This document shows positions 1-64,000 of a stretch of 64,000 nt of DNA, piece after piece. The notes under the pieces are model-generated. The model had not been told where the DNA came from. It saw only the letters and a program-made list of their open reading frames with translations, and did no database searches. This stretch comes from Candidatus Marinarcus aquaticus (GTDB taxonomy: Bacteria; Campylobacterota; Campylobacteria; Campylobacterales; Arcobacteraceae), in assembly GCF_004116335.1 (NCBI RefSeq), contig NZ_PDKN01000005.1, positions 62,001 through 126,000 on the forward strand. Direction: 5' to 3'. How positions within the stretch are numbered: the first letter of the stretch is position 1; each line of letters starts with the position of its first letter. The position numbers and the translations under genes are program-made.

Positions 1-416
1 CAAAAACAGTAGAACAACAATGTTTTGGTTTTGGTGCCGTTTCTTTGGAGGATTTTTTACATAAATTGCTCAGTGGAGAGAATATTGATTTGGATTTGGT
101 GGCGCTTTTAGATGAGGGGATGAATGAGATTTATCTCATTACTCAAATTACAGCTTTTATCCAACAACTCTTTATGATAAGTGCGTATGCCAGAACCGTA
201 GGTGCACCTAATGCCAAAGAGATTTTAGGCTTTGTTCCTCCCAAACCTGTGTGGGAAAAGAAGAGTAAACTTGCTATTTCAATTAAACCCAATACTTTTT
301 TAGAGATGATGGATTTTTTAAATCATTTAGAGTTAGAGCTGAAAACTTTGAAAATAAATGACCAAAATGCATATGTGCAAGCTCACCTTAGAAAATTTTC
401 AGCTTTGTTTAGATAA
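1..416 (+). CDS. holA: DNA polymerase III delta subunit, C-terminal part
   Basis: The reading frame is open from the window edge, so the gene begins upstream and only about 137 C-terminal residues are seen. A TTG at 45 is an internal codon, not a convincing start. The segment has the helical, leucine-rich character of the delta C-terminal domain, including the stretch ALLDEGMNEIYLITQITAF and the proline-rich piece GFVPPKPVW. Delta opens the beta clamp as part of the clamp loader. The call rests mainly on position directly before rpsF-ssb-rpsR, an arrangement known in other Campylobacterota, because sequence similarity between delta proteins is weak. Confidence 0.7.
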   Translation, partial: KTVEQQCFGFGAVSLEDFLHKLLSGENIDLDLVALLDEGMNEIYLITQITAFIQQLFMISAYARTVGAPNAKEILGFVPPKPVWEKKSKLAISIKPNTFLEMMDFLNHLELELKTLKINDQNAYVQAHLRKFSALFR

Positions 417-483
417 AATCACAGACTTTATAAAAAACCTTGCTGATATTTTAGAATACCGGCGAAATCTAGAAGGAGATTAA

Positions 484-837
484 ATGTCAAAAGTTAAACA
501 TTATGAAACAATGTTTATTTTGAAGCCAACGCTAACTGAAGAAGAGACTGCGGCTCAAATCGATTTAGTTAAATCTAACATCGAAAAAAATGGTGGTGAG
601 ATCGTTGCATGCGATGATATGGGTACTCGACCTTTAGCATACGAGATTCAAAAGAACAAAAGAGGTTACTATTTCGTAGCTTACTTTAAAGCTGCTCCAA
701 GTGCAATCTTAGAGTTAGAGAGAAACTACAGAATCAACGAAAACATTATCCGATTCATTTTTATTAAATATGAGAGCAAAAAAGAAGTTGTTGCATGGAC
801 AAAAATGAGTGAAGAGGCTGCTAAAAAAGCAAACTAA
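484..837 (+). CDS. rpsF: 30S ribosomal protein S6
   Basis: This is ribosomal protein S6 of the small-subunit platform, which pairs with S18. The 117-residue protein starts with the typical [17 protein letters not shown] strand and ends with a lysine- and alanine-rich tail. The start is fixed by a strong AGAAGGAGAT ribosome binding site. It lies 21 nt before ssb and two genes before rpsR, the usual S6-SSB-S18 operon. S6 and S18 regulate this operon in other bacteria; no such RNA structure was verified here. Confidence 0.96.
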
Positions 838-858
838 TCAATAAGATAGGAACCTGTT

Positions 859-1380
859 ATGTATAATAAAGTAGTAATGGTCGGAAATTTAACCAGAGAT
901 ATTGAATTAAGATATTTACCAAGTGGTGCAGCAATTGCTAAAAGTGCAATCGCAACTTCTTATAAATATAAAACATCAACTGGAGAACAAAAAGATGAAG
1001 TTTGTTTTTTAGATTTCAATATTTTTGGAAGAAGTGCAGAAGTTGCAAATCAATATTTACGAAAAGGTTCTAAAGTTTTATTAGAAGGGCGACTTGTATT
1101 AGAGCAGTGGACAGCACAAGATGGAACAAACAGAAGTAAACACTCTTTAAGAGTGGACAACATGAAAATGTTGGATTCTAAATCTGATGCTCAAAACAAC
1201 ACTCAAGGTGATTATAACAACTCAGAGTATGCTCAATCAAATGCGAACCAATATGGACAAGGGCAACAACCAAATAACTATGGTAATGCTCCTCAACAAG
1301 GTGGTGGTATGAGTAACCAACCAAAACAAGAGTACTCAATACCTGAAATTGATATTGATGAAGACGAAATACCGTTTTAG
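859..1380 (+). CDS. ssb: Single-stranded DNA-binding protein
   Basis: SSB coats single-stranded DNA during replication, repair and recombination. The 173-residue protein has an N-terminal OB fold (about 1-108, with NKVVMVGNLTRDIELRY and FGRSAEVANQYLRKGS). A Gln/Asn/Gly-rich linker follows (about 115-155), and the protein ends in the acidic tip DIDEDEIPF that recruits partner proteins. It sits between rpsF and rpsR with short gaps and is probably cotranscribed with them. Confidence 0.96.
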   Translation: MYNKVVMVGNLTRDIELRYLPSGAAIAKSAIATSYKYKTSTGEQKDEVCFLDFNIFGRSAEVANQYLRKGSKVLLEGRLVLEQWTAQDGTNRSKHSLRVDNMKMLDSKSDAQNNTQGDYNNSEYAQSNANQYGQGQQPNNYGNAPQQGGGMSNQPKQEYSIPEIDIDEDEIPF

Positions 1381-1394
1381 AATAAGGATATACA

Positions 1395-1652
1395 ATGGCT
1401 GAAAGAAGAAAATACGGAAAAAAATATTGTAAATATACTGAGATGAAAGTTGATTTCATTGACTATAAAAATGTAGATTTACTTAAATTATCTATGAGTG
1501 AAAGAGGAAAAATTATGCCTCGAAGACTTACTGGTAACTCTAAAAGTGCTCAAGAGATGGTAGAAATGGCAATCAAAAGAGCAAGACACATGGCATTAGT
1601 TCCATATATTGTTGATACTAAAAACGTTACTGACGCAGCATTCGCTAGATAA
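1395..1652 (+). CDS. rpsR: 30S ribosomal protein S18
   Basis: S18 binds next to S6 on the 30S platform. The 85-residue protein carries the conserved core ending in [20 protein letters not shown]. The ATG at 1395 follows AATAAGGATATACA. It is the last gene of the rpsF-ssb-rpsR operon and is followed within about 20 nt by a strong intrinsic terminator. Confidence 0.96.
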
Positions 1653-1671
1653 GTAAAAGTTTACGACAAGG

Positions 1672-1704
1672 AAAAAGGGGAAGCAGATTGCTTCCCCTTT
1701 TTTT
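1672..1704 (+). terminator. Intrinsic terminator of the rpsF operon
   Basis: AAAAAGGGGAAGCA and TGCTTCCCCTTTTTTT form a stem of 9 G/C-rich pairs plus A/T pairs around a three-base loop, ending in seven T. It follows rpsR directly. Confidence 0.93.
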
Positions 1705-1732
1705 ATGCCTTATTTAAAATCCATCTTTTAAC

Positions 1733-1826
1733 AAATCTCTTCGTCATACAGAGAAATTTTTTGCTCATTTATTTATAGTAAATTTACTTCTAAATTTATT
1801 TCTCTTTCTTGAACTTCTTTAAAATA
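1733..1826. repeat. Dispersed hairpin-rich repeat, copy A
   Basis: This roughly 95-base segment aligns with 36770-36864. Shared blocks in the same order are CAGAGAAATTTT or CAGAAATTTT, CTCATTTA, TAGTAAA, AAATTT, CTC, CTTGAAC and CTTTAAAATA or CTTAAAATA. Both copies follow the terminator of a conserved housekeeping gene. The leading inverted repeat is imperfect in this copy. No coding potential is seen. Confidence 0.6.
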
Positions 1827-1923
1827 TAAATTTTTATTTTGATGTTTTATCTTTATATACATTGATAAAAAGCTAAGAATTAGAAAATACTTTGCTATAA
1901 AAAGCAAGTGTGCACTTTCTGCA

Positions 1924-3900
1924 TTAATTAATTAAATGCATGAAGTGCATGTGTTTCTCATACTGGTCAACCACATCATTTCGAATGCTCTCTTTATCCC
2001 ATCCCATGATATCATAATCTTGCCCCCCTTCAATGAGGTAGACGATTGCACAATAATAGAGTTCATCCTCTTCTGTGCTCTCACCGCTTTCATCATAAGT
2101 AAATGTAGGTTTTGAACGAGAGACATTTTTAACTTGGTATAAAAAGTTTTTATTTTCACCAAAATTGGTCTCTTCTCCCAGATTAACAACCAACGTAATT
2201 TTATCTTTACTTTCACTCATATTGACTTCAGCATCTAAGGCATTTTTCTGTAAGACTTTGGCCACATCTTCAAGCGCAGGTTGTACCACTTTTTCTAAGA
2301 AGCGATGCACATTTTTTTCAGTGGGATAATTCACAAGGTTGTTTAATCGTTTGTCCCAATCGTCTGCGTTGGAGGTGGTGTTTGTAAAGCTTGTAGAGTA
2401 TTGAAGACTCTCTTTTTTAGCAATATCCAGCCGTAAAGCTTTAATCAAACCATACGTTGCAACAAGTAAAACAATACTAAAAGGTAAAGCACTGGCAATG
2501 GTCATGGTTTGAAGAGCAGCCAAGCCTCCTGCAAGGATTAAAATAGAGGCAATGACACCTTCTCCCACTGCCCAATAGACTCGTTGCCATATTGGCGTGT
2601 CATCGTGTCCATTTGAACACAACATATCAATGACCATTGACCCAGAATCTGAAGAGGTAACAAAGAAGACAATAACCATAATCGTTGCAACTACTGAGGT
2701 AAATGCACTGAAAGGGAAGTGCTCTAAAAAGGCAAACAGTGCAAGAGTAACGTCGTTGGATACGGTTGCTCCCAACTGCGTAAATCCTTCATTTAAAATA
2801 AGATGAATGGCAGAATTCCCAAAAAAAGTCATCCACATCAAGGTAAACCCAGTTGGTACTAATAAGACACCTAAGGTAAACTCTTTGATGGTTCGTCCTC
2901 GTGAGATTCTTGCAATAAAAAGCCCCACAAATGGCGACCAAGAAATCCACCATGCCCAATAAAGAATTGTCCACCCTCCAATCCAATCGGTTTTTTCATA
3001 CGCAAAAAGGTTAAAAGTACTGCTTAAAATATTGGAAGCATAAGAACCGAGGTTTTGTACATAGGCTTGTAGTAAAAAGACGGTGGGACCAGCAACCAAA
3101 ATAAACAGCATAAGGCCTACGGCTAAAAGCAGATTGATTTCAGATAAACGTTTGATCCCTTTATCTAAACCCGTGGTCACAGAAAGCGTTGCTAAAGCAG
3201 TAATGGCTAAAATAAGTATCACTTGAGAAAATGTTGAAACAGGTATATCCCATAAGTAATTCAACCCTGTATTGACTTGTAAAACCCCATATCCCAATGA
3301 CGTCGCAACACCAAAAAGTGTACCAATAACCGCAAAGATATCCACGGCATGTCCAATGGGACCATAAATCTTATCCCCGATAATAGGATACAAAGCAGAA
3401 CGAAGTGTTAAAGGAAGATTGTGTCGATAACTAAAAAACGCTAAAATAATAGCAACAATAGCATAAATGGCCCAAGCATGTAAGCCCCAGTGAAAGAAAG
3501 TTAAACGCATGGCTTGTCGTGCAGCCTCAACGGTACTTCCATCTCCTACTGGAGGATTTAAAAAGTGCATCACTGGTTCTGCTACACCAAAGAACATCAA
3601 TCCAATACCCATACCTGCAGAAAAAAGCATGGCAAACCATGAGAGATTATTATAATCAGCTGTTGAGTGATCTGGACCTAGTTTGATGTCTCCATATTTT
3701 GAAAAGGCTAAAAAGGCAACAGTAATGAGAATGATGGCTACTGTAAGCACATAAAACCAACTGCCGTTTTCAACAATCACAGCTTGTAAGTGTTTGAAAA
3801 AGGCATCGGCTATTTTTGGAAAAATAGAAGCGAAAAGAGCTAGAACTAGGATAAGTCCGGATGAGATAAAAAATACAGTTTTATTTAATTTGGCAGTCAC
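1924..3900 (-). CDS. BCCT-family transporter (betaine/choline/carnitine type)
   Basis: This is an inner-membrane secondary transporter for a quaternary-ammonium or similar osmolyte. The 658-residue protein shows about twelve hydrophobic segments. It contains the family signature around residues 305-340, with WTILYWAWWISWSPFVGLFI and ARISRGRTIKEF, and the substrate-box-like GMGIGLMFFGVAEP near residue 95. The last ~150 residues are a hydrophilic C-terminal extension, as in BetT-type carriers, where such tails sense osmolarity. The substrate cannot be read from sequence; choline or glycine betaine is likely. No betaine synthesis genes lie nearby. Confidence 0.92.
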   Translation of the reverse strand: MTAKLNKTVFFISSGLILVLALFASIFPKIADAFFKHLQAVIVENGSWFYVLTVAIILITVAFLAFSKYGDIKLGPDHSTADYNNLSWFAMLFSAGMGIGLMFFGVAEPVMHFLNPPVGDGSTVEAARQAMRLTFFHWGLHAWAIYAIVAIILAFFSYRHNLPLTLRSALYPIIGDKIYGPIGHAVDIFAVIGTLFGVATSLGYGVLQVNTGLNYLWDIPVSTFSQVILILAITALATLSVTTGLDKGIKRLSEINLLLAVGLMLFILVAGPTVFLLQAYVQNLGSYASNILSSTFNLFAYEKTDWIGGWTILYWAWWISWSPFVGLFIARISRGRTIKEFTLGVLLVPTGFTLMWMTFFGNSAIHLILNEGFTQLGATVSNDVTLALFAFLEHFPFSAFTSVVATIMVIVFFVTSSDSGSMVIDMLCSNGHDDTPIWQRVYWAVGEGVIASILILAGGLAALQTMTIASALPFSIVLLVATYGLIKALRLDIAKKESLQYSTSFTNTTSNADDWDKRLNNLVNYPTEKNVHRFLEKVVQPALEDVAKVLQKNALDAEVNMSESKDKITLVVNLGEETNFGENKNFLYQVKNVSRSKPTFTYDESGESTEEDELYYCAIVYLIEGGQDYDIMGWDKESIRNDVVDQYEKHMHFMHLIN

Positions 3901-3984
3901 AGTGGGTTTCCTCTATATAATGATACTTTCATTATATAGAAAAAAGATAATAGTGTATTGAAAGAAGCAATGTAAAGTAAGATT

Positions 3985-5388
3985 TTATTGTTTTTCCCAC
4001 ACTACGCCATTGGGTGTATCCATCACAGAAATCCCTAAAGCAGTGAGTTCATCTCGTACATTATCCGCAGTTTCAAAATCTTTTGCTTTTTTTGCTTCAT
4101 TACGTTTGGCAATAAGTTCCTCGATTTTTGTAATCATTTGTTCATCGATTCCAAATTGGAAGTAGCTGTAAGCATCTTGAAGTCCAACCCCTAATATCTC
4201 TGCAACATACTCTAAGTTGGCAATCAACTCTTTTTTAAAGTTTTTATTTTTAGGCTCTTTATCAAGCGTCTCATTGGCATGATTGATCATCTCATCAACT
4301 ATTGCAAGAGCTTTTGAAGAGTTCATATCATCATTAAGGGCGCTTAAGAGACTCTCTTGAAAGGTTTTATTGACACTGCTTGCACCCATTCCATAGACTC
4401 TCTTTTTCACTCGATAAAGTTTATCAAGTCTTTTTTTTGAGGCGAGCAAATCCTCTTCATTGAAGTTAAAATCTGTTCGATAGTGTGCGGTTAAGATATA
4501 AAATCGTACCACTTCTCCCATATACACTTTTAAAATATCTTTTAAGAAAAAGGAGTTGCCCAAAGACTTACTCATTTTCTCCCCATTGACATTGACAAAG
4601 CCGTTATGAATCCAATATTTTGCAAGATTTTTCCCTGTAGCACATCGTGTTTGTGCTGCTTCATTTTCATGGTGAGGGAAAAGCAAGTCTGCTCCACCAC
4701 CGTGAATATCGATTTGATACTCTTTATTTTCATACGCTAAATGCTTGTTAATCATCGCACTGCACTCAATGTGCCATCCTGGTCGTCCTTTTCCAAATGA
4801 GGCTTCAAAAGTGATGTTTTCATCTGCTTTGACTTTCCACAGTGCAAAATCTTTTTGATTTCTTTTTTGTGAGTTCTCTTCGACTCTTGCTTGGGCATTT
4901 TCATCTTCAAAACGATGGCTGAGACTGCCGTATGTGCCATCTTTTGATGTATCAAAATAGACCCCATCATCAATGATATAAGCCGTATCTTTTTTTAAAA
5001 GCGTTTCAATCATCTCTTTCATGGCTTCAAGATTATCGGTGGCTTTGGGTTCAAGTGTATTGGGCAACACATTCAGTGCATCCATATCTTTTTGATATTC
5101 ATTGATGTAGTGTGTGGTGATTTCTTCTAATGAGAGGTTTTTCTCTTGCATTTTTTTGATGATTTTATCATCAATATCGGTGAAGTTTTTGGTCATGGTC
5201 ACTTCATACCCATTGGCTTTTAAGACTCGGTGCAGTAAATCAAATGCAATGGCACTTCGTGCATGACCCAAGTGTGAATCATCATACACAGTAGGCCCAC
5301 AGACATACACACGTGCTTTGTTTTTTTCTAAAGAGACAAAAGGCTCTTTACTTTTTTTAACCGAATCATAAAAAGACAATGCGTTCAT
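3985..5388 (-). CDS. cysS: Cysteinyl-tRNA synthetase
   Basis: The enzyme charges tRNA-Cys. The 467-residue protein has the HIGH-type motif HLGH (residues 39-42), the zinc-ligand Cys in YVCGPTVYD (Cys30), the second zinc-site region WHIECSAM and the KMSKS loop NGEKMSKSLGN (about 270). Its ATG overlaps the stop of nusA by one base (TAATG), so the two are translationally coupled. nusA-cysS is transcribed away from the HP0268-like gene. Confidence 0.97.
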   Translation of the reverse strand: MNALSFYDSVKKSKEPFVSLEKNKARVYVCGPTVYDDSHLGHARSAIAFDLLHRVLKANGYEVTMTKNFTDIDDKIIKKMQEKNLSLEEITTHYINEYQKDMDALNVLPNTLEPKATDNLEAMKEMIETLLKKDTAYIIDDGVYFDTSKDGTYGSLSHRFEDENAQARVEENSQKRNQKDFALWKVKADENITFEASFGKGRPGWHIECSAMINKHLAYENKEYQIDIHGGGADLLFPHHENEAAQTRCATGKNLAKYWIHNGFVNVNGEKMSKSLGNSFFLKDILKVYMGEVVRFYILTAHYRTDFNFNEEDLLASKKRLDKLYRVKKRVYGMGASSVNKTFQESLLSALNDDMNSSKALAIVDEMINHANETLDKEPKNKNFKKELIANLEYVAEILGVGLQDAYSYFQFGIDEQMITKIEELIAKRNEAKKAKDFETADNVRDELTALGISVMDTPNGVVWEKQ

Positions 5389-6560
5389 TATTTAAACAAT
5401 GCCTCCAATGATGTTGTATCGTTGGTTCTGTCTTGTGAAGCACCTTCTGAATCACTTGTAGGCATACTTGTTCCGCCCACCTCTTTGAGTTCAATGGTAC
5501 ATTGTGTGAGCATTGAAGCCAATCGGATATTTAAACCTGCTTTTCCAATTGCTTTTGACTTTTGATCACTTGGAATAGTAACAATGGCTTTATCTTTTTC
5601 GCCCTCAACGGTTGATTTCTCAATGACCACACTGTTGATAATAGCAGGTGAAAGTGCACGTGAAATAAACATTTCAGGAATGGTTGAGTACTCAACGCAG
5701 TCAATGCTCTCACCATTGAGTTGTTGGCTCACTGCAGAGATTCTCACCCCTTTAACACCCACCACTGAACCAATCGGGTCTATTGTAGATTCAATGGTAC
5801 TTAAAGCGATTTTTGCTCGGCTTCCAGGGATTCTGGCACTGGCTTCAATGGTCACTCGTTCATCTTTGAGTTCAGGCACTTCAAGTTTTAAAAGGGCTTC
5901 TAAGAATTTTGGAGATGTTCGTGAAAGTTCAATGATAAGCCCATTGGTTTTATCAATATTCACCCCTTTTACGACTGCTTTTAAGTTATCACCCACTTTA
6001 AAGCTTTCACCCTTGATTCGGCTCTTTCTTGGAAGCATTCCTTTGACTTCGCCAATCTCCACAAAAGTGTTCTCGCTTCGATCAACTCGTGTAACACTTC
6101 CGTTGATAATTTTCCCAATTTTGTCTTGGTATTTACTCATTAAGGTTTGTTCTAAAAATCGTTGAATTCGATATTCGAAATTGTTGTTTAATATGGTGGC
6201 GGCATTTCTTCCCATGTTTTCAAACTCTAGTTCGTACTCCATGAAGTCACCAATTTCTAAATCGGGATCAATGTCGCATGCTTCTGTGATGGTAATAAAA
6301 TTCTCTTTATTAATAGGGTTTCCGTATAAGTCAACTTCTTCACCCGTTAATCGTTTGTCATCATCAGCTACGACTTCAATTTTTTGGAACAGTTTTAACT
6401 GTTTATTGACGCGATCAATTTCTGCATCAAATGTGAGTGTGTCATCCACCATTTTCTTTGCAGTGATAATAAGAGCCTCTTTTAAAGCCTCTTCAATCTC
6501 AGTAATTTTTAATCCCTTTTCATATGCTATTGAATCTAAAATATCAATAATTTTATCCAT
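5388..6560 (-). CDS. nusA: Transcription termination/antitermination factor NusA
   Basis: NusA binds RNA polymerase and nascent RNA and modulates pausing, termination and antitermination. The 390-residue protein has the N-terminal polymerase-binding domain (about 1-130), an S1 domain (about 140-205, NGSVTRVDRSENTFVEIGEV) and KH domains (about 205-345, with DPIGSVVGVKGVRI and SKAIGKAGLNIRLAS). It lacks the C-terminal acidic repeats of E. coli NusA, which is normal in this phylum. The ATG at 6560 is diverged by 167 bp from the next gene. Confidence 0.96.
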   Translation of the reverse strand: MDKIIDILDSIAYEKGLKITEIEEALKEALIITAKKMVDDTLTFDAEIDRVNKQLKLFQKIEVVADDDKRLTGEEVDLYGNPINKENFITITEACDIDPDLEIGDFMEYELEFENMGRNAATILNNNFEYRIQRFLEQTLMSKYQDKIGKIINGSVTRVDRSENTFVEIGEVKGMLPRKSRIKGESFKVGDNLKAVVKGVNIDKTNGLIIELSRTSPKFLEALLKLEVPELKDERVTIEASARIPGSRAKIALSTIESTIDPIGSVVGVKGVRISAVSQQLNGESIDCVEYSTIPEMFISRALSPAIINSVVIEKSTVEGEKDKAIVTIPSDQKSKAIGKAGLNIRLASMLTQCTIELKEVGGTSMPTSDSEGASQDRTNDTTSLEALFK

Positions 6561-6681
6561 GTATTAACCCTTAAAATTTTAACATTGAAATGATAAAAAA
6601 TGATTTTCAATGTGATGTAGATAGATATTATATCTAAAACTACTTTGATATCTCTTTATACAAATTAAAGTGATTTTTAGA

Positions 6682-6687
6682 TAAAAT
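6682..6687 (+). promoter_or_regulatory. Candidate -10 box for the HP0268-like/miaB operon
   Basis: TTTTTAGATAAAATATT contains a TAAAAT element of the Campylobacterota type preceded by a T-rich stretch, about 40 nt before the ATG at 6728. A near-identical TTTTTTAGATAAAATTAAAA lies before pyrB. Confidence 0.5.
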
Positions 6688-6727
6688 ATTTGACTTATCT
6701 TAAACATACATACAAAGGGTTAATACA

Positions 6728-6970
6728 ATGGACGTATTATTAGCACGAAAAGAGCTTACAGAAAAACCAAAGAAGGTTCAACTTGATAAATTGATTGAAC
6801 AATTAAAAGAAGCAGGAGAGAAGATTTTCTATTTCGACAAAGATAATTCACATAAAGATATGATGGCATTAGTGGATACATTAGAAGCAGAAGGTTTTAA
6901 CGTATACTTTAGAGAGGTACGATATGGTCTTGCTGATGATGAATATATGTATGAGGTGCACGCACTTTAA
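6728..6970 (+). CDS. HP0268-family small nuclease-like protein
   Basis: The 80-residue protein matches the Helicobacter pylori HP0268 family in length and in the segments IFYFDKDNSHKDM, EGFNVYFREVRYG and the end YMYEVHAL. HP0268 was reported to have DNA-nicking and RNase activity; whether this copy does is unknown. It lies 22 nt before miaB, the same neighbour as in H. pylori, and diverges from nusA. The start follows AAAGGGTTAATACA. Confidence 0.85.
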   Translation: MDVLLARKELTEKPKKVQLDKLIEQLKEAGEKIFYFDKDNSHKDMMALVDTLEAEGFNVYFREVRYGLADDEYMYEVHAL

Positions 6971-6992
6971 GAGTTAGGAATCAGAGACGTTA

Positions 6993-8312
6993 ATGCAAAA
7001 TAAAGAAGAATCAAAAAAACTATTTATTCAAACGTTGGGGTGTCAAATGAACGACACCGACTCTGCTCATATTGCTGCTGAGTTAAACAAACATAAAAAC
7101 TACACTCCAACACACAATATTGAAGAGGCTGACCTTATTATTATCAATACCTGTTCGGTTCGAGAAAAACCTGTACAGAAACTATTCTCAGAGATTGGTC
7201 AGTTTAACACTAAGAAAAAAGAGGGTGCTAAGATTGGGGTTTGCGGATGTACGGCAAGCCACTTGGGCGAAGATATTATTAAAAGAGCACCTTATGTTGA
7301 TTTTGTCGTAGGGGCTCGAAATATTTCTAAAATAAAAGATGTGGTTGATACCAAAGGTGCTGTAGAGATCGCTATTGATAATGATGACAGTACGTATGAG
7401 TTTGCACGTGCAGAAACATCGATGTATAAAACTTCGGTTAATATTTCGATTGGATGCGATAAAGAGTGTACATACTGTATTGTTCCTGCAACACGAGGGG
7501 ATGAAATCTCTATTCCACCTGAAATGATTGTGGAACAAATCAAAAAAGATGTCGCTAATGGGGCCGTTGAAGTGATGCTTTTAGGACAAAATGTCAATTC
7601 ATATGGACGTCGGTTCAGTGATAAACGTGAGAAAACAACGTTTACAAAACTGCTTCAAGAGGTCTCAAAAATTGATGGCTTAGAGCGTATTCGATTTACC
7701 TCTCCTCACCCATTGCACATGGATGATGAGTTCATTGAAGAGTTTGCACAAAATCCCAAAATCTCAAAATGCATTCACATGCCACTTCAAAGTGGATCAA
7801 CCAATATCTTAAAAGCGATGAAACGAGGATACACCAAAGAGTGGTTTTTAAATCGTGCAAAAAAAATCAGAGAATTGGTTCCAAATGTGCGAATTACCAC
7901 GGATATCATTGTGGCATTCCCGGGTGAAACGCAAGAGGATTTTGAAGACACCATTGATGTGATTGAGCAAGTGAAGTTCGACCAAATTTTCAATTTCAAA
8001 TACTCTCCACGACCAAACACGGCTGCACTTGCATTAGAAGAACAAACTGTACCCGATGAAATTGGAAGTAAACGACTTATTGAAGTGATTGAACTGCATA
8101 AAAAGCATCAAAGTGAATTGATGCAAGTCAATGTAGGAAAAACCATGACCGTGCTGTTTGAAAACCTTAAACCCAATGGAGAGATTTCAGGCTTTACAGA
8201 TAACTACTGTCAGGTTTTTGTCAAAGGAAGTGATGAATTGTTGGGGCAGTTTGTGGATGTTAAAATCACAGAAGCAACAAGAACGGCGTTAAAAGGTGAA
8301 ATTGTAAAGTAA
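6993..8312 (+). CDS. miaB: tRNA-2-methylthio-N6-isopentenyladenosine synthase MiaB
   Basis: MiaB is a radical SAM enzyme that adds a methylthio group to i6A37 of tRNAs reading UNN codons. The 439-residue protein has the N-terminal domain with three cluster cysteines ([26 protein letters not shown]). The radical SAM motif CDKECTYC follows at about 154-161, and a C-terminal TRAM domain covers about 370-435. The ATG at 6993 follows AGTTAGGAATCAGAGACGTTA. It is tightly linked to the genes on both sides. Confidence 0.96.
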
Positions 8313-8313
8313 C

Positions 8314-8931
8314 ATGAAAGAGTTCTTAAGAAAAACCGTCATACCTTACTTACTGCAACTCTTTGTTCGATTCATCTATTTAACAAACAAAAAACGCTAC
8401 TTCTATGCCAAGGTAGATGAGAAGAGACCATTGATTATTGCAATGTGGCATGGGGATCTATTGATGCAACCATTGAACTACCGACACTTTAGAAAAAATG
8501 GAAAAGTGAAGGTGATTGTCAGTGAGCATCGTGATGGCGAATTAATTAAAAAAATTGTACAATACCTAGGCGTTGGAGGGATTGATGGTTCCAGTTCAAA
8601 AGGGGGATTAAAAGCCTTAATGAATGCCATCAAAGAGATAAAGCAAGGTAATGACGTGGCCATCACACCCGATGGTCCAAGAGGACCACGATTCAGTGTG
8701 GCCAATGGAATCGTTGCCATAGCACAAAAAACCGATTGCCAAATTGTTGCACTCAATGCACAACCCAGTAAATATTGGCAGTTTAAATCATGGGATAAAT
8801 TTGTAGTGCCTAAACCATTTGGACGTATTGATTTTTATGTGGGAGAACCATTTAGTATCACGGGGTTAGAGATGGATGACGCAAAGGCACTCATACGAGA
8901 GAAACTGCATCAAAATAATGTAATGAAATAA
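8314..8931 (+). CDS. DUF374 / lysophospholipid acyltransferase-like protein
   Basis: The 205-residue protein carries the DUF374 pattern: MWHGDLLMQPL near the N terminus, VSEHRDGELI, GGIDGSSSKGG and TPDGPRGPRFSVANGIVAIA. The family is related to PlsC-type acyltransferases and is often placed in lipid A or phospholipid remodelling; the substrate is not known. It starts one base after the miaB stop, so translation is probably coupled. The same order (HP0268-like, miaB, DUF374) is known in H. pylori and Campylobacter. Confidence 0.85.
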   Translation: MKEFLRKTVIPYLLQLFVRFIYLTNKKRYFYAKVDEKRPLIIAMWHGDLLMQPLNYRHFRKNGKVKVIVSEHRDGELIKKIVQYLGVGGIDGSSSKGGLKALMNAIKEIKQGNDVAITPDGPRGPRFSVANGIVAIAQKTDCQIVALNAQPSKYWQFKSWDKFVVPKPFGRIDFYVGEPFSITGLEMDDAKALIREKLHQNNVMK

Positions 8932-8942
8932 TCGAGGGGATC

Positions 8943-10541
8943 ATGTTTGGTAAAAGTTCACAATATGTAAGTATTATAAAGTACTATAATCAATTGAAGC
9001 TTGATTATAAACTGTTAAACAATGACGATATCATCAAAGCGGAACAATCTACATTTTTAACTTCAGGGTTGAGTCTGCCTGAGGATGTGGTGATTAAATT
9101 GCGTACATTGGAACAAAATGAACCTGAAACCTACTTCTCAACGGTGTGTGATGCCCCCACTCAAAAACTTTATGCAAAAGGGGATAAACCCGATGCTGAT
9201 ACTAATGTGGTGGTTAATTTAAACAGTGATTATAAAGTGGCTTTAGATAAAAGTACACTTTTTGAAACCAAATACTATTTTGATGCCAGCGGAATTGATT
9301 ATATCTATTCCCCTTTTCATATTTTAAATCTGCATTGTGAACAAAACCCAAGTGCTTCAGCCTTAACAGGGCTTATTTTAAATGACTCATTGTATTTGGT
9401 GATTTTAAATGAAGAGAACAAAATTGTCTATTATGCCATTAAAGCGTTGACCTCATTTGCTGAGATTAAAGAGTCGCACTTTTATGATAATGAAATTTCA
9501 GGGCAAAAACTCTTTGATGAGATTTACTATTATGAAATAGAGAACATCATCAGCACGGTTTTAGCTGAATTTTATGCCACTAAAGATAAAACTTTTATTG
9601 ACAGAGTAACCATATTACATATGATTAAACAGCTCAATGATGAACAGGTTAATACCTTACATAAAGAGCTTTTAATCGAAGTGAACTATCATCCTATCTC
9701 AATGGATGATTACATCTATGAGTTGGCCAAACAGCCTTTAAAACAGCAAAAGAGTTTTATTGCACCACGAAAAAAGGTCAAAAGTAAATTTACTTTTATT
9801 TCTCTGTTGCTTTTTTTAATTATTTCTGCGGCGTCTGTTTATACGATTTACACATTTATGGAGATAAAAAAACAGAGCGTGGAAGAAAAAATAGTGCAAG
9901 AGAAAATTCAAAAAGAAGCGCTTAAAAAACAAAAAGAGCTGTTGGCAAAAAAACCTGCATTGCCAAATCATATGGTTAAAAACAGAGCAATTTCTAAACA
10001 CCTTTTAGAGCTGTTTGAAAATATTCCATACAATGTGGTACTTAACTCATTGAAACTGGAAGCCAAACAGTCTACTATGAGTGTGAGTTTACTTGAAGAT
10101 GACACCTTTATTCGATCAATGCAACCCAATTTTTTAAAACTCTATGCACATTCAGATATTGAGTTTATTGATGGAAAGAGCACCGTTTTAAACGCGACCA
10201 TTATCAACCGTGATAAGATTGAAGAGACAAGCAACATCAAAGAGATTTTACCCAACTATATAGTCAACGAATTTTTGCCAAAACAAAGAGTACATGAAGT
10301 TCTAGCAGGACTTTTAGGTAAAGATGTAAATTTTGAGTTTAAATCGGATTTTCAATCAGAAGTGAGTACATTTAATTATCAAGTTGATACGGTTTATAAA
10401 ACACCAAAAGAGCTTTTTGACTTAATTGAACGATTAAACATTGCATTGTATTCTGTGAACATCTCTTATCCTATAATCATGGAGAAAACAGATGAAGGAA
10501 TACGAACGCAATTTATTGTACAATTTCACCAAAACAGATAA
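8943..10541 (+). CDS. Bitopic membrane protein with PilM/PilN-like layout
   Basis: I do not recognise a named family. The 532-residue protein has a ~275-residue soluble N-terminal part, a basic stretch (APRKKVKSK) and one membrane helix at about 282-304. A charged coiled coil (about 305-345) and a C-terminal soluble part follow. After the helix, FENIPYNVVLNSLKLEA and TMSVSLLEDD resemble the beginning of PilN/GspL periplasmic domains. The architecture therefore looks like a PilM-type cytoplasmic domain fused to a PilN-type domain; this is inference. It is the last gene of the miaB operon (11-nt gap, GAGGGGATC before ATG). No pilus genes are nearby. Confidence 0.5.
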   Translation: MFGKSSQYVSIIKYYNQLKLDYKLLNNDDIIKAEQSTFLTSGLSLPEDVVIKLRTLEQNEPETYFSTVCDAPTQKLYAKGDKPDADTNVVVNLNSDYKVALDKSTLFETKYYFDASGIDYIYSPFHILNLHCEQNPSASALTGLILNDSLYLVILNEENKIVYYAIKALTSFAEIKESHFYDNEISGQKLFDEIYYYEIENIISTVLAEFYATKDKTFIDRVTILHMIKQLNDEQVNTLHKELLIEVNYHPISMDDYIYELAKQPLKQQKSFIAPRKKVKSKFTFISLLLFLIISAASVYTIYTFMEIKKQSVEEKIVQEKIQKEALKKQKELLAKKPALPNHMVKNRAISKHLLELFENIPYNVVLNSLKLEAKQSTMSVSLLEDDTFIRSMQPNFLKLYAHSDIEFIDGKSTVLNATIINRDKIEETSNIKEILPNYIVNEFLPKQRVHEVLAGLLGKDVNFEFKSDFQSEVSTFNYQVDTVYKTPKELFDLIERLNIALYSVNISYPIIMEKTDEGIRTQFIVQFHQNR

Positions 10542-10551
10542 CTGCTCTGGG

Positions 10552-10579
10552 CCACGACGATGAAAGTCGTGGTTTGTTA
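10552..10579 (+). terminator. Possible weak terminator after the miaB operon
   Basis: CCACGAC and GTCGTGG form a 7-bp stem with a 7-base loop followed by TTTGTTAT. It lies between convergent genes. The T tract is poor. Confidence 0.5.
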
Positions 10580-10617
10580 TAGCTTTTTATTAAAAACTGA
10601 AGAGAAATAAAAAGGTA

Positions 10618-11679
10618 TTACCACACTTTTATTTCGTTATATACGGAGTCTCTCTCCACTGGAACAAATCCAGAATTTTTAATCACATCTATAAATGTTT
10701 GCAGTGGCATACCATTGGCACTTGCTGCTCCTGCTGCACTTTGAATGGACTCTTTTTGAATGGTTCCATCTAAATCATCAGCACCAAACTCTTGCGCTAG
10801 AAGAGCCAGTTTCATGGTAGAAGTCACCCAATAGGCTTTGATATGTGGAATATTGTTGAGTAAAATTCTTGCAATGGCAAAGGTTTTTAAAATCTCTTGT
10901 CCTGTTGGAAACTCTTTGACTTTTAAATAGTTATTCTCTTTTTGATAAACAAGAGGAATAAAGGCGTTAAAGCCACCCGTTTTGTCTTGTAAATCACGCA
11001 GTCGCAACATATGATCAATTCTATGTTCTCTTGTCTCTACGTGTCCAAAGAGCATCGTAGCATTACTTTGTTTGCCTTGTTGGTGCCAGAGTTGGTGAAT
11101 ATCCAACCACTGTTGAGACGTCACTTTTCCTCCACAGATTTTCTTACGTACCTTTTCATCAAAGATTTCTGCACCCCCACCTGGCATAGAATCCACACCA
11201 CTTTCAAGCATTTTTGCAATGATCTCTTCATATGTAAGGTTATACTCTTGGCTTAAAAAGTGAATTTCAGCTGCAGTGAGTGCTTTGACATGCAGTTGAG
11301 GGTAGGTGTCTTTGATTTTTTTAAAGATATCCATGTACCACTCTAAACCTGTATCAGGATTATGCGCAGATACGATATGTACCTCTTTAATATCTTTTTC
11401 AACGGCTTTTGCCACATCTGCCATAATCTCTTCATGAGACATGGTATAAGGGTTGGGATTTTTTCTACTTGAACTGTAAGCACAAAATTGGCACACGTCT
11501 TTACAGATGTTGGTTGGATTGATGTGCCGATTGATATTAAAGTAGCTTTTATTAGCAAACTTTTCTCGTCGTATTTTATTGGCGACTTTGCCTAAAGTAA
11601 AGAGGTCTAAATCATAAAGTGCGACGGCTTCTTCAAATGTCAGACGCTCTTGGTTAAAAATTTTTTCTTCTAGTGTCAT
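10618..11679 (-). CDS. mqnE: Aminofutalosine synthase (menaquinone, futalosine pathway)
   Basis: This is a radical SAM enzyme of the futalosine route to menaquinone, the main quinone of Campylobacterota. The 353-residue protein has the cluster motif CKDVCQFC (Cys59, 63, 66) in the MqnE-type context RHINPTNICKDVCQFC. It also has VKALTAAEIHFL and the MPGGGAEIFDEKVR loop, which fit MqnE better than the paralogue MqnC. The ATG at 11679 follows an ACACATTGGACAATT leader. It sits downstream of a small membrane protein gene on the same strand. Confidence 0.88.
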   Translation of the reverse strand: MTLEEKIFNQERLTFEEAVALYDLDLFTLGKVANKIRREKFANKSYFNINRHINPTNICKDVCQFCAYSSSRKNPNPYTMSHEEIMADVAKAVEKDIKEVHIVSAHNPDTGLEWYMDIFKKIKDTYPQLHVKALTAAEIHFLSQEYNLTYEEIIAKMLESGVDSMPGGGAEIFDEKVRKKICGGKVTSQQWLDIHQLWHQQGKQSNATMLFGHVETREHRIDHMLRLRDLQDKTGGFNAFIPLVYQKENNYLKVKEFPTGQEILKTFAIARILLNNIPHIKAYWVTSTMKLALLAQEFGADDLDGTIQKESIQSAAGAASANGMPLQTFIDVIKNSGFVPVERDSVYNEIKVW

Positions 11680-11693
11680 AATTGTCCAATGTG

Positions 11694-12020
11694 TTAGTTA
11701 CAGTCTAAATCTTTACTGTACTCATGTTTATAATTGTAAAGTACAAATCCATTGCACTCTTTGTTGGTATTTAAATCTTTGAATTTTAAACTATAAAGGG
11801 TTCCTTTTTTCTTAACTTCAGGGTCTTCTACTTTGTGAACTTTATAAACGGTTACATCCGTAACATTTGGATGCCCAAGTTTTCCAAGAATCTCTTCAAG
11901 TTTATCTGCACGCAACTGCGAGCTTACAATATAGTATGCGATACCAACAAGTACAACAATAATGATTGCAATCATATGTTTTTTCGGGATTTTTCTTACT
12001 TCTACGTTTTCTTGACTCAT
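11694..12020 (-). CDS. Small single-pass membrane protein, unknown function
   Basis: This 108-residue protein is not recognised. It has a short charged cytoplasmic start (KIPKKH), one membrane helix at about 16-34 (MIAIIIVVLVGIAYYIVSS) and a ~70-residue outer-facing part with two cysteines near the C terminus (NKECNGF, KDLDCN) that could form a disulfide. Its ATG overlaps the carbonic anhydrase stop by 4 nt, so the two are translationally coupled. Confidence 0.7.
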   Translation of the reverse strand: MSQENVEVRKIPKKHMIAIIIVVLVGIAYYIVSSQLRADKLEEILGKLGHPNVTDVTVYKVHKVEDPEVKKKGTLYSLKFKDLNTNKECNGFVLYNYKHEYSKDLDCN

Positions 12021-12664
12021 TTTATCTCTTTCAGTGGTTTATAGATTTTTTCTTCTCTGTCATAATATTCTAAGGTACCTGTTTCAATCGAGTAGTACCA
12101 ACCATGGATTCGTAAATCTCCTGATTCAATTCTTTGCTTAACAGCAGGATATGAAAAAAGATTTTCAACTTGGTACAAAATCGAGTTACGCTCTGTTTGA
12201 CGATAAAGCTCTTCCATGTCATTAGGGTCTTTGATGTTTTTAAGCGTAAACTCTTTGGCTTTTTGTCCCAACTCAAGCCACTTTTTAATATGAATCATGG
12301 AAGGTTCATTAGGAATCTCTTCATACAGACTTTTACATGCTCCACAATGTGAGTGGCCACATACAATGATGTCTCTTACTTTTAAGACAGAAACCGCATA
12401 TTCAATCCCTGCTGCACTACCGTGGAAGTCATTATCGGCTTTAAATGGAGGGATAAAATTGCCCACGTTTCGTAAAATGAACATGTCCCCTGGTTTGGTA
12501 TCAAGCATCAAATCAGGCGTTACTCGACTGTCAGAGCATCCAATAAACAGCACTTCAGGTTTTTGTCCTATTTTAACCGATTTTTTTAAATCTTTTTCAA
12601 AATAGGGGAAATAGAGACTTCTGAATTTTTCATTTCCTTTGATTAAGTGTTGAATTCTTGTCAT
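12017..12664 (-). CDS. Beta-class carbonic anhydrase
   Basis: The enzyme interconverts CO2 and bicarbonate. The 215-residue protein has the beta-class zinc site: Cys43 and Asp45 in IGCSDSRVTPD, then His and Cys in CGHSHCGACKSL (about 102-108). Length and motifs fit the Can/CynT family. It overlaps the next gene by 4 nt and follows a small exported protein gene by about 10 nt. A role in supplying bicarbonate for carboxylations is likely. Confidence 0.94.
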   Translation of the reverse strand: MTRIQHLIKGNEKFRSLYFPYFEKDLKKSVKIGQKPEVLFIGCSDSRVTPDLMLDTKPGDMFILRNVGNFIPPFKADNDFHGSAAGIEYAVSVLKVRDIIVCGHSHCGACKSLYEEIPNEPSMIHIKKWLELGQKAKEFTLKNIKDPNDMEELYRQTERNSILYQVENLFSYPAVKQRIESGDLRIHGWYYSIETGTLEYYDREEKIYKPLKEIK

Positions 12665-12673
12665 AATATCCTC

Positions 12674-12913
12674 TTATTGGGTTTTAATAATTTTTGTCTC
12701 TTTTAAAGAGATGGCCGTAATTTTTTTTACGCTGTCTTCATCGTCTCGACGTGTCTCTTGATACTCTATTAAATAGTCAAAGTTGTGACATGAAACAAGG
12801 GTATTAAAGTTGGATAATTTTATAACTTCACATTTTTTTTGAGGTACAACCACACTCTCTTGTGCTAAGAGTGGAAGTGTACAGATAAATAGCAGTATTA
12901 AATATTTTTTCAT
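12674..12913 (-). CDS. Small exported protein, unknown function
   Basis: The 79-residue product starts with a clear signal peptide (MKKYLILLFICTLPLLAQES), leaving a ~60-residue mature protein with two cysteines (KKCEVIKL, VSCHNF). I do not recognise a family. A longer in-frame start exists at 12937. The ATG at 12913 is preferred because it follows AAGGAG and overlaps the upstream gene stop as ATGA. Confidence 0.7.
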   Translation of the reverse strand: MKKYLILLFICTLPLLAQESVVVPQKKCEVIKLSNFNTLVSCHNFDYLIEYQETRRDDEDSVKKITAISLKETKIIKTQ

Positions 12914-14007
12914 AAGAACTCCTTGAGCAGTTGACATACTTTTTTTAAATCATCACACGGAATATCTATTTTAGCTATGAGTCTTATTATAGCCTCTTTA
13001 ACTGTAGGTTGTCTTATAGCCCCCACTAAAAATCCGTGCTCTTTTAAACGTGTTTGTATGCTTAAAACTTTTTGGTTATCATTAATTACAATGGGAATAA
13101 TCAAGCTTTCAGATCTGATTCCCAACTCTTGTTGAATAATATGAAGATGAGCAGCAATGCGCTTTTTTAACTCTTTTTGATTGTGTAAAATATAGTGCAG
13201 TGACTCTAACCCCATGGCTGTGTCAAATAAAGAGGGTGCCGTGGTATAGATGATGGCTTTGGCACGATTGATTAAAAAATCAATCACCGTGTGTGAAGCC
13301 AAGATATAAGCGCCGTAACTTCCATACGCTTTTCCCAGTGTTCCCATTTTTACATGGTTGGCTTGGGGTGTGATGTTATAATAATCAAAGATGCCTAAAA
13401 GATGCTCTCCAATGACTCCTGAACTGTGCGCTTCATCCACTAAAAGAAGCGCGTTGTGTTCATCTGCAATATTAAAAATAGCTTTGGGTGCGACATCACC
13501 ATGCATGGAGTAAACCCCTTCAATGGCAATAATCAGTCGGTCATAGTTGGATGAGAGTTGTGAAATTTTATCTTGTAAGTCTGAGGCATCATTGTGATTA
13601 AATACAATCACTTGTTCTTTTTTTAAAAGTCGGGTCGCTAACATACCACTGGCATGATACTCTTCATCAATGAAAAGAATATCTTTTTTTCGCACCAACG
13701 CTTCAATCATAGAAACATTGGCCAAAAAACCACTTCCGACAATCACCCCATCTTCAAAACCATTGGCTTGGTAAAGGGCTTGTTCAAACTCTTGATGAAT
13801 GGAAGTGTATCCATTGACTAAAGTCGATGCTTTGGGGCCTTGGTAGTGGTGATTTAAAACACGTTCATACGCACTCATGAAAAGAACACGATTTTGAGCC
13901 AATCCCAAGTAGTCATTTGAGGCCAAATCAACTAAAGAGGGGTCGTGAATCTGGCGTTGTCGATAGCGATTAGATTTTTTAATGGCAGTTAACTCTTTAT
14001 CGTACAA
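12910..14007 (-). CDS. bioF: Aminotransferase class I/II, BioF/KBL type (8-amino-7-oxononanoate synthase)
   Basis: This is a PLP-dependent alpha-oxoamine synthase. It has SNDYLGLAQN, the PLP-stacking and Asp region DEAHSSGVIGEH and the Schiff-base lysine in GTLGKAYGSYGAYI. BioF, the first dedicated biotin step, is the most likely member; a KBL-like enzyme cannot be excluded. The frame is open to an ATG at 14049, but that codon lies in a large inverted repeat. The TTG at 14007 has AGGAG six bases before it and gives a start (YDKELTAIKKSNRYR) that fits BioF proteins. No other biotin gene is adjacent. Confidence 0.8.
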   Translation of the reverse strand: MYDKELTAIKKSNRYRQRQIHDPSLVDLASNDYLGLAQNRVLFMSAYERVLNHHYQGPKASTLVNGYTSIHQEFEQALYQANGFEDGVIVGSGFLANVSMIEALVRKKDILFIDEEYHASGMLATRLLKKEQVIVFNHNDASDLQDKISQLSSNYDRLIIAIEGVYSMHGDVAPKAIFNIADEHNALLLVDEAHSSGVIGEHLLGIFDYYNITPQANHVKMGTLGKAYGSYGAYILASHTVIDFLINRAKAIIYTTAPSLFDTAMGLESLHYILHNQKELKKRIAAHLHIIQQELGIRSESLIIPIVINDNQKVLSIQTRLKEHGFLVGAIRQPTVKEAIIRLIAKIDIPCDDLKKVCQLLKEFL

Positions 14008-14024
14008 AAAAGCTCCTATATTGA

Positions 14025-14067
14025 GGAGATCTCTAAAAATTAATATCATTCATTTTTAGAGGTCTCC
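14025..14067 (-). promoter_or_regulatory. Leader hairpin and mini-ORF before the bioF-like gene
   Basis: GGAGATCTCTAAAAAT (14025-14040) and ATTTTTAGAGGTCTCC (14052-14067) form a 16-bp inverted repeat with one mismatch and an 11-base spacer. On the minus strand it contains AGGAG followed by a seven-codon ORF, stop included (MNDINF). It ends just before the ribosome binding site of the TTG start at 14007. A TATAAT-like element lies upstream (TTAATATAATTCC). It may be a leader RNA or an operator. Confidence 0.6.
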
Positions 14068-14201
14068 TGTGTCTGGAATTATATTAAATTATAGATTAAA
14101 CTCAATTTATAGGAAATTTTCTAAAAAGCTATACAATTGCTACAATGATATGTTACATTACATTTGTTGATATACAAGACTTCCATATTTTAAATCGTTC
14201 A

Positions 14202-14270
14202 GTTTAGGCTTGACATGACTTCTGACTCTGTTTTGCGGCAACAGAGTTCAAGAAGTCGTTAAGCTTAACT
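14202..14270 (-). other. Long imperfect hairpin after the KefB-type gene
   Basis: GACTTCT and AGAAGTC enclose an inner stem CTCTGTT/AACAGAG with loop TTGCGGC. GTTTAGGCTTGAC and GTTAAGCTTAAC extend the fold outward with mismatches. It begins five bases after the antiporter stop. It lacks a T tract, so it is either an atypical terminator or another structured element. Confidence 0.55.
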
Positions 14271-14274
14271 CTTT

Positions 14275-15891
14275 CTACTCATCATACAGTTTACACGTCG
14301 TTCCACTTTCAACCAACAGTTTTGCAACTTCTTGTTGTGCATGTACAAAATTCTTAATATTGAGCTCTTTTAAATCTTTTCGCTCCTCTATGGAGTCTAC
14401 TTTTACAACCAAATTGGCATGAGGGATAAACTTTTGTACGGCTTCACAAATCAATCTTTTCTTTGTTACATTGCTCAGTGTAATAATCAAACTTCGCGCT
14501 TCATCGGCTTTAAGTGATTCTAATACCGGCAATTTATCTAAGTGACCAAAGTAGGCCATATAACCTTGCTTACGTGCAAGTAATACGTGTCGTAAGTCAT
14601 CTGAGATGATGACAAATTGTATCTTTTTCTCTTCTAAAGTACGTGCAACAATCCGTCCTAAAGTATCAAATCCACAAATGATGATGTGGTTTTTAGCCTC
14701 AATGGGTGTAATTTTATCGGATTCATAAAACTCTACGACCACATAAGAAGCGAGTTTATAGATGTTATTAACAATAAAGGGCGTTATAATCATAGATAAC
14801 ACGGTGATTAAAATCAGAAACTTACTGAGCTCGTCTGAAAGCAAGTGTTGATTGGATGCTAAAGCAAACACTGCAAAGGAGAATTCTCCGATTTGACAAA
14901 GAGCGAGTGCTGCTTTAACGCTGTCACTTTTGTTGGCCTTACGCCTAATAAGAAAGTAGACAATGACTGCTTTTATGAGCATCACTGCAATGAATATCAT
15001 GACTACCCAGTGTAGGTTGGTCATCAAAAAGACAACATCAATTTTGGTTCCCACTGAGAAGAAAAAGGCTCCCAGCAGAAGGTCTTTATATGAAGCAATA
15101 TCGGATTCTACTTTAACATGATATGAGGTTTCTGCAATGATCATTCCTGCAATAAAAGCACCCAAAGAGTAGGTGAAGCCCAAAGCGTGTGCGAGTAGAG
15201 AAGCACCAATTACAATGGAGAGAACAGAACCCAAAAAGAGCTCTTCAAGTTTGGCATTAGATGAGAAGTGCAACAACCAATTCATTACTTTTTTTCCGAC
15301 TGTGAACATAAACACAATAATAATAATGGCACTGAATACCGTCTGTACGATGACTTGATCAAGACTTAATGTGTCGTTGGACAAAAAGCTGATGAGAAGT
15401 AAAATAGGAATAACCGCTAAATCTTGGAAAATTAAAATTGCGGTGGCTTTTTCACCATAGGGGGTATAGATATCTTTGGATTGCTTTAAATAGGTTAAAA
15501 CAATGGCCGTCGATGAAAGAGAAAATGCCAAGGCAATGATAATAGAGGCCGTGGTAGGGATAATAAAAACAAATTTTGAGACTATAAAAATAATGCTTGC
15601 ACTCAAACCCACTTGTAAGGCCCCATTGACCAACAAAATCTCTTTCATCTTTTTAAGTTTATTAAAGGACATCTCCAAGCCAATGGTGAACATTAAAAAA
15701 ACAATACCAAACTCCGCAATGAGATTGAGTGCATCAAGGTCGTTGTCTCCATTAAAATTAAAAATGTTACTGATAAGTGTACCTGTGATGATATAACCAA
15801 TAATATGTGAGATTGAGAGTTTTTTTAAAATAAGGTTCAGTACGGTTGAAATGGCAAGTGAGATAAATATGATAAGTAGTATTGATTCCAT
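14275..15891 (-). CDS. KefB/CPA2-type monovalent cation:proton antiporter
   Basis: This is an inner-membrane CPA2 antiporter, probably for K+ efflux or pH control. The 538-residue protein has 11-12 hydrophobic segments in its first ~385 residues, including LAFSLSSTAIVLTYL and IGEFSFAVFALAS. A Rossmann TrkA-N domain follows (about 390-510, IIICGFDTLGRIVARTL). A TTG lies five codons upstream. The ATG at 15891 is preferred because a TAAAAT box ends five bases before it, which implies a leaderless mRNA. No glutathione-dependent KefF/KefG partner is nearby. Confidence 0.88.
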   Translation of the reverse strand: MESILLIIFISLAISTVLNLILKKLSISHIIGYIITGTLISNIFNFNGDNDLDALNLIAEFGIVFLMFTIGLEMSFNKLKKMKEILLVNGALQVGLSASIIFIVSKFVFIIPTTASIIIALAFSLSSTAIVLTYLKQSKDIYTPYGEKATAILIFQDLAVIPILLLISFLSNDTLSLDQVIVQTVFSAIIIIVFMFTVGKKVMNWLLHFSSNAKLEELFLGSVLSIVIGASLLAHALGFTYSLGAFIAGMIIAETSYHVKVESDIASYKDLLLGAFFFSVGTKIDVVFLMTNLHWVVMIFIAVMLIKAVIVYFLIRRKANKSDSVKAALALCQIGEFSFAVFALASNQHLLSDELSKFLILITVLSMIITPFIVNNIYKLASYVVVEFYESDKITPIEAKNHIIICGFDTLGRIVARTLEEKKIQFVIISDDLRHVLLARKQGYMAYFGHLDKLPVLESLKADEARSLIITLSNVTKKRLICEAVQKFIPHANLVVKVDSIEERKDLKELNIKNFVHAQQEVAKLLVESGTTCKLYDE

Positions 15892-15896
15892 GGAGT

Positions 15897-15902
15897 ATTT
15901 TA
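15897..15902 (-). promoter_or_regulatory. -10 box directly before the KefB-type ATG
   Basis: On the minus strand TTGCTAAAATACTCCATG places an extended -10 (TGCTAAAAT) five bases before the ATG at 15891. Transcription would start at or next to the start codon. Confidence 0.5.
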
Positions 15903-16018
15903 GCAAAATTTTTTATAGTTTTGAAAAAAATATGTATAGAAACTATACAAAATGGTTTCAATTATCAATGAAAATTGAGTTGTAACATGCTATTATCATC
16001 TGCATAAAGGAAAAGCAG

Positions 16019-16693
16019 ATGTTAGATACATTTCGTCAATTTTTAAGTCAAGGGAAGAGTCATATCTTCTCACTTATTTTAAAAGGTCTTTTTTGGTTAG
16101 CACCTATCATTGCTGTTAGTATTATAATTTTGTGGATTTATGACAAAATAAATGCACTCACGGGAAGTTTGTTTGAACTTTTTGGATTTAATCCAGAAAA
16201 TCATCCTTTTTTATGGACCCTCATAGGTTTGATGATTTTAGGGTTTATGGCGTATGTGATTGGTCTTTTTGTAGAGACTCGATTTGGAGATTTTATCCAA
16301 CGACTCTATGCTAAAATTCCTGGTTATGAAACCATTAAAGATTTGGTGGATATTTTCAATACCTCAAAATCGGGTGAAAAAAAGGTTTTAGTGGTACTCA
16401 TTAAAGGGTTTGGTAAGCAAGGGTATAACGTGGGATTAATGTACTCAACCAAAGAGAGTATTTTAAAAGAGCATTACACCGTAACACTTTCAATGACACC
16501 TATTCCCAATGGAGGATATATGTTTGAAATTCATCAAGATAAAATTTATGTCATTCAAGAGGCCACGTTTGACAGCAATTTACAATATCTCCTCTCTATG
16601 GGAGTGAAGTCGTTACCTGAGATTTTAAAAATTCAACCCAAATCTTTAGAAGAGTTACCTACTTTGAAACATTTTTTAAATAATAAAGAGTAG
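16019..16693 (+). CDS. DUF502 family membrane protein
   Basis: The 224-residue protein has two N-terminal membrane helices (about 23-45 and 65-88) and a soluble C-terminal domain, as in DUF502 proteins. Typical pieces are LFWLAPIIAVSIIILWIYD, FGDFIQRLYAKIPGYETI and SLTMTPIPNGGYMF-like spacing (TPIPNGGYMFEI). The function of the family is not established. The ATG follows AAAGGAAAAGCAG. It is convergent with the histidine kinase gene, and the two share a bidirectional terminator. Confidence 0.86.
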   Translation: MLDTFRQFLSQGKSHIFSLILKGLFWLAPIIAVSIIILWIYDKINALTGSLFELFGFNPENHPFLWTLIGLMILGFMAYVIGLFVETRFGDFIQRLYAKIPGYETIKDLVDIFNTSKSGEKKVLVVLIKGFGKQGYNVGLMYSTKESILKEHYTVTLSMTPIPNGGYMFEIHQDKIYVIQEATFDSNLQYLLSMGVKSLPEILKIQPKSLEELPTLKHFLNNKE

Positions 16694-16707
16694 TGTTACT
16701 CTTTATT
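16682..16707. terminator. Bidirectional terminator between convergent genes
   Basis: AATAAAGAGTA and TACTCTTTATT form a perfect 11-bp stem with loop GTGT and T/A-rich flanks. It overlaps the stop codons of both flanking genes. Confidence 0.85.
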
Positions 16708-18198
16708 TTCAAGTGGCAAAGTGATTTTAAAACATACACCTGAATAATCCTTATTCTCATATGAAAGCGTGGAGTGGGTTACGTTGATACTTCCATTGAG
16801 ATTTTCACTGATCAATTTCGATGCTAAAAAGAGACTTAGATTGTTGGTTTGGTAGTCATAACGACTTGTAATAGAGGGTTCAAAAAGTTTTTTAATTGCT
16901 TCATCATCGATACAATTGGTGTTCTCTTTAATCATAATATGCACTTCATTCTCTTTGCGTGTGAGTTGAAGGAGTAATACTTTAGGCTCTAGCAAGCTAT
17001 TTTCATAGAGTTTTTGTAAGTAGTTAAAAATATATAAAATCGCTTTGGTGAAAGCATATTTATAGTTTTTAACTTCAATATTGGGTTCAACTTCAATTAT
17101 AAAATGAATATTTTGGCACTTGGTATTGGCTTTTAAAATTTGCACATCATTCAGTAAATACTCTGAGATATTAAATGTTATTTTTGATGAATGTTCATCA
17201 ATTAAATTGGTGAAATCTTCAATGGTTTGTGAAAGATATTTGGTGGTATGAATGATTTCATCCATCGCTTTATCAATCATATCTGGGGTAATGGTATTAA
17301 ACTCTCTTTGCAGTTTAATACCACTGGCACTTGTTGAAATAATACTCAGAGGCTGTCGCCAGTGATGAGCGATGTTATTGAGCATCTCTCCCAAAGAGGC
17401 AATTTTGGATTGTTTAAAGAGCATTTGATCTTTTAATGCCAATTGCGAGATCAGTTTTTGCTCTTCTAAAATAGAGTTTTTAAGTCGTTGATAAAAAAAG
17501 TAAATAATGCCATACAACACTAAAAGTATAAAGAGGTGCATAAACAAAATTTTTTGAACCTCTTGAAAGCTTTTTTCATTGTAATAGATCATGGGTATTG
17601 TAATAGAGATTCCTCCACGAACATCTCCCAATTCATAACCATGCGTCTCATGACAGGCAAAACATTCGGCTTCTGTGTTTAAAACTTTCATATAGCGAAG
17701 ATGCTCTTCTCCTTTATAGTTATATATCTCATAATATTCTGAAATCTCTTTATTTTCAAACCGTTTTAAAACAGCTTCTTCCCACTTATCAGGATGATTT
17801 TTTGGGTTGACAGGATTCAGACTGGTGATATGTCCATACTCATCGAATCGACCTTTGAAGTTTTCCAACATCTCTCGTAAACTGTAAGCAGGATTCATTA
17901 ATGTGAGCTTTTTACCATCGGTGGTCTCTAAATCTCTGAAAGGATGATTTTTTAAATAGGGATTGGGTTGTGTTTTTTCTGTGGGAAAGACATACACACC
18001 TCCATGCATGGCAACCCATTTTCTAAAGTTGAGGTTCTTCTCAAATGCGTTCTTGGCTTGTTCTAAAACGAGCTCTTGCTTTTGATGATAAGCGTTATAA
18101 ATCGCATAAGCAGCCGATACGGCAACGGTAAAAGTTAATAATAAAGTAATGATAATTGTAACTTTATTTAATCGATTTAAACTGTTCATAGCGACCAC
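16696..18198 (-). CDS. Haem-binding Tll0287-like sensor histidine kinase with eroded ATP site
   Basis: The 500-residue protein has a membrane helix (about 13-35), a periplasmic Tll0287-like (DUF3365) domain with the c-haem motif CFACHETHG and RGGISITIP, and a second helix (about 220-240). A coiled coil and a dimerisation domain with intact H-box NNIAHHWRQPLS follow. The ATP-binding part is degenerate: NYLQKLYE replaces the N box, ENTNCIDD replaces DxGxG and TNNLSLFL replaces GTGIGL. It may signal without autophosphorylating in cis. It has no response regulator next to it. Haem attachment implies redox or gas sensing. Confidence 0.85.
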   Translation of the reverse strand: MVAMNSLNRLNKVTIIITLLLTFTVAVSAAYAIYNAYHQKQELVLEQAKNAFEKNLNFRKWVAMHGGVYVFPTEKTQPNPYLKNHPFRDLETTDGKKLTLMNPAYSLREMLENFKGRFDEYGHITSLNPVNPKNHPDKWEEAVLKRFENKEISEYYEIYNYKGEEHLRYMKVLNTEAECFACHETHGYELGDVRGGISITIPMIYYNEKSFQEVQKILFMHLFILLVLYGIIYFFYQRLKNSILEEQKLISQLALKDQMLFKQSKIASLGEMLNNIAHHWRQPLSIISTSASGIKLQREFNTITPDMIDKAMDEIIHTTKYLSQTIEDFTNLIDEHSSKITFNISEYLLNDVQILKANTKCQNIHFIIEVEPNIEVKNYKYAFTKAILYIFNYLQKLYENSLLEPKVLLLQLTRKENEVHIMIKENTNCIDDEAIKKLFEPSITSRYDYQTNNLSLFLASKLISENLNGSINVTHSTLSYENKDYSGVCFKITLPLENKE

Positions 18199-18319
18199 CT
18201 CTTCTCACTATATAAGTTACTATAACATAAAAAATAAAAAGTTACATTAAAATTACAATCTAGTTTGTCTTAGAAAAAAGAGTCCGTGTGAAAGTTTTGT
18301 TTTATAAGTCAAATATTGT

Positions 18320-18658
18320 TTAAAGCGTAATGTTTTCAAGAAACTCTATTTGCTCTTGAGTTACAATGATGGCATCCAAAGTGTAGTCATTTTTCAGATT
18401 TTTTTGTTGTACATAGTAATCAATACTGCGCATGAGTTTTGAGAGTTTAGATGCAGTGATGTTATACACAGCCGTTTCATACTCATTGGCTGATTTGACT
18501 TCAATAAAGTGATATACGCCGTTTTTAGAAGCAATGATATCAATCTCACCCAGTTTTTTAGCATAAAAGTTTTGTTCAATGATGGTAAAGCCGTGCGATT
18601 GCAGATAATCGCACGCTTTTTGTTCTGCTTTGTCACCCTTAGACCGGCTCAATTTCAA
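18320..18658 (-). CDS. yraN: YraN / UPF0102 family endonuclease-like protein
   Basis: The 112-residue protein has the family pattern KGDKAEQKACDYL, GFTIIEQNFYAKKLGEIDII and FIEVKSA, which gives the D and ExK residues of a restriction-endonuclease-like fold related to Holliday junction resolvases. Its biological role is unsettled. The start is a TTG at 18658, 20 bases inside the end of the formate-dehydrogenase-like gene. No ATG would keep the conserved N terminus. The overlap implies translational coupling. Confidence 0.85.
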   Translation of the reverse strand: MKLSRSKGDKAEQKACDYLQSHGFTIIEQNFYAKKLGEIDIIASKNGVYHFIEVKSANEYETAVYNITASKLSKLMRSIDYYVQQKNLKNDYTLDAIIVTQEQIEFLENITL

Positions 18659-20720
18659 CTCGTATGGATTTAAAACATGCCGTCATAATCAGTTCATCCG
18701 CTTCATCACCAAAAATAAAGTTGACTTTTGATTTGGCATGGTGAAAGGTTGTAAAAAGAGTATTGGGTTTAATCGTTTTAACATATTTCACTGGCATGAT
18801 GGCTGTTTCACCGTATTGTGTTTTAAGAATAACTTTATCGCTTCCAATGCGCTCTTTGTCTTCAATACTGGCTAAAATAACATCGGTGTCATATTTTGAG
18901 TTCAATGATTCACTTTGAATCGTTTGTGCAGCATTGTTATAGTGTACAATAGTTCGACCCGTTGTTAAATAGAACTCATTTTTATGAAATGATTCATTGG
19001 TTACGAGTTTTTTAATCTGTTCTCGCAGTTTGTATTGGTTGTATTGGAATGTTCCTTTTCCATCTTCTGTTCTGAACTCTTCTACGTGTAAAATGGGTGT
19101 ATCCTCTTTGGTGATTGGCCATTGCATCCCTCGGTTTCTGTTTTTAGAAAGCTTATGATACGTGGCACCACTGAATCGTGACCCTACGGCTTCTTTGGCT
19201 TCATTCCAAACAGATTCCACATCGGTGTAGTTAAAATCCCCTGTGATTTTGTTTTCAATATCTCGTAAGACTTCCCAATCATCTGGCATATTTGCTTCTA
19301 CAAGAGGTTGAGAAAGATGAAGACGTCGCATCGCATTGACATAAACACCCACTTTTTCATACGCAGATTTTACACCAAATACAATGTCTGCCATTTTCGT
19401 CACTTCATTCATAAATAACTCATTTGAGATGATGAGCTCTAAGTTGCCCAGTGCTTTATGTACTTTGTTTTGGTTGGGGTGAATGTGTGCAATGTCTTCA
19501 CCCATAACGTACATCGCTTTGATGTTTCCAGCAATCATCTCATCCATAAGTTGTGGGGTCATTAAACCAATCTCTTTTGGTGTTTGATAATCGGGGGCAA
19601 AGTAAGGTAAACATCCCGTATCACAGGCTCCTTGTACATTGTTTTGTCCTCGAAGTGGCATCAAGCCAGCACCTGTTTTTCCAATATTACCAGTGAGCAT
19701 TGCTAAGTTAGTAATAGCCATAACCGCATATGAACCATCTAAATGTTCGGTAATACCAAGTCCCCAAAAAAACATCGATTTTTTAGTGGCATACGCACGT
19801 GCTACTTCAGGGATTTGTTCTGCTAAGAGTTCATATCCCTTGACATTTTTCATAAACTCTGGATTGGCATATTCATCATTTAAAATAGATTCTTTATATG
19901 CTTCAAAACCTTTACAGCGTGCATCAATGAACTCGTTGTTATAGAGTTTCTCATCTAAAATAACATAGGACATCATGTTTAAAACGAGCAAATTGGCTTC
20001 ATAAGGTATGATCAACTCATTTTTTGCAAATTTACCCAATTGAATGTGTCGAACATCCATCACTGTTAAATCAGCTGTTTTTTCACGTGCTGCTTTGATG
20101 ATTCGATTGGCAACAATCGGGTGTGCTTCAGTGGTATTTGAACCCATGACAATGATGTTTTCTGTTTGGAAAATATCATCGAATGGGTTGGTTGCTGCCC
20201 CTTCTCCAATGGTTGTTTTCATTCCTTTTAGACTGGGGCTGTGGCAGACACGTGCACAGTTGTCTACGTGTGGAGAGTGCATCGCTTCTCGTACAAACTT
20301 TTGAAACATGTAAGAGCTCTCACATGACGTTCGTGCTCCTCCCATACCACAAAAACTGTGTCGTCCGTACTTCTCTTTGATTTCTAAAAGTTTCCAAGCG
20401 GCTAATGAAGTGGTGAACTCATAGGGTGTTTCAAAGTAGGTTTCATCAAACTCTTTGAGTGTTTTTGCCCGTGCTTTAAGCTCACGCGGCATGTTCTCTA
20501 AGTTGACTTCAATGAAACTTTTTTTCACTCGACAGTTTCGGATTCTATCAGGACTTGCTACAAAACCAAAACCTGATTTTCCTTTGATGCAGAGTTTTCC
20601 TTGTGAAACGTACCCATCATTTTGAGCATAGATTTTTAAAATTTTATTCTCTTGTACTTGAGCAGTGATGTCACAACCAACGCCACAATACGTACAGACT
20701 GAGTTGATATCTGAAATCAT
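18639..20720 (-). CDS. Molybdopterin oxidoreductase, formate dehydrogenase-like (FdhF type, Cys)
   Basis: This is a cytoplasmic Mo/W-bis-MGD enzyme with an N-terminal 4Fe-4S site: CTYCGVGC (C-x2-C-x3-C) and a fourth Cys in GKLCIKG. The likely metal ligand is the Cys in NCARVCHSPS, where FdhF enzymes have selenocysteine or cysteine. At about 693 residues without a Tat signal it resembles E. coli FdhF rather than periplasmic FdhA. The C-terminal cofactor-binding domain starts near TTGRTIVHYNN. Formate oxidation is likely but not certain. No electron-transfer subunit is adjacent. The ATG at 20720 overlaps the ThiS-like stop (TGATG). Confidence 0.82.
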   Translation of the reverse strand: MISDINSVCTYCGVGCDITAQVQENKILKIYAQNDGYVSQGKLCIKGKSGFGFVASPDRIRNCRVKKSFIEVNLENMPRELKARAKTLKEFDETYFETPYEFTTSLAAWKLLEIKEKYGRHSFCGMGGARTSCESSYMFQKFVREAMHSPHVDNCARVCHSPSLKGMKTTIGEGAATNPFDDIFQTENIIVMGSNTTEAHPIVANRIIKAAREKTADLTVMDVRHIQLGKFAKNELIIPYEANLLVLNMMSYVILDEKLYNNEFIDARCKGFEAYKESILNDEYANPEFMKNVKGYELLAEQIPEVARAYATKKSMFFWGLGITEHLDGSYAVMAITNLAMLTGNIGKTGAGLMPLRGQNNVQGACDTGCLPYFAPDYQTPKEIGLMTPQLMDEMIAGNIKAMYVMGEDIAHIHPNQNKVHKALGNLELIISNELFMNEVTKMADIVFGVKSAYEKVGVYVNAMRRLHLSQPLVEANMPDDWEVLRDIENKITGDFNYTDVESVWNEAKEAVGSRFSGATYHKLSKNRNRGMQWPITKEDTPILHVEEFRTEDGKGTFQYNQYKLREQIKKLVTNESFHKNEFYLTTGRTIVHYNNAAQTIQSESLNSKYDTDVILASIEDKERIGSDKVILKTQYGETAIMPVKYVKTIKPNTLFTTFHHAKSKVNFIFGDEADELIMTACFKSIRVEIEPV

Positions 20721-20920
20721 CAACCACCACCTACAAACTGTAACAGTTCTACTTTATCATTTTCATTGAGTGCATGGGTGGACCAATTATCTTTTTTAAC
20801 AATCTCCATGTTCACTGCTGCAGCCATGACTTTATCCTCTATTTGTAAAGAGGTAATCACTTCTTGCAATGAAATGGAAGGTTCAAACTCTTTTGTTTGA
20901 CCATTTACAATTACTTGCAT
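20720..20920 (-). CDS. thiS: ThiS/MoaD-like sulfur carrier protein
   Basis: The 66-residue beta-grasp protein ends in the GG-type tail needed for C-terminal thiocarboxylate formation (ELLQFVGGG). It begins MQVIVNGQTKEFEP and has the NDKVELLQF region typical of ThiS. The thiazole partners thiG, thiF and thiH are absent. Its one-base overlap with a molybdenum enzyme gene means a molybdopterin-related role (MoaD-like) is also possible. It appears to be the first gene of the ThiS-Fdh-YraN unit. Confidence 0.8.
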   Translation of the reverse strand: MQVIVNGQTKEFEPSISLQEVITSLQIEDKVMAAAVNMEIVKKDNWSTHALNENDKVELLQFVGGG

Positions 20921-21011
20921 GATATAACCTTGAGATTTTATTTAATGGTGTGATTTTATCGAAAATATCTTTATGTTAAATCAAAGTGAACAATTAAATT
21001 TCTTGACTGAA

Positions 21012-21542
21012 TTACTTAAGATTATGCTCATACTGGGACAACTCTGCCATCATTCCTTTATTCCCTTTTCTTTGAGCAAAATCATAAGGGCGCATACCGT
21101 ATGCATTTTTGATTTTTAAATTTGCACCAAAAAAAATAAAGAGTTCAAGCATTTCAAAACGGCTATTATAGGCAATGTTGTGCATGGGTGCATTGCCAAT
21201 GTTGTTTTTTAAATTGGGATTGGCTTTGTGTGTTAAAAGATATTTTGCAATGGGGATATTGTTTTGCAGTACCGCATAGTATAAAACACTGAAGCCTTTG
21301 TTGTCTTGGGCATCAATATTGGCACCTTGATCAACTAAAAATTTCACCATCGCTAAATCGCGTTTTTTTACGGACATATGCAAGCTGGATAACCCAGCAG
21401 TGGTTGTTGAGTCAATATCTTCAGTTTCTAAAGCGTGTTGCACTTTTTGAATATCCTCTTCATAGACAGCTTTATGAAGAGCGTTCCAACCATTATTGGC
21501 CCATATAAAAAGTGGCAACAGTAAAAAAACAAGACGTAACAC
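21012..21542 (-). CDS. Exported ankyrin-repeat protein
   Basis: The 176-residue protein starts with a signal peptide (MLRLVFLLLPLFIWANN) followed by about four ankyrin repeats. Clear units are NGWNALHKAVYEEDIQKV, AGLSSLHMSVKKRDLAMV and KGFSVLYYAVLQNNIPIA. It is probably periplasmic and binds an unknown protein partner. Its ATG shares a base with the stop of the upstream methyltransferase gene, so the two may act together or are only coupled for expression. Confidence 0.85.
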   Translation of the reverse strand: MLRLVFLLLPLFIWANNGWNALHKAVYEEDIQKVQHALETEDIDSTTTAGLSSLHMSVKKRDLAMVKFLVDQGANIDAQDNKGFSVLYYAVLQNNIPIAKYLLTHKANPNLKNNIGNAPMHNIAYNSRFEMLELFIFFGANLKIKNAYGMRPYDFAQRKGNKGMMAELSQYEHNLK

Positions 21543-22552
21543 TACGCCTCTTTTCTAAAAACGGCCACTTTAAAACGGTCACCCATGCCTGTTGGTTCAA
21601 GCAGGGTTTTGACTTTTTGAACTTCACGTAAGTAGATATTTTCACCTGAATATATTTTAACCATTTCAAGCAGTTCAATGATACCAAACTCCACTAAAGC
21701 TTTGAGTTGTGTTTGGTAACTGACGTTTTTAATACCAGCACTTTTAAAACTGTCAATGAGGTGCATGAAATTGACATCATACGTAATATCACTCTGGCCA
21801 AAAAGTTGTTTTAAATCTAAACCCTCTTCAAAGATAGGGTGCACTTGGTGTTTATGATAGATACGGGTTGAAAAGTCGTTTCGTGGATACTTCTCTCCAT
21901 AATCAAAGGTAATGAACTCAAAGGTTTGAATGTTTTTTGCAAGGTTTTGCGCAAAGCTGTCAAAACCTAAAGCCACTTCCCCTTTAGTGATGCCATATTT
22001 TGAACAGATGGTTTGTATGGATGCATCTTCACACGGCTCAAAACTTATGCTATGCTCATTGACAAGGGCTTGTTGCAGTTCTCCTTCTTGTGTGGTATAG
22101 ACCAATTCGCATGAAAATGCATCAAAAATCTCATTGGCTACAATAATCGCACTGTCCAGTTTCACTTCCGAAATATCATTATAGTGTACGAGTTTTATGG
22201 CATCTCCAAAGGCTTCTTTGAAGTAGGCTTTTTGTTGCTCTTGCAAAGGTTTAAACCGCTCTACAATGGCAAAAGTCATGGTGCTAAGCAGTTCCGGTTT
22301 GAGTGTATGAATAAATTCAATCATATCTGCCAGTAAATAACCGTGATGAGCGCCTACTTCTACAAGCGTGGTGTTGTTGGAGACAAAGCCCTCTTCAATG
22401 GTTTGAATGACTTTTTTACCAATGGCGCCACCAAAAAATTTAGAGGTCGAAACAGAGGTGTAAAAATCCCCATCTTTTCCTATGGTTCGGTATTTGGTGT
22501 AGTAGCCATTTTTGCCATAAAGCCAATCATTAAAATAGGTACTGAAATTCAT
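21542..22552 (-). CDS. MidA/NDUFAF7-family SAM-dependent methyltransferase
   Basis: The 336-residue protein matches the MidA (COG1565) family: an N-terminal GYYTKYRTIGKDGDFYTS, SAM motif I in LVEVGAHHGYLLADM, then IVANEIFDAFSCE and FITFDYGEKYPR. In eukaryotes NDUFAF7 methylates an arginine of a complex I subunit. The bacterial role is less clear, though complex I is plausible. The start at 22552 lacks a strong ribosome binding site (AACCAAG). Confidence 0.86.
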   Translation of the reverse strand: MNFSTYFNDWLYGKNGYYTKYRTIGKDGDFYTSVSTSKFFGGAIGKKVIQTIEEGFVSNNTTLVEVGAHHGYLLADMIEFIHTLKPELLSTMTFAIVERFKPLQEQQKAYFKEAFGDAIKLVHYNDISEVKLDSAIIVANEIFDAFSCELVYTTQEGELQQALVNEHSISFEPCEDASIQTICSKYGITKGEVALGFDSFAQNLAKNIQTFEFITFDYGEKYPRNDFSTRIYHKHQVHPIFEEGLDLKQLFGQSDITYDVNFMHLIDSFKSAGIKNVSYQTQLKALVEFGIIELLEMVKIYSGENIYLREVQKVKTLLEPTGMGDRFKVAVFRKEA

Positions 22553-22660
22553 CTTGGTTTATCCTTTATATTGGGAAATTGTACATTTTTACTTATTATA
22601 TGTCAATCAAGGTAAACGTTTTAAGTTACAAGTTGTAATTGTAAAATGCCTTTTTTTTGT

Positions 22661-22666
22661 TATAAT
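22661..22666 (+). promoter_or_regulatory. -10 box of pyk
   Basis: TTTTTTTTGTTATAATAAGG holds a TATAAT behind a T-rich stretch, about 30 nt before the pyk ATG. Confidence 0.65.
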
Positions 22667-22697
22667 AAGGGAAATAAAATTATAAAGGATTCGGCCA

Positions 22698-24143
22698 ATG
22701 GAAAAAAGAACAAAAATTTTAGCAACGTTAGGGCCAGCAAGCGACAGTGTTGAAACGATAGAGGGCTTAATTAAAGCCGGTGCAAATATGTTCAGACTCA
22801 ATTTCTCTCATGGTAGCCATGAGTATCACGCACAAACTTTAGCCAACATTCGAACTGCCATGAAAAATCTGAACACCGTAGTAAGTGTACTGCAAGATAT
22901 CTCTGGACCAAAAGTGAGAATAGGAGATTTAAAAGAACCATTTGATTTAAAACGTGGTGATATTATTACCTTACAAAAAAAAGAGATTGTGGGGTATCAA
23001 AAAAGCGATAATGAGTATATTGTCTCTATTAATTATCCTAATATTATTGATAAAATCAAAGAGGGTGAATACATTTATTTATATGATGGAACCATTCGAG
23101 CAAAAGTAATTGAGACGAAAAAAGAGCTTAAAGCGATGATTGAAAACCACGGAATGTTAAGTTCTAGAAAAGGGGTGAATTTCCCTAATACTTCAATTGA
23201 TATTGATGTTATTACACCCAAAGATATAGAAGATATCAAATGGGGAGTTGAAAATAAAGTGGATTACTTTGCTATTTCATTTGTACAAAATGCAAAAGAT
23301 ATGAAACATGCACGACAACTTTTAGGTGGTTACAAAGGAAAACTCATTGCTAAAATCGAAAAATTTGATGCAGTTGAAAATATTGATGAAATTTTAGATG
23401 CCAGTGATGGTTTGATGGTGGCTCGTGGGGATTTAGGTATTGAAGTACCATACTATGATGTTCCAACCATTCAGAAAAAATTGATTAAAAAAGCAAATCT
23501 TGCTTGCAAACCTGTAATTACAGCAACGCAAATGTTGCTTTCTATGACCAATTCAGAACGAGCAACACGAGCAGAGATTTCAGACGTTGCCAATGCGGTA
23601 CTTGATGGTACGGATGTGGTGATGCTTTCTGAAGAGAGTGCTATTGGGGTTGACCCAATTAATGTTGTGGATACCATGAGCAATATCATTGGTACAACAG
23701 AGGGTATTTATAACTATGAAAAACAGTATAAAATGCCATACCTTGACCAATTTGATGTGATTCAAGCAACGGCAACAAAACTGGCAGATGATATCAATGC
23801 CAAAGGAATTTTAGCCGTAACAAGTTCGGGGCAAAGTGCAATTAAAATGTCAAGATATCGACCAAAAACCAATATTTATGCTTTTACGCATAAGAAAAAA
23901 GTGCTCAATTCACTTGCAGGGGTTTGGGGTGTTTCACCTATTGGTACGATTAAAGAGGGGCATGCTTCGGTGATGTTCAATAAGATGTTAAAAACATTGG
24001 AAAGAAATGGGATTTTAGATCATAAAGGACCCTACATCACAACCATTGGTTATCCAGTTGGAATGCCTGGAAGCACCAATACCATTAAGATTTTAAATGA
24101 ATCAGAGATTCAATACTATCTTAACTTAAAACAGAAGAGTTAA
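22698..24143 (+). CDS. pyk: Pyruvate kinase
   Basis: The enzyme converts phosphoenolpyruvate and ADP to pyruvate and ATP. The 481-residue protein has the N-terminal KILATLGPASDS, MFRLNFSHGS, the metal- and phosphate-binding MVARGDLGIEVPYYDVP and the signature KPVITATQMLLSM. The C-terminal domain with SSGQSAIKMSRYRP fits the allosteric domain. It is monocistronic, with its own -10 box and a bidirectional terminator shared with the convergent TolC-like gene. Confidence 0.96.
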   Translation: MEKRTKILATLGPASDSVETIEGLIKAGANMFRLNFSHGSHEYHAQTLANIRTAMKNLNTVVSVLQDISGPKVRIGDLKEPFDLKRGDIITLQKKEIVGYQKSDNEYIVSINYPNIIDKIKEGEYIYLYDGTIRAKVIETKKELKAMIENHGMLSSRKGVNFPNTSIDIDVITPKDIEDIKWGVENKVDYFAISFVQNAKDMKHARQLLGGYKGKLIAKIEKFDAVENIDEILDASDGLMVARGDLGIEVPYYDVPTIQKKLIKKANLACKPVITATQMLLSMTNSERATRAEISDVANAVLDGTDVVMLSEESAIGVDPINVVDTMSNIIGTTEGIYNYEKQYKMPYLDQFDVIQATATKLADDINAKGILAVTSSGQSAIKMSRYRPKTNIYAFTHKKKVLNSLAGVWGVSPIGTIKEGHASVMFNKMLKTLERNGILDHKGPYITTIGYPVGMPGSTNTIKILNESEIQYYLNLKQKS

Positions 24144-24154
24144 TCTTCTGTTTT
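24128..24154. terminator. Bidirectional terminator between pyk and the TolC-like gene
   Basis: AAAACAGAAG and CTTCTGTTTT form a perfect 10-bp stem with a 7-base loop. The stop codons of both convergent genes fall inside it. Confidence 0.88.
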
Positions 24155-25331
24155 AGCGATTGATTCGTGCATACACATCCAGTAACTCAATTTGACGCTC
24201 CAATTTGAGTATCTCAATATCATACGCTTTTATCTGTTTAGAGTTTTGTAAAGTATCTAAATCTGCTTGTGCATTTAACCCTGCTTTTACGGCTTGTGTA
24301 ATATCATTTAATAACGAGTCATAGAGTTTATAATCTTCTTTGGCAATTTCATCTTTTGCTTCAATTTTCTCTATTTTCGCCATTTGTGTTTTATAGTAGT
24401 TGGTCTCTTCTAAAATCGTCGTATTGTGTGTAATACGAGATTTTAGATAATCGATTCGAGCACTTTGAATGTCGTTTAAAAATCGAACGTCTAAAGGCAA
24501 CGTAACATTTAAACCAATTGTTTCATTTTGTTCTTTGAGTGTTAAATCGCCATCTTTGTCATGATATTTGGTGTAATCGTACGTAAAGTTAATGGTTGGA
24601 AGATATTGTGAAATGGTCATAAAACTTAAGTGATCTTTCTTTTCAATGTCCTCTTTTGCAAGTTGAATGTTGAGGTTGTTGTTTAAAAACTCTTCATCTT
24701 TAACCACATCAAACACAGGCAATGAAAACTTTTGATACGGTTGTGAAGCCAAGTTATTAAAGTTGTTGATCAACTCTTTGTTTTGATATTCCAAATCTAT
24801 GAGGGTATTTTTTGCTGTATTGGCATCTAAAATGGCATTGTCTAAATAAGAAGCATCCAATAATCCACTCATTACCTGCTCACGTTTTCTCATGATATCC
24901 AAGTTGGCATTGGCCACTAAGAGTTCTTGTTTTTTAAGGGTGTAGTTCATTTTATGAATTTCAAACAACAACGCAGTGGCATCTTTGATCATCGCTTTTT
25001 TCTGTAAATCAATATCCAAGTTGGAGTATTTTTCAACAGAGTTGGCGTATTGAATTGCTTCATAAATCCCACCACTTTTAAAGATGGGTTGATTAACCGT
25101 GATGGTTGATTTTAAAGGATTGGTCTGTTCATTATAAGTTCGTGAGAGTTTATATGTAACTGGGTTGATCCAATCTTTTTGCAGTTTTGCTGCATCTTCT
25201 TGAACCTGTTCTTTACTTAAATCAAAGAGTTTCAGACGGTCATTGGACAAGATTTGTTCATCATCACTTGCGAGTAATGATGAACATAATAAAAGTGTCG
25301 TTAAAAGGGTTTTAGATTTTAGAAATCGCAT
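24153..25331 (-). CDS. TolC-family outer-membrane efflux protein
   Basis: The 392-residue protein has a signal peptide (about 1-21, ending LLASDDEQ) and long amphipathic coiled-coil helices in two homologous halves. Examples are LLVANANLDIMRKREQVM and LNAQADLDTLQNSKQIKA. At under 400 residues it is shorter than E. coli TolC. No pump or adaptor gene is adjacent; instead it overlaps the argD stop region by 20 nt. The export substrate is unknown. Confidence 0.8.
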   Translation of the reverse strand: MRFLKSKTLLTTLLLCSSLLASDDEQILSNDRLKLFDLSKEQVQEDAAKLQKDWINPVTYKLSRTYNEQTNPLKSTITVNQPIFKSGGIYEAIQYANSVEKYSNLDIDLQKKAMIKDATALLFEIHKMNYTLKKQELLVANANLDIMRKREQVMSGLLDASYLDNAILDANTAKNTLIDLEYQNKELINNFNNLASQPYQKFSLPVFDVVKDEEFLNNNLNIQLAKEDIEKKDHLSFMTISQYLPTINFTYDYTKYHDKDGDLTLKEQNETIGLNVTLPLDVRFLNDIQSARIDYLKSRITHNTTILEETNYYKTQMAKIEKIEAKDEIAKEDYKLYDSLLNDITQAVKAGLNAQADLDTLQNSKQIKAYDIEILKLERQIELLDVYARINR

Positions 25332-26493
25332 TATCTAACCTTTTAAACCCTTCATCCATCTCCTCTTTACTGATTGTAAGAGGTGGCAGAAGTCGTAAGG
25401 TATTTTTCCCTGCTTTTAAGACTAAAACACCCTCATTAAAAGCAGATTTGATGATGGCACTGAGTGTCTCTTCATCTTTGGCTCTTAATCCTCTCATAAG
25501 ACCAAGACCTACTTTTTGCGTGAAGTATTCTGAATATTTTTCATAAATCTCATTCAATTTTTTTTCAAAATAGATGATGGCTTCATCTAAAGCCCCAGCG
25601 GTTTTGTATTCATCCAATTGGGTTAATACCTCTTTAGCTGCAGCAGTAACTAAGAAGTTTCCTCCAAAAGTTGAACCATGATCTCCAGGAGAGAAGATGT
25701 CTTTATGTTTGGTCATTACTACACCAATAGGAACACCTCCTCCAACACCTTTTGCCATGGTGATGATATCGGGTTCAATCTCATACAAATTTGAGGCTAA
25801 AAACTCACCTGTTCTATAAGCACCTGTTTGTACTTCATCGATGATTAAAAGAATCTCTTTCTCTTTTAAAAATTTCGCCAGTTGTTGAATCTCATCTTTG
25901 TCAAAGGGTTGAACACCACCTTCTCCTTGAACAAGCTCTAACATCACGGCAACGGTTTCATCATCGATACTCGTATAAATATCATTTAAGACATTGTTGT
26001 ATGAAAACCCTTCAGGATAGGGTGAAAAGTTTGGAGAGTGCATCTTCTCTTGACCGGTTGCTTTGACTGTTGTAATGGTTCGGCCATGAAATGAGTGCTC
26101 TAAAGTAATCACTTTGTATCGTTGGTTTCCAAACTTTGTTCTTCCATATTTACGAGCAATTTTAATGGCACCCTCATTTGCTTCTGCTCCTGAGTTTGCA
26201 AAGAACATGGCCATATCATAACCACTTAGCTCTTGGATTTTTTGTGCTAAAAGTGCTTGAGGTTCAATTAAATAGAGGTTTGAAATATGGGTAATATTTT
26301 GAACTTGTTCATAAATAGCATCGGCAACTTTTTGGTTTCCATGACCGACTGAAACCACACCAATCCCTGAGGTAAAGTCGATATAATCTTTGCTGTTTTC
26401 ATCAAAAAGTGTGGCATTAATCCCTTTTTTGAAGTTGACATAATTTCGTGCATAAGTGTGTAAAACATACTGTTTATCAATATTTTCAAGCAT
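25312..26493 (-). CDS. argD: Acetylornithine aminotransferase
   Basis: This is a class III PLP aminotransferase of arginine synthesis, which may also serve lysine synthesis. The 393-residue protein has SGIGVVSVGHGN, FFANSGAEANEGAIKIARK, LIIDEVQTGAYRTGEF and the Schiff-base Lys in ITMAKGVGGGVPIG. Its ribosome binding site (GAGGA) lies inside the 3' arm of a perfect 14-bp palindrome immediately before the ATG. Confidence 0.94.
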   Translation of the reverse strand: MLENIDKQYVLHTYARNYVNFKKGINATLFDENSKDYIDFTSGIGVVSVGHGNQKVADAIYEQVQNITHISNLYLIEPQALLAQKIQELSGYDMAMFFANSGAEANEGAIKIARKYGRTKFGNQRYKVITLEHSFHGRTITTVKATGQEKMHSPNFSPYPEGFSYNNVLNDIYTSIDDETVAVMLELVQGEGGVQPFDKDEIQQLAKFLKEKEILLIIDEVQTGAYRTGEFLASNLYEIEPDIITMAKGVGGGVPIGVVMTKHKDIFSPGDHGSTFGGNFLVTAAAKEVLTQLDEYKTAGALDEAIIYFEKKLNEIYEKYSEYFTQKVGLGLMRGLRAKDEETLSAIIKSAFNEGVLVLKAGKNTLRLLPPLTISKEEMDEGFKRLDNAISKI

Positions 26494-26498
26494 AAAAA

Positions 26499-26532
26499 AA
26501 TCCTCTTAAATTCATTTAAATTTAAGAGGATT
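26499..26532 (-). promoter_or_regulatory. Palindrome over the argD start and ribosome binding site
   Basis: AATCCTCTTAAATT and AATTTAAGAGGATT are perfect 14-bp arms with a 6-base spacer. On the minus strand the second arm holds GAGGA and is followed by seven T and the argD ATG. A TATAAT (minus strand, 26530-26535) overlaps the promoter-proximal arm. A nine-codon ORF (MNLRGFFYA) runs across the argD start. It fits an operator or a start-site hairpin. Confidence 0.65.
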
Positions 26533-26572
26533 ATATCCAAAAAATATTTAGAAGTGAGGCTAAATATTATAA

Positions 26573-27259
26573 TTATTTTTTATTTTTGACTTTTAGTCGG
26601 TAACCGATTGCATAAATTGATTCAATCAATTCAAAATTGATTTTAAGTTTTAATCGGTATAAAAGTGTTCTGAATTTACTTGTATTACAAACCGCATCGT
26701 CATAAATAAAACTCATAATCTCTTCTGTACTTACGGTTGAATTGAGTCTTGATGTTAACAGTTTAAGCAATTCGGTCTCTTTTTTGGTCAGCTTAATCTC
26801 TTTTGTATTTTTATACAATTTATCAAGTTTTTTATCCCAGTAGAAGTTGTTTGCTAATTCAAGGAGATTGACTTTGTTGTCATCCTCTTTTAACTCATCA
26901 ACGGCTCTTCTGATAATAATGCCTAAATCTTCTGCGTTGATTGGTTTGATGATGTACTCTGTTAAGTTTAATTTAATGGCCACTAACAGTTCTTCAACGT
27001 TGGTGTCTTTGGTTAAAATAACAATTTTACATGTTTTATCGAGCGCTCTAATTTTTTGGGCTAACTCGAGTCCATTCATTTCTGAGAGGTTGGTATCAAG
27101 AATTAAAATCTTTGGTTTGTGTTCTTTGAATACTTCCCAAGCTTTCTTTCCGCTGTTTGCTTCGAAAACGTTTTTGAATAAACCTTTCAGATATGATAAG
27201 CAATCATCACGTTGCGCGTCGTCACCTTGTGCATAAAGAAGTGTATAATTTTCTATCAT
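26573..27259 (-). CDS. Response regulator, OmpR-type winged helix
   Basis: The 228-residue protein has a receiver domain (about 1-120) with phospho-acceptor Asp in ILILDTNLSEMNGLEL, the Thr in VILTKDT and the Lys in EYIIKPI. A winged-helix DNA-binding domain follows (about 140-225, ETELLKLLTSRLNSTVS and FRTLLYRLKLKINFELIESIYAIGYRL in part). The N-terminal acidic pair is shifted (YAQGDDAQRDD), so metal binding may be atypical. No kinase gene is adjacent. Tandem 11-base repeats lie upstream, where it could regulate itself. Confidence 0.88.
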   Translation of the reverse strand: MIENYTLLYAQGDDAQRDDCLSYLKGLFKNVFEANSGKKAWEVFKEHKPKILILDTNLSEMNGLELAQKIRALDKTCKIVILTKDTNVEELLVAIKLNLTEYIIKPINAEDLGIIIRRAVDELKEDDNKVNLLELANNFYWDKKLDKLYKNTKEIKLTKKETELLKLLTSRLNSTVSTEEIMSFIYDDAVCNTSKFRTLLYRLKLKINFELIESIYAIGYRLKVKNKK

Positions 27260-27293
27260 AATAAACTCTTTTTATATTTGGTTTTTTTAATCA

Positions 27294-27337
27294 CACAATA
27301 TTATCACAATATTGTAGCAACATTGTCACATTTGTCA
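27294..27337. repeat. Tandem 11-base repeats between the response regulator and pyrB
   Basis: Four consecutive 11-mers read CACAATATTAT, CACAATATTGT, AGCAACATTGT and CACATTTGTCA. The first two match at 9 of 11 positions and the last two are weaker. Spacing of one helical turn is typical of OmpR-family binding sites. They start 35 bp before the response regulator ATG. Confidence 0.55.
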
Positions 27338-27439
27338 TGAAATTGACAAATATTACATTTTTGTTTCTATTATAACATCTTTTTTTTAAATGGAGTGTAA
27401 CAATTTAAATTTTTTTATTTTTTTTAATTTTTTTTTAGA

Positions 27440-27445
27440 TAAAAT
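27440..27445 (+). promoter_or_regulatory. -10 box of pyrB
   Basis: TTTTTTAGATAAAATTAAAA places a TAAAAT after a long T-rich stretch, 24 nt before the pyrB ATG. Confidence 0.6.
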
Positions 27446-27469
27446 TAAAATCAAAAATCAAGGCTGACC

Positions 27470-28345
27470 ATGCAACACTTAATCACTACATCTGACTTCT
27501 CAAAAGAAGAAATTTTAGAGCTTTTTGAGGATGCAAGACTCTTTAAAGATCTTACATCAAACAACTACTTAAACGGAAAAATCATTGTAAATCTATTTTT
27601 TGAAAATTCAACACGTACCAGAAGTGCGTTTGAAATAGCGGCTAAACGTTTGGGAGCTCAAGTAATCTCTTTAGATGTGGGACGAAGTTCAAGAAGTAAA
27701 GGGGAAACCATCTTTGATACCATTGCCAATATCAATGCTATGAAACCCGATGCGATTACCATTCGACACTCGGAGTGTGGACTTCCTGGAAGTCTGATTG
27801 AGCATGTAAATTGTCCGATTATCAATGCAGGTGATGGTACACACGCGCACCCAACGCAAGCATTGTTAGACCTTTTTACCATTGTAGAGCATTTTAAAGG
27901 GGAGACCGAAGGGAAAAAGGTGGCCATTATTGGAGATGTAAAATCCTCTCGTGTTGCTGGGTCAAACCGAAAACTGCTTCCAAGATTTGGTATGGAAGTT
28001 TGTTTTGTTGCTCCTGATTGTTTTAAATATGAGGGTGATGAGTATAAACAATATAATCATATTTCTGAAATCATTGATGAAGTGGATGTCATCATGAGTT
28101 TACGAACGCAACTTGAACGACACCATGAAGTCTATTTTGAGTCTTTAAATGAGTATGCAAAAGATTACTGTATCACTGAAGAGACCTTGGGTGAGCGAGA
28201 TATTTTACTTCTGCACCCAGGACCAGTGAACAGAAATATTGACATCAGTGATGAGATGTTAAAAGACCCACGATGCAAAGTCTTAGAACAAGTGAGCAAT
28301 GGCGTTGCAGTGAGAATGGCGATTTTAAAAAAGTTATTGAGTTAA
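27470..28345 (+). CDS. pyrB: Aspartate carbamoyltransferase catalytic subunit
   Basis: The enzyme joins carbamoyl phosphate and aspartate in pyrimidine synthesis. The 291-residue protein has the carbamoyl-phosphate loop FFENSTRTRSAFEIAAKRLG, the HPTQALLDLF motif and the C-terminal LHPGPVNRNIDIS. No regulatory pyrI subunit follows. It heads a unit with pabB and the pabC-like gene (gaps of 6 and 14 nt). Confidence 0.96.
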   Translation: MQHLITTSDFSKEEILELFEDARLFKDLTSNNYLNGKIIVNLFFENSTRTRSAFEIAAKRLGAQVISLDVGRSSRSKGETIFDTIANINAMKPDAITIRHSECGLPGSLIEHVNCPIINAGDGTHAHPTQALLDLFTIVEHFKGETEGKKVAIIGDVKSSRVAGSNRKLLPRFGMEVCFVAPDCFKYEGDEYKQYNHISEIIDEVDVIMSLRTQLERHHEVYFESLNEYAKDYCITEETLGERDILLLHPGPVNRNIDISDEMLKDPRCKVLEQVSNGVAVRMAILKKLLS

Positions 28346-28351
28346 GCCTTA

Positions 28352-29305
28352 TTGAATGAAACACTGATTGCACAACTCAATACGTATGGCTCTTTGAAAG
28401 AGCCATGCTTCTTTATGATCTCATATGATTTAAAATCATTTGATGTACAACCTCTTAAAAATCTCCCCCCCAGTATTCAGTTTCAAATCTCTGAAACGTA
28501 TTGTGAACGGCTTGAACCGCTGATTGAATTGCATAAAAAACCCATTACGTTTGAACAATACAAACAAAAATTTGATGCCTTGCAAGAGCACATCAAAGCA
28601 GGAAACAGTTATCTCCTTAATTTAACCACAGCCACAAATATCATGTGTAATGAGAGCTTGCAAACCATTTATGAAAAAGCACATGCGAAGTTTAAACTTA
28701 AATATAAAGAGAAGTTTGTCTGTTTCTCCCCTGAACGGTTTGTAAAAATACACAACAATCAAATCAGTACGTACCCTATGAAAGGCACCATTGATGCAAA
28801 CATTCCTAATGCCAAAGAGCGTATTTTAAACAATGTTAAAGAGATGGCAGAGCATACCATGGTCGTGGATTTACTGCGTAATGACCTCTCAATTGTGGCA
28901 AAAAAAGTACGCGTAAAGAAGTTTCGATATATTGATAAAATCAAAGCTGGAAAGAAAGAGTTATTGCAAGTCAGTTCTAAAATCACTGGAGAGTTGCCTT
29001 TAAATTGGCAAGACAATTTAGGGGAAATAATTGTTAAATTGTTGCCTGCTGGTTCCATTACTGGAACACCCAAAAGAAAAACCATAGAGATTTTAGAGTC
29101 CATTGAAGGGTATGAGCGAGGGTATTATACGGGTATTTTTGGGATTTTCGATGGAGAAAATTTAGACAGTGCCGTGATGATACGTTTTATTGAAAAAAAC
29201 CAAGATGGAGAGGTTGTCTATAAAAGTGGGGGAGGAATCACATGCGATTCCGATGCTTTTAGTGAATATCAAGAATTAATGGATAAAATATACATTCCCA
29301 CATAA
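28352..29305 (+). CDS. pabB: Aminodeoxychorismate synthase component I
   Basis: This chorismate-binding enzyme makes 4-amino-4-deoxychorismate for folate. The 317-residue protein has IKAGNSYLLNLT, FVCFSPERFVKI, YPMKGTIDANIPNAKE, VVDLLRNDLS and the signature PAGSITGTPKRKTIEI. It is short and lacks the N-terminal barrel half of E. coli PabB, a common form in this phylum. The start is TTG at 28352; a glutaminase partner is not in the window. Confidence 0.9.
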   Translation: MNETLIAQLNTYGSLKEPCFFMISYDLKSFDVQPLKNLPPSIQFQISETYCERLEPLIELHKKPITFEQYKQKFDALQEHIKAGNSYLLNLTTATNIMCNESLQTIYEKAHAKFKLKYKEKFVCFSPERFVKIHNNQISTYPMKGTIDANIPNAKERILNNVKEMAEHTMVVDLLRNDLSIVAKKVRVKKFRYIDKIKAGKKELLQVSSKITGELPLNWQDNLGEIIVKLLPAGSITGTPKRKTIEILESIEGYERGYYTGIFGIFDGENLDSAVMIRFIEKNQDGEVVYKSGGGITCDSDAFSEYQELMDKIYIPT

Positions 29306-29319
29306 AATGAAAAGGTGAG

Positions 29320-29898
29320 ATGATGAACGAAGAGGAAACTTACTTTGAAACCATTAAATGCGATGACGGCATTGCTTTTAATTTGGAGTATCACAACCGA
29401 CGCATTGCTCGCACTATTTCATTGAACATCAACCTTCAAGAGTATATTCTGCCTATTAATGATAACTTTTTAAAATGCAAAGTGCTTTATGATGAGTATG
29501 GCGTAGTGGATGTAGAGTATTCAGAGTATGAAAAGCGTACCATTCAATCGTTTAAAATCATTGAAGATAACAGCATTGAGTATGCTAAAAAATCGTTGGA
29601 CAGAAGTGTGTTGGAGTTGGCTTTTAACCAACGACAAACGGCCGATGAAATTATCATTGTAAAAGATGGATTATTAACTGATACTTCTATATCGAATATT
29701 GCTTTATACGATGGAAGCCATTGGCTCACTCCTAAAAAACCACTGCTTTTAGGTACGACCAGAGAGAGACTGCTTGAACATAAAGAGTTGATTGAAGCCA
29801 ATTTAACCATTGCAGATTTAAAAAGTGCAAAAAAAATCGCATTGTTAAATGCGATGATTGGCATGGATGTATTAGAGAACTATTCGTTATTGATGTAA
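29320..29898 (+). CDS. pabC: Class IV aminotransferase-fold protein, probable aminodeoxychorismate lyase
   Basis: The 192-residue protein shows the fold type IV pattern ETIKCDDGIAFNLEYHNRRIART, TSISNIALYDGSHWLTP and LLGTTRERLLE. In E. coli PabC releases pyruvate to give 4-aminobenzoate, which fits its place 14 nt after pabB. It is shorter than E. coli PabC (about 270 residues), so the name is an inference from motif and context. Its 3' end overlaps the convergent protease gene by 19 bases. Confidence 0.78.
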   Translation: MMNEEETYFETIKCDDGIAFNLEYHNRRIARTISLNINLQEYILPINDNFLKCKVLYDEYGVVDVEYSEYEKRTIQSFKIIEDNSIEYAKKSLDRSVLELAFNQRQTADEIIIVKDGLLTDTSISNIALYDGSHWLTPKKPLLLGTTRERLLEHKELIEANLTIADLKSAKKIALLNAMIGMDVLENYSLLM

Positions 29899-30515
29899 AC
29901 GCGTTTTAAAAGCTCTTCCCATTTGTCTATTTTCCCCCAATTCACTTTTGCTTTTTTACCCAGACCATTACGTTTTAAGACACGCGATTCAAACTCATTA
30001 AATGCCACCATTGGTTTTAAATCTACACGTTTTGAAAGTGGTAAGGTTCTAAAACTTAAGTTATCTAACACATAAAAAGTCTGTTTTTGTTTATATAAAA
30101 GCACCATATGATAGGTGGTTTTCCCTTTGACTTGCACCACTGAAAAATAGAGATTTTTTTTATCAATGCCCAATTCTGAAAGCGTAAAGTATTTTGCTAT
30201 CACATAATCTTCGCAGTCTCCATGACCGTTGATTAGAAACTCTTTACGTGTGGCCCAATAATCATCGGAGCTGTATTTGGTCTCGTCTTGCACGGGTAAA
30301 ATACGGTTAAAAAAAGTATTGACGTGGGCGAGTTTTTTCATCAAAGGATAGGGTTTGACTTCATCTCTCATGCGTTCATACGCTTGAAACCGCTTTATAA
30401 TAAAACTTTTTTGAGGTGAATTATTGATGGTTTGAATATCTTTTGGCGTGAGTGTTAACTCTTTAGCCGTGATGATTTGCAGACACAAGAGTATAAGTGT
30501 AATTATCAATTTCAT
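29880..30515 (-). CDS. LapG-like transglutaminase-type cysteine protease
   Basis: The 211-residue protein has a signal peptide (MKLIITLILLCLQIITAKE) and the BTLCP catalytic triad: Cys in NGHGDCEDYVIAKY, His in TYHMVLLY and Asp in FYVLDNLSF. LapG proteases cleave large adhesins from the cell surface under control of the c-di-GMP receptor LapD. Neither LapD nor an adhesin is in the window, so the target is unknown. A signalling diguanylate cyclase lies at about 52 kb, but no direct link is shown. Confidence 0.82.
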   Translation of the reverse strand: MKLIITLILLCLQIITAKELTLTPKDIQTINNSPQKSFIIKRFQAYERMRDEVKPYPLMKKLAHVNTFFNRILPVQDETKYSSDDYWATRKEFLINGHGDCEDYVIAKYFTLSELGIDKKNLYFSVVQVKGKTTYHMVLLYKQKQTFYVLDNLSFRTLPLSKRVDLKPMVAFNEFESRVLKRNGLGKKAKVNWGKIDKWEELLKRVYINNE

Positions 30516-30519
30516 AAGT

Positions 30520-30525
30520 TATAAT
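30520..30525 (+). promoter_or_regulatory. -10 box before the SspB-like gene
   Basis: CATAAGTTATAATAACAT contains TATAAT about 30 nt before the ATG at 30556, in the divergent region with the LapG-like gene. Confidence 0.5.
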
Positions 30526-30555
30526 AACATAAATATTTAAAAATTAGGCCGCAGA

Positions 30556-31014
30556 ATGATACATGAAATAGTAGAAAACAGAGATTATAAACAGATGGTG
30601 CGTCTTCAAATAAAAGAGGTAATGACTTTTTTATTGAACAGCAATCAGGAGTTTGCGATTACGGCAAATGTCAAAGGAATTACGTTTCACCCCCAACTTC
30701 CAACTTCTATTTTAGACCAACTCTCAAACTTCTCTTTATTTGTATTGTCAAACTATACCTACAGCACTATTAAGATTGATAACGAGTTTTTATATTTTGA
30801 AGCGGGATTTGGAAAAGAGAATTTTGGCTCACAAGTAAAAATACCACTGACGGGAATCTTTCAAATTATTATTGATGAATCGATTATTTACATCAATCCC
30901 ATTGCAACATTTGATAAGTTTTTTGAAAAAGAGAAGTTAGAAAAAAAATCGATGGATGTGTTTAAAAACAATCCGCATAATAAAAAGTTAGTTGATAAAG
31001 GACATCAAAAATAA
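30556..31014 (+). CDS. SspB-like protein (possible ClpXP adaptor), tentative
   Basis: The 152-residue protein is not a close match to a named family that I know. The order LKEVMTF-like helix (IKEVMTFLLNSNQEFAI), then VKGITFHPQL, LDQLSNFSLFVLSNYTY, FLYFEAGFGKENFGSQVKIPL and GIFQIII resembles SspB: a short helix, strands ending FxAxFG, then V-x-IPL. SspB delivers ssrA-tagged proteins to ClpXP. As in SspB, a lysine-rich flexible tail follows, although the known ClpX-binding tip is not obvious. It is monocistronic with a strong terminator. Confidence 0.45.
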   Translation: MIHEIVENRDYKQMVRLQIKEVMTFLLNSNQEFAITANVKGITFHPQLPTSILDQLSNFSLFVLSNYTYSTIKIDNEFLYFEAGFGKENFGSQVKIPLTGIFQIIIDESIIYINPIATFDKFFEKEKLEKKSMDVFKNNPHNKKLVDKGHQK

Positions 31015-31034
31015 CATCAAAAGATGTTATTTTT
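31007..31034. terminator. Bidirectional terminator between the SspB-like gene and fabH
   Basis: AAAAATAACATC and GATGTTATTTTT form a perfect 12-bp stem with loop AAAA. It overlaps the ends of both convergent genes. Confidence 0.88.
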
Positions 31035-32025
31035 TAGGGGAAAATGGGAACAAGGCACTTCCCCAAGTTAATCCTGCTCCAAATGCATCAAACAGAACCG
31101 TATCGCCTGCTTTGATTCTGCCTTGCTCATATGCATAGTTCATTGCCATTGGAATAGAAGCGGCTGATGTGTTTCCATATTTATCCACCGTTACAACGGT
31201 TTTATCATCACCCAATCCAAGTGCATCGCCTACAGCTTTAATGATTCGATAGTTCGCTTGGTGAGGAATAAAGTGTTGAATGTCTTCATTACTTAAGTTG
31301 TGTTTTTCAAGCATCACTTTAACATCAGCAGTGAGTGTTTTAACGGCAAGTTTAAAGGTTTCATTCCCTTTCATTCGAATGCACGCCATCTTCTCATCAA
31401 GTACTTGTTGTGAACATGGATTTTTACTTCCACCACCGGGTGTTTTGATGAGGTCATCGTAGTTACCGTCACTTGAACAGTTGACATCCACAATGGCTTC
31501 CTCTTTTTTATCTGTAGCAGAGATGATTGCTGCTCCAGCACCATCACCAAAGATGAAACACGTTCCTCGGTCAGTGTAGTCTAAAATTGAAGTATATGTT
31601 TCAGCTCCAATAATCAGTACATTTTTTTTCATCCCTGATTCAATGAAGGCTTTTGCAATAGAAAGGGCATAAACAAACCCTGTGCATGCCGCACTGATGT
31701 CAAATGCCATTAAGTTTGGTAATCCCAACTTTGATGCAATCAAACACGCCGTTGATGGCATACATAAATAGTCAGGAGTTACAGTTGCACAAATGATTAA
31801 GTCGATTTCCTCTTTGCTTATACCTGCTCGTTCAATTGCTTGTTCGGCAGCCCTAGCTCCTAAATCTGATGATGCCTCATCTTTTTCAGAAATTCTTCGT
31901 TCTTTAATTCCTGTTCTTTTTGTAATCCATTCATCTGTTGTGTCAATAATTTTTTCAAAATCTGCATTTGTCATAACTTTTGAAGGAATATACGCACCAA
32001 TCGATCTAAAAGCTGCATAAGTCAT
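31027..32025 (-). CDS. fabH: Beta-ketoacyl-ACP synthase III
   Basis: FabH starts fatty acid synthesis by condensing acetyl-CoA with malonyl-ACP. The 332-residue protein has the catalytic Cys in DISAACTGFVYALS (about 112), His in HFIPHQANYRII and Asn in DKYGNTSAASIPMA. It follows plsX by 16 nt in the order yceD-rpmF-plsX-fabH, which is also the C. jejuni order. Confidence 0.96.
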   Translation of the reverse strand: MTYAAFRSIGAYIPSKVMTNADFEKIIDTTDEWITKRTGIKERRISEKDEASSDLGARAAEQAIERAGISKEEIDLIICATVTPDYLCMPSTACLIASKLGLPNLMAFDISAACTGFVYALSIAKAFIESGMKKNVLIIGAETYTSILDYTDRGTCFIFGDGAGAAIISATDKKEEAIVDVNCSSDGNYDDLIKTPGGGSKNPCSQQVLDEKMACIRMKGNETFKLAVKTLTADVKVMLEKHNLSNEDIQHFIPHQANYRIIKAVGDALGLGDDKTVVTVDKYGNTSAASIPMAMNYAYEQGRIKAGDTVLFDAFGAGLTWGSALFPFSPKK

Positions 32026-32041
32026 TAAAAATCCTTAATTA

Positions 32042-33043
32042 TTATTTTTGTGTGTATTTATGTAATCTGTGTTCGATATCTTCGTCTAGACTTGAAGTTG
32101 CAGCTCCAATTGCTTGGAAAATAGCATTTTTTATCGCTTTAGGGTTGGATTTCCCATGAGCAATAATGACAGGAGACTTCACACCCAATAGAGGTGCTCC
32201 ACCATACTCTGCATAATCAACTCTTACTTTTAAGTTTCTGAACACTTTTCTCATCAATACTGCTCCCGCAATAGAGATAAGTGATCGTTTAAGATTTTTC
32301 TTTAAGATTTTTCCGATGGTATCTGCAACACCTTCGGCTGTTTTCAGTAAAATATTTCCAATAAATCCATCACAAACTACGACGTCTACTGTTCCTTTGA
32401 AGATATCAGAACCTTCAACGTTTCCAGCAAAGTTTGGTAGTTGGGCTTTAGAAATAAGTTCATAAGCCTCTTTTGTTGCTTCATTTCCTTTTGATTCTTC
32501 TTCACCATTGCTGAGTAATCCAACAATAGGTTCATCCAGTTCAAGTACCACTTGCGCATATACTTGTCCCATGATGGCAAATTCAAAAAGATTTTTTGCA
32601 TCACAATCGACGTTCGCTCCAACGTCTAAAACCAACGTATTTTGGTTTTCACTGGTTGGCATTAACGTTGCAATTGCAGGTCTGCTCACCCCTTTGATTC
32701 TTCCAATTCTCAACGTAGCTAATGACATAGATGCCCCAGAGTGACCCGCAGAAACAACTGCTTGTGCCTCACCATTTTTAACCAACTCAATGGCTTTATA
32801 AATGGTACTCTCTTTACGTTTAAGTGCATCTGTAGCACTGTCATGCATTGAGATGACATCTTCTGTATCAAGTATTTCTATTCGATTATCATAGATTCGG
32901 GGGATTAAAGGAAGTAAAACGTCTTTCTTTCCAACTGCAATAGCAGTAAAGTTTTTGTTTTGTTTTAAAGCGGCAACAAGGCCTTCCATGATAGGTGCTG
33001 GACCGAAGTCCCCACCCATCGCGTCAATTGCAATTTTAACCAT
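32042..33043 (-). CDS. plsX: Phosphate acyltransferase PlsX
   Basis: PlsX makes acyl phosphate from acyl-ACP for phospholipid synthesis. The 333-residue protein has [48 protein letters not shown] and [14 protein letters not shown]. Its ATG overlaps the rpmF stop by one base (TAATG). Confidence 0.96.
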
Positions 33044-33195
33044 TAGTTTTTGTATTCACCAGTATTTGGGTTTACCATGTGAGGCATTTTCCAAGAACCG
33101 TCACTGTCTTTTACTGGTCGTTTTAAAGTAATTTTGTAGTGTGTTCTTCTTTTCGCTGCTCGTGTATGACTCACTCTTCTTTTTGGTACTGCCAT
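33043..33195 (-). CDS. rpmF: 50S ribosomal protein L32
   Basis: The 50-residue protein begins [20 protein letters not shown] and ends [10 protein letters not shown], the standard L32 pattern. The zinc-binding cysteines of some L32 proteins are absent, so this is the cysteine-free form. The start follows GGAGAATAAC. It lies between the DUF177 gene and plsX, the usual order. Confidence 0.97.
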
Positions 33196-33209
33196 GTTAT
33201 TCTCCTTAT

Positions 33210-33584
33210 TTAAAATTCTTTTTCGTAAGCTTCTGTACTGGTTTCACACTCACTGCAATAGTGGTATTCACTCTGTAAAGAAGCAATTTCATTTTGAATG
33301 ATTTCATCAAAATCGATTGTATTGTTCTCTATTTCAATAACCAAATCGTCTGATTCTTTATTGAAAATGCCATCACTTAACAAAAAATCCAGCTCTTCAT
33401 TAAGTGTATACTCTTCTGTTTTACCGCATCGGCAACACTCAATTTCAGTTGTTCCAGACATTTTGGCGCTGATTTTGATTAACGATGGCGATATTTTACA
33501 AAAAGTACCCTCTAACTTTACTGAATTAAATTCAGTTTCAAACTCTTTAGCGGTTTGAGGTACTTTTCTGAACTCTATTTTCAT
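33210..33584 (-). CDS. yceD: YceD / DUF177 family protein
   Basis: The 124-residue protein precedes rpmF, as DUF177 genes do in many bacteria. It has two CxxC pairs, in [12 protein letters not shown] and HYCSECETS, that likely bind zinc. E. coli and plant relatives are needed for 23S rRNA accumulation. Start ATG at 33584. Confidence 0.88.
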
Positions 33585-33597
33585 AGATTTTAACTAA

Positions 33598-34011
33598 TTA
33601 GCAAATTTCTCTGTCAGAAAAGAAAAATTTAATTTCGTTTGCTGCGTTTTCTAAAGAGTCAGACCCGTGTACTGCGTTTGCATCAATTGAATCTGCAAAA
33701 TCAGCTCTGATTGTTCCAGCTGCTGCTTCTTTAGGGTTAGTAGCACCCATTAAATCTCTGTTTTTAGCCATAGCGTTGTCACCTTCTAAAACAGAAACAA
33801 CAACCGGTCCAGAAATCATGAATTCAACTAATTCACCGAAAAAAGGTCGCTCAGCGTGTACTGCGTAGAAAGCTTCAGCGTCTGCTTTGCTTAATTGAAG
33901 TTTTTTTGTTGCGGCAATTCTAAGACCAGCAGACTCGAATCTGTCTAAAATCTTACCAACTACGTTTTTTGCAACTGCGTCAGGCTTGATGATTGATAGT
34001 GTTTGTTCCAT
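33598..34011 (-). CDS. ndk: Nucleoside diphosphate kinase
   Basis: The enzyme equilibrates nucleoside triphosphates through a phosphohistidine. The 137-residue protein has [37 protein letters not shown], the substrate loop [12 protein letters not shown] and the active His in [12 protein letters not shown]. It lies 13 nt before yceD. Confidence 0.97.
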
Positions 34012-34060
34012 AGATAAATCCTATTTTAAATTTAAGTCGCGGATTATACCTAAAAAAATA

Positions 34061-34095
34061 AAAAAAGGCAAGTAGTAAAAACTACCTGCCTTTTT
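34061..34095 (-). terminator. Terminator after the ferredoxin gene
   Basis: On the minus strand GGCAGGTAGT and ACTACTTGCC pair around TTTT with one G-U, followed by a T-rich tail. It separates the ferredoxin gene from ndk. Confidence 0.85.
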
Positions 34096-34122
34096 AAAGT
34101 GAGTTAAAACTGAAATAAATGA

Positions 34123-34383
34123 TCAGTCTTCAACACATGGTTGACCAGCAACTGCACCTTCAGTATCTGGGTTTTGACCCCATACAATACATCCTTCAGT
34201 AGGACAGGCGTCAGCACATGCTGGTGAATCGTTGTGTCCAATACACTCTACACATTTATCTTCGTAAACATAATAAATATCTTCACCCGTTGGGTTCTCA
34301 TCGTTATCAACGATTGCTTCAGTAGGACACTCATCTAAACATGCGTCACAGCTGATACAAATATCTGTAATTACTACTGCCAT
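34123..34383 (-). CDS. fdxA: 2[4Fe-4S] ferredoxin
   Basis: The 86-residue protein has two cluster motifs. The first is ISCDACLDECPTEAI, with an upstream Cys. The second is the spaced CVECIGHNDSPACADACP, whose insertion is typical of YfhL/Alvin-type ferredoxins. It probably serves low-potential oxidoreductases. It is divergent from the peroxiredoxin gene. Confidence 0.93.
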   Translation of the reverse strand: MAVVITDICISCDACLDECPTEAIVDNDENPTGEDIYYVYEDKCVECIGHNDSPACADACPTEGCIVWGQNPDTEGAVAGQPCVED

Positions 34384-34582
34384 AGTAAACTCCTTGTATA
34401 ATTTTGGGTAACTTTAGCACATGTAAAATAAATGTAAGTTTAAAATTTATGGAAAAAGTTTATCTTAAAATAAAGTTTTTCTTAAATTTTTAAACTGTAC
34501 TTTAACGTTACTTTTTCTTTAAAGAAGTTATTGTACAATTTCACTCAAGTATTATACAAAAACACACATAAAAGGAAAAAAA

Positions 34583-35179
34583 ATGTTAGTTACTAAAAAG
34601 GCTCCAGACTTTACAGCAACAGCAGTACTTGCTGACGGACAAATTGTTGAAGATTTTAATTTATATGAAAACTTAGGTGAAAAAGGTGCGGTTCTTTTCT
34701 TCTACCCATTAGACTTTACTTTTGTATGTCCTTCAGAAATTATTGCATTCTCTAAAAGAATTGAAGAGTTCACTTCAAGAGGTGTAAATGTTATTGGTGT
34801 ATCTGTTGATTCACAGTTCTCACACTTTGCATGGAGAGAGACGCCAGTTGATAAAGGTGGGATTGGAAGAATTAAATACCCATTAGTTGCTGACTTAAGT
34901 AAACAAATTTCTAGAGACTACGACGTATTATTCGGAGAGTCTGTAGCACTTAGAGGTTCTTTCTTAATTGATGCAGATGGAACAGTCAGACACGCCGTTA
35001 TCAATGACTTACCACTGGGGAGAAACATTGATGAAATGATCCGAATGGTAGACACTATGTTATTTACAAATGAGCATGGTGAAGTATGTCCTGCAGGATG
35101 GAACAAAGGGGATGAAGGTATGAAAGCTTCTACTGAAGGTGTGGCTGAATACTTAGGTAAACACGAAGGTGACTTATAA
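34583..35179 (+). CDS. ahpC: Typical 2-Cys peroxiredoxin (AhpC/TsaA)
   Basis: The enzyme reduces peroxides. The 198-residue protein has the peroxidatic Cys in DFTFVCPSEIIAFS and the resolving Cys in HGEVCPAGWNKG, plus SFLIDADGTVRH. The start follows AAAGGAAAAAAA. The order ndk-ferredoxin-divergent peroxiredoxin matches C. jejuni. No ahpF is adjacent; a thioredoxin is the likely reductant. Confidence 0.95.
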   Translation: MLVTKKAPDFTATAVLADGQIVEDFNLYENLGEKGAVLFFYPLDFTFVCPSEIIAFSKRIEEFTSRGVNVIGVSVDSQFSHFAWRETPVDKGGIGRIKYPLVADLSKQISRDYDVLFGESVALRGSFLIDADGTVRHAVINDLPLGRNIDEMIRMVDTMLFTNEHGEVCPAGWNKGDEGMKASTEGVAEYLGKHEGDL

Positions 35180-35191
35180 TAAGTAACGATT

Positions 35192-35221
35192 AAAAGGCAT
35201 CCTGCACGGGGTGCCTTTTTT
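35192..35221 (+). terminator. Terminator after the peroxiredoxin gene
   Basis: AAAAGGCA and TGCCTTTTT with inner CC/GG pairs form a stem followed by a T tract, 12 bases after the stop. Confidence 0.85.
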
Positions 35222-35385
35222 TATTGAGAGCATCTTTATTTATGATAGATTTATTTTGTAAGATTCTCTTTAATTGACAAATTTAAAAATACGTACTACA
35301 ATTACACATCTAAAAATTCAATACTGAAATAAACTACATTAAAAACTACTCAGTTTTAATACATCTAAAAAGGTTAAAAAAACTC

Positions 35386-36741
35386 ATGGAAGAGTCACAA
35401 ACTCAAACAAAACAAGCCACGAAGTCTGCTTCAAAGACAAATGGAACCAGTAGAGCCAGTAAGGCCAGAACACATATCCCTGTTGAGGGACACACCATTG
35501 AAAAGCTTCGAGAACTCCCCTTAGAAGAGCTTTTAAAAATCGCCAAAGAACTTAAAGTAGAAAACCCCCAAGAGCTGAAACGTCAAGAGTTGATGTTTTC
35601 AATCTTAAAATCACAAATCGATGCGGGTGGGTTTATTCTATTTACAGGAATTTTAGAGATTAAAGATGGTGGCTTTGGATTCTTACGAGCCATGGATGCA
35701 AACTTTTCAGATACTTCAAATGATTCATACGTAAGTGCCACTCAAATTCGAAAATTTGCTTTAAGAACAGGGGACATTGTAACAGGACAAGTTCGACCAC
35801 CTAATAAAGAGAGTGAAAAGTACTACGCACTTTTAAAAATTGAAGCGATTAATTACTTACCGATCAATGAATCAAAAAACAGACCACTGTTTGACAACTT
35901 AACACCGCTTTTCTCAACAGACAGATTCTCTTTTGAATATGAACAAACTCGAATGACAGGACGAATGATTGATCTGTTTGCTCCAATGGGTAAAGGGCAA
36001 AGAGGATTGATCGTTGCTCCTCCTAAAACAGGTAAAACAGAGTTACTTAAAGAGTTGGCACACGGTATTAAAAGAAACCACCCAGAGACACACTTGATGG
36101 TTTTACTCATTGATGAACGACCTGAAGAGGTGACCGACATGCAACGAAGTGTTAAAGGCGAGGTTTACTCTTCTACATTTGACCTTCCAGCACACAATCA
36201 CGTTCGAGTAGCTGAAATTGTGATTGAAAAAGCAAAACGTTTGGTTGAGATGAAAAAAGATGTTGTGATTTTATTGGACTCTATTACAAGATTGGCTCGT
36301 GCATACAACACTGTAACACCAAGTTCTGGTAAAGTACTCTCTGGTGGGGTCGATGCCAATGCGTTGCATAAACCAAAACGATTCTTCGGTGCGGCACGTA
36401 ATATTGAAGAGGGTGGAAGTTTGACCATTATTTCAACGGCTTTGGTTGAAACAGGATCAAAAATGGATGAAGTTATTTTTGAAGAGTTCAAAGGAACAGG
36501 TAACTCAGAGGTGGTGTTAAGCAGAAATGCCGCCAACAGAAGAGTCTACCCAGCTCTTGATATCATTAAATCAGGAACAAGAAAAGAAGAGTTGCTTCTT
36601 TCACCAGATATCTTACAAAAAACATGGATTTTACGTAATGCGATTTCAAGTATGGATGAAGTGGAAGCGTTGAAGTTCTTGTACTCTAAGATGCAGAAGA
36701 CGAGTAATAATGAGGAGTTTTTTGCCTCTATGAACGAATAA
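35386..36741 (+). CDS. rho: Transcription termination factor Rho
   Basis: Rho is the hexameric RNA helicase that ends transcription. The 451-residue protein has an N-terminal Ser/Thr/Lys-rich extension (about 1-30), the Rho-N and cold-shock RNA-binding region, Walker A in [14 protein letters not shown], Walker B in [15 protein letters not shown] and the Q/R-loop region [19 protein letters not shown]. The start follows a poor site (AAAAAGGTTAAAAAAACTC). Confidence 0.96.
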
Positions 36742-36767
36742 AAGAGGTTTATAAAACAACCTCTTTT
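36741..36767 (+). terminator. Terminator after rho
   Basis: AAAGAGGTT and AACCTCTTT form a 9-bp stem with an 8-base loop and a short T run. It begins at the stop codon. Confidence 0.8.
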
Positions 36768-36769
36768 AT

Positions 36770-36864
36770 GAGATTTCTGCGTTATCGCAGAAATTTTCTC
36801 ACTCATTTACTAATAGTAAACTCCTATCAGAAATTTTACTCTGGCCTTGAACTATCTTAAAATA
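36770..36864. repeat. Dispersed hairpin-rich repeat, copy B
   Basis: This is the second copy of the element at 1733-1826. It starts with a perfect stem ATTTCTGCG-TTAT-CGCAGAAAT, then TTTACT-AAT-AGTAAA, a second CAGAAATTTT and the tail CTTGAACTATCTTAAAATA. It lies between the rho terminator and the restriction-modification island. Confidence 0.6.
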
Positions 36865-36894
36865 GTCTGTTTTCTAAACCTTTTTTAGGATTAA

Positions 36895-38112
36895 TTATTT
36901 TTCTAGTATATTTTTAAAATAAGATATCCAAGCATTTACTGTTTGTAATCTTCGATTTTTTGTACTTTCACTATTCACATTATATCGTTGAAATAGTTGA
37001 AGTTTAACTTCTCTATTATGTAAAACATTATTAAAAATGGGTTCAGAAAATACAATTTTTGCAATTTCGATCACTCTATCTTTAAATTGTAGTTGTAATA
37101 GGTGTTCGCCTAATGAGGTTAAAATTAGACAATTATTTTTTTCTTCACATAGTTTTAACCATTTTAAAACATTATAATAGTAGTCTATTTGTCGATCTAC
37201 AATATCAAAGTTTAATTTCAATTCGTCTTTTGTCATGCAAGGGTGCTCTGAGATTAAAAGAAACATACTATGAATAGTGTCAAATTTATCAGCTTGTGGA
37301 AATGGAGTATTTAAACAAACATTATTTTGATTTATTTGAATTGTATAAATAGAAAAGTCTGATGATTTTTCTTTAAATTTGAATGCTTTTTCATTTTCAT
37401 GATCGGCATAACCAATTACACCATCATAAATATAAGGAATAAATCTATATATATCATCTTGTAAATAAAATATATAACTTTTAATAGCTTTCTTATTTTG
37501 AATTTCTTGTTTCCAGTATAGTTCAGGATACAATAGCTGTCTTATATTAATATTATTTCTAAAACCTATTTTCGCTTCAACTAAATTTATTGAAGTATCA
37601 CCTTCATATCCCCCATCTACTTCTATTTGTACACCATCTATATTGTATGGAATATTTTCTATATTGAAGTCTAAAGTACCTCTTAATCTTCCTCGAATAG
37701 CTAAGTTAGTTTTTTCATTGAAAACAATTTTAGACATCTCTGTTATTGTTGCTATATCTAAGGCTCCACTTTCACTTTTTATATTATAAGGGTCAAGACT
37801 TATTACGTTTGATGGTGGATTTAGTTCTATAATTTTAGTTTTAATTTCTTTTGTAATATCAATAAATGGGTCATTTTTAGCAATCCTATATAAACCATTT
37901 TTAATGGCTAAAATTGATAAGCCTTCTTGTTTCATAATGTTTGGTAAATTCTCTCTAAAATCGACTTTTGTCATAAGTCTTGCTTCTTTGCCATCAATAG
38001 ATTTTATTTGATCAGCAGTAATATCAAAATATTTATTTTTTTTAATCTCATTAACTATCTTAAAATTATCAAAAATATTTTTCCAAGAATCATGTGTTGT
38101 GATTTTAGACAT
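36895..38112 (-). CDS. Probable type II restriction endonuclease
   Basis: The 405-residue protein shows a PD-(D/E)xK-like site around residues 160-185 (VQIEVDGGYEG, then LVEAKIGFRNN, giving D and ExK). A C-terminal region (about 285-350) resembles a winged helix (TKDELKLNFDIVDRQIDYY). It shares one base with the stop of the adenine methyltransferase gene, a classical restriction-modification layout. It is very AT-rich compared with rho. The recognition site is unknown. Specificity is inferred from context only. Confidence 0.72.
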   Translation of the reverse strand: MSKITTHDSWKNIFDNFKIVNEIKKNKYFDITADQIKSIDGKEARLMTKVDFRENLPNIMKQEGLSILAIKNGLYRIAKNDPFIDITKEIKTKIIELNPPSNVISLDPYNIKSESGALDIATITEMSKIVFNEKTNLAIRGRLRGTLDFNIENIPYNIDGVQIEVDGGYEGDTSINLVEAKIGFRNNINIRQLLYPELYWKQEIQNKKAIKSYIFYLQDDIYRFIPYIYDGVIGYADHENEKAFKFKEKSSDFSIYTIQINQNNVCLNTPFPQADKFDTIHSMFLLISEHPCMTKDELKLNFDIVDRQIDYYYNVLKWLKLCEEKNNCLILTSLGEHLLQLQFKDRVIEIAKIVFSEPIFNNVLHNREVKLQLFQRYNVNSESTKNRRLQTVNAWISYFKNILEK

Positions 38113-38942
38113 TAGTTCCCTTTTTTGATTTTATAATTTACTACAATATATTCATTTATTTTTCCTCTACCAGAAGCCTTGCAATTTAATGCTCTATTCG
38201 CTTGTACAGTTATTAACTCATATTCATTATATAAGTCTTTTATATAGTCCGTATATGAATTAGATAACATAAAGAATGCACCTATACTATGAATATAATC
38301 ACATAATTCTTTTAATCTAAACTGCATATCTTCATCAAATCCTTTATCTGTGTATTCTGTAAAACTAGAAGTTTCATTTAACGGAACATATGGAGGATCA
38401 AAATATATAAAATCTCCTTTGCAAATATATGGCTTAATAATCTCAAAATCTCCATTTAGAATAGTTGTTTCTTGTAATAAATCACTGCATGCAAAAATAT
38501 TATCAAAGTCAGCATAATTAGGGTTTTTATATTTACCAAAAGGCACATTAAATTGCCCGCTTTTATTCACTCTATAAAGTCCATTAAATCCAGTTTTATT
38601 TAAATAAATAAATCTACTTGCTTTCTTTATGTTTGTTAATCTTTTATATTTTGTAGGTGTTCTATCTAGTGCTCTTATTTTATAGTAGTAGTCTGCGTTA
38701 TTTTGATGTTTGCCTAAATCCTTAATAAGTTCTTTAGGGTTATTTTTTATTATTTCGTATAAATTTGTTAGCTCTGAGTTATAATCATTAATGAAACTTT
38801 TTTCTAATTTTAAATCAAAAAATAATGCGCCACCTCCAATAAATGGCTCAAAATATGTATTGAATTTTTCTGGCATATATTTTTTTAATTCATTTAAAAG
38901 TTGGCGTTTTCCTCCAACCCACTTTATAACTGGCTTACACAT
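38112..38942 (-). CDS. Dam-type (D12 class) DNA adenine methyltransferase
   Basis: This N6-adenine methyltransferase has the SAM motif KWVGGKRQLLNELKKYMP, FEPFIGGGALFFDL, GFNGLYRVNKSGQFNVP and the catalytic DPPYVPLNET. It closely follows the DpnM/Dam pattern, including the C-terminal GRGKINEYIVVNY. A GATC target is possible but not proved. It is cotranscribed with the restriction gene downstream, so it is probably the protecting enzyme. Confidence 0.9.
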   Translation of the reverse strand: MCKPVIKWVGGKRQLLNELKKYMPEKFNTYFEPFIGGGALFFDLKLEKSFINDYNSELTNLYEIIKNNPKELIKDLGKHQNNADYYYKIRALDRTPTKYKRLTNIKKASRFIYLNKTGFNGLYRVNKSGQFNVPFGKYKNPNYADFDNIFACSDLLQETTILNGDFEIIKPYICKGDFIYFDPPYVPLNETSSFTEYTDKGFDEDMQFRLKELCDYIHSIGAFFMLSNSYTDYIKDLYNEYELITVQANRALNCKASGRGKINEYIVVNYKIKKGN

Positions 38943-39103
38943 TTTGTTTCTCTACTTTCATAAATGTAATATAACATATAGTTAATATAATTATAGATAA
39001 ATTTTTTATTCTTGTTTAAAAAAATTACAAAATGCAATAAAAGTATAGATAGAATATATCAATGTGTTAATATTTAAAATAATAAATAATGAAAAGGGTA
39101 TAA

Positions 39104-39847
39104 ATGAAAGATTTAAATCCAGAGATTTTTGAAGAAGAGTGTACTACTGTTTGGAGCTTTTCAAGACGTGGAAGTTGGGCAACTCATAATTCTAAATATA
39201 GAGGTAACTGGGCTCCTGAGATTGTAAGAAATCTTATTCTTCGTTACTCAAATGAAGAAGATTATTTACTTGATCCAATGATAGGCGGTGGTACCACAGC
39301 TATAGAGTGTAAACTTTTAAATCGAAACTTGCTAGCACTAGATATTAATCCTAATGCAATAGAATTAACAAATACAGCTTTAAATTTTGAATGTGAATAT
39401 ACACCAAATATAAAAGTTGAACTTAATGATAGTAGAAAACTAACTATGTTAAAAGATGAAAGTATTGATTTTGTACTAAATCATCCACCTTATGCTGATA
39501 TAGTAAAATATAGTGATAAACAAATAAAAGAAGACTTATCAAATATTCATGATTTAGAAAAGTTTTGTGATGAATATGAGCAAGTAATTAAAGAGATGCA
39601 TAGAGTTCTAAAACCAAATAAATTTTGTGCTATATTAATAGGTGATACAAGAAGAAATAAAATGTATCAACCTTTAGCTTATATGGTAATGAGTAAATTT
39701 TTAGAAAATGGATTTGCTTTAAAAGAAGATATCATTAAACATCAACATAACTGCAAAGCTACAGGTTTTTGCGTAAATAAATCAAAAAATTATAATTTTT
39801 TACTTATCATGCATGAACATTTATTTATATTTCAAAAGCTAGTATGA
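39104..39847 (+). CDS. Second DNA methyltransferase (HPPY-type)
   Basis: The 247-residue protein has a SAM motif LDPMIGGGTTAIECKLLNR and a catalytic NHPPYADIVKYS (an [N/D]PPY variant). The N-terminal signature TVWSFSRRGSWATHNSKYR occurs in site-specific DNA methyltransferases. The base and site it modifies are unknown. It diverges from the dam-type gene and shares its low GC. It is shorter than many such enzymes and may have a separate specificity or be an accessory modifier. Confidence 0.8.
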   Translation: MKDLNPEIFEEECTTVWSFSRRGSWATHNSKYRGNWAPEIVRNLILRYSNEEDYLLDPMIGGGTTAIECKLLNRNLLALDINPNAIELTNTALNFECEYTPNIKVELNDSRKLTMLKDESIDFVLNHPPYADIVKYSDKQIKEDLSNIHDLEKFCDEYEQVIKEMHRVLKPNKFCAILIGDTRRNKMYQPLAYMVMSKFLENGFALKEDIIKHQHNCKATGFCVNKSKNYNFLLIMHEHLFIFQKLV

Positions 39848-40168
39848 AATTAAAATAATCTACTTTGTTTTAAAATGAGTCCTTTTTTTGTAACTAAATT
39901 ATTGTAATGCTCAATGGCTTTTTATTTTCTTCTTCCCACTGTTTAGCTGTTTTTTGATGTATAGGTTTTTTCTTTTTCATATTTTATTGTATCGAGAATA
40001 ATACTTAACATGCAAACTATAATATCATTTTAGTTTAATTGAGAGAGGGAAGAGGTTCCAACATCTGCAAAGCCGTTGGTGGCTTTCTTTTTACTATTAA
40101 AAAGAAAAAAGCGAAGAGTTGATTATCCTTTTCACAAATCAAAAAGAGGGGGAACCCCTCTTTTTAAG
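39848..40168. other. Gene-poor AT-rich gap after the methyltransferase island
   Basis: No convincing gene is seen. A 28-codon minus-strand ORF (39894-39980, starting MKKKKPIHQKTAKQWEEE) lacks a ribosome binding site; it may be a remnant. AAAGCC-GTTGGT-GGCTTT followed by CTTTTT (40069-40091) looks like a plus-strand terminator, and the lctP terminator closes the gap. Confidence 0.6.
40141..40165 (-). terminator. Terminator of lctP
   Basis: AAAAAGAGGGG and CCCCTCTTTTT form a perfect 11-bp stem with a three-base loop just after the lctP stop. Confidence 0.9.
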
Positions 40169-41860
40169 CTATTTGACTAAGGGGTCGGTTATGCCTAAAT
40201 AGTATAGGGCAAACAGACCTAATAGACCACTGATTAAACAGTAATAAAGAGTTGGTATGACCGTTTTTCTCAACGTCTCACCCTCTTGATCAAGCAATCC
40301 AACCGTTGCAGATGCGGCGACGACATTGTGAATGGCTATCATATTACCCGCAGCAGCACCAACTGCTTGCAGAGCTACCATGAGCGCAGTTGAAACACCA
40401 AGTGCGTCAGCCACACCGAACTGAAATTGACTCAGCATCATATTAGAAACGGTATTTGAACCTGCAATAAATGCACCCAAAGCACCTATTGCTGGTGCAA
40501 ACATTGGGTAGATGTCTCCAACTGATGTGGCTACAAAGTTGGCCATGGCGACGGGCATGGAGTCAAAACCGGCACCATTGACACCTGAGTTAATTAAAAT
40601 TCTTACCAAAGGAATGGTAAACATCAAAACAAACCCTGCACCTAACATAACTTTAGAGGATTCACTTAAAGCCTCTTTCATCTCTTTAAAATCCATTTTA
40701 TGTAAAAAATAGGTGATTAAAACAACAAAAACCAATATCCCACCTGGTAAATAAAGAGGTACGATAGAGTAACCTAAGCCTTCACCCATGATATCTTTAA
40801 AAGGAATCACCCATGATTGTACAAACGCTTTTGCTTCATCAGATACTCGTGTAATAACCAAAATAAGAGCTACAAGCACATAAGGTAACCAAGCTCTTCT
40901 CAGTGACATATCCACTTTTGTATTCATAGCATCTAGGTTCATCTCAAGTTTGGAAACCCAATGGATAGGCCATTTCTCTTTTGGAGCAAAATCCCAACTG
41001 TCTTTAGGAATTAAAAAACCTTTTTTAGCAGCAAATATGACAAGCGGAAGTCCAATCAATGCACCAATCAGTGATGGAAACTCTGCTCCTAAAAAGATAC
41101 CTGTAAGCGCATATGGAATGGTAAAAGCCAAACCACTAAAAATAGCAAATGGTACAATAGACAAACCTTCTGTCCATGAACGGTTTTCACCAAAAAATCG
41201 TGTCAACATGATAACCATAAAAAGAGGTATCAATGTCCCTGTAATACCATGTATAATAGCAACTTCACTGGTGATGAGTTGCAAGAACGTCTCCCAGTTT
41301 GATCCCACTGCTTCAAGTGAAAGTCCAATACTCTGAGCATCCAATCCTTTGTTGACTCCTATTAAAATAGGCGTACCCACTGCACCAAATGAGACAGGCG
41401 TACTTTGAATCATCATCCCAATCATAACGGCAGCCATTGCAGGAAAACCAATGGCAACTAAAAGAGGGGCAGCAATAGCAGCAGGTGTTCCAAACCCAGA
41501 TGCTCCTTCGATAAATGAACCAAACAACCAAGCAATAATTATGACTTGAACTCTTCTGTCGGGACTTACATTGTTAAAGCCTTCTCGAATCACTTTGATA
41601 GCACCTGAGTGTTTAAGCGTATTGAGCAATAAAATTGCACCAAAAATTATCCAAAGTACTGCTATTGTAATTAAAAAACCTTGAATCGATGAAGCAACGA
41701 TTCTGTTGAAACTGACATCCCATACATAAAAAGCAACAAGCACTGTGGCAATAAAAACAACAGGCATCGCTTTCTTTGCAGGCAACCTTAACCCTACTAA
41801 CAAAATTGCTGCAACAACTATTGGCAGTGCCGCAAAAAGGGCTTGTATAGATACATCCAT
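40169..41860 (-). CDS. lctP: L-lactate permease
   Basis: LctP imports lactate with protons. The 563-residue membrane protein has about 13 hydrophobic segments and family pieces [45 protein letters not shown] and [13 protein letters not shown]. No lactate dehydrogenase gene is adjacent. Imported lactate would enter at pyruvate. The ATG follows AAGGAGAAGAAGTC. Confidence 0.95.
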
Positions 41861-42052
41861 GACTTCTTCTCCTTATTTTAAAGCCAATCTTAATCAAAAA
41901 GAATGATATTGACATGATAAAAATAATATCGATTACAGATTTAGATATAAAAAAATAATTGTAACGATATGAAACGTATAAGAAGGCTTCAAAGGAGATT
42001 TACTTTTAAGTAAAAATAGATTATAACTACACAAAAACTAAAAAGATACGTA

Positions 42053-43006
42053 TTGAAAAAAACAGCTTTGATTAAATGGTATGAACAACATGGACGGCAC
42101 GGTTTGCCGTGGCGAAAAACAACCAACCCTTACCATATATACTTAAGTGAAATCATGCTTCAACAAACACAAGTAAAGACGGTGTTAGAGCGGTTTTATT
42201 TTCAATTTTTAGAGAAATTTCCGACCTTAGAATCCCTTGCAAAAGCAAAAGAAGATGAGGTTTTAAAAGCGTGGGAAGGTTTGGGTTATTATACACGTGC
42301 CAGAAACTTGCATAAAACAGCACAAATGACGCAAGGTGTTTTGCCAAACTCTGTGGAAGCGTTGGAGAGTTTAGCTGGAATAGGTCCCTCAACGGCGCGA
42401 GCCATTGCTTGTTTTGCATTTGGGGTGAGTGTTCCCATACTTGATGGAAATGTCAAACGGATTTTATACCGATACTTTGCCAAAACAAAAGCCAATGACA
42501 AAGAGTTGTGGGCGCTTTCAACTAAGCTTTTTGCACCCAACAAAAACTTTGCGTATGAACACAACCAAGCGATGATGGACATAGGCTCTTTTATCTGTAC
42601 TTTGCGAAACCCCAAGTGTGAGCAATGCCCTTTTGAAAATGAGTGTTTAGGAAAAAATGAGCCTCACTCTTATCCAGAAAAAAAGAAGAAAAAAGCAAAA
42701 GAGCTCCGCAATCGATATTTGGTGATTTATACGCATAAAAACAGCATTGCACTGTTTCAAAATGAACAAAACTTGCTTAAAGGGTTGTACAGTTTCAAAC
42801 AGTACGAAGAGGAAGTGGATGAGTCGTATGTCTATTTGGGTGAAATCAAACATGAGTATTCACATATCTCTTTACGCGCCAAAGTCTACACCAAAGAGGT
42901 TTCAAAGAGCACTTTTAAGCAGTGGTTTGATGAAGAGACATTGGGGCAGATGGCTTTGAGTCGAGCCGATCACAAAGCATTGGAGTTGTTCTCTCAAAAA
43001 GTCTAA
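42053..43006 (+). CDS. mutY: A/G-specific adenine glycosylase
   Basis: MutY removes adenine opposite 8-oxoguanine. The 317-residue protein has the catalytic Glu in LSEIMLQQTQVKTV, the helix-hairpin-helix with LAGIGPSTARAI, the Asp in PILDGNVKRIL and the 4Fe-4S motif CTLRNPKCEQCPFENEC (C-x6-C-x2-C-x5-C). The C-terminal NUDIX-like domain is short. The start is TTG at 42053. Confidence 0.94.
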   Translation: MKKTALIKWYEQHGRHGLPWRKTTNPYHIYLSEIMLQQTQVKTVLERFYFQFLEKFPTLESLAKAKEDEVLKAWEGLGYYTRARNLHKTAQMTQGVLPNSVEALESLAGIGPSTARAIACFAFGVSVPILDGNVKRILYRYFAKTKANDKELWALSTKLFAPNKNFAYEHNQAMMDIGSFICTLRNPKCEQCPFENECLGKNEPHSYPEKKKKKAKELRNRYLVIYTHKNSIALFQNEQNLLKGLYSFKQYEEEVDESYVYLGEIKHEYSHISLRAKVYTKEVSKSTFKQWFDEETLGQMALSRADHKALELFSQKV

Positions 43007-43013
43007 GCTATGT

Positions 43014-43019
43014 TATAAT
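43014..43019 (+). promoter_or_regulatory. -10 box before the zinc-ribbon gene
   Basis: GCTATGTTATAATGTTATG contains TATAAT 22 nt before the ATG at 43042 and directly after the mutY stop. Confidence 0.5.
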
Positions 43020-43041
43020 GTTATGAAATAAAGGATGAAAA

Positions 43042-43236
43042 ATGGATGAGATTCATATACAGTGTCCTTATTGTCATCAAGCCATATCGATACTTTTAGA
43101 TACGGGCGTTTTTGAGCACACCACGGTAGTAGAAGATTGCGAAGTGTGTTGCCGACCCATTGAAGTTTCCTATGATGTGCACGATGAAGAGATCACCTCT
43201 TATTCGTACCAAAGCATTGAGGGCAATGAGTTTTAA
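43042..43236 (+). CDS. CPxCG-type cysteine-rich zinc-ribbon protein
   Basis: The 64-residue protein has two cysteine pairs, IQCPYCHQA and EDCEVCCRP, in the CPXCG family spacing, probably binding one zinc. The function is unknown. The start follows AAAGGATGAAAA. It ends three bases before the convergent UDG-like gene stop. Confidence 0.85.
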   Translation: MDEIHIQCPYCHQAISILLDTGVFEHTTVVEDCEVCCRPIEVSYDVHDEEITSYSYQSIEGNEF

Positions 43237-43239
43237 ATA

Positions 43240-43914
43240 TTAAAGGATACCTTTAAAAACCTTTTCATATTGTTCAATTCGAAAATCCAACGTAGAGTAG
43301 AGAGGATTTTTTTGTCTTTTTTCTTTATATAGTGGGTTAGCTCCTATACTTCGATTGGCGGCATTGGAAGGGGAAGTCAAAGAGTAGGTACGAATGACTC
43401 TTTTATCAATCATAACTTCATGTATACGCAGAGTTTCATGCTCTATTTTTTTCAGTTTCAGCCCATACGTTTGTAACTGCTGTTTAAAAAAATATTCAGG
43501 CCCATTTTGTGAGCTGCCCCCTGTAAAAATGAGTGTATGAATGTTTGTAAACTTGTTTATAAATCCAACAAGATTGCGTAACTTTACCTCACTCATGCCC
43601 ATATCTGAAGCATCGATTTTCTCTCTTGTACACGATTGCACAATATCACAAATGCCAATGTTGTGTTGTTCTAAAAAGATTTTTCTTTGATGTACTGCTT
43701 CATGACAGTTATCAAATAACAAATTTAAATCATAGATTTTATCCAACGCTTGCCACAGAAGATTGTCTTGCGAACCATAACAGAAGTTGACATCACGTGG
43801 TTTAAAGACTTGGGTGCAAAACCGTGGAGGAGGAAGGGTGCCAACAATCACTTTTTGTGTTTGTTCATTTAAAAAAGGCGCAAAGGGATGAAAGTGGTGA
43901 AATGGTTTTGTCAT
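43240..43914 (-). CDS. Uracil-DNA glycosylase-fold protein, uncertain function
   Basis: The 224-residue protein has VIVGTLPPPRFC near the N terminus, FCYGSQDNLLWQAL, IGICDIVQSC, LIFTGGSSQNGPEYF and SLTSPSNAANRSI. These suit the uracil-DNA-glycosylase-like fold (as in Mug-type proteins) without a classical active site. Substrate and activity are unknown. An upstream in-frame ATG at 43938 exists. I prefer 43914 because a TATAAT box ends six bases before it. Confidence 0.62.
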   Translation of the reverse strand: MTKPFHHFHPFAPFLNEQTQKVIVGTLPPPRFCTQVFKPRDVNFCYGSQDNLLWQALDKIYDLNLLFDNCHEAVHQRKIFLEQHNIGICDIVQSCTREKIDASDMGMSEVKLRNLVGFINKFTNIHTLIFTGGSSQNGPEYFFKQQLQTYGLKLKKIEHETLRIHEVMIDKRVIRTYSLTSPSNAANRSIGANPLYKEKRQKNPLYSTLDFRIEQYEKVFKGIL

Positions 43915-43920
43915 AAATGT

Positions 43921-43926
43921 ATTATA
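43921..43926 (-). promoter_or_regulatory. -10 box directly before the UDG-like ATG
   Basis: On the minus strand AGTGTATAATACATTTATG puts TATAAT six bases before the ATG at 43914, which fits a leaderless transcript. Confidence 0.45.
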
Positions 43927-44109
43927 CACTAAAGCCATAAAAAGTAAAAAACAGTGACGTTGGCGATTTTATATCTTAAGATTTATTTAAGAAAAATAGT
44001 AAAATTATATTTTATAAATATATTAAAAATGTAACGATAAAATTGTAGATGCATATTTGTTTTTGGAGTTATTTTTTAATTTGATCCTATAGATTAAAGG
44101 CGGTTCCCC

Positions 44110-45168
44110 ATGAAACTAGAAGCACAATTTTATGAAAATTTTGATTCATTTTTGCAACTTAATGGTTCTTTGCAAAAAGAGTTTTTCTTACTGGTGGCTG
44201 AACAAACGTCTTTTTGTCTTGAAGCACTCCACAATGCAACTGCAAAAATCACAGGTGCTTTTTTCCCTGAAATTATTTTTAACAATCGCTTACACAAAAA
44301 GGGTTTGATTGCTCTAGAAATCACTTCCAATATACAACTTTTTTTAATCAAAGATATGAACAATCTAGATTTTTCGCATATTCCTTTAAAACAGACACCA
44401 ACCGTTTTGACGATTGTGGATGGTATTTGCAATCAAAATGAATACTTCTTAAATCAACTCTTTCAATACTCAGGGCTTCAAACCAATATTTTTGGTGCGG
44501 GGGCAGGGTCTTTAGATGCAAAGAATGAAAAGGTCTTTTTTACCAATGAAGGATTGTTAAAGTGTTGTGCTGTGTTGTTGACCCTAGACAATCGCATGGA
44601 TTTGGGAGTGAAACATGGTTGGCAGTATTTGGAAGGTCCGTTTGTGGTGACTTCTTGTGAAAGCAATACGCTCAAAGAGCTTGATTTTAAAAATGCGTAT
44701 GATGTGTATAAAGAGATTGTCTATAAAGATTCAGGTGTTACTTTGGATGAAACCAATTTTTTAGAAGTCTCCAAAAATTATCCTTTGGGCGTGGTGAAAT
44801 ATCAAGGAGAGCAACTCGTCAGAGATCCCATTGGCGTTGAAAATGGAGTCATGACGCTTGCAGGTCAAATGACTCAAAACACGGTTGTTAATATCCTTAA
44901 AGGGGATAAACAGACCCTTTTAAATGCCACCAAAGAGGCCAGTTTTGATGCCCTTAAAAATGAGTGCGAATTTATTTTAATGTTCGACTGTCTCACACGT
45001 AAAAATTTTCTCGAAGAAAAATTTGAAGAGGAATTGGATATAATTTTCAGCCAAAAAAAATCATTGAATGTCATGGGTGCTATCAGCATTGGAGAAGTGG
45101 CCAATGATGGGAAAGATTATATAAAATTCTTTAATAAAACGTGTGTGATAGGTGGAATATGCTTTTAA
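44110..45168 (+). CDS. FIST-domain sensory protein
   Basis: The 352-residue cytoplasmic protein fits the FIST N and C domain pattern: VLTIVDGICNQNEYFLNQL, FGAGAGSLDA, KHGWQYLEGPFVVTSCE, YPLGVVKYQGEQLVRDP and the C-terminal LNVMGAISIGEVAND. FIST domains are thought to bind small ligands, possibly amino acids. It overlaps the following histidine kinase gene by 10 bases and probably feeds that kinase. Confidence 0.86.
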   Translation: MKLEAQFYENFDSFLQLNGSLQKEFFLLVAEQTSFCLEALHNATAKITGAFFPEIIFNNRLHKKGLIALEITSNIQLFLIKDMNNLDFSHIPLKQTPTVLTIVDGICNQNEYFLNQLFQYSGLQTNIFGAGAGSLDAKNEKVFFTNEGLLKCCAVLLTLDNRMDLGVKHGWQYLEGPFVVTSCESNTLKELDFKNAYDVYKEIVYKDSGVTLDETNFLEVSKNYPLGVVKYQGEQLVRDPIGVENGVMTLAGQMTQNTVVNILKGDKQTLLNATKEASFDALKNECEFILMFDCLTRKNFLEEKFEEELDIIFSQKKSLNVMGAISIGEVANDGKDYIKFFNKTCVIGGICF

Positions 45169-46349
45169 ATCAACTCTCAGTCTCTTATAAATGCCACAGT
45201 TCAATCGGAAACAGTCTCAATCTTCATACCATGATTGATGAGGTCTTACAGACCTTTACACAAGAGACCGATGCTATTTTTGCAACCTTTTATTTAATGA
45301 AAAATTCATTTGAACAAATTGGTTGTTTTGGAAAAGAGATACCGTATGACATCAATCAGTTTTTGTCATTGTGCGATGAGCAGCAAATCACACAATGCTC
45401 TTATGAAGAGAGTTTGACGGTTGTTTTATTTAAACTTGAAAATGGTTTGTTGCTGTTTATGTATGATAAAAGCATCGATTTAAACTTTATTTGCAGTATT
45501 TATGAAAATCTTCGAAACAGACTCAATATCAGCATTAACTCCTGTTTGAACTATCAAACCGTGCAGGAAAAAAACCTCTCACTTGAACAAGAAGTCAAAA
45601 AAGCACTTGATAAAAGTAAAGAGAAAGAGAAACAGTTTTTTGAACAACTTAAAATGGCACAAATGGGAGAACTCATTGGGAATATTGCACACCAATGGCG
45701 ACAACCTTTAAGCGTAATCTCCACGGCTATTAGTGGCTTGCGTTTGAAAAAAGAGATGAGTATCTTAACCGATCAAGACTTTTATGAGTACTGCGATGGG
45801 GTATTAGACACTGTCATGTATTTGTCTAAAACCATTGATGAGTTTCGTGATTATATCAAAGAGAGCAATCGTGAAAAAGAGATCATTGTTCAAGACAGAA
45901 TTAAAATGGCATTAACAATGGTGGAGTCCAGTTATAAGATGGAAGGCATACAAATCATTGAAGAGTTTATGGAGCCAAAACCGCTTACTTTTCGTCTGAT
46001 TTTAGGGGAGCTTTTACAAGCCATGCTGCCTATTTTAAACAATGCCAAAGAGGCGTTGATGGTCAAAGAGCAAAAAGAAAAGTGGCTAAAATATGCCGTG
46101 CGTAAAAGTGAGTATAATATCATCATCACGTTAGAAGACAATGCAGGCGGTATTCCTGAAAGCATTTTAGATAAGATTTTTAACCCTTACTTTACGACCA
46201 AACATCAAACCCAAGGTACGGGGATTGGACTGTATACCTGTTATGATATTGTGGTCAATCATTTAGGTGGAAATTTACGAGTTGAAAATACCTCAAGTGG
46301 TGCTAAATTTTTTATGGAGTTGCCGTTGCAAATCAATTATGTGATTTAG
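45159..46349 (+). CDS. Histidine kinase, FIST-linked, GAF-like sensor
   Basis: The 396-residue protein has a GAF-like N-terminal part (about 10-135), a coiled coil (about 140-170) and the H-box GNIAHQWRQPLSVIS. It has a full ATP-binding domain: N box ILNNAKEAL, G1 EDNAGGIPES and G2 GTGIGLYT. It lacks membrane helices, so it is cytoplasmic. ATG 45159 is preferred over an upstream GTG because GGTGG precedes it. No response regulator follows. Confidence 0.88.
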   Translation: MLLNQLSVSYKCHSSIGNSLNLHTMIDEVLQTFTQETDAIFATFYLMKNSFEQIGCFGKEIPYDINQFLSLCDEQQITQCSYEESLTVVLFKLENGLLLFMYDKSIDLNFICSIYENLRNRLNISINSCLNYQTVQEKNLSLEQEVKKALDKSKEKEKQFFEQLKMAQMGELIGNIAHQWRQPLSVISTAISGLRLKKEMSILTDQDFYEYCDGVLDTVMYLSKTIDEFRDYIKESNREKEIIVQDRIKMALTMVESSYKMEGIQIIEEFMEPKPLTFRLILGELLQAMLPILNNAKEALMVKEQKEKWLKYAVRKSEYNIIITLEDNAGGIPESILDKIFNPYFTTKHQTQGTGIGLYTCYDIVVNHLGGNLRVENTSSGAKFFMELPLQINYVI

Positions 46350-46469
46350 CGGCACTCTTACGATAAACTTCTTCTCACTAATCAATTTATATACAAACTT
46401 ATGATAGAATCTTCGATTATTATATTGTAAACAAGCCCGAAGGTTTGTTCGTAAAAACAAAGGCAAAAA

Positions 46470-47222
46470 TTGAAAGTAGGCGTATTTGATTCAGGGATTG
46501 GTGGTTTAACGGTGGTTAAATCACTCATTGAACACAAGTTGTTTGAAGAGATTATATACTATGGAGACACTGCACGTGTTCCGTATGGAGCCAAAGATAA
46601 AAATACAATTATTCGCTACTCTTTAGAGGCCTTAGAGTTTTTTAAAAACTTCGATATTGACATGCTCATTGTTGCTTGTAATACTGCTTCGGCTTTTGCT
46701 ATCCAAGATTTAAAAGAGGTTGCATCCATTCCTGTGGTGGGAGTGATTCAACCGGGGGTCTTAGCTGTACAAAACCGACTTGAAAATAAAGAGTCCAATA
46801 TTTTGGTTATTGCAACCAAAGGAACCATTCAATCCAATCGTTATCAAAATGAACTGCATGCATTGGGTTATAAAAATATCAATGCGATTCAAACGGGTTT
46901 ATTTGTTCCTATTGTTGAAGAGGGGATTTTTGAAGGTGAAGTATTGGACGCCACTTTAAAACACTACTTTAATGGCATTAAAGGTGTAGATGCCGTCATT
47001 TTAGGTTGTACGCACTTCCCTTTGATTGCAGATAAAATTGCTTCTTATTTAGATGGGTGTCAAACCATCCACTCAGGAGAGGCCATCGTGGATTACTTAA
47101 TCCATGAACATAAACATGATAAAAATTTTGAAAAAACAAAGGTGACTTTTTTTGCTTCAGAAAATCCAGAAGGGTTAAAAAAAGTTGCTAAAAACTGGTT
47201 AGGGAGTCTTTTAAATGATTGA
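46470..47222 (+). CDS. murI: Glutamate racemase
   Basis: MurI supplies D-glutamate for peptidoglycan. The 250-residue protein has VGVFDSGIGGLTVVKSL, YGDTARVPYGAK, the first catalytic Cys in VACNTASAFA and the second in LGCTHFPLI. The start is TTG at 46470 (after AAAGGCAAAAA-like spacing). Its end overlaps dnaX by 8 nt. Confidence 0.95.
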   Translation: MKVGVFDSGIGGLTVVKSLIEHKLFEEIIYYGDTARVPYGAKDKNTIIRYSLEALEFFKNFDIDMLIVACNTASAFAIQDLKEVASIPVVGVIQPGVLAVQNRLENKESNILVIATKGTIQSNRYQNELHALGYKNINAIQTGLFVPIVEEGIFEGEVLDATLKHYFNGIKGVDAVILGCTHFPLIADKIASYLDGCQTIHSGEAIVDYLIHEHKHDKNFEKTKVTFFASENPEGLKKVAKNWLGSLLND

Positions 47223-49278
47223 AGAAAAACGTGTACTGGCGTTAAAGTATCGTCCGAAACGATTTGAGGATCTTATTGGTCAAAGCACCATTTCACAAAC
47301 ATTGAGTTTGGCGCTTGACTCCAATCGTCTTTCACATGCTTATTTGTTCTCTGGGCTTCGAGGAAGCGGTAAAACAAGTACGGCAAGAATCATGGCCAAA
47401 GCACTGTTATGTTCGCAAGGACCCACATCAAAACCGTGTGATGTGTGTGAAAATTGTCAAAGTGCCAATACCAATCGACATTTAGATATTATTGAGATGG
47501 ATGCAGCAAGTAACCGTGGGATTGATGATATTAAAGATTTGATTGAACACACCAAGTATAAACCAAGCAGCGCACGATTTAAAGTCTTCATCATCGATGA
47601 GGTTCATATGCTCACTCCACAAGCGTTTAATGCCTTGCTTAAAACACTTGAAGAACCTCCAGGATTTGTTAAGTTTATTTTAGCAACAACTGATCCACTG
47701 AAACTGCCAGCAACGATTTTGAGTCGAACGCAACACTTCAGGTTTAAAAAGATTTCTCAAAAAGATGTGATTCATCACCTCTCTCATATTTTGCATGAAG
47801 AGAATATTGAGTTTGAAACTGAAGCGTTGGAAGTGTTAAGTCGAAGTGGACAAGGAAGTTTACGAGATACCCTGACACTGATGGATCAAGCCATTATCTT
47901 CTCAAAAGGACGTATTACAACGAGTTCAGTGACGGATATGTTGGGATTGATTGATCCAAAATTCATGGACAATATTTTCCAAACGGTATTAACAAAAGGG
48001 GATATTAACCCTATTATTAGCGCACTTGAAGAGTATGAAGCAGGGCAAATTTGTGATGAGATTACCATCTATTTAAAACAAAAAATGTTGGAACGTGATC
48101 CTAAATTTGATGTCTTGTTGTATGATCGATTTTTTAGAATTGTAGCTGATGCCAAACATCTGTTGAGTCTGAATTCTGACAGTGGCTTTGTGCTTATTTT
48201 AATGCTTTCAAAAATGATTGAAGCGACCAACTTAAAAAGCATTGAAGAGATCATTAACGAAGTTGAAAACGTAGAGGTCAAAGAGACGCCAATCAAAGAG
48301 GTACAAGTAAAAACAGACGTTGCACCAACAACTCAATCTGTACAAAATGAAGTGACTGTTTCTGCACCTGTTCAACCCGTGCAAACAGCCGAATCAGAAG
48401 CTGTTGTTGAACAACCTCAAGAGGCGAAGCCAACACTAACTGAACCTGAACCAATAAAAACAGTTGAACCCGTACAAACTGCGGTTGCACAAGAGCCTGA
48501 ATCCATGCCAACCATGCCAGAACCAAACCCCGTTGTGCAAGAAACAGTGGAGCAAGAGGTTCCAGCTCCTTCTCAACCAGCACCACAAGTGGTAGAACCA
48601 CAAGTGCAACCGGAGCCAAGTGTGCCTTACCCAACGCCATTTGATGAGTATTCTGATGAAACACCATTTGATAGCAATAACAGTTTTGATGATGTCAGTG
48701 CGCAAGAGGAGACCAGTTATGAACCTTCACCTGCAATTGCCGATATTCCATTGGGAGATATCATCAGTGAGCCTGAAAAACCAATGGACCCATATGAACA
48801 AAAGTATGAGGAACTTATTGATAAAATCTTTGATCGAAGTTATGACTTGGGTGTGGTGTTTGAGAAAAACTTTGAGTACACCTCCTTTGAGAATGACATT
48901 TTACATATCACGTCGTATGCAGTGGATGAAGAGAGAAAGATGCTGTATAGTAACTTTGCACTCATACGTACATTTGTGGCCGATGTTTTCGGGGTCAATA
49001 CACAAATGGAGTTTTCAAAAGGGGATGTTGAAAAAAAGGATGAAACCCCCACTGCACAGGAGCAAGATGCCAGCAGTGCGGGGTCAATGTTAGAAGATAT
49101 TGAACTCAATGGTGCCGAATCAACCAGTGCAGGGTGTGTGGCAGATATGACCAAATCAAGCCAACCCAAACCTGCTGAACAAGAGATTCAAATACAAGAT
49201 GTCTTGGATTCACCCATGGTTAACAGAGCCAAAGAGCTCTTTGATATTAAACGTATCACAATACGAACAAAAACATAA
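47215..49278 (+). CDS. dnaX: DNA polymerase III subunits tau and gamma
   Basis: DnaX is the clamp-loader ATPase. The 687-residue tau has Walker A in GLRGSGKTSTARI, the zinc module CDVCENCQ, Walker B in FIIDEVHM, LATTDPLKLPATILSR and SRSGQGSLRDTL. A long Pro/Glu/Val/Gln-rich linker (about 360-490) precedes the C-terminal domain. An A AAA AAG heptamer at codons 606-608 is followed by a -1-frame stop and a hairpin. A 609-residue gamma form is therefore expected by programmed frameshifting. Confidence 0.94.
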   Translation: MIEEKRVLALKYRPKRFEDLIGQSTISQTLSLALDSNRLSHAYLFSGLRGSGKTSTARIMAKALLCSQGPTSKPCDVCENCQSANTNRHLDIIEMDAASNRGIDDIKDLIEHTKYKPSSARFKVFIIDEVHMLTPQAFNALLKTLEEPPGFVKFILATTDPLKLPATILSRTQHFRFKKISQKDVIHHLSHILHEENIEFETEALEVLSRSGQGSLRDTLTLMDQAIIFSKGRITTSSVTDMLGLIDPKFMDNIFQTVLTKGDINPIISALEEYEAGQICDEITIYLKQKMLERDPKFDVLLYDRFFRIVADAKHLLSLNSDSGFVLILMLSKMIEATNLKSIEEIINEVENVEVKETPIKEVQVKTDVAPTTQSVQNEVTVSAPVQPVQTAESEAVVEQPQEAKPTLTEPEPIKTVEPVQTAVAQEPESMPTMPEPNPVVQETVEQEVPAPSQPAPQVVEPQVQPEPSVPYPTPFDEYSDETPFDSNNSFDDVSAQEETSYEPSPAIADIPLGDIISEPEKPMDPYEQKYEELIDKIFDRSYDLGVVFEKNFEYTSFENDILHITSYAVDEERKMLYSNFALIRTFVADVFGVNTQMEFSKGDVEKKDETPTAQEQDASSAGSMLEDIELNGAESTSAGCVADMTKSSQPKPAEQEIQIQDVLDSPMVNRAKELFDIKRITIRTKT
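49020..49084 (+). promoter_or_regulatory. Programmed -1 frameshift site of dnaX
   Basis: The zero frame reads GAA AAA AAG GAT, giving the heptamer A AAA AAG at 49032-49038. After a -1 slip the next codons are GGA and TGA (stop 49041-49043). AGGGG lies at 49020-49024, seven bases upstream. Six bases downstream ACCCCCACTGC (49045-49055) pairs with GCAGTGCGGGGT (49073-49084), an 11-bp stem with one bulged C. All three E. coli dnaX elements are present. Confidence 0.85.
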
Positions 49279-49290
49279 GAAGGAGAAGAG

Positions 49291-50127
49291 ATGCAAAAAG
49301 CAATGACCTATTTTTTATCAACCGTGTTACTCTCTTTGAGTGCATCTGCCATTGCAATCGATGATAAAGTATTGGATTTTGAAAAACAGCGACTCAAAGC
49401 CAATAAACAAATTGAGGTGCAAGATATTCAGTTGAGTTTTAAAAAAGAGTTGCCTCAAAAAGAGTGGTATGGATTTTTGTTTGATATTGATGCCAACTTC
49501 AAAGGAAAACAAGTCAAGTTCAAAGACATTGTGTTTTCAAATGGAGAGTACATTGCTCTTGATTTGATTCACATTGATACCCATGAGAGCATCAAAAAAG
49601 ATGTCATGCCCAAATTAACCAATGCTTATTATAAAAAAGAGAATTTGTTGCTTGGGAACCCTGAAGCAAAAGATACAATTGTCGTCTTCTCTGATCCTTT
49701 ATGCCCTTTTTGTATGGATTTTATTCCCGATGTGATTCGACACGTACAAAAACATAAAAACAGCATTGCTTTATACTATTATCATTTTCCATTATTGCAA
49801 CTGCACCCCGCATCAGGAGTCTTAACACGATTGATGGATGTGGCGATTGAGCAAGGAAATAAAGATATTGTATTGAAAGTTTATGAAGCCGATTGGGACA
49901 AATACTTTACAGAACAAGAGACCAATGAAATCAAAATATTAGAGGCATTTAATAAAGAGTTAAACACCCACATTACTTTGGAGCAAATTCAAACAAAAAA
50001 AATCAATGAGAAGATTTTAGATGACATCCAAATGGGTGAAAATGCCTTGGTACAAGGAACCCCAACCATTTTTGTCAATGGAGAAAAAGACAGTAATAAA
50101 ACAAAATTTTTAGAGTTAGGAAAGTAA
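49291..50127 (+). CDS. Periplasmic DsbA/DsbG-like thiol-disulfide oxidoreductase
   Basis: The 278-residue protein has a signal peptide (about 1-22), a ~90-residue N-terminal region and a thioredoxin-fold domain with the active site PLCPFCMDF (CPFC). The cis-Pro loop is GTPTIFVNG. It probably oxidises or isomerises periplasmic cysteines. The physiological partner is not visible. It is followed by hemC at a very short distance. Confidence 0.86.
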   Translation: MQKAMTYFLSTVLLSLSASAIAIDDKVLDFEKQRLKANKQIEVQDIQLSFKKELPQKEWYGFLFDIDANFKGKQVKFKDIVFSNGEYIALDLIHIDTHESIKKDVMPKLTNAYYKKENLLLGNPEAKDTIVVFSDPLCPFCMDFIPDVIRHVQKHKNSIALYYYHFPLLQLHPASGVLTRLMDVAIEQGNKDIVLKVYEADWDKYFTEQETNEIKILEAFNKELNTHITLEQIQTKKINEKILDDIQMGENALVQGTPTIFVNGEKDSNKTKFLELGK

Positions 50128-50130
50128 TTG

Positions 50131-51069
50131 ATGAAGAAATTAGTAATTGCAACGAGAAAGAGTCAGTTGGCTTTATGGCAAAGTGAATATATCAAAGCAG
50201 AGTTATTAAAACATTATCCGGATATGACCATTGAGCTTAAAACGTTTTCAACCAAAGCAGATAAGATTTTAGATGTGCCTTTAGCAAAAATTGGGGGGAA
50301 AGGACTGTTTACTAAAGAGTTGGAAATTGCACTTGCCAATAAAGAAGCCGATATCGCCGTACACTCTCTTAAAGATGTTCCTGTAGAGTTTGAAGAGGGG
50401 TTTGTCCTTGCAGCACTTACAAAACGATTTGACCCAAGAGATGCTTTTTTAAGTGAAAAGTATGCCAGTATTGATGAACTGCCACAAGGTGCAGTTATAG
50501 GAACGACAAGTTTAAGAAGAAGAATGGAAATTAAACTTCTTCGACCCGATATTGAACTTAAAGATTTACGAGGAAACATCAATACACGAATTGCCAAACT
50601 CAAAGCAGGGGAGTATGATGCGATTATCTTAGCTGCAACAGGTGTTCAAAAACTTCAAATAGAAGGAGAAGTCAACTACTTCACTCCCATTGATACAGAG
50701 CTTATGATTCCATCGATGGGACAAGCCACTTTAGGCATTGAAACGCTTGATAATCCTGAACTTGTAGAACTGCTTTCAGTACTGCACGATAAAGATGCTG
50801 AGATTGAATCGACCATTGAACGAGACTTTGTACGAACACTCGAGGGTGGTTGTCAAGTGCCAATTGGTATTAAAGCAACGATTTTAGATGAAAAATCTGT
50901 GGATGTACGAGCCATCGTTGGTATGCCTGATGGCAGTGAGCTTATTCAAGAAAACTTTGTTGTGAATATGGATGAGTATAAAACGGCAGGGTCAAAAATG
51001 GCACAAGAGTTTATTGCCCGAGGTGCCAAAGAACTTCTTGCACGTGCAGAAAAAGTCGCTTTTCAATAG
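50131..51069 (+). CDS. hemC: Porphobilinogen deaminase (hydroxymethylbilane synthase)
   Basis: HemC polymerises four porphobilinogens for haem synthesis. The 312-residue protein has LVIATRKSQLALWQSEYIK, KTFSTKADKILD, DIAVHSLKDVP, GTTSLRRRMEIKLLRP and the Cys that holds the dipyrromethane cofactor in LEGGCQVPIGI. A TTG one codon earlier is possible; the ATG at 50131 is preferred. Confidence 0.96.
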   Translation: MKKLVIATRKSQLALWQSEYIKAELLKHYPDMTIELKTFSTKADKILDVPLAKIGGKGLFTKELEIALANKEADIAVHSLKDVPVEFEEGFVLAALTKRFDPRDAFLSEKYASIDELPQGAVIGTTSLRRRMEIKLLRPDIELKDLRGNINTRIAKLKAGEYDAIILAATGVQKLQIEGEVNYFTPIDTELMIPSMGQATLGIETLDNPELVELLSVLHDKDAEIESTIERDFVRTLEGGCQVPIGIKATILDEKSVDVRAIVGMPDGSELIQENFVVNMDEYKTAGSKMAQEFIARGAKELLARAEKVAFQ

Positions 51070-51236
51070 GTTTAACATAGCATTAAAATAGCATTTTAAA
51101 GAGCTTTGTGCTCTTTGGATGCAAAACTCTTCTTTTTGGCTTCAATTGCCCTTAAAATCAACTCTTTTACTGGACTTTTTTGTGCACTTTTTGTATCATT
51201 ATAGACATTTATGAACCAGATTATTAAGGAGTACCG

Positions 51237-51779
51237 ATGAAAATTGATGTCAACAATGTTGCATTTTGTTTGGTGGATGTGCAAGAGAGACTCTTCCCTC
51301 ACATTACCAATAAAGAGCAATTGGAAAAAAATTTAGTGATTTTAGCAAAAGGTCTGCAGGTGCATGAGGTTCCTTTTGTGGTCAATGAACAGTATAAAAA
51401 AGGGATTGGTGAAACGATTCCATCGCTGGAAGAGTTGGTTTCAGCCTATGCACACTATGAAAAAACCACGTTTTCTTGTTGTGGAAATGATGATGCACTT
51501 AATGCCATCAAAGCGACAGGGAAAAAACAGATTATTGTAGCAGGTATTGAGACGCATGTGTGTGTACTTCAAACGTGCTTGGATCTTTTAGAAGAGGGAT
51601 TTCAAGTGGTTTTAGTAACCGATTGTTGTTCTTCAAGAAAACAAAACGATACTGATGTTGCAATCATGCGGTTGGTACAAGCAGGTGTGATTCCTACAAC
51701 GTATGAGTCATTGTTGTTTGAATTAACAGTGAATGCAAAACATCCTAACTTTAAAGCAATCGCTTCATTAGTAAAATAA
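51237..51779 (+). CDS. Isochorismatase-family cysteine hydrolase
   Basis: The 180-residue protein has the catalytic Asp in FCLVDVQERLF, the Lys region YEKTTFSCC and the nucleophilic Cys in GIETHVCVLQTCLDL. This is the isochorismatase-like fold. The substrate may be an amide (nicotinamidase-like) but is not predictable. The start follows AAGGAGTACCG. Confidence 0.9.
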   Translation: MKIDVNNVAFCLVDVQERLFPHITNKEQLEKNLVILAKGLQVHEVPFVVNEQYKKGIGETIPSLEELVSAYAHYEKTTFSCCGNDDALNAIKATGKKQIIVAGIETHVCVLQTCLDLLEEGFQVVLVTDCCSSRKQNDTDVAIMRLVQAGVIPTTYESLLFELTVNAKHPNFKAIASLVK

Positions 51780-51785
51780 CGCTTA

Positions 51786-51812
51786 GACAGAAGCACTTAA
51801 GGTGCTTCTGTC
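51786..51812 (+). terminator. Strong hairpin after the isochorismatase-like gene
   Basis: GACAGAAGCAC and GTGCTTCTGTC form a perfect 11-bp stem with a 5-base loop. The T tract is weak, so termination may be partial. Confidence 0.65.
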
Positions 51813-51857
51813 TCTGCACAATTTTTTCAAACAGTGTCACATTTTATAATTCTGTGC

Positions 51858-51863
51858 TATAAT
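51858..51863 (+). promoter_or_regulatory. -10 box directly before the diguanylate cyclase ATG
   Basis: TGTGCTATAATAGTCATATG is an extended -10 (TGCTATAAT) ending six bases before the ATG at 51870, suggesting a leaderless transcript. Confidence 0.55.
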
Positions 51864-51869
51864 AGTCAT

Positions 51870-53285
51870 ATGAAAAAGTTATTTTTTATTGTCTTACTTT
51901 TACCTATGTTACTTTTAAGCCATTCAGACAAAGTTTATAAAGTGGTCATACGAAGTGACTGGCAACCTTACTATTTTATCAATACACAAGGCAAACCTGA
52001 CGGTTACGCCGTGGAATTGTTTGATTTGATTGCTAAAGAGGCACATCTTGATTATAAATTTGTGCTTGCCAATAATTTTCAAGAAATCGTTCAATTATTG
52101 CAAGAGGGGAGCGTGGATATTATTCCCAATATCAGTATTTCAAGTGATCGACAATCTCTTTTACTTTTTACTCAACCCACAGATGATTTTTTAGTTAATA
52201 TCTATAAACGCAACACTTCAACAGAAATAAAAAACTTAGATGATATCAATGATAAAAGAGTGGGTTTGGTACGCAATAACATTTGCACAAAAATATTGAA
52301 TCAAAAGTATACTCAAACCAAACAGAGGTTTTATATGGACTATAAAGCACTCATTAATGGTTTATTAAATAAAGATGTGGATGTTTTTTGTTATCCTAAG
52401 CCTCTTATTGATTTTGAAAATGGGGAACACTCCTCTATTGTCTCGTTGGGAAAAGCACTCGTAGAGATCAAACGAGGTGTTGGGGTGACCAAAGAAAATT
52501 TTGACTTATTGCCTCTTTTGGATGATGCCATTACCAATCTTAAGCTTACAGGGGAGTTGAGTAAACTGCATAAAAAGTGGTTTAATAAAAAGAGTTATAT
52601 TGAATTAACTCGAAGTGAAACCATCTTTGTAGTGTTAAGCTTTTTAGGAATTTCCTTTACAACATTGGTTATTATTGCCTATTTTATCAATAAGAAAAAA
52701 TGGTTAATGACCAATGACATGCTTCAAAAGGAAGTGAAAAAACAGACTCAACTTTTAGAAGATCAAAACCAAGAGTTGACACGTCTTCAAGAAGAGCTTA
52801 AAGAGCAACTCAACAAAGATACATTGACCAACATTTATAATCGTAAGTTTTATAATCAAAAACTGTTGGAGTTTCTTTCACTGTTTGAGCGGTATGATAT
52901 GGTTTTCTCTTTTGTTATTTTTGATATTGATGATTTTAAAAAAATCAATGACACCTTTGGTCATGCTTTAGGGGACAGGGTTTTAATAGAGTTGACACAA
53001 ATGGTGAATCAACACATACGAATCACCGATTACTTGTTCAGAATTGGAGGAGAAGAGTTTGTTATACTTTTTGCGAATACTGAACTCGAAGATGCACGTA
53101 AGGTTGCTGAAAAATTACGAGAAAACATAGAAAAAGAGTTAACCACATTAGATAACCACACCGTTACAGTAAGTATGGGGTTAACGCAAGTGCAAAAAGA
53201 GGACAACGCCCAAAGCATATTTAAACGAGCCGATGAACTTCTCTACAAAGCAAAAAAAAGCGGTAAAAATCAAGTGCTTCTTTAA
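51870..53285 (+). CDS. Diguanylate cyclase with periplasmic solute-binding sensor domain
   Basis: The 471-residue protein has a signal peptide, an SBP_bac_3 domain (about 20-250, RSDWQPYYFINTQGKPDGYA), one membrane helix (about 265-287), a coiled coil and a GGDEF domain. The active site is RIGGEEFVILF and an inhibitory RxxD site (RITD) lies five residues before it. It should make c-di-GMP in response to a periplasmic small molecule, perhaps an amino acid. An upstream GTG/TTG-type extension is rejected because the signal peptide begins at 51870. Confidence 0.9.
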   Translation: MKKLFFIVLLLPMLLLSHSDKVYKVVIRSDWQPYYFINTQGKPDGYAVELFDLIAKEAHLDYKFVLANNFQEIVQLLQEGSVDIIPNISISSDRQSLLLFTQPTDDFLVNIYKRNTSTEIKNLDDINDKRVGLVRNNICTKILNQKYTQTKQRFYMDYKALINGLLNKDVDVFCYPKPLIDFENGEHSSIVSLGKALVEIKRGVGVTKENFDLLPLLDDAITNLKLTGELSKLHKKWFNKKSYIELTRSETIFVVLSFLGISFTTLVIIAYFINKKKWLMTNDMLQKEVKKQTQLLEDQNQELTRLQEELKEQLNKDTLTNIYNRKFYNQKLLEFLSLFERYDMVFSFVIFDIDDFKKINDTFGHALGDRVLIELTQMVNQHIRITDYLFRIGGEEFVILFANTELEDARKVAEKLRENIEKELTTLDNHTVTVSMGLTQVQKEDNAQSIFKRADELLYKAKKSGKNQVLL

Positions 53286-53286
53286 G

Positions 53287-53937
53287 CTACCAATGAATCA
53301 TTGTTTTGCCTTTGGATTGTAAAATATCATTCGTTTTTGAGAAGTGTTTGCATCCAAAAAACCCTCGATATGAAGAGAGGGGACTGGGATGAGGGGCAGT
53401 TAAAATATGGTGTTTACTTGCATCTATGAGTTTACTCTTTGAAATAGCAGGGGCTCCCCACAATAAAAAGACCACATTATCACACTGTTGTGAGATATGT
53501 TTGATGATATTATCTGTGAAGATTTCCCATCCCAATTTATGGTGAGATTTGGGTTTGGCTTCTTCTACGGTTAAAATGGTGTTCAAAAGAAGTACGCCTT
53601 CATTGGCCCAAGGGGTTAAATTCCCATTTAAACAGCATGAATCTCGCCCCAAATCATCTTTAATCTCTTTTAAAATATTTTGCATGGAAGGTGGGTTTTT
53701 AATCTCACTTGGAGTTGAAAATGCCAATCCTTGCGCTTGTCCTTCTCCATGATAAGGGTCTTGTCCTAAAATGACGACTTTAAGCTTTTCAAGTGGGGTT
53801 TGTTTAAATGCATTGTAAATGTTCTTTTTAGCAGGAAAGACTTGGCTGGTTTCGTAACGTTTCTCTATTTCGTGTTGTAAATGTTTAAAATAGGGTTGTT
53901 GTTGTTCGTTGTGTATGATTTCATTCCATGTTTTCAT
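53287..53937 (-). CDS. ung: Uracil-DNA glycosylase
   Basis: Ung removes uracil from DNA. The 216-residue protein has the water-activating Asp in VVILGQDPYHGEGQAQGLAF, LLNTILTVEEAKP and the His-bearing APHPSPLSSYRGFFG. It is convergent with the diguanylate cyclase gene, with one base between stops. Confidence 0.96.
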   Translation of the reverse strand: MKTWNEIIHNEQQQPYFKHLQHEIEKRYETSQVFPAKKNIYNAFKQTPLEKLKVVILGQDPYHGEGQAQGLAFSTPSEIKNPPSMQNILKEIKDDLGRDSCCLNGNLTPWANEGVLLLNTILTVEEAKPKSHHKLGWEIFTDNIIKHISQQCDNVVFLLWGAPAISKSKLIDASKHHILTAPHPSPLSSYRGFFGCKHFSKTNDILQSKGKTMIHW

Positions 53938-54049
53938 CTTTATCCTTTTATAGACATATTATCGCAAAAATAGGGTTAAGTATGGATTGTTTAAACCAAT
54001 TTTATTAGGGTATTGGATACATTAACATATATATTTATAAGGATGAATA

Positions 54050-54349
54050 ATGACACTACTTCAAATAGATTTTCCACATCAAGGGCCTTTTGGTCAAGAG
54101 ATGGTGCAAATGATGAGTGATTTAGCAAAAGATATTGCACAAGAAAAGGGTTTACGTTATAAACTTTGGACAGAGAATGAACAAACCAAAGAAGCAGGTG
54201 GTATTTATCTGTTTGATAACAAAGAAGAGGCATTGAACTATTTGGATAAACACACCAAAAGATTAGAGAGTTTTGGGTACAGCAATATTAACAGTAAAGT
54301 GTTTGATATCAATGAAGATTTAAGTAGACTAAGCAAAGCAGTTTTTTAA
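54050..54349 (+). CDS. YdhR-like monooxygenase-fold protein
   Basis: The 99-residue protein matches the YdhR pattern: LLQIDFPHQGPFGQEM, YKLWTENEQTKEAGGIYLF and TKRLESFGYSNINSKVFDIN. YdhR has a dimeric ferredoxin-like barrel and an uncertain oxygenase role. The start follows AAGGATGAATA. It is monocistronic, with a perfect terminator. Confidence 0.87.
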   Translation: MTLLQIDFPHQGPFGQEMVQMMSDLAKDIAQEKGLRYKLWTENEQTKEAGGIYLFDNKEEALNYLDKHTKRLESFGYSNINSKVFDINEDLSRLSKAVF

Positions 54350-54350
54350 A

Positions 54351-54385
54351 AAATAAAGAAGGTTTAAGGGGGACCTTCTTTATTT
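54351..54385. terminator. Bidirectional terminator after the YdhR-like gene
   Basis: AAATAAAGAAGGT and ACCTTCTTTATTT form a perfect 13-bp stem with a 9-base loop. Confidence 0.88.
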
Positions 54386-54424
54386 AATCTGTTTGTATGT
54401 GTAAGCTTGACCGGTTCTTACAAA

Positions 54425-54451
54425 GCAATGTATGACTACATTGCCCCTTTT
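54425..54451. terminator. Second hairpin before the prpF end
   Basis: GCAATGTA-TGAC-TACATTGC is followed by CCCTTTTT, an 8-bp terminator-like stem between the YdhR-like gene and convergent prpF. Confidence 0.65.
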
Positions 54452-54462
54452 TAGGTCAAAGA

Positions 54463-55632
54463 TCAGTAGGTATCAGCTGGAACGAAAACGTATCCGTCCA
54501 TGATGATTCTTGCACTTCTGCTCATACTTGCTTTTTCAACCGTGTAATTATCGCCATTTTTAGACAGCGTTGCACCCACTTTAATCGCACCACTTGGATG
54601 ACCAAAAGTTACAGAGTCTTTCTCTCCACCACCAGCAGCAATATTGACTAAAGTTCCTGGAATACAAGCCGCTACTCCAATTGCAACAGAGGCTGTACCC
54701 ATCATGGCGTGATGCAGTTGTTGCATCGAAAGTGCTCGTACATGCAAATCCATTTCAGTTGCTTTCATTGCTTTACCACTTGATGTGATAAAGTCTTGAG
54801 CAGGAGATACAAATGCAATTTTTGGTGTGTGTTGTTGTGTTTGAGCATCTTCAGGAGATTTCATCACACCCATCTTAAGAGCACCTGCAATTCTGATTTT
54901 TTCAAATCGCTCTAAAGCTTCAGTGTCAGAGTTAATATCTCCTTGAAGTTCGCATCCTTTGTATCCAATCTCATCTGCATTTACAAATACGGTTGGAATA
55001 CCCGCAGTAATCATGGTTGCTTTAAATGTACCCACACCAGGAACTTCTAAATCATCGACTAAATTTCCTGTAGGGAAAAGTTCTTCAGAAGGGTCTACGG
55101 GTTCAACGAATTCTAATACAATCTCTTCAGCAGGGAATGCAACACCATCAATTTCGTAATCTCCCATCTCTTTTACCATACCGTCTTCCATGGTGACATA
55201 ACAAAGAATGGTTTTTTTGATATTGGCTTGCCAAATTCGTACACAACATACCCCATTGTCTGGAACGTTATCGACTAAACCTTCTTTAATGGCAAATGGA
55301 CCCACTGCACTTGATAAGTTTCCGCAGTTTCCACTCATATCCACAAAATCTTTATCAATGGCTACTTGGCAGAAGTAGTAGTCTACATCGTGACCGGGTA
55401 CCTCTGATTTTCCTACTAAAATCGCTTTTGATGTTGATGAAGTTGCTCCACCCATACCATCAATTTGCTTTTTATATAAATCAGGAGAACCTACGATTCT
55501 TTGAAGCAGTTTGTCTCTTTTTGCAGGGTCATTTTTTGTCTCTTCTGGTAAATCAGCAATGTTAAAAAATGTTCCTTTTGAAGTACCACCTCGCATATAG
55601 GTTGCTTTTACTTTGAATTGTGGTTTATATGC
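54463..55632 (-). CDS. prpF: 2-methylaconitate cis-trans isomerase PrpF
   Basis: PrpF isomerises 2-methylaconitate after AcnD. The 389-residue protein has the PrpF start KATYMRGGTSKGTFF, GMGGATSSTSKAILV, MSGNCGNLSSAVGPFA and VTFGHPSGAIKVG. An in-frame ATG at 55662 is less likely than the ATG at 55632, which follows AAGGAACAATCAT and begins MAYKPQFKVKATY. Last gene of the prpBC-acnD-prpF run. Confidence 0.94.
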   Translation of the reverse strand, partial: AYKPQFKVKATYMRGGTSKGTFFNIADLPEETKNDPAKRDKLLQRIVGSPDLYKKQIDGMGGATSSTSKAILVGKSEVPGHDVDYYFCQVAIDKDFVDMSGNCGNLSSAVGPFAIKEGLVDNVPDNGVCCVRIWQANIKKTILCYVTMEDGMVKEMGDYEIDGVAFPAEEIVLEFVEPVDPSEELFPTGNLVDDLEVPGVGTFKATMITAGIPTVFVNADEIGYKGCELQGDINSDTEALERFEKIRIAGALKMGVMKSPEDAQTQQHTPKIAFVSPAQDFITSSGKAMKATEMDLHVRALSMQQLHHAMMGTASVAIGVAACIPGTLVNIAAGGGEKDSVTFGHPSGAIKVGATLSKNGDNYTVEKASMSRSARIIMDGYVFVPADTY

Positions 55633-55820
55633 CATATGATTGTTCCTTAAAAAATGTTCCATTTTTGAAGGGACCTTTTAGTGTTTGTCTTCTTTTTATC
55701 GATGGGAATAAATCCCATTTAAAAGAAGCAAAATCCTAAAGAGGCTAACGAGTTAGCCTTGTGTCTCTCAAGTTTGAATGGTTATTAAAAAAGTTTATTT
55801 AACTTCTTTAAAAAACATTC

Positions 55821-55837
55821 TAGGGCTTAAAGCCCTA
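55821..55837 (-). terminator. Small hairpin after acnD
   Basis: TAGGGCT-TAA-AGCCCTA, followed on the minus strand by GAATGTTTTTT, follows the acnD stop. It may reduce readthrough into prpF. Confidence 0.5.
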
Positions 55838-55846
55838 AAATTTGTG

Positions 55847-58438
55847 TTACCCTTCAGCAACAACGTCTTTAGCGAATTTTTGTAAAATACCACCGTTTTT
55901 ATAGACTTCAACTTCAGCAGAAGTATCAAGTCTACAAAGCACGTTGAATTTAACCACTTCACCATTTGCTCGTGTCATAACAACCGTTAAGTCACATCTT
56001 GGAGTAATTTCTCCTTCAATATCAAACGTTTCGCTTCCATCAATGTTGTATGTAAATCGTGTTTCACCCTCTTTGAATTGTAAAGGAAGTACACCCATTC
56101 CAACAAGGTTTGTTCTATGAATTCTTTCAATTGATTCTGCAATTAAAACTTCAACACCTGCAAGTCTTACACCTTTAGCTGCCCAGTCTCTTGACGACCC
56201 TTGTCCATAGTTTGTACCTGCAATAATGATAAGCGGTTGTTTTCTTTTGTTATACTCTTCAATGGCTTCCCACATTCTTGACTCAGTACCTTCTGGCATG
56301 ATTTTTGTCAAGGAACCTTGTTTCACGTTTCCATTTTCATCTTTAACCATTTCGTTAAAAAGTTTAGGGTTGGCTAAAGTAGCTCTACTAGCTGTATTGT
56401 GATCCCCTCTGTGTGTTGCATAAGAGTTTAAGTCTTCTACTGGAAGTCCCATTTTCAGACAATATTCACCTGAAGCTGAATCTGGCAGGATTGCATTCGA
56501 AGGTGATAAGTGGTCTGTTGTGATGTTATCTGGGAAAACTCCAAGTGGTCTTAACCCTTTAAGCGCTGGCATTTGCATATACTCATCTTCCCAATATGGT
56601 GGTTTTTGAATATACGTTGAGTTTGGATTCCATTTATAAAATGGCTCCGCTTTTACAGCAGTTAATCCATCTCGGTTGAACATTGGCTCATAGATTTCAT
56701 TAAACATTTCTGGTTTAACAGAAGAAGCAATGACTGCATCAATCTCTTCATCTGTTGGCCATAAATCTTTAAGTTTGATATCATTACCGTTGGCATCTTT
56801 TCCAAGTGAGTCGTTTTCAATATCAAATCGGATTGTTCCAGCCAATGCGTATGCAATAACCAATGCTGGAGAAGCTAAAAACGCCTCTTTTACGTATGGA
56901 TGGATTCGTCCATCAAAGTTTCGATTACCTGAAAGTACCGCAGTTGTATAGATATCTCTGTCAACCACTTCTTGTTGAATTTTTGGATCAAGAGCTCCGG
57001 ACATACCGTTACATGTAGTACACGCAAAACCAACAATACCAAAACCTAATTTTTCAAGCTCTGGTAAAAGTCCCGCTTCTTTTAAGTATACTTCCGCCAC
57101 TTTAGATCCAGGTGCTAAAGAAGACTTAACCCAAGGTTTTCTGTCTAATCCAAGTGCGTTTGCTTTTTTAGCCAGTAAACCAGCTGCAACCACGTTTCTT
57201 GGGTTTGAAGTATTGGTACATGACGTAATTGCAGCAATCAAGATACCACCATCTGGAATGAAGTCACCCTCTTGAGTCCACTCTTTTACAATTCCTTCAT
57301 CTTTAAGTGTTGATGTAGGAACCAATTTGTGTGGTTTAGAAGGACCAGCTAAACTTCTTGTAACGTTTGTTAAATCAAATTTTAAAGTTCGTGCATAGGT
57401 TGCTTTATCAAAGGCATCTGCCCATAAACCATTTGCTTTTGCATACGCTTCTACTAATTTAACTTGATCAGAATCTCGACCTGTTAATTTTAAGTAGTCA
57501 ATGGTTTGTTCATCGATTGCAAACATACCAGCACTTGCACCATACTCAGGAGTCATGTTTGCAATGGTCGCTCGATCCCCTAAGTTAAGGTATTGAACCC
57601 CAGAACCAAAGAACTCTAAGTATGCAGAGATGACATTATTTTCTCGTAAGAATGAAGTCAATGCTAACGCAATATCCGTTGCAGTAATTCCAGGTGCTCT
57701 TGTACCTACAATTTCAATGCCAATGATTTCTGGAACCCTCATATATGATGGATTACCAAGCATGACGTTTTCAGCTTCTAATCCACCAACACCCACAGCA
57801 ATTACACCCAATGCGTCAACGTGTGGCGTGTGTGAATCAGTTCCTACTAATGTATCAGGAGAGGCAATTCCATCGATGTTGTGAACAACTGGAGACATTT
57901 TTTCTAAGTTGATTTGGTGCATGATACCATTACCTGGAGGAATAACGTCAACATTATTAAAGGCTTCTTTAGTCCAGTTAATAAAGTGGAATCTGTCCGC
58001 ATTTCTTCTGTCTTCTATGTCTCTGTTTTTTTGGAACGCATCTGGGTCAAATCCACCACACTCTACTGCTAGTGAGTGATCCACGATAAGTTGTGTAGGA
58101 ACCACTGGGTTCACTTTATCTGGATTTCCACCTTTTGAAGCAACCGCCTCTCTAAGACCAGCTAAGTCAACAAATGCCGTTAAACCTAAGATATCGTGAC
58201 AGATAACTCTTGAAGGGTACCAAGGGAAATCTTTGTCGGTTCTTTTTTCAATTAATTGAATTAAAGAGTCTTTTAAATCTTCACTTGGACATTTTCGAAT
58301 TAAGTTCTCAGCCAACACTCTTGAAGTGTAGTTCAACTTCTCAAAAGAACCCAGTTGAATATCTTCAACGGCACTTTTCACGTCATAATATTTTACATCT
58401 AAACCATCTAATTGTTTAAGATATTTTTCGTTTGTCAT
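55847..58438 (-). CDS. acnD: 2-methylcitrate dehydratase, Fe/S-dependent AcnD
   Basis: AcnD dehydrates 2-methylcitrate to 2-methylaconitate. The 863-residue protein has the aconitase domains with GTDSHTPHVDALGVIAVGVG, TSCTNTSNPRNVVAAGL and cluster cysteines in GFACTTCNGMSGAL, and a swivel domain with GSSRDWAAKGVRL. Length and pairing with prpF mark AcnD rather than a housekeeping aconitase. Confidence 0.92.
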   Translation of the reverse strand: MTNEKYLKQLDGLDVKYYDVKSAVEDIQLGSFEKLNYTSRVLAENLIRKCPSEDLKDSLIQLIEKRTDKDFPWYPSRVICHDILGLTAFVDLAGLREAVASKGGNPDKVNPVVPTQLIVDHSLAVECGGFDPDAFQKNRDIEDRRNADRFHFINWTKEAFNNVDVIPPGNGIMHQINLEKMSPVVHNIDGIASPDTLVGTDSHTPHVDALGVIAVGVGGLEAENVMLGNPSYMRVPEIIGIEIVGTRAPGITATDIALALTSFLRENNVISAYLEFFGSGVQYLNLGDRATIANMTPEYGASAGMFAIDEQTIDYLKLTGRDSDQVKLVEAYAKANGLWADAFDKATYARTLKFDLTNVTRSLAGPSKPHKLVPTSTLKDEGIVKEWTQEGDFIPDGGILIAAITSCTNTSNPRNVVAAGLLAKKANALGLDRKPWVKSSLAPGSKVAEVYLKEAGLLPELEKLGFGIVGFACTTCNGMSGALDPKIQQEVVDRDIYTTAVLSGNRNFDGRIHPYVKEAFLASPALVIAYALAGTIRFDIENDSLGKDANGNDIKLKDLWPTDEEIDAVIASSVKPEMFNEIYEPMFNRDGLTAVKAEPFYKWNPNSTYIQKPPYWEDEYMQMPALKGLRPLGVFPDNITTDHLSPSNAILPDSASGEYCLKMGLPVEDLNSYATHRGDHNTASRATLANPKLFNEMVKDENGNVKQGSLTKIMPEGTESRMWEAIEEYNKRKQPLIIIAGTNYGQGSSRDWAAKGVRLAGVEVLIAESIERIHRTNLVGMGVLPLQFKEGETRFTYNIDGSETFDIEGEITPRCDLTVVMTRANGEVVKFNVLCRLDTSAEVEVYKNGGILQKFAKDVVAEG

Positions 58439-58609
58439 TGTTCTATCCCATATTGTAATCTCATAGGAATGTGCAATTGCTTATCCTATTTTTCTGCAAT
58501 GATGCAGTACTAGCACACTCTTCAGTTGCCTCAATCGTGTTGAAGCCACTGAAAATCGTATTTGTTCAGTTTGGTGTTGATACCCCAAGGGGCAGATAAG
58601 AGAGAGCTC
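58439..58609 (-). other. prpC-acnD intergenic region with stop-codon hairpin
   Basis: On the minus strand CAGATAAGAG and CTCTTATCTG form a 10-bp stem that includes the prpC TAA, followed by a small CCCCTTGGGG palindrome. The hairpin itself spans about 58593-58616 and so runs into the end of prpC. It may attenuate transcription into acnD or stabilise the upstream mRNA. No gene is seen. Confidence 0.55.
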
Positions 58610-59716
58610 TTATCTGTCAGCAAGCGCTACGAACGCTCTTGGTTCAGGACCAGTATACTCAGAACTTGGTCTGATGATTCTGTTGTTAGCTCGTTGTTCA
58701 AATGCGTGAGCAGCCCATCCAGCAGCTCTTGACATAATAAATAGAGGCGTGTAGTATAATCTTTCAATTTGCATGTAGTGATAGATTAATCCACCGAAGA
58801 AGTCGATATTGTCTGGAAGACCTTTTTCAGCTTTTACTTTATCTCTGATTGCTTTAGCAATATCGAACAGTTTAGGATCAGAAGTCTCTAACTCTTTTAA
58901 CTCTTTTGCTAACTCAAATCCAATAGGAGATCTTGGGTCTAATTCTCTGTAAACTCGGTGACCAAATCCCATGATTTTCTCTTTTTTAGCGAACAATTTA
59001 TCAACTTCAGCCAATGCATGCTCTACGTTATCAAATTGTAATACGAATTTAATGGCAACTTCATTTGCTCCACCATGTAAGTGACCTTTTAATGTACCAA
59101 TACCCGTTGTCATACAAGAGTAGATGTCTGATAAAGTTGATGCAGTAATTCTGTTTGCAAATGTTGAAGCATTGAATTCATGCTCAGCATACAGAGTTAA
59201 CATAGCATTCATTGCTTTAACTTCTACGTCAAAAGGTTTTTTTTCTTTTAATCTTTCAACAATGAACCCTGCCATTGTTTGCTCTTCAGAGATTAAATCA
59301 ATCTCTTTACCGTTTACGTGCCAGTGATGCCAGTAAACTAAGAATGATGGAAATGCACCTAAAAGTTTAGTGATTTTGTCCATTTGATCAGAAAAATCTT
59401 CTGCTTCTGGGAATACACATCCGTAAGCTGAAGTTGCAGTTTTCATTACATCCATTGGGTGAGCTGATGCTGGGATCGCTCTTAATACTTCTTTTACTGC
59501 AGCAGGAAGTTGTCTTGCTTCAATAATTTTGTCTTGGAACAGTTTTAACTCTTTTTTGTTTGGTAATTCACCTACTAATAAAAGGTATGCTACTTCTTCG
59601 AAATCTGCTTTTAAAGCTAAATCTGCGATGTCATAACCTCTGTAGTTAAGTCCGTTTCCTAATCCACACGTACAAATTGACGATTGTCCAGCTGTTACAC
59701 CTGCTAATCCACTCAT
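58610..59716 (-). CDS. prpC: 2-methylcitrate synthase
   Basis: PrpC condenses propionyl-CoA with oxaloacetate. The 368-residue citrate synthase-family protein has NYRGYDIADLA, LKGHLHGGANEVAIKF and the catalytic KIMGFGHRVYRELDPRSP. It sits between prpB and acnD. The short length fits PrpC rather than the larger GltA. Confidence 0.95.
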   Translation of the reverse strand: MSGLAGVTAGQSSICTCGLGNGLNYRGYDIADLALKADFEEVAYLLLVGELPNKKELKLFQDKIIEARQLPAAVKEVLRAIPASAHPMDVMKTATSAYGCVFPEAEDFSDQMDKITKLLGAFPSFLVYWHHWHVNGKEIDLISEEQTMAGFIVERLKEKKPFDVEVKAMNAMLTLYAEHEFNASTFANRITASTLSDIYSCMTTGIGTLKGHLHGGANEVAIKFVLQFDNVEHALAEVDKLFAKKEKIMGFGHRVYRELDPRSPIGFELAKELKELETSDPKLFDIAKAIRDKVKAEKGLPDNIDFFGGLIYHYMQIERLYYTPLFIMSRAAGWAAHAFEQRANNRIIRPSSEYTGPEPRAFVALADR

Positions 59717-59771
59717 ATTAATTCTCCCTTGTTGAATTTAAAATTAAAAAATTTCGATTTTTATTGTAATG

Positions 59772-60659
59772 TTATTTTGCTTTACCTTTAGCAAATAAAG
59801 CATCCATTTTTTTCTCATAGTCATGATACCCTAACATATCGTAGAGCTCCATTCTTGTTTGCATTGTATCAAGAACACCTTCTTGTGTACCTTTGTCTTT
59901 TAACTCTTGATATACAGCAAGCGCAGCTTTGTTCATTGCTCTGAATGCTGATAATGGGTAAAGAACCATATCAATTCCAACTTCTGCAAGCTCTTCAGTT
60001 GTGAACATTGGTGTTGCACCAAATTCAGTGATGTTTGCTAACACTGGTACTGACATTTTTTCAGTAAACTCTTTATACTCTTTTAATGTATGGATTGCTT
60101 CAGCAAAGATTGCATCTGCTCCCGCTTCAACGTATGCTAATGCTCTGTCAACTGCAGCTTGTTGACCTTCAGAAGCGTGTGCATCTGTTCGTGCAATGAT
60201 ATAAAAATCTGGGTCTAATTCATTTTTAGCATCCACTGCTGCTCGGATTCTGTCACACATTTCTTCTGTTGAAACCAACTCTTTGTTTGGTCGGTGACCA
60301 CATCTTTTTGCAGCAACTTGATCTTCAATATGTAAACCAGCTGCACCAGATCTGATAAACTCTTTAACTGTACGAGCCACATTAAATGCATGTCCCCAAC
60401 CAGTATCAGCATCTACGATTAATGGTGTATCACAAATTGAAGTGATTCTTCTAACATCAATACATACGTCTTCGATCATCGTCATACCTAAATCAGGTAG
60501 ACCATAAGATGCGTTTGCAATACCTCCACCTGAAAGGTAAATTGCTTTGTGACCCACTTTTGTAGCTTGTAATGCTTGGTAAGCATTAATCGTACCTACA
60601 ATTTGTAGAGGTTTTTCTTGTGCAAGTGCTTCTCTAAATCTTTTTCCTGCGCTCATCAT
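59772..60659 (-). CDS. prpB: 2-methylisocitrate lyase
   Basis: PrpB cleaves 2-methylisocitrate to succinate and pyruvate. The 295-residue protein has [34 protein letters not shown] and the catalytic Cys in [12 protein letters not shown]. It is the first gene of the operon (AAGGAATGTCAT before ATG), divergent from the HTH gene. Confidence 0.96.
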
Positions 60660-60770
60660 ATGACATTCCTTATGTTAAATTTCAGTTGAGTTTATTATAC
60701 AGGATTAAACAATGTTAGAGGTGTATAGTTTTTGCAAGGATAAATACATTTTTTTTACATACTTCTATTT

Positions 60771-60799
60771 TATGTACATATTTTGTTCTTATGTATAAT
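60771..60799. promoter_or_regulatory. Candidate operator and -10 in the prp divergent region
   Basis: A perfect palindrome TATGTACATA (60771-60780) is preceded by TTTACATA and followed by TTATGTATAATT, a cluster of related ATGTA elements. A TATAAT at 60794-60799 would serve the HTH gene. The protein that binds here is not known. Confidence 0.45.
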
Positions 60800-60841
60800 T
60801 ATGGTACAATAAATGAATATTTTTTGACAAAAAGGTAAAAA

Positions 60842-61819
60842 ATGTTTTATAAAAACAGCATTGAAAAAATCATAGAAATCTATAATCGTTCCCATTTAAG
60901 TATATCAAAATTTGCTTCACTCATTCAAAAAGACAGACGCACTGTTACGTCTTGGATTGACCAAATGAGCGATATTGAACCTTCTTCAAGTGTTAAAGAG
61001 AATATTTGTAAAACTTTCAGGTACCCTGATTATATTTGGGAAGAGGGGTGTATGGGTGAAGACTTTTTAAAATCCATCACACAAATTCCTCAAAAAGAGG
61101 TACGAATCATTGATGAAGACTACACTGGACGCTTAAAATACATCATGGAGATGGAACAAAACCGACGATTTGTCATACAAGCACAGTTTCCTGGACCCAT
61201 GTATCGAGACTCTGCTGTACAAAAAGTGTACAGAACAAGAACAAGTGCAGAGATAGAAGAGCTTAAACAAGGACGAATTGATCAGATGCTTCGATATGAC
61301 TATGATACTACTGAATGGTACTCGATTAAATCTATTTTGTCGTTTTGTTTTGCCAGCATTGGAAACTTCTATACCAAAGAGGAGAAGATTGCTATTTTGG
61401 ATCTGATATATGAATTGTTTAATAACAACTATAATAAAAAACTGTTTCTATTTGACTCATTCTCACGAAAAATTTATGGAATGGAAACGACCTATATCTC
61501 TATCAATGTCAAACAAAAAGTGCTGTTTTTTAAATCGCCTATTGAATCGGTGTTTATTGAAATAAGAAATAAAAAACTCGTAGAGCGTATGCACAAATAC
61601 TACTCTTCTCCAGTAGAAGCACCAACGCATGTCAACTTTTTAGAATCTGTAAAAATTATCAAAATTTTACAAGATGCGCTAAAATACAACAACAGTTTAG
61701 AGCAAGCCTATGAAACGATTAATCGTACAACCGATTATGGTGAGCTGTTTTACAACAACTTAAGTATTGATTTACAAAAAAAAGTAACGCCTCCTAAAGA
61801 GGGACAAAGAAGGAACTAG
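60842..61819 (+). CDS. HTH-domain protein, candidate prp operon regulator
   Basis: I do not recognise a named family. The 325-residue protein has an N-terminal helix-turn-helix-like segment (about 19-40, SISKFASLIQKDRRTVTSWI). A mixed alpha/beta region follows with no membrane segment and no sigma-54 ATPase or LysR-type effector domain. It is divergently transcribed from prpB across 182 bp with ATGTA palindromes, the usual position of a local regulator. Known Prp regulators (PrpR, GntR type) look different. Confidence 0.55.
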   Translation: MFYKNSIEKIIEIYNRSHLSISKFASLIQKDRRTVTSWIDQMSDIEPSSSVKENICKTFRYPDYIWEEGCMGEDFLKSITQIPQKEVRIIDEDYTGRLKYIMEMEQNRRFVIQAQFPGPMYRDSAVQKVYRTRTSAEIEELKQGRIDQMLRYDYDTTEWYSIKSILSFCFASIGNFYTKEEKIAILDLIYELFNNNYNKKLFLFDSFSRKIYGMETTYISINVKQKVLFFKSPIESVFIEIRNKKLVERMHKYYSSPVEAPTHVNFLESVKIIKILQDALKYNNSLEQAYETINRTTDYGELFYNNLSIDLQKKVTPPKEGQRRN

Positions 61820-61973
61820 TGTGAGAGTTCTCTTTCCCCCCTCAAACTTGGTGTTATGATAGAAAGTTTGAATTAGTCATTACTTATTAGGTGGCTCCTT
61901 CATATATTTTCTATCAAGCCGGGAATCTAAAACAAATAAAAACTCTGTAAATGAAGACAATTATTCTCTTGTA

Positions 61974-61991
61974 TTGTGATTCTCATCACAG
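61974..61991 (+). promoter_or_regulatory. Crp/Fnr-type palindrome upstream of the DUF4242 pair
   Basis: TTGTGATTCTCATCACAG is TTGTGA-N6-TCACAG, a near-perfect Crp-like palindrome about 77 bp before the ATG at 62068. Confidence 0.6.
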
Positions 61992-62021
61992 AATAAATTT
62001 TTATATTTTTCTACAATTATT

Positions 62022-62035
62022 CTGATGTACATCAA
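62022..62035 (+). promoter_or_regulatory. FNR-like box close to the DUF4242 start
   Basis: CTGATGTACATCAA matches TTGAT-N4-ATCAA with one mismatch, 32 bp before the first ATG. It could be an activator or a repressor site. Confidence 0.55.
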
Positions 62036-62067
62036 AAACTAATTAGAAAATCAAATAAAGGAAAAAA

Positions 62068-62364
62068 ATGAGTAACCTAAAGTTTTTCATTGATACACAT
62101 GACAAAAATAGTGAGACTTTTCCAGCCAGTATTACACCTGAACAAATGGAAGGTTTTTATCAAAAGTATGAAGCTGCTTGTGCCCAAGAAGGTGTAATCT
62201 CTCTTCGAATACATGTAGGCTTTGAAGATGGAAAAGCATTCTGTTTTAATATGGCACCTAATGTAGAAGCTGTCAAAAGAGTCCACGATAAAGTTGGATT
62301 ACCCTATGAGAGTATCACAGAAGTTAATACCATCACTCCAGGTGACTTAGCACTATTAAGTTAA
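62068..62364 (+). CDS. DUF4242-domain protein, cytoplasmic copy
   Basis: The 98-residue protein fits the DUF4242 pattern: KFFIDTHDKNSETFPASITP, VISLRIHVGFEDGKAFCFNM, APNVEAVKRVHDKVGLP and ITEVNTITPGDL. Some members bind nickel. It has no export signal. The next gene carries almost the same domain behind a Tat signal. The start follows AAAGGAAAAA. Confidence 0.8.
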   Translation: MSNLKFFIDTHDKNSETFPASITPEQMEGFYQKYEAACAQEGVISLRIHVGFEDGKAFCFNMAPNVEAVKRVHDKVGLPYESITEVNTITPGDLALLS

Positions 62365-62377
62365 TCCAATCATATTT

Positions 62378-62405
62378 ACTTGTAATGCCATTTGGCATTA
62401 CAAGT
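62378..62405. terminator. Hairpin between the two DUF4242 genes
   Basis: ACTTGTAATGCCA and TGGCATTACAAGT form a perfect 13-bp stem. It matches the hairpin after the second copy (62896-62924) and so seems duplicated with the gene. No T tract. Confidence 0.75.
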
Positions 62406-62432
62406 ACTCCAAAAATTCATAAAGGAATCAAA

Positions 62433-62885
62433 ATGAACCATGATAATTCAACCAATGAAATTATGGATGATGAATTAAATCGACGAGAGTTTATTAAAAA
62501 AGCAGGCATAGTAGCTGGAATAGTGGCATTATCCTCTCCTCTTACACCACTGACACTCAATGCCAGTAAAATAAAGAAAAATCTAGTTGAAGGTAAGATG
62601 AAGTTTTTTATTGATACCCATGATAAAAATACTCAAACTTTTCCAGCAGATATTACACCTAAACAAATGGAAAGTTTTTATCAAAAGTATGAAGCTGCTT
62701 GTGCCCAAGAAGGTGTAATCTCTCTTCGAATACATGTAGGTTTTGAAGATGGAAAAGCATTCTGTTTTAATATGGCACCTAATGTAGAAGCTGTCAAAAG
62801 AGTCCATGATAAAGTTGGATTACCATATGAGAGTATCACAGAAGTAAATACTATTACACCTGCTGATTTAGCTTTATTAAACTGA
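62433..62885 (+). CDS. DUF4242-domain protein with Tat signal, exported copy
   Basis: The 150-residue protein has a twin-arginine signal (DDELNRREFIKKAGIVAG, then a hydrophobic stretch ending near LTLNAS) followed by the DUF4242 domain. The domain is nearly identical to the upstream copy. Tat export usually means folding or cofactor insertion in the cytoplasm. An in-frame start at 62385 lies in the hairpin region. ATG 62433 follows AAAGGAATCAAA and is preferred. Confidence 0.8.
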   Translation: MNHDNSTNEIMDDELNRREFIKKAGIVAGIVALSSPLTPLTLNASKIKKNLVEGKMKFFIDTHDKNTQTFPADITPKQMESFYQKYEAACAQEGVISLRIHVGFEDGKAFCFNMAPNVEAVKRVHDKVGLPYESITEVNTITPADLALLN

Positions 62886-62895
62886 TTTTATTGAT

Positions 62896-62924
62896 ACTTG
62901 TAATGCCCACTTGGCATTACAAGT
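62896..62924. terminator. Duplicate hairpin after the second DUF4242 gene
   Basis: ACTTGTAATGCC and GGCATTACAAGT form a 12-bp stem, the counterpart of 62378-62405. It lies between convergent genes. Confidence 0.75.
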
Positions 62925-62939
62925 TAATTACTTTATTTA

Positions 62940-64000
62940 TTACTTAAGATATTCTACAATTTCACCATCTACTGATTTGAAAAATGCAACCAAATCATCA
63001 ATCTCTTTTGGCGTTAATTGATTTCTGGTTTGGTGAACACCCATAAGATTAATGGCATCTTGAAGTTTATTTACACTTCCATTATGAAAGTAGGGTTTTG
63101 TTTGTACAATATTTCTTAATAAAGGTACTCGAAAATATTTTTCCTTACTCTTTGAACCCAAAAAGTCTCCTTTATTTTCAAAAGGAAATGGTATTTTTGT
63201 GATGATACTTTTTTTAACTTCTGTTTGATTATTTACATGACAACTGTTACAGGCTGTTGATGTCATAACTTTTAACCTCTGATTATCAACAATTCGATGA
63301 AAAAAACCTTTATCCATCAATTTAAAATCTTCAAAGCCCATTGAATACTTTATATAATCAATTTTTTGTTCATTAGTATTAAAGTTTTTATTTTTTAACA
63401 TGCTTAATACAGTAAAGTAATTTCTTTTTATTTGAGCAATTCTTTGAGGTGTGGTTAGACTCCAAATATGATGATATGTTAAGGGAAACTTTCTAATTTC
63501 TTGTCCTCCAAGTCCTATGCCATTATGACAACCTACACAGCCTTTTGTAATAAATAGATTTAAGCCCTCTTTTTCATTCGAACTTAAAGCATTTTCATTA
63601 CCCGTTAAAAACTTATCATATCTTCCTTTTGTAACCAAAGTCTTTTCATAAACTGCTATAGCCTCTACAATTTTTTCAAAAGAAATTTTATCACTTCCAA
63701 AAGCATATTTAAAAAGTTCTTTATATGGTGTTTTTTCTTTTATTCTTTTTTCTGCTAGTTCAGGTGTTATTGCCATTTCAAATGGAGCTTGAAGAGGACC
63801 TTTCGCCTGTTCTTTTAAAGTATCAGTTTCCCCATTCCAAAACAGTTTTTTTGAAAAAGCAGTATTTAAAACAGTTGGTGTATTTAAATGGAAAGGATTT
63901 TTTAATCCTTTATGTCCTATTGCTGTTGGAATTCCATCGGCACCACCTTTTTTAAAATTATGACATGAAGCACAACTGATATCTCTGTTTTTGGATAACT
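62940..64000 (-). CDS. Cytochrome c peroxidase-family protein with three CxxCH motifs, 5' end missing
   Basis: The frame is open to the window end; the N terminus is outside. The visible ~353 residues have haem sites CASCH (near the window edge), CVGCH (KGCVGCHNGIGLGG) and CNSCH (TACNSCHVNNQ). They also have HLNTPTVLNTAFSKKLFWNG and the C-terminal YFHNGSVNKLQDAI typical of MauG/CCP proteins. Classic bacterial enzymes carry two haems; the third motif lies in an insertion of ~90 residues. It is periplasmic by inference. It is convergent with the DUF4242 pair and very AT-rich. Confidence 0.85.
   Translation of the reverse strand, partial: LSKNRDISCASCHNFKKGGADGIPTAIGHKGLKNPFHLNTPTVLNTAFSKKLFWNGETDTLKEQAKGPLQAPFEMAITPELAEKRIKEKTPYKELFKYAFGSDKISFEKIVEAIAVYEKTLVTKGRYDKFLTGNENALSSNEKEGLNLFITKGCVGCHNGIGLGGQEIRKFPLTYHHIWSLTTPQRIAQIKRNYFTVLSMLKNKNFNTNEQKIDYIKYSMGFEDFKLMDKGFFHRIVDNQRLKVMTSTACNSCHVNNQTEVKKSIITKIPFPFENKGDFLGSKSKEKYFRVPLLRNIVQTKPYFHNGSVNKLQDAINLMGVHQTRNQLTPKEIDDLVAFFKSVDGEIVEYLK

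What the first reader, a model, noticed from the sequence alone, without database searches (positions are those of the whole stretch)
49020..49084. Complete -1 programmed frameshift cassette in dnaX of a Campylobacterota genome
The sequence shows an in-frame A AAA AAG heptamer (49032-49038), GGA TGA in the -1 frame, an AGGGG seven bases upstream and an 11-bp stem with one bulge starting six bases downstream. This matches the E. coli dnaX signal element by element, with slightly different distances. It predicts a 609-residue gamma beside the 687-residue tau. I do not know of a report for this lineage.
Basis: partly seen in the sequence, partly recalled or inferred. Interest (0 to 1): 0.75.

Follow-up and report, generated by a model that had tools for sequence, protein, structure and literature searches.

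The report
dnaX frameshift sites that switch direction
A gene for part of the DNA-copying machine carries a built-in signal that makes some ribosomes slip backwards one letter and stop early, giving a long and a short protein; most relatives keep the same long-or-short choice at the same spot, but most of them through a quite different signal that slips ribosomes forwards, which has not been reported for this gene in the literature I could search.

Summary
Window dnaX (47215-49278, 687 aa) has in-frame A_AAA_AAG at 49032-49038, a -1 TGA at 49041-49043, AGGGG seven bases upstream, and an 11-bp one-bulge stem six bases downstream (fold z -2.5 to -3.2).

The reading is only partly right. The site is not where E. 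coli's is. It lies just after the folded, domain-V-like region, so the predicted 609-aa product keeps that domain. It loses only a disordered linker and a conserved C-terminal helix that, by position, matches E. coli tau's polymerase-binding end.

Comparing 96 Arcobacteraceae dnaX genes showed something larger. Nearly all have a recoding site at this place, of different kinds. Thirty have A-runs with an early -1 stop: A6-7 with a stem (window and seven g10 species, with compensatory changes), or A10-12. Sixty have AAGGA-N4-NCC, a Shine-Dalgarno-like, prfB-like +1 signal. In 48 of these the tail is in frame and +1 stops within 1-6 codons; in 12 the tail lies in the +1 frame, so +1 shifting is needed for full length. 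Best trees give 6-7 switches of direction.

I found no report of +1 frameshifting in dnaX. No protein data were available; efficiencies are unknown.

The parts
47215..49278 (+). dnaX, DNA polymerase III gamma/tau subunit, 687 aa full-length (tau-like) product
   Evidence: ORF; NCBIfam PRK08451 DNA polymerase III subunit gamma/tau, 722.7 bits; Pfam DNA_pol3_delta2 and DNAX_ATPase_lid
48790..49023 (+). Codons of the folded C-terminal domain (KH-like, DnaA-domain-I-like; probable DnaX domain V)
   Evidence: AlphaFold2 block means of pLDDT 88 or more over model residues 1-80; best match DnaA domain I 4tps, Z 9.1; the fold is stated to be shared by DnaA domain I and DnaX domain V (PMC9912922)
49020..49024 (+). 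Shine-Dalgarno-like AGGGG, seven bases before the heptamer
   Evidence: Sequence; absent in congener G001; AGGAG one base further away in G055, G069, G070
49032..49038 (+). -1 slippery heptamer A_AAA_AAG (inside A7, 49031-49037)
   Evidence: Sequence and frame; only tRNA-Lys(UUU) found among the 41 tRNA genes read in this genome
49041..49043 (+). TGA in the -1 frame, one codon after the slip; ends a 609-aa product
   Evidence: the -1 stop comes within 1-4 codons in all 30 A-run genomes
49045..49084 (+). Downstream stem-loop: 49045-49055 pairs with 49073-49084, C49079 bulged
   Evidence: Fold z -2.5 to -3.2; no such stem in G001; equivalent stem with compensatory changes in seven g10 species
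49036..49050 (+). AAGGA-TGAA-ACC-CCC: match to the relatives' +1 motif overlapping the -1 site; +1 stop only at 49091-49093; possibly vestigial
   Evidence: the motif occurs 61 times in 61,961 dnaX codons, 60 of them at this site in +1-class relatives
49039..49275 (+). 79-residue C-terminal tail lost by the short product: disordered linker, then the conserved QDVLDSPMVNRAKELFDIKRITIRTKT helix
   Evidence: pLDDT mostly below 50 in the linker, helices at model residues 135-139 and 142-151; tail conserved across Campylobacterales

Best explanation
The window carries a programmed -1 ribosomal frameshift signal in dnaX. Ribosomes decoding AAA AAG in A_AAA_AAG slip back one base, helped by the downstream stem and possibly by the upstream AGGGG, add one Gly and stop at TGA. 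This gives a 609-aa DnaX beside the 687-aa one. The short form keeps the clamp-loader ATPase, the linker and the domain-V-like fold but lacks the C-terminal helix and tail that correspond by position to E. coli tau's polymerase-alpha-binding end. It would therefore load clamps without tethering the polymerase: gamma-like in function, though not in domain content. Across Arcobacteraceae the same two-product choice is kept at the same place by interchangeable recoding signals: -1 slippage on A6-7 plus a stem, poly-A (A10-12) slippage, or +1 slippage on AAGGA-N4-NCC. In the last kind an SD-like element 4 nt upstream and a codon with no G34 tRNA push the ribosome forward, either into an early stop or, in 12 species, into the tail. 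Shown: sequences, frames, stops, codon bias, stem covariation, tRNA set of one +1 genome, tree. Inferred: that shifting occurs, its efficiency, the mechanism on long A-runs, and the biochemical role of the tail.
For: Cassette anatomy. A-run with a -1 stop within 1-4 codons in 30 of 36 genomes without the +1 class site. Stem with changes on both sides at 2 of 9 pairs, 98.4% of cells paired, no slid register close to it. The +1 motif occurs exactly once per gene in 60 genomes of 8 genera, never elsewhere in frame and never in the other two frames. Its NCC codons are 1.4-4.4% of NCN codons elsewhere in those genes, and TCC/CCC/GCC/ACC run at 0.6-2.2 per 1000 codons. The +1 stop comes within 3 codons in 47 of 48 in-frame genes, null 0.35. 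In 12 species the conserved tail is in the +1 frame with third-position-rich differences, e.g. 3/1/13 for G064-G065. G009's tRNA set has Pro-UGG, Ala-UGC, Thr-UGU and Ser-UGA/GCU only. CC[C/U]-[C/U] with tRNA-Pro(UGG) is documented as +1-prone (PMC4519876). The +1 genes are not one clade (p-AU 1e-36); 6-7 switches on best trees. E. coli tau residues 611 to at least 636 bind alpha (PMC11470591).
Against: No protein, ribosome-profiling or reporter data. -1 stops are common in this AT-rich linker (28% within one codon, 48% within three), so the stop alone is weak evidence. The sister species lacks the stem and Shine-Dalgarno-like element. Six family members (g6, g12, two of g9) show neither signal by my motifs. 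The correspondence of the tail with E. coli tau's alpha-binding end rests on position and my own recollection of the E. coli sequence; a profile search of PDB did not return tau.
Confidence: 0.8

Rival explanations
1. Transcriptional slippage: RNA polymerase slips on the A run, so the mRNA pool itself is heterogeneous, as in Thermus dnaX.
For: Relatives g3, g14, g15, g16, g18, g20 and congener G001 have A10-12, mostly without a stable downstream stem. Poly-A dnaX genes are known (PMC3711429).
Against: The window has A7, at the low end of the A runs listed for dnaX in PMC3711429 (mostly 9-10), and has a strong stem, which transcriptional slippage does not need.
Confidence: 0.12
2. No recoding in the window: a Lys/Glu-rich linker gave the heptamer, the -1 stop and the stem by chance.
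For: AT-rich disordered linker; -1 stops are common; elements differ between the two congeners.
Against: The joint occurrence is unique in the window, and the same place carries a recoding signal in 90 of 96 family genomes.
Confidence: 0.1
3. The window uses +1 rather than -1: AAGGA-TGAA-ACC-CCC works as in the +1 relatives, the heptamer being incidental.
For: It is the only in-frame match of the +1 motif outside the +1 class, and it lies at the homologous place.
Against: The +1 stop is 14 codons away against 1-6 in the others; this genome has a Thr-GGU tRNA, so ACC is not short of a cognate tRNA; ACC-C is not the CC[C/U]-[C/U] type.
Confidence: 0.05
4. The 12 split genes are sequencing errors or decaying pseudogenes.
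For: A one-base difference separates them from a single ORF.
Against: Twelve species in three genera break at the same motif; the tails remain conserved in the +1 frame with mostly third-position differences between close pairs; dnaX is essential in E. coli (established knowledge).
Confidence: 0.03
5. In split genes the tail is made as a separate small protein by re-initiation or internal initiation at the conserved Met of SMIEDIE.
For: That Met is conserved in most tails.
Against: No Shine-Dalgarno-like sequence before it on inspection; it lies well beyond the zero-frame stop; the frame is already open from the NCC site; the AAGGA-N4-NCC motif would be unexplained.
Confidence: 0.05

Closest known systems
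Escherichia coli dnaX -1 programmed frameshift (gamma/tau)
   Same: A_AAA_AAG, immediate -1 stop, upstream Shine-Dalgarno-like element, downstream stem with a bulge; short and long DnaX from one gene.
   Different: Site is after, not before, the domain-V-like fold (codon 608 of 687 against about 430 of 643); Shine-Dalgarno spacing 7, against about 10 in E. coli (own knowledge); cassette not shared by the congener.
Thermus-type and two-ORF poly-A dnaX (transcriptional slippage; PMC3711429, PMC5009743)
   Same: Several Arcobacteraceae genera have A10-12 at the site; two-ORF dnaX is known as an arrangement.
   Different: The window has A7 with a stem; the 12 split genes of this family use a +1 NCC site without a long A run.
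prfB (release factor 2) +1 programmed frameshift
   Same: The relatives' +1 site has an internal Shine-Dalgarno-like sequence very close to a P-site codon prone to +1 slippage; prfB has AGGGGG three bases before CTTT (PMC12421855).
   Different: Sense codon, not a stop, in the A site; NCC instead of CTT; the gene is dnaX; shifting mostly ends rather than continues the protein.
Caulobacter dnaX (gamma by proteolysis; PMC5009743)
   Same: Two DnaX forms differing at the C terminus.
   Different: There the short form is made by cutting tau, not by recoding.

Membership tests
E. coli-type dnaX -1 frameshift cassette | In-frame A_AAA_AAG slippery heptamer | tested here: met
   49032-49038
E. coli-type dnaX -1 frameshift cassette | Stop in the -1 frame directly after the shift | tested here: met
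   GGA TGA, 49038-49043
E. coli-type dnaX -1 frameshift cassette | Stimulatory stem 5-6 nt downstream | tested here: met
   11 bp from 49045, z -2.5 to -3.2; covariation shown in g10 relatives, not for the window's own stem
E. coli-type dnaX -1 frameshift cassette | Upstream Shine-Dalgarno-like stimulator at about 10 nt | tested here: inconclusive
   AGGGG present at 7 nt; absent in the congener
E. coli-type dnaX -1 frameshift cassette | Position before domains IV-V, so gamma lacks both | tested here: not met
   The site follows the domain-V-like fold; model residues 1-78 precede it
E. coli-type dnaX -1 frameshift cassette | Match to the Rfam DnaX frameshift element | tested here: not met
   No such family among hits at E up to 10
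E. coli-type dnaX -1 frameshift cassette | Both proteins observed | not testable with these tools
   No expression data held
Poly-A transcriptional slippage dnaX (Thermus type) | Run of at least 9 A at the site | tested here: not met
   Window A7; relatives in seven genera A10-12
prfB-type +1 programmed frameshift (relatives' site) | Shine-Dalgarno-like element at fixed short distance from the slip codon | tested here: met
   AAGGA exactly 4 nt before NCC in 60 genomes
prfB-type +1 programmed frameshift (relatives' site) | Stop codon in the zero-frame A site | tested here: not met
   A-site codons are TCC, ACC, CAA, CGN, CTC, AGG or CAG
DnaX gamma/tau subunit | Curated family match above cut-off | tested here: met
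   NF006280 722.7 bits, cut-off 572

The most novel reading that the evidence does not exclude
In Arcobacteraceae, selection keeps two DnaX proteins differing by the polymerase-binding tail, while the recoding device that makes them has been exchanged repeatedly among -1 ribosomal slippage, poly-A slippage and +1 ribosomal slippage. This would be the first +1 programmed frameshift in dnaX and a case of one conserved output with a switching direction of frameshift. The window's site, where AAAAAAGGA serves a -1 heptamer and also matches the Shine-Dalgarno part of the +1 motif, may be an intermediate.
Probability: 0.72. Interest if true: 0.85.

Novelty: new variant of a known kind. Interest (0 to 1): 0.75.

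Why it matters
Whether the short DnaX matters, and why only some bacteria make it, has long been argued. Here a family of about 100 species keeps a short form while repeatedly replacing the means of making it, which is strong comparative evidence that the short form is selected. It also narrows the likely functional difference to a short C-terminal tail rather than two domains. For recoding research it offers a natural series of orthologous sites that shift -1 or +1, including species in one genus where the long form is made by normal translation in some and by +1 shifting in others. Annotation pipelines are likely to call the 12 split genes broken (inference).

Tried and rejected
Rfam scan for the known DnaX element: no hit. 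Profile search of the C-terminal region against PDB sequences: no relative, only chance guanylate cyclase hits at E 0.09-0.2. Foldseek/VIA on the predicted C-terminal domain: DnaA domain I best (Z 9.1); E. coli tau domain V was not among the rows shown, which does not exclude it. Link between the A-site codon ACC and loss of tRNA-Thr(GGU): complete within g2 (0 of 16 against 13 of 14) but a single independent contrast on the tree, so not evidence. Whether the nine split g10 genes arose once or several times: not resolved (p-AU 0.066). Literature: none of the searches found dnaX frameshifting in Arcobacter or Campylobacter, or any +1 dnaX site; the library lacks most subscription papers. Frameshift efficiency was not estimated; no sequence-based estimate would be reliable.

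Full report
Check of the observation. dnaX is 47215-49278 on the + strand, 687 codons, a clear DNA polymerase III gamma/tau subunit. The codons at the site are GAA AAA AAG GAT GAA. A_AAA_AAG is 49032-49038, the -1 reading is GGA TGA, and AGGGG is seven bases upstream. An 11-bp stem with C49079 bulged starts six bases downstream, with z -2.5 to -3.2 depending on the stretch folded. Among about 20,800 codons of window ORFs only six in-frame A_AAA_AAG occur. This is the only one with the stop one codon on, and its fold is far stronger than the others'. The Rfam DnaX element is not hit.

Where the site is. A model of residues 526-687 (six-sequence alignment) gives a confident fold over its first 78 residues, then disorder, then two helices near the C terminus. 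The fold matches DnaA domain I best, a KH-like fold stated in the literature to be shared with DnaX domain V (PMC9912922). The slip site is at model residue 81, just after the fold. The predicted short form therefore keeps the ATPase, the linker and the domain-V-like fold, and loses only the linker-plus-helix tail. E. coli tau binds Pol III alpha through residues 611 to at least 636, beyond or at the end of its domain V (PMC11470591; PMC4703070). The tail motif here (DxLxxPMVxKAKELFxxKKIxVxxK), conserved across Campylobacterales, stands in the same place. That it binds alpha is inference.

Relatives of the -1 class. dnaX was taken from the 104-genome family set; 96 were usable. Thirty of the 36 outside the +1 class have an in-frame A-run at the site with a -1 stop within 1-4 codons (G071 is counted because its tail is longer than the zone used). 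Run length splits them: A6-7 with A_AAA_AAG in the window, g10 and g4; A10-12 in g3, g14, g15, g16, g18, g20 and the window's congener G001. Seven g10 species have a stem at about the same distance as the window's, with compensatory changes at two pairs, while sliding the register destroys pairing. G001 has no stem and no Shine-Dalgarno-like element, so the exact cassette of the window is not conserved even in its genus. Early -1 stops alone are weak evidence, since 48% of random positions in this region have one within three codons.

Relatives of the +1 class. Twelve species in three genera have a zero-frame stop shortly after the site, while the conserved tail continues in the +1 frame, with mostly third-position differences between close pairs. 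All share AAGGA, four bases, then CCC, TCC or GCC. The same motif is present once, in frame, at the same place, in 48 further species whose tail is in frame. In 47 of these the +1 frame stops within three codons (the other at six), against 35% of random positions. The motif occurs 61 times in 61,961 dnaX codons, never in the other two frames. Sixty are these genomes at this site; the 61st is the window, where it overlaps the -1 heptamer. The codons are very rare otherwise (0.6-2.2 per 1000). In G009, a complete +1-class genome, the tRNA set has only U34 tRNAs for Pro, Ala and Thr, and Ser-UGA and Ser-GCU for Ser, so no NCC codon has a G34 tRNA. CC[C/U]-[C/U] sequences read by tRNA-Pro(UGG) are documented as +1-prone, and the CCC-CG studied there is the site of G091 and G044 (PMC4519876). 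prfB uses AGGGGG three bases before its slip codon (PMC12421855), so the close Shine-Dalgarno-like element fits a forward push. Pro sites can re-pair in the +1 frame; GCC and TCC sites cannot re-pair fully, so there the next tRNA may simply read the +1 codon (inference).

History. On trees of the N-terminal part of DnaX, which leaves the site out, the class changes 6-7 times. Forcing all +1 genes into one clade is strongly rejected. Genus g10 contains both classes; whether its +1 members form one clade is unresolved (p-AU 0.066), and if they do the count of switches falls. Outside the family the tail is conserved but recoding signals are sporadic: a +1 motif with early +1 stop in G248 (f14), and a two-ORF gene with A9-10 and the tail in the -1 frame in G113 (f11).

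Mechanism proposed. In the window, -1 slippage of tRNA-Lys on A_AAA_AAG, with UUU the only Lys anticodon found among 41 tRNAs read, stimulated by the stem and perhaps by AGGGG, yields a 609-aa form. In relatives the same outcome is reached by poly-A slippage or by +1 slippage. In all, the choice is between DnaX with and without the tail. Shifting itself, its efficiency and the function of the tail are not shown here.

Comparison with the literature. Known dnaX recoding is the E. coli -1 cassette, Thermus-type poly-A slippage, a two-ORF poly-A type, and proteolysis in Caulobacter (PMC5009743; PMC3711429). I found no report for Arcobacter or Campylobacter, and no +1 dnaX, within an open-access library. 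The window's site works like the E. coli cassette but fails one of its defining features, position. It is best called a new variant of a known kind; the family-level switch of direction is the real news.

Noticed in passing
L029, L030, L033, L034, L035, L086, L089, L092, L098, L104, L068, L064 (dnaX of 12 relatives): dnaX split into two frames at AAGGA-N4-NCC, tail in the +1 frame; annotation would probably call these genes broken.
   Followed up: yes
L160 / L309 (G248, another family, f14): dnaX carries ATA AAG GAA GAA CCC CGA CAG with an early +1 stop: the +1 motif outside Arcobacteraceae.
   Followed up: partly
L155 / L308 (G113, family f11): Two-ORF dnaX: GTA AAA AAA AAA TAG with the conserved tail continuing in the -1 frame, like the poly-A two-ORF type.
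   Followed up: partly
Family genomes, the genome search pattern results: tRNA-Ala(GGC) matches were found only in g1 (window's genus) and g6, neither of which has +1-class sites; within g2, species with ACC in the A site lack the tRNA-Thr(GGU) match and nearly all with TCC have it, but this is one contrast on the tree.
   Followed up: partly
L078, L079, L081, L048, L062, L067 (g6, two of g9, g12): Family members with the C-terminal region but neither recoding signal by these motifs; either lost or of another type.
   Followed up: no
46470-47222 and 49291-50127: dnaX start overlaps the end of a glutamate-racemase-like ORF by 8 bases; a thioredoxin/DsbC-like ORF follows 12 bases after dnaX.
   Followed up: no
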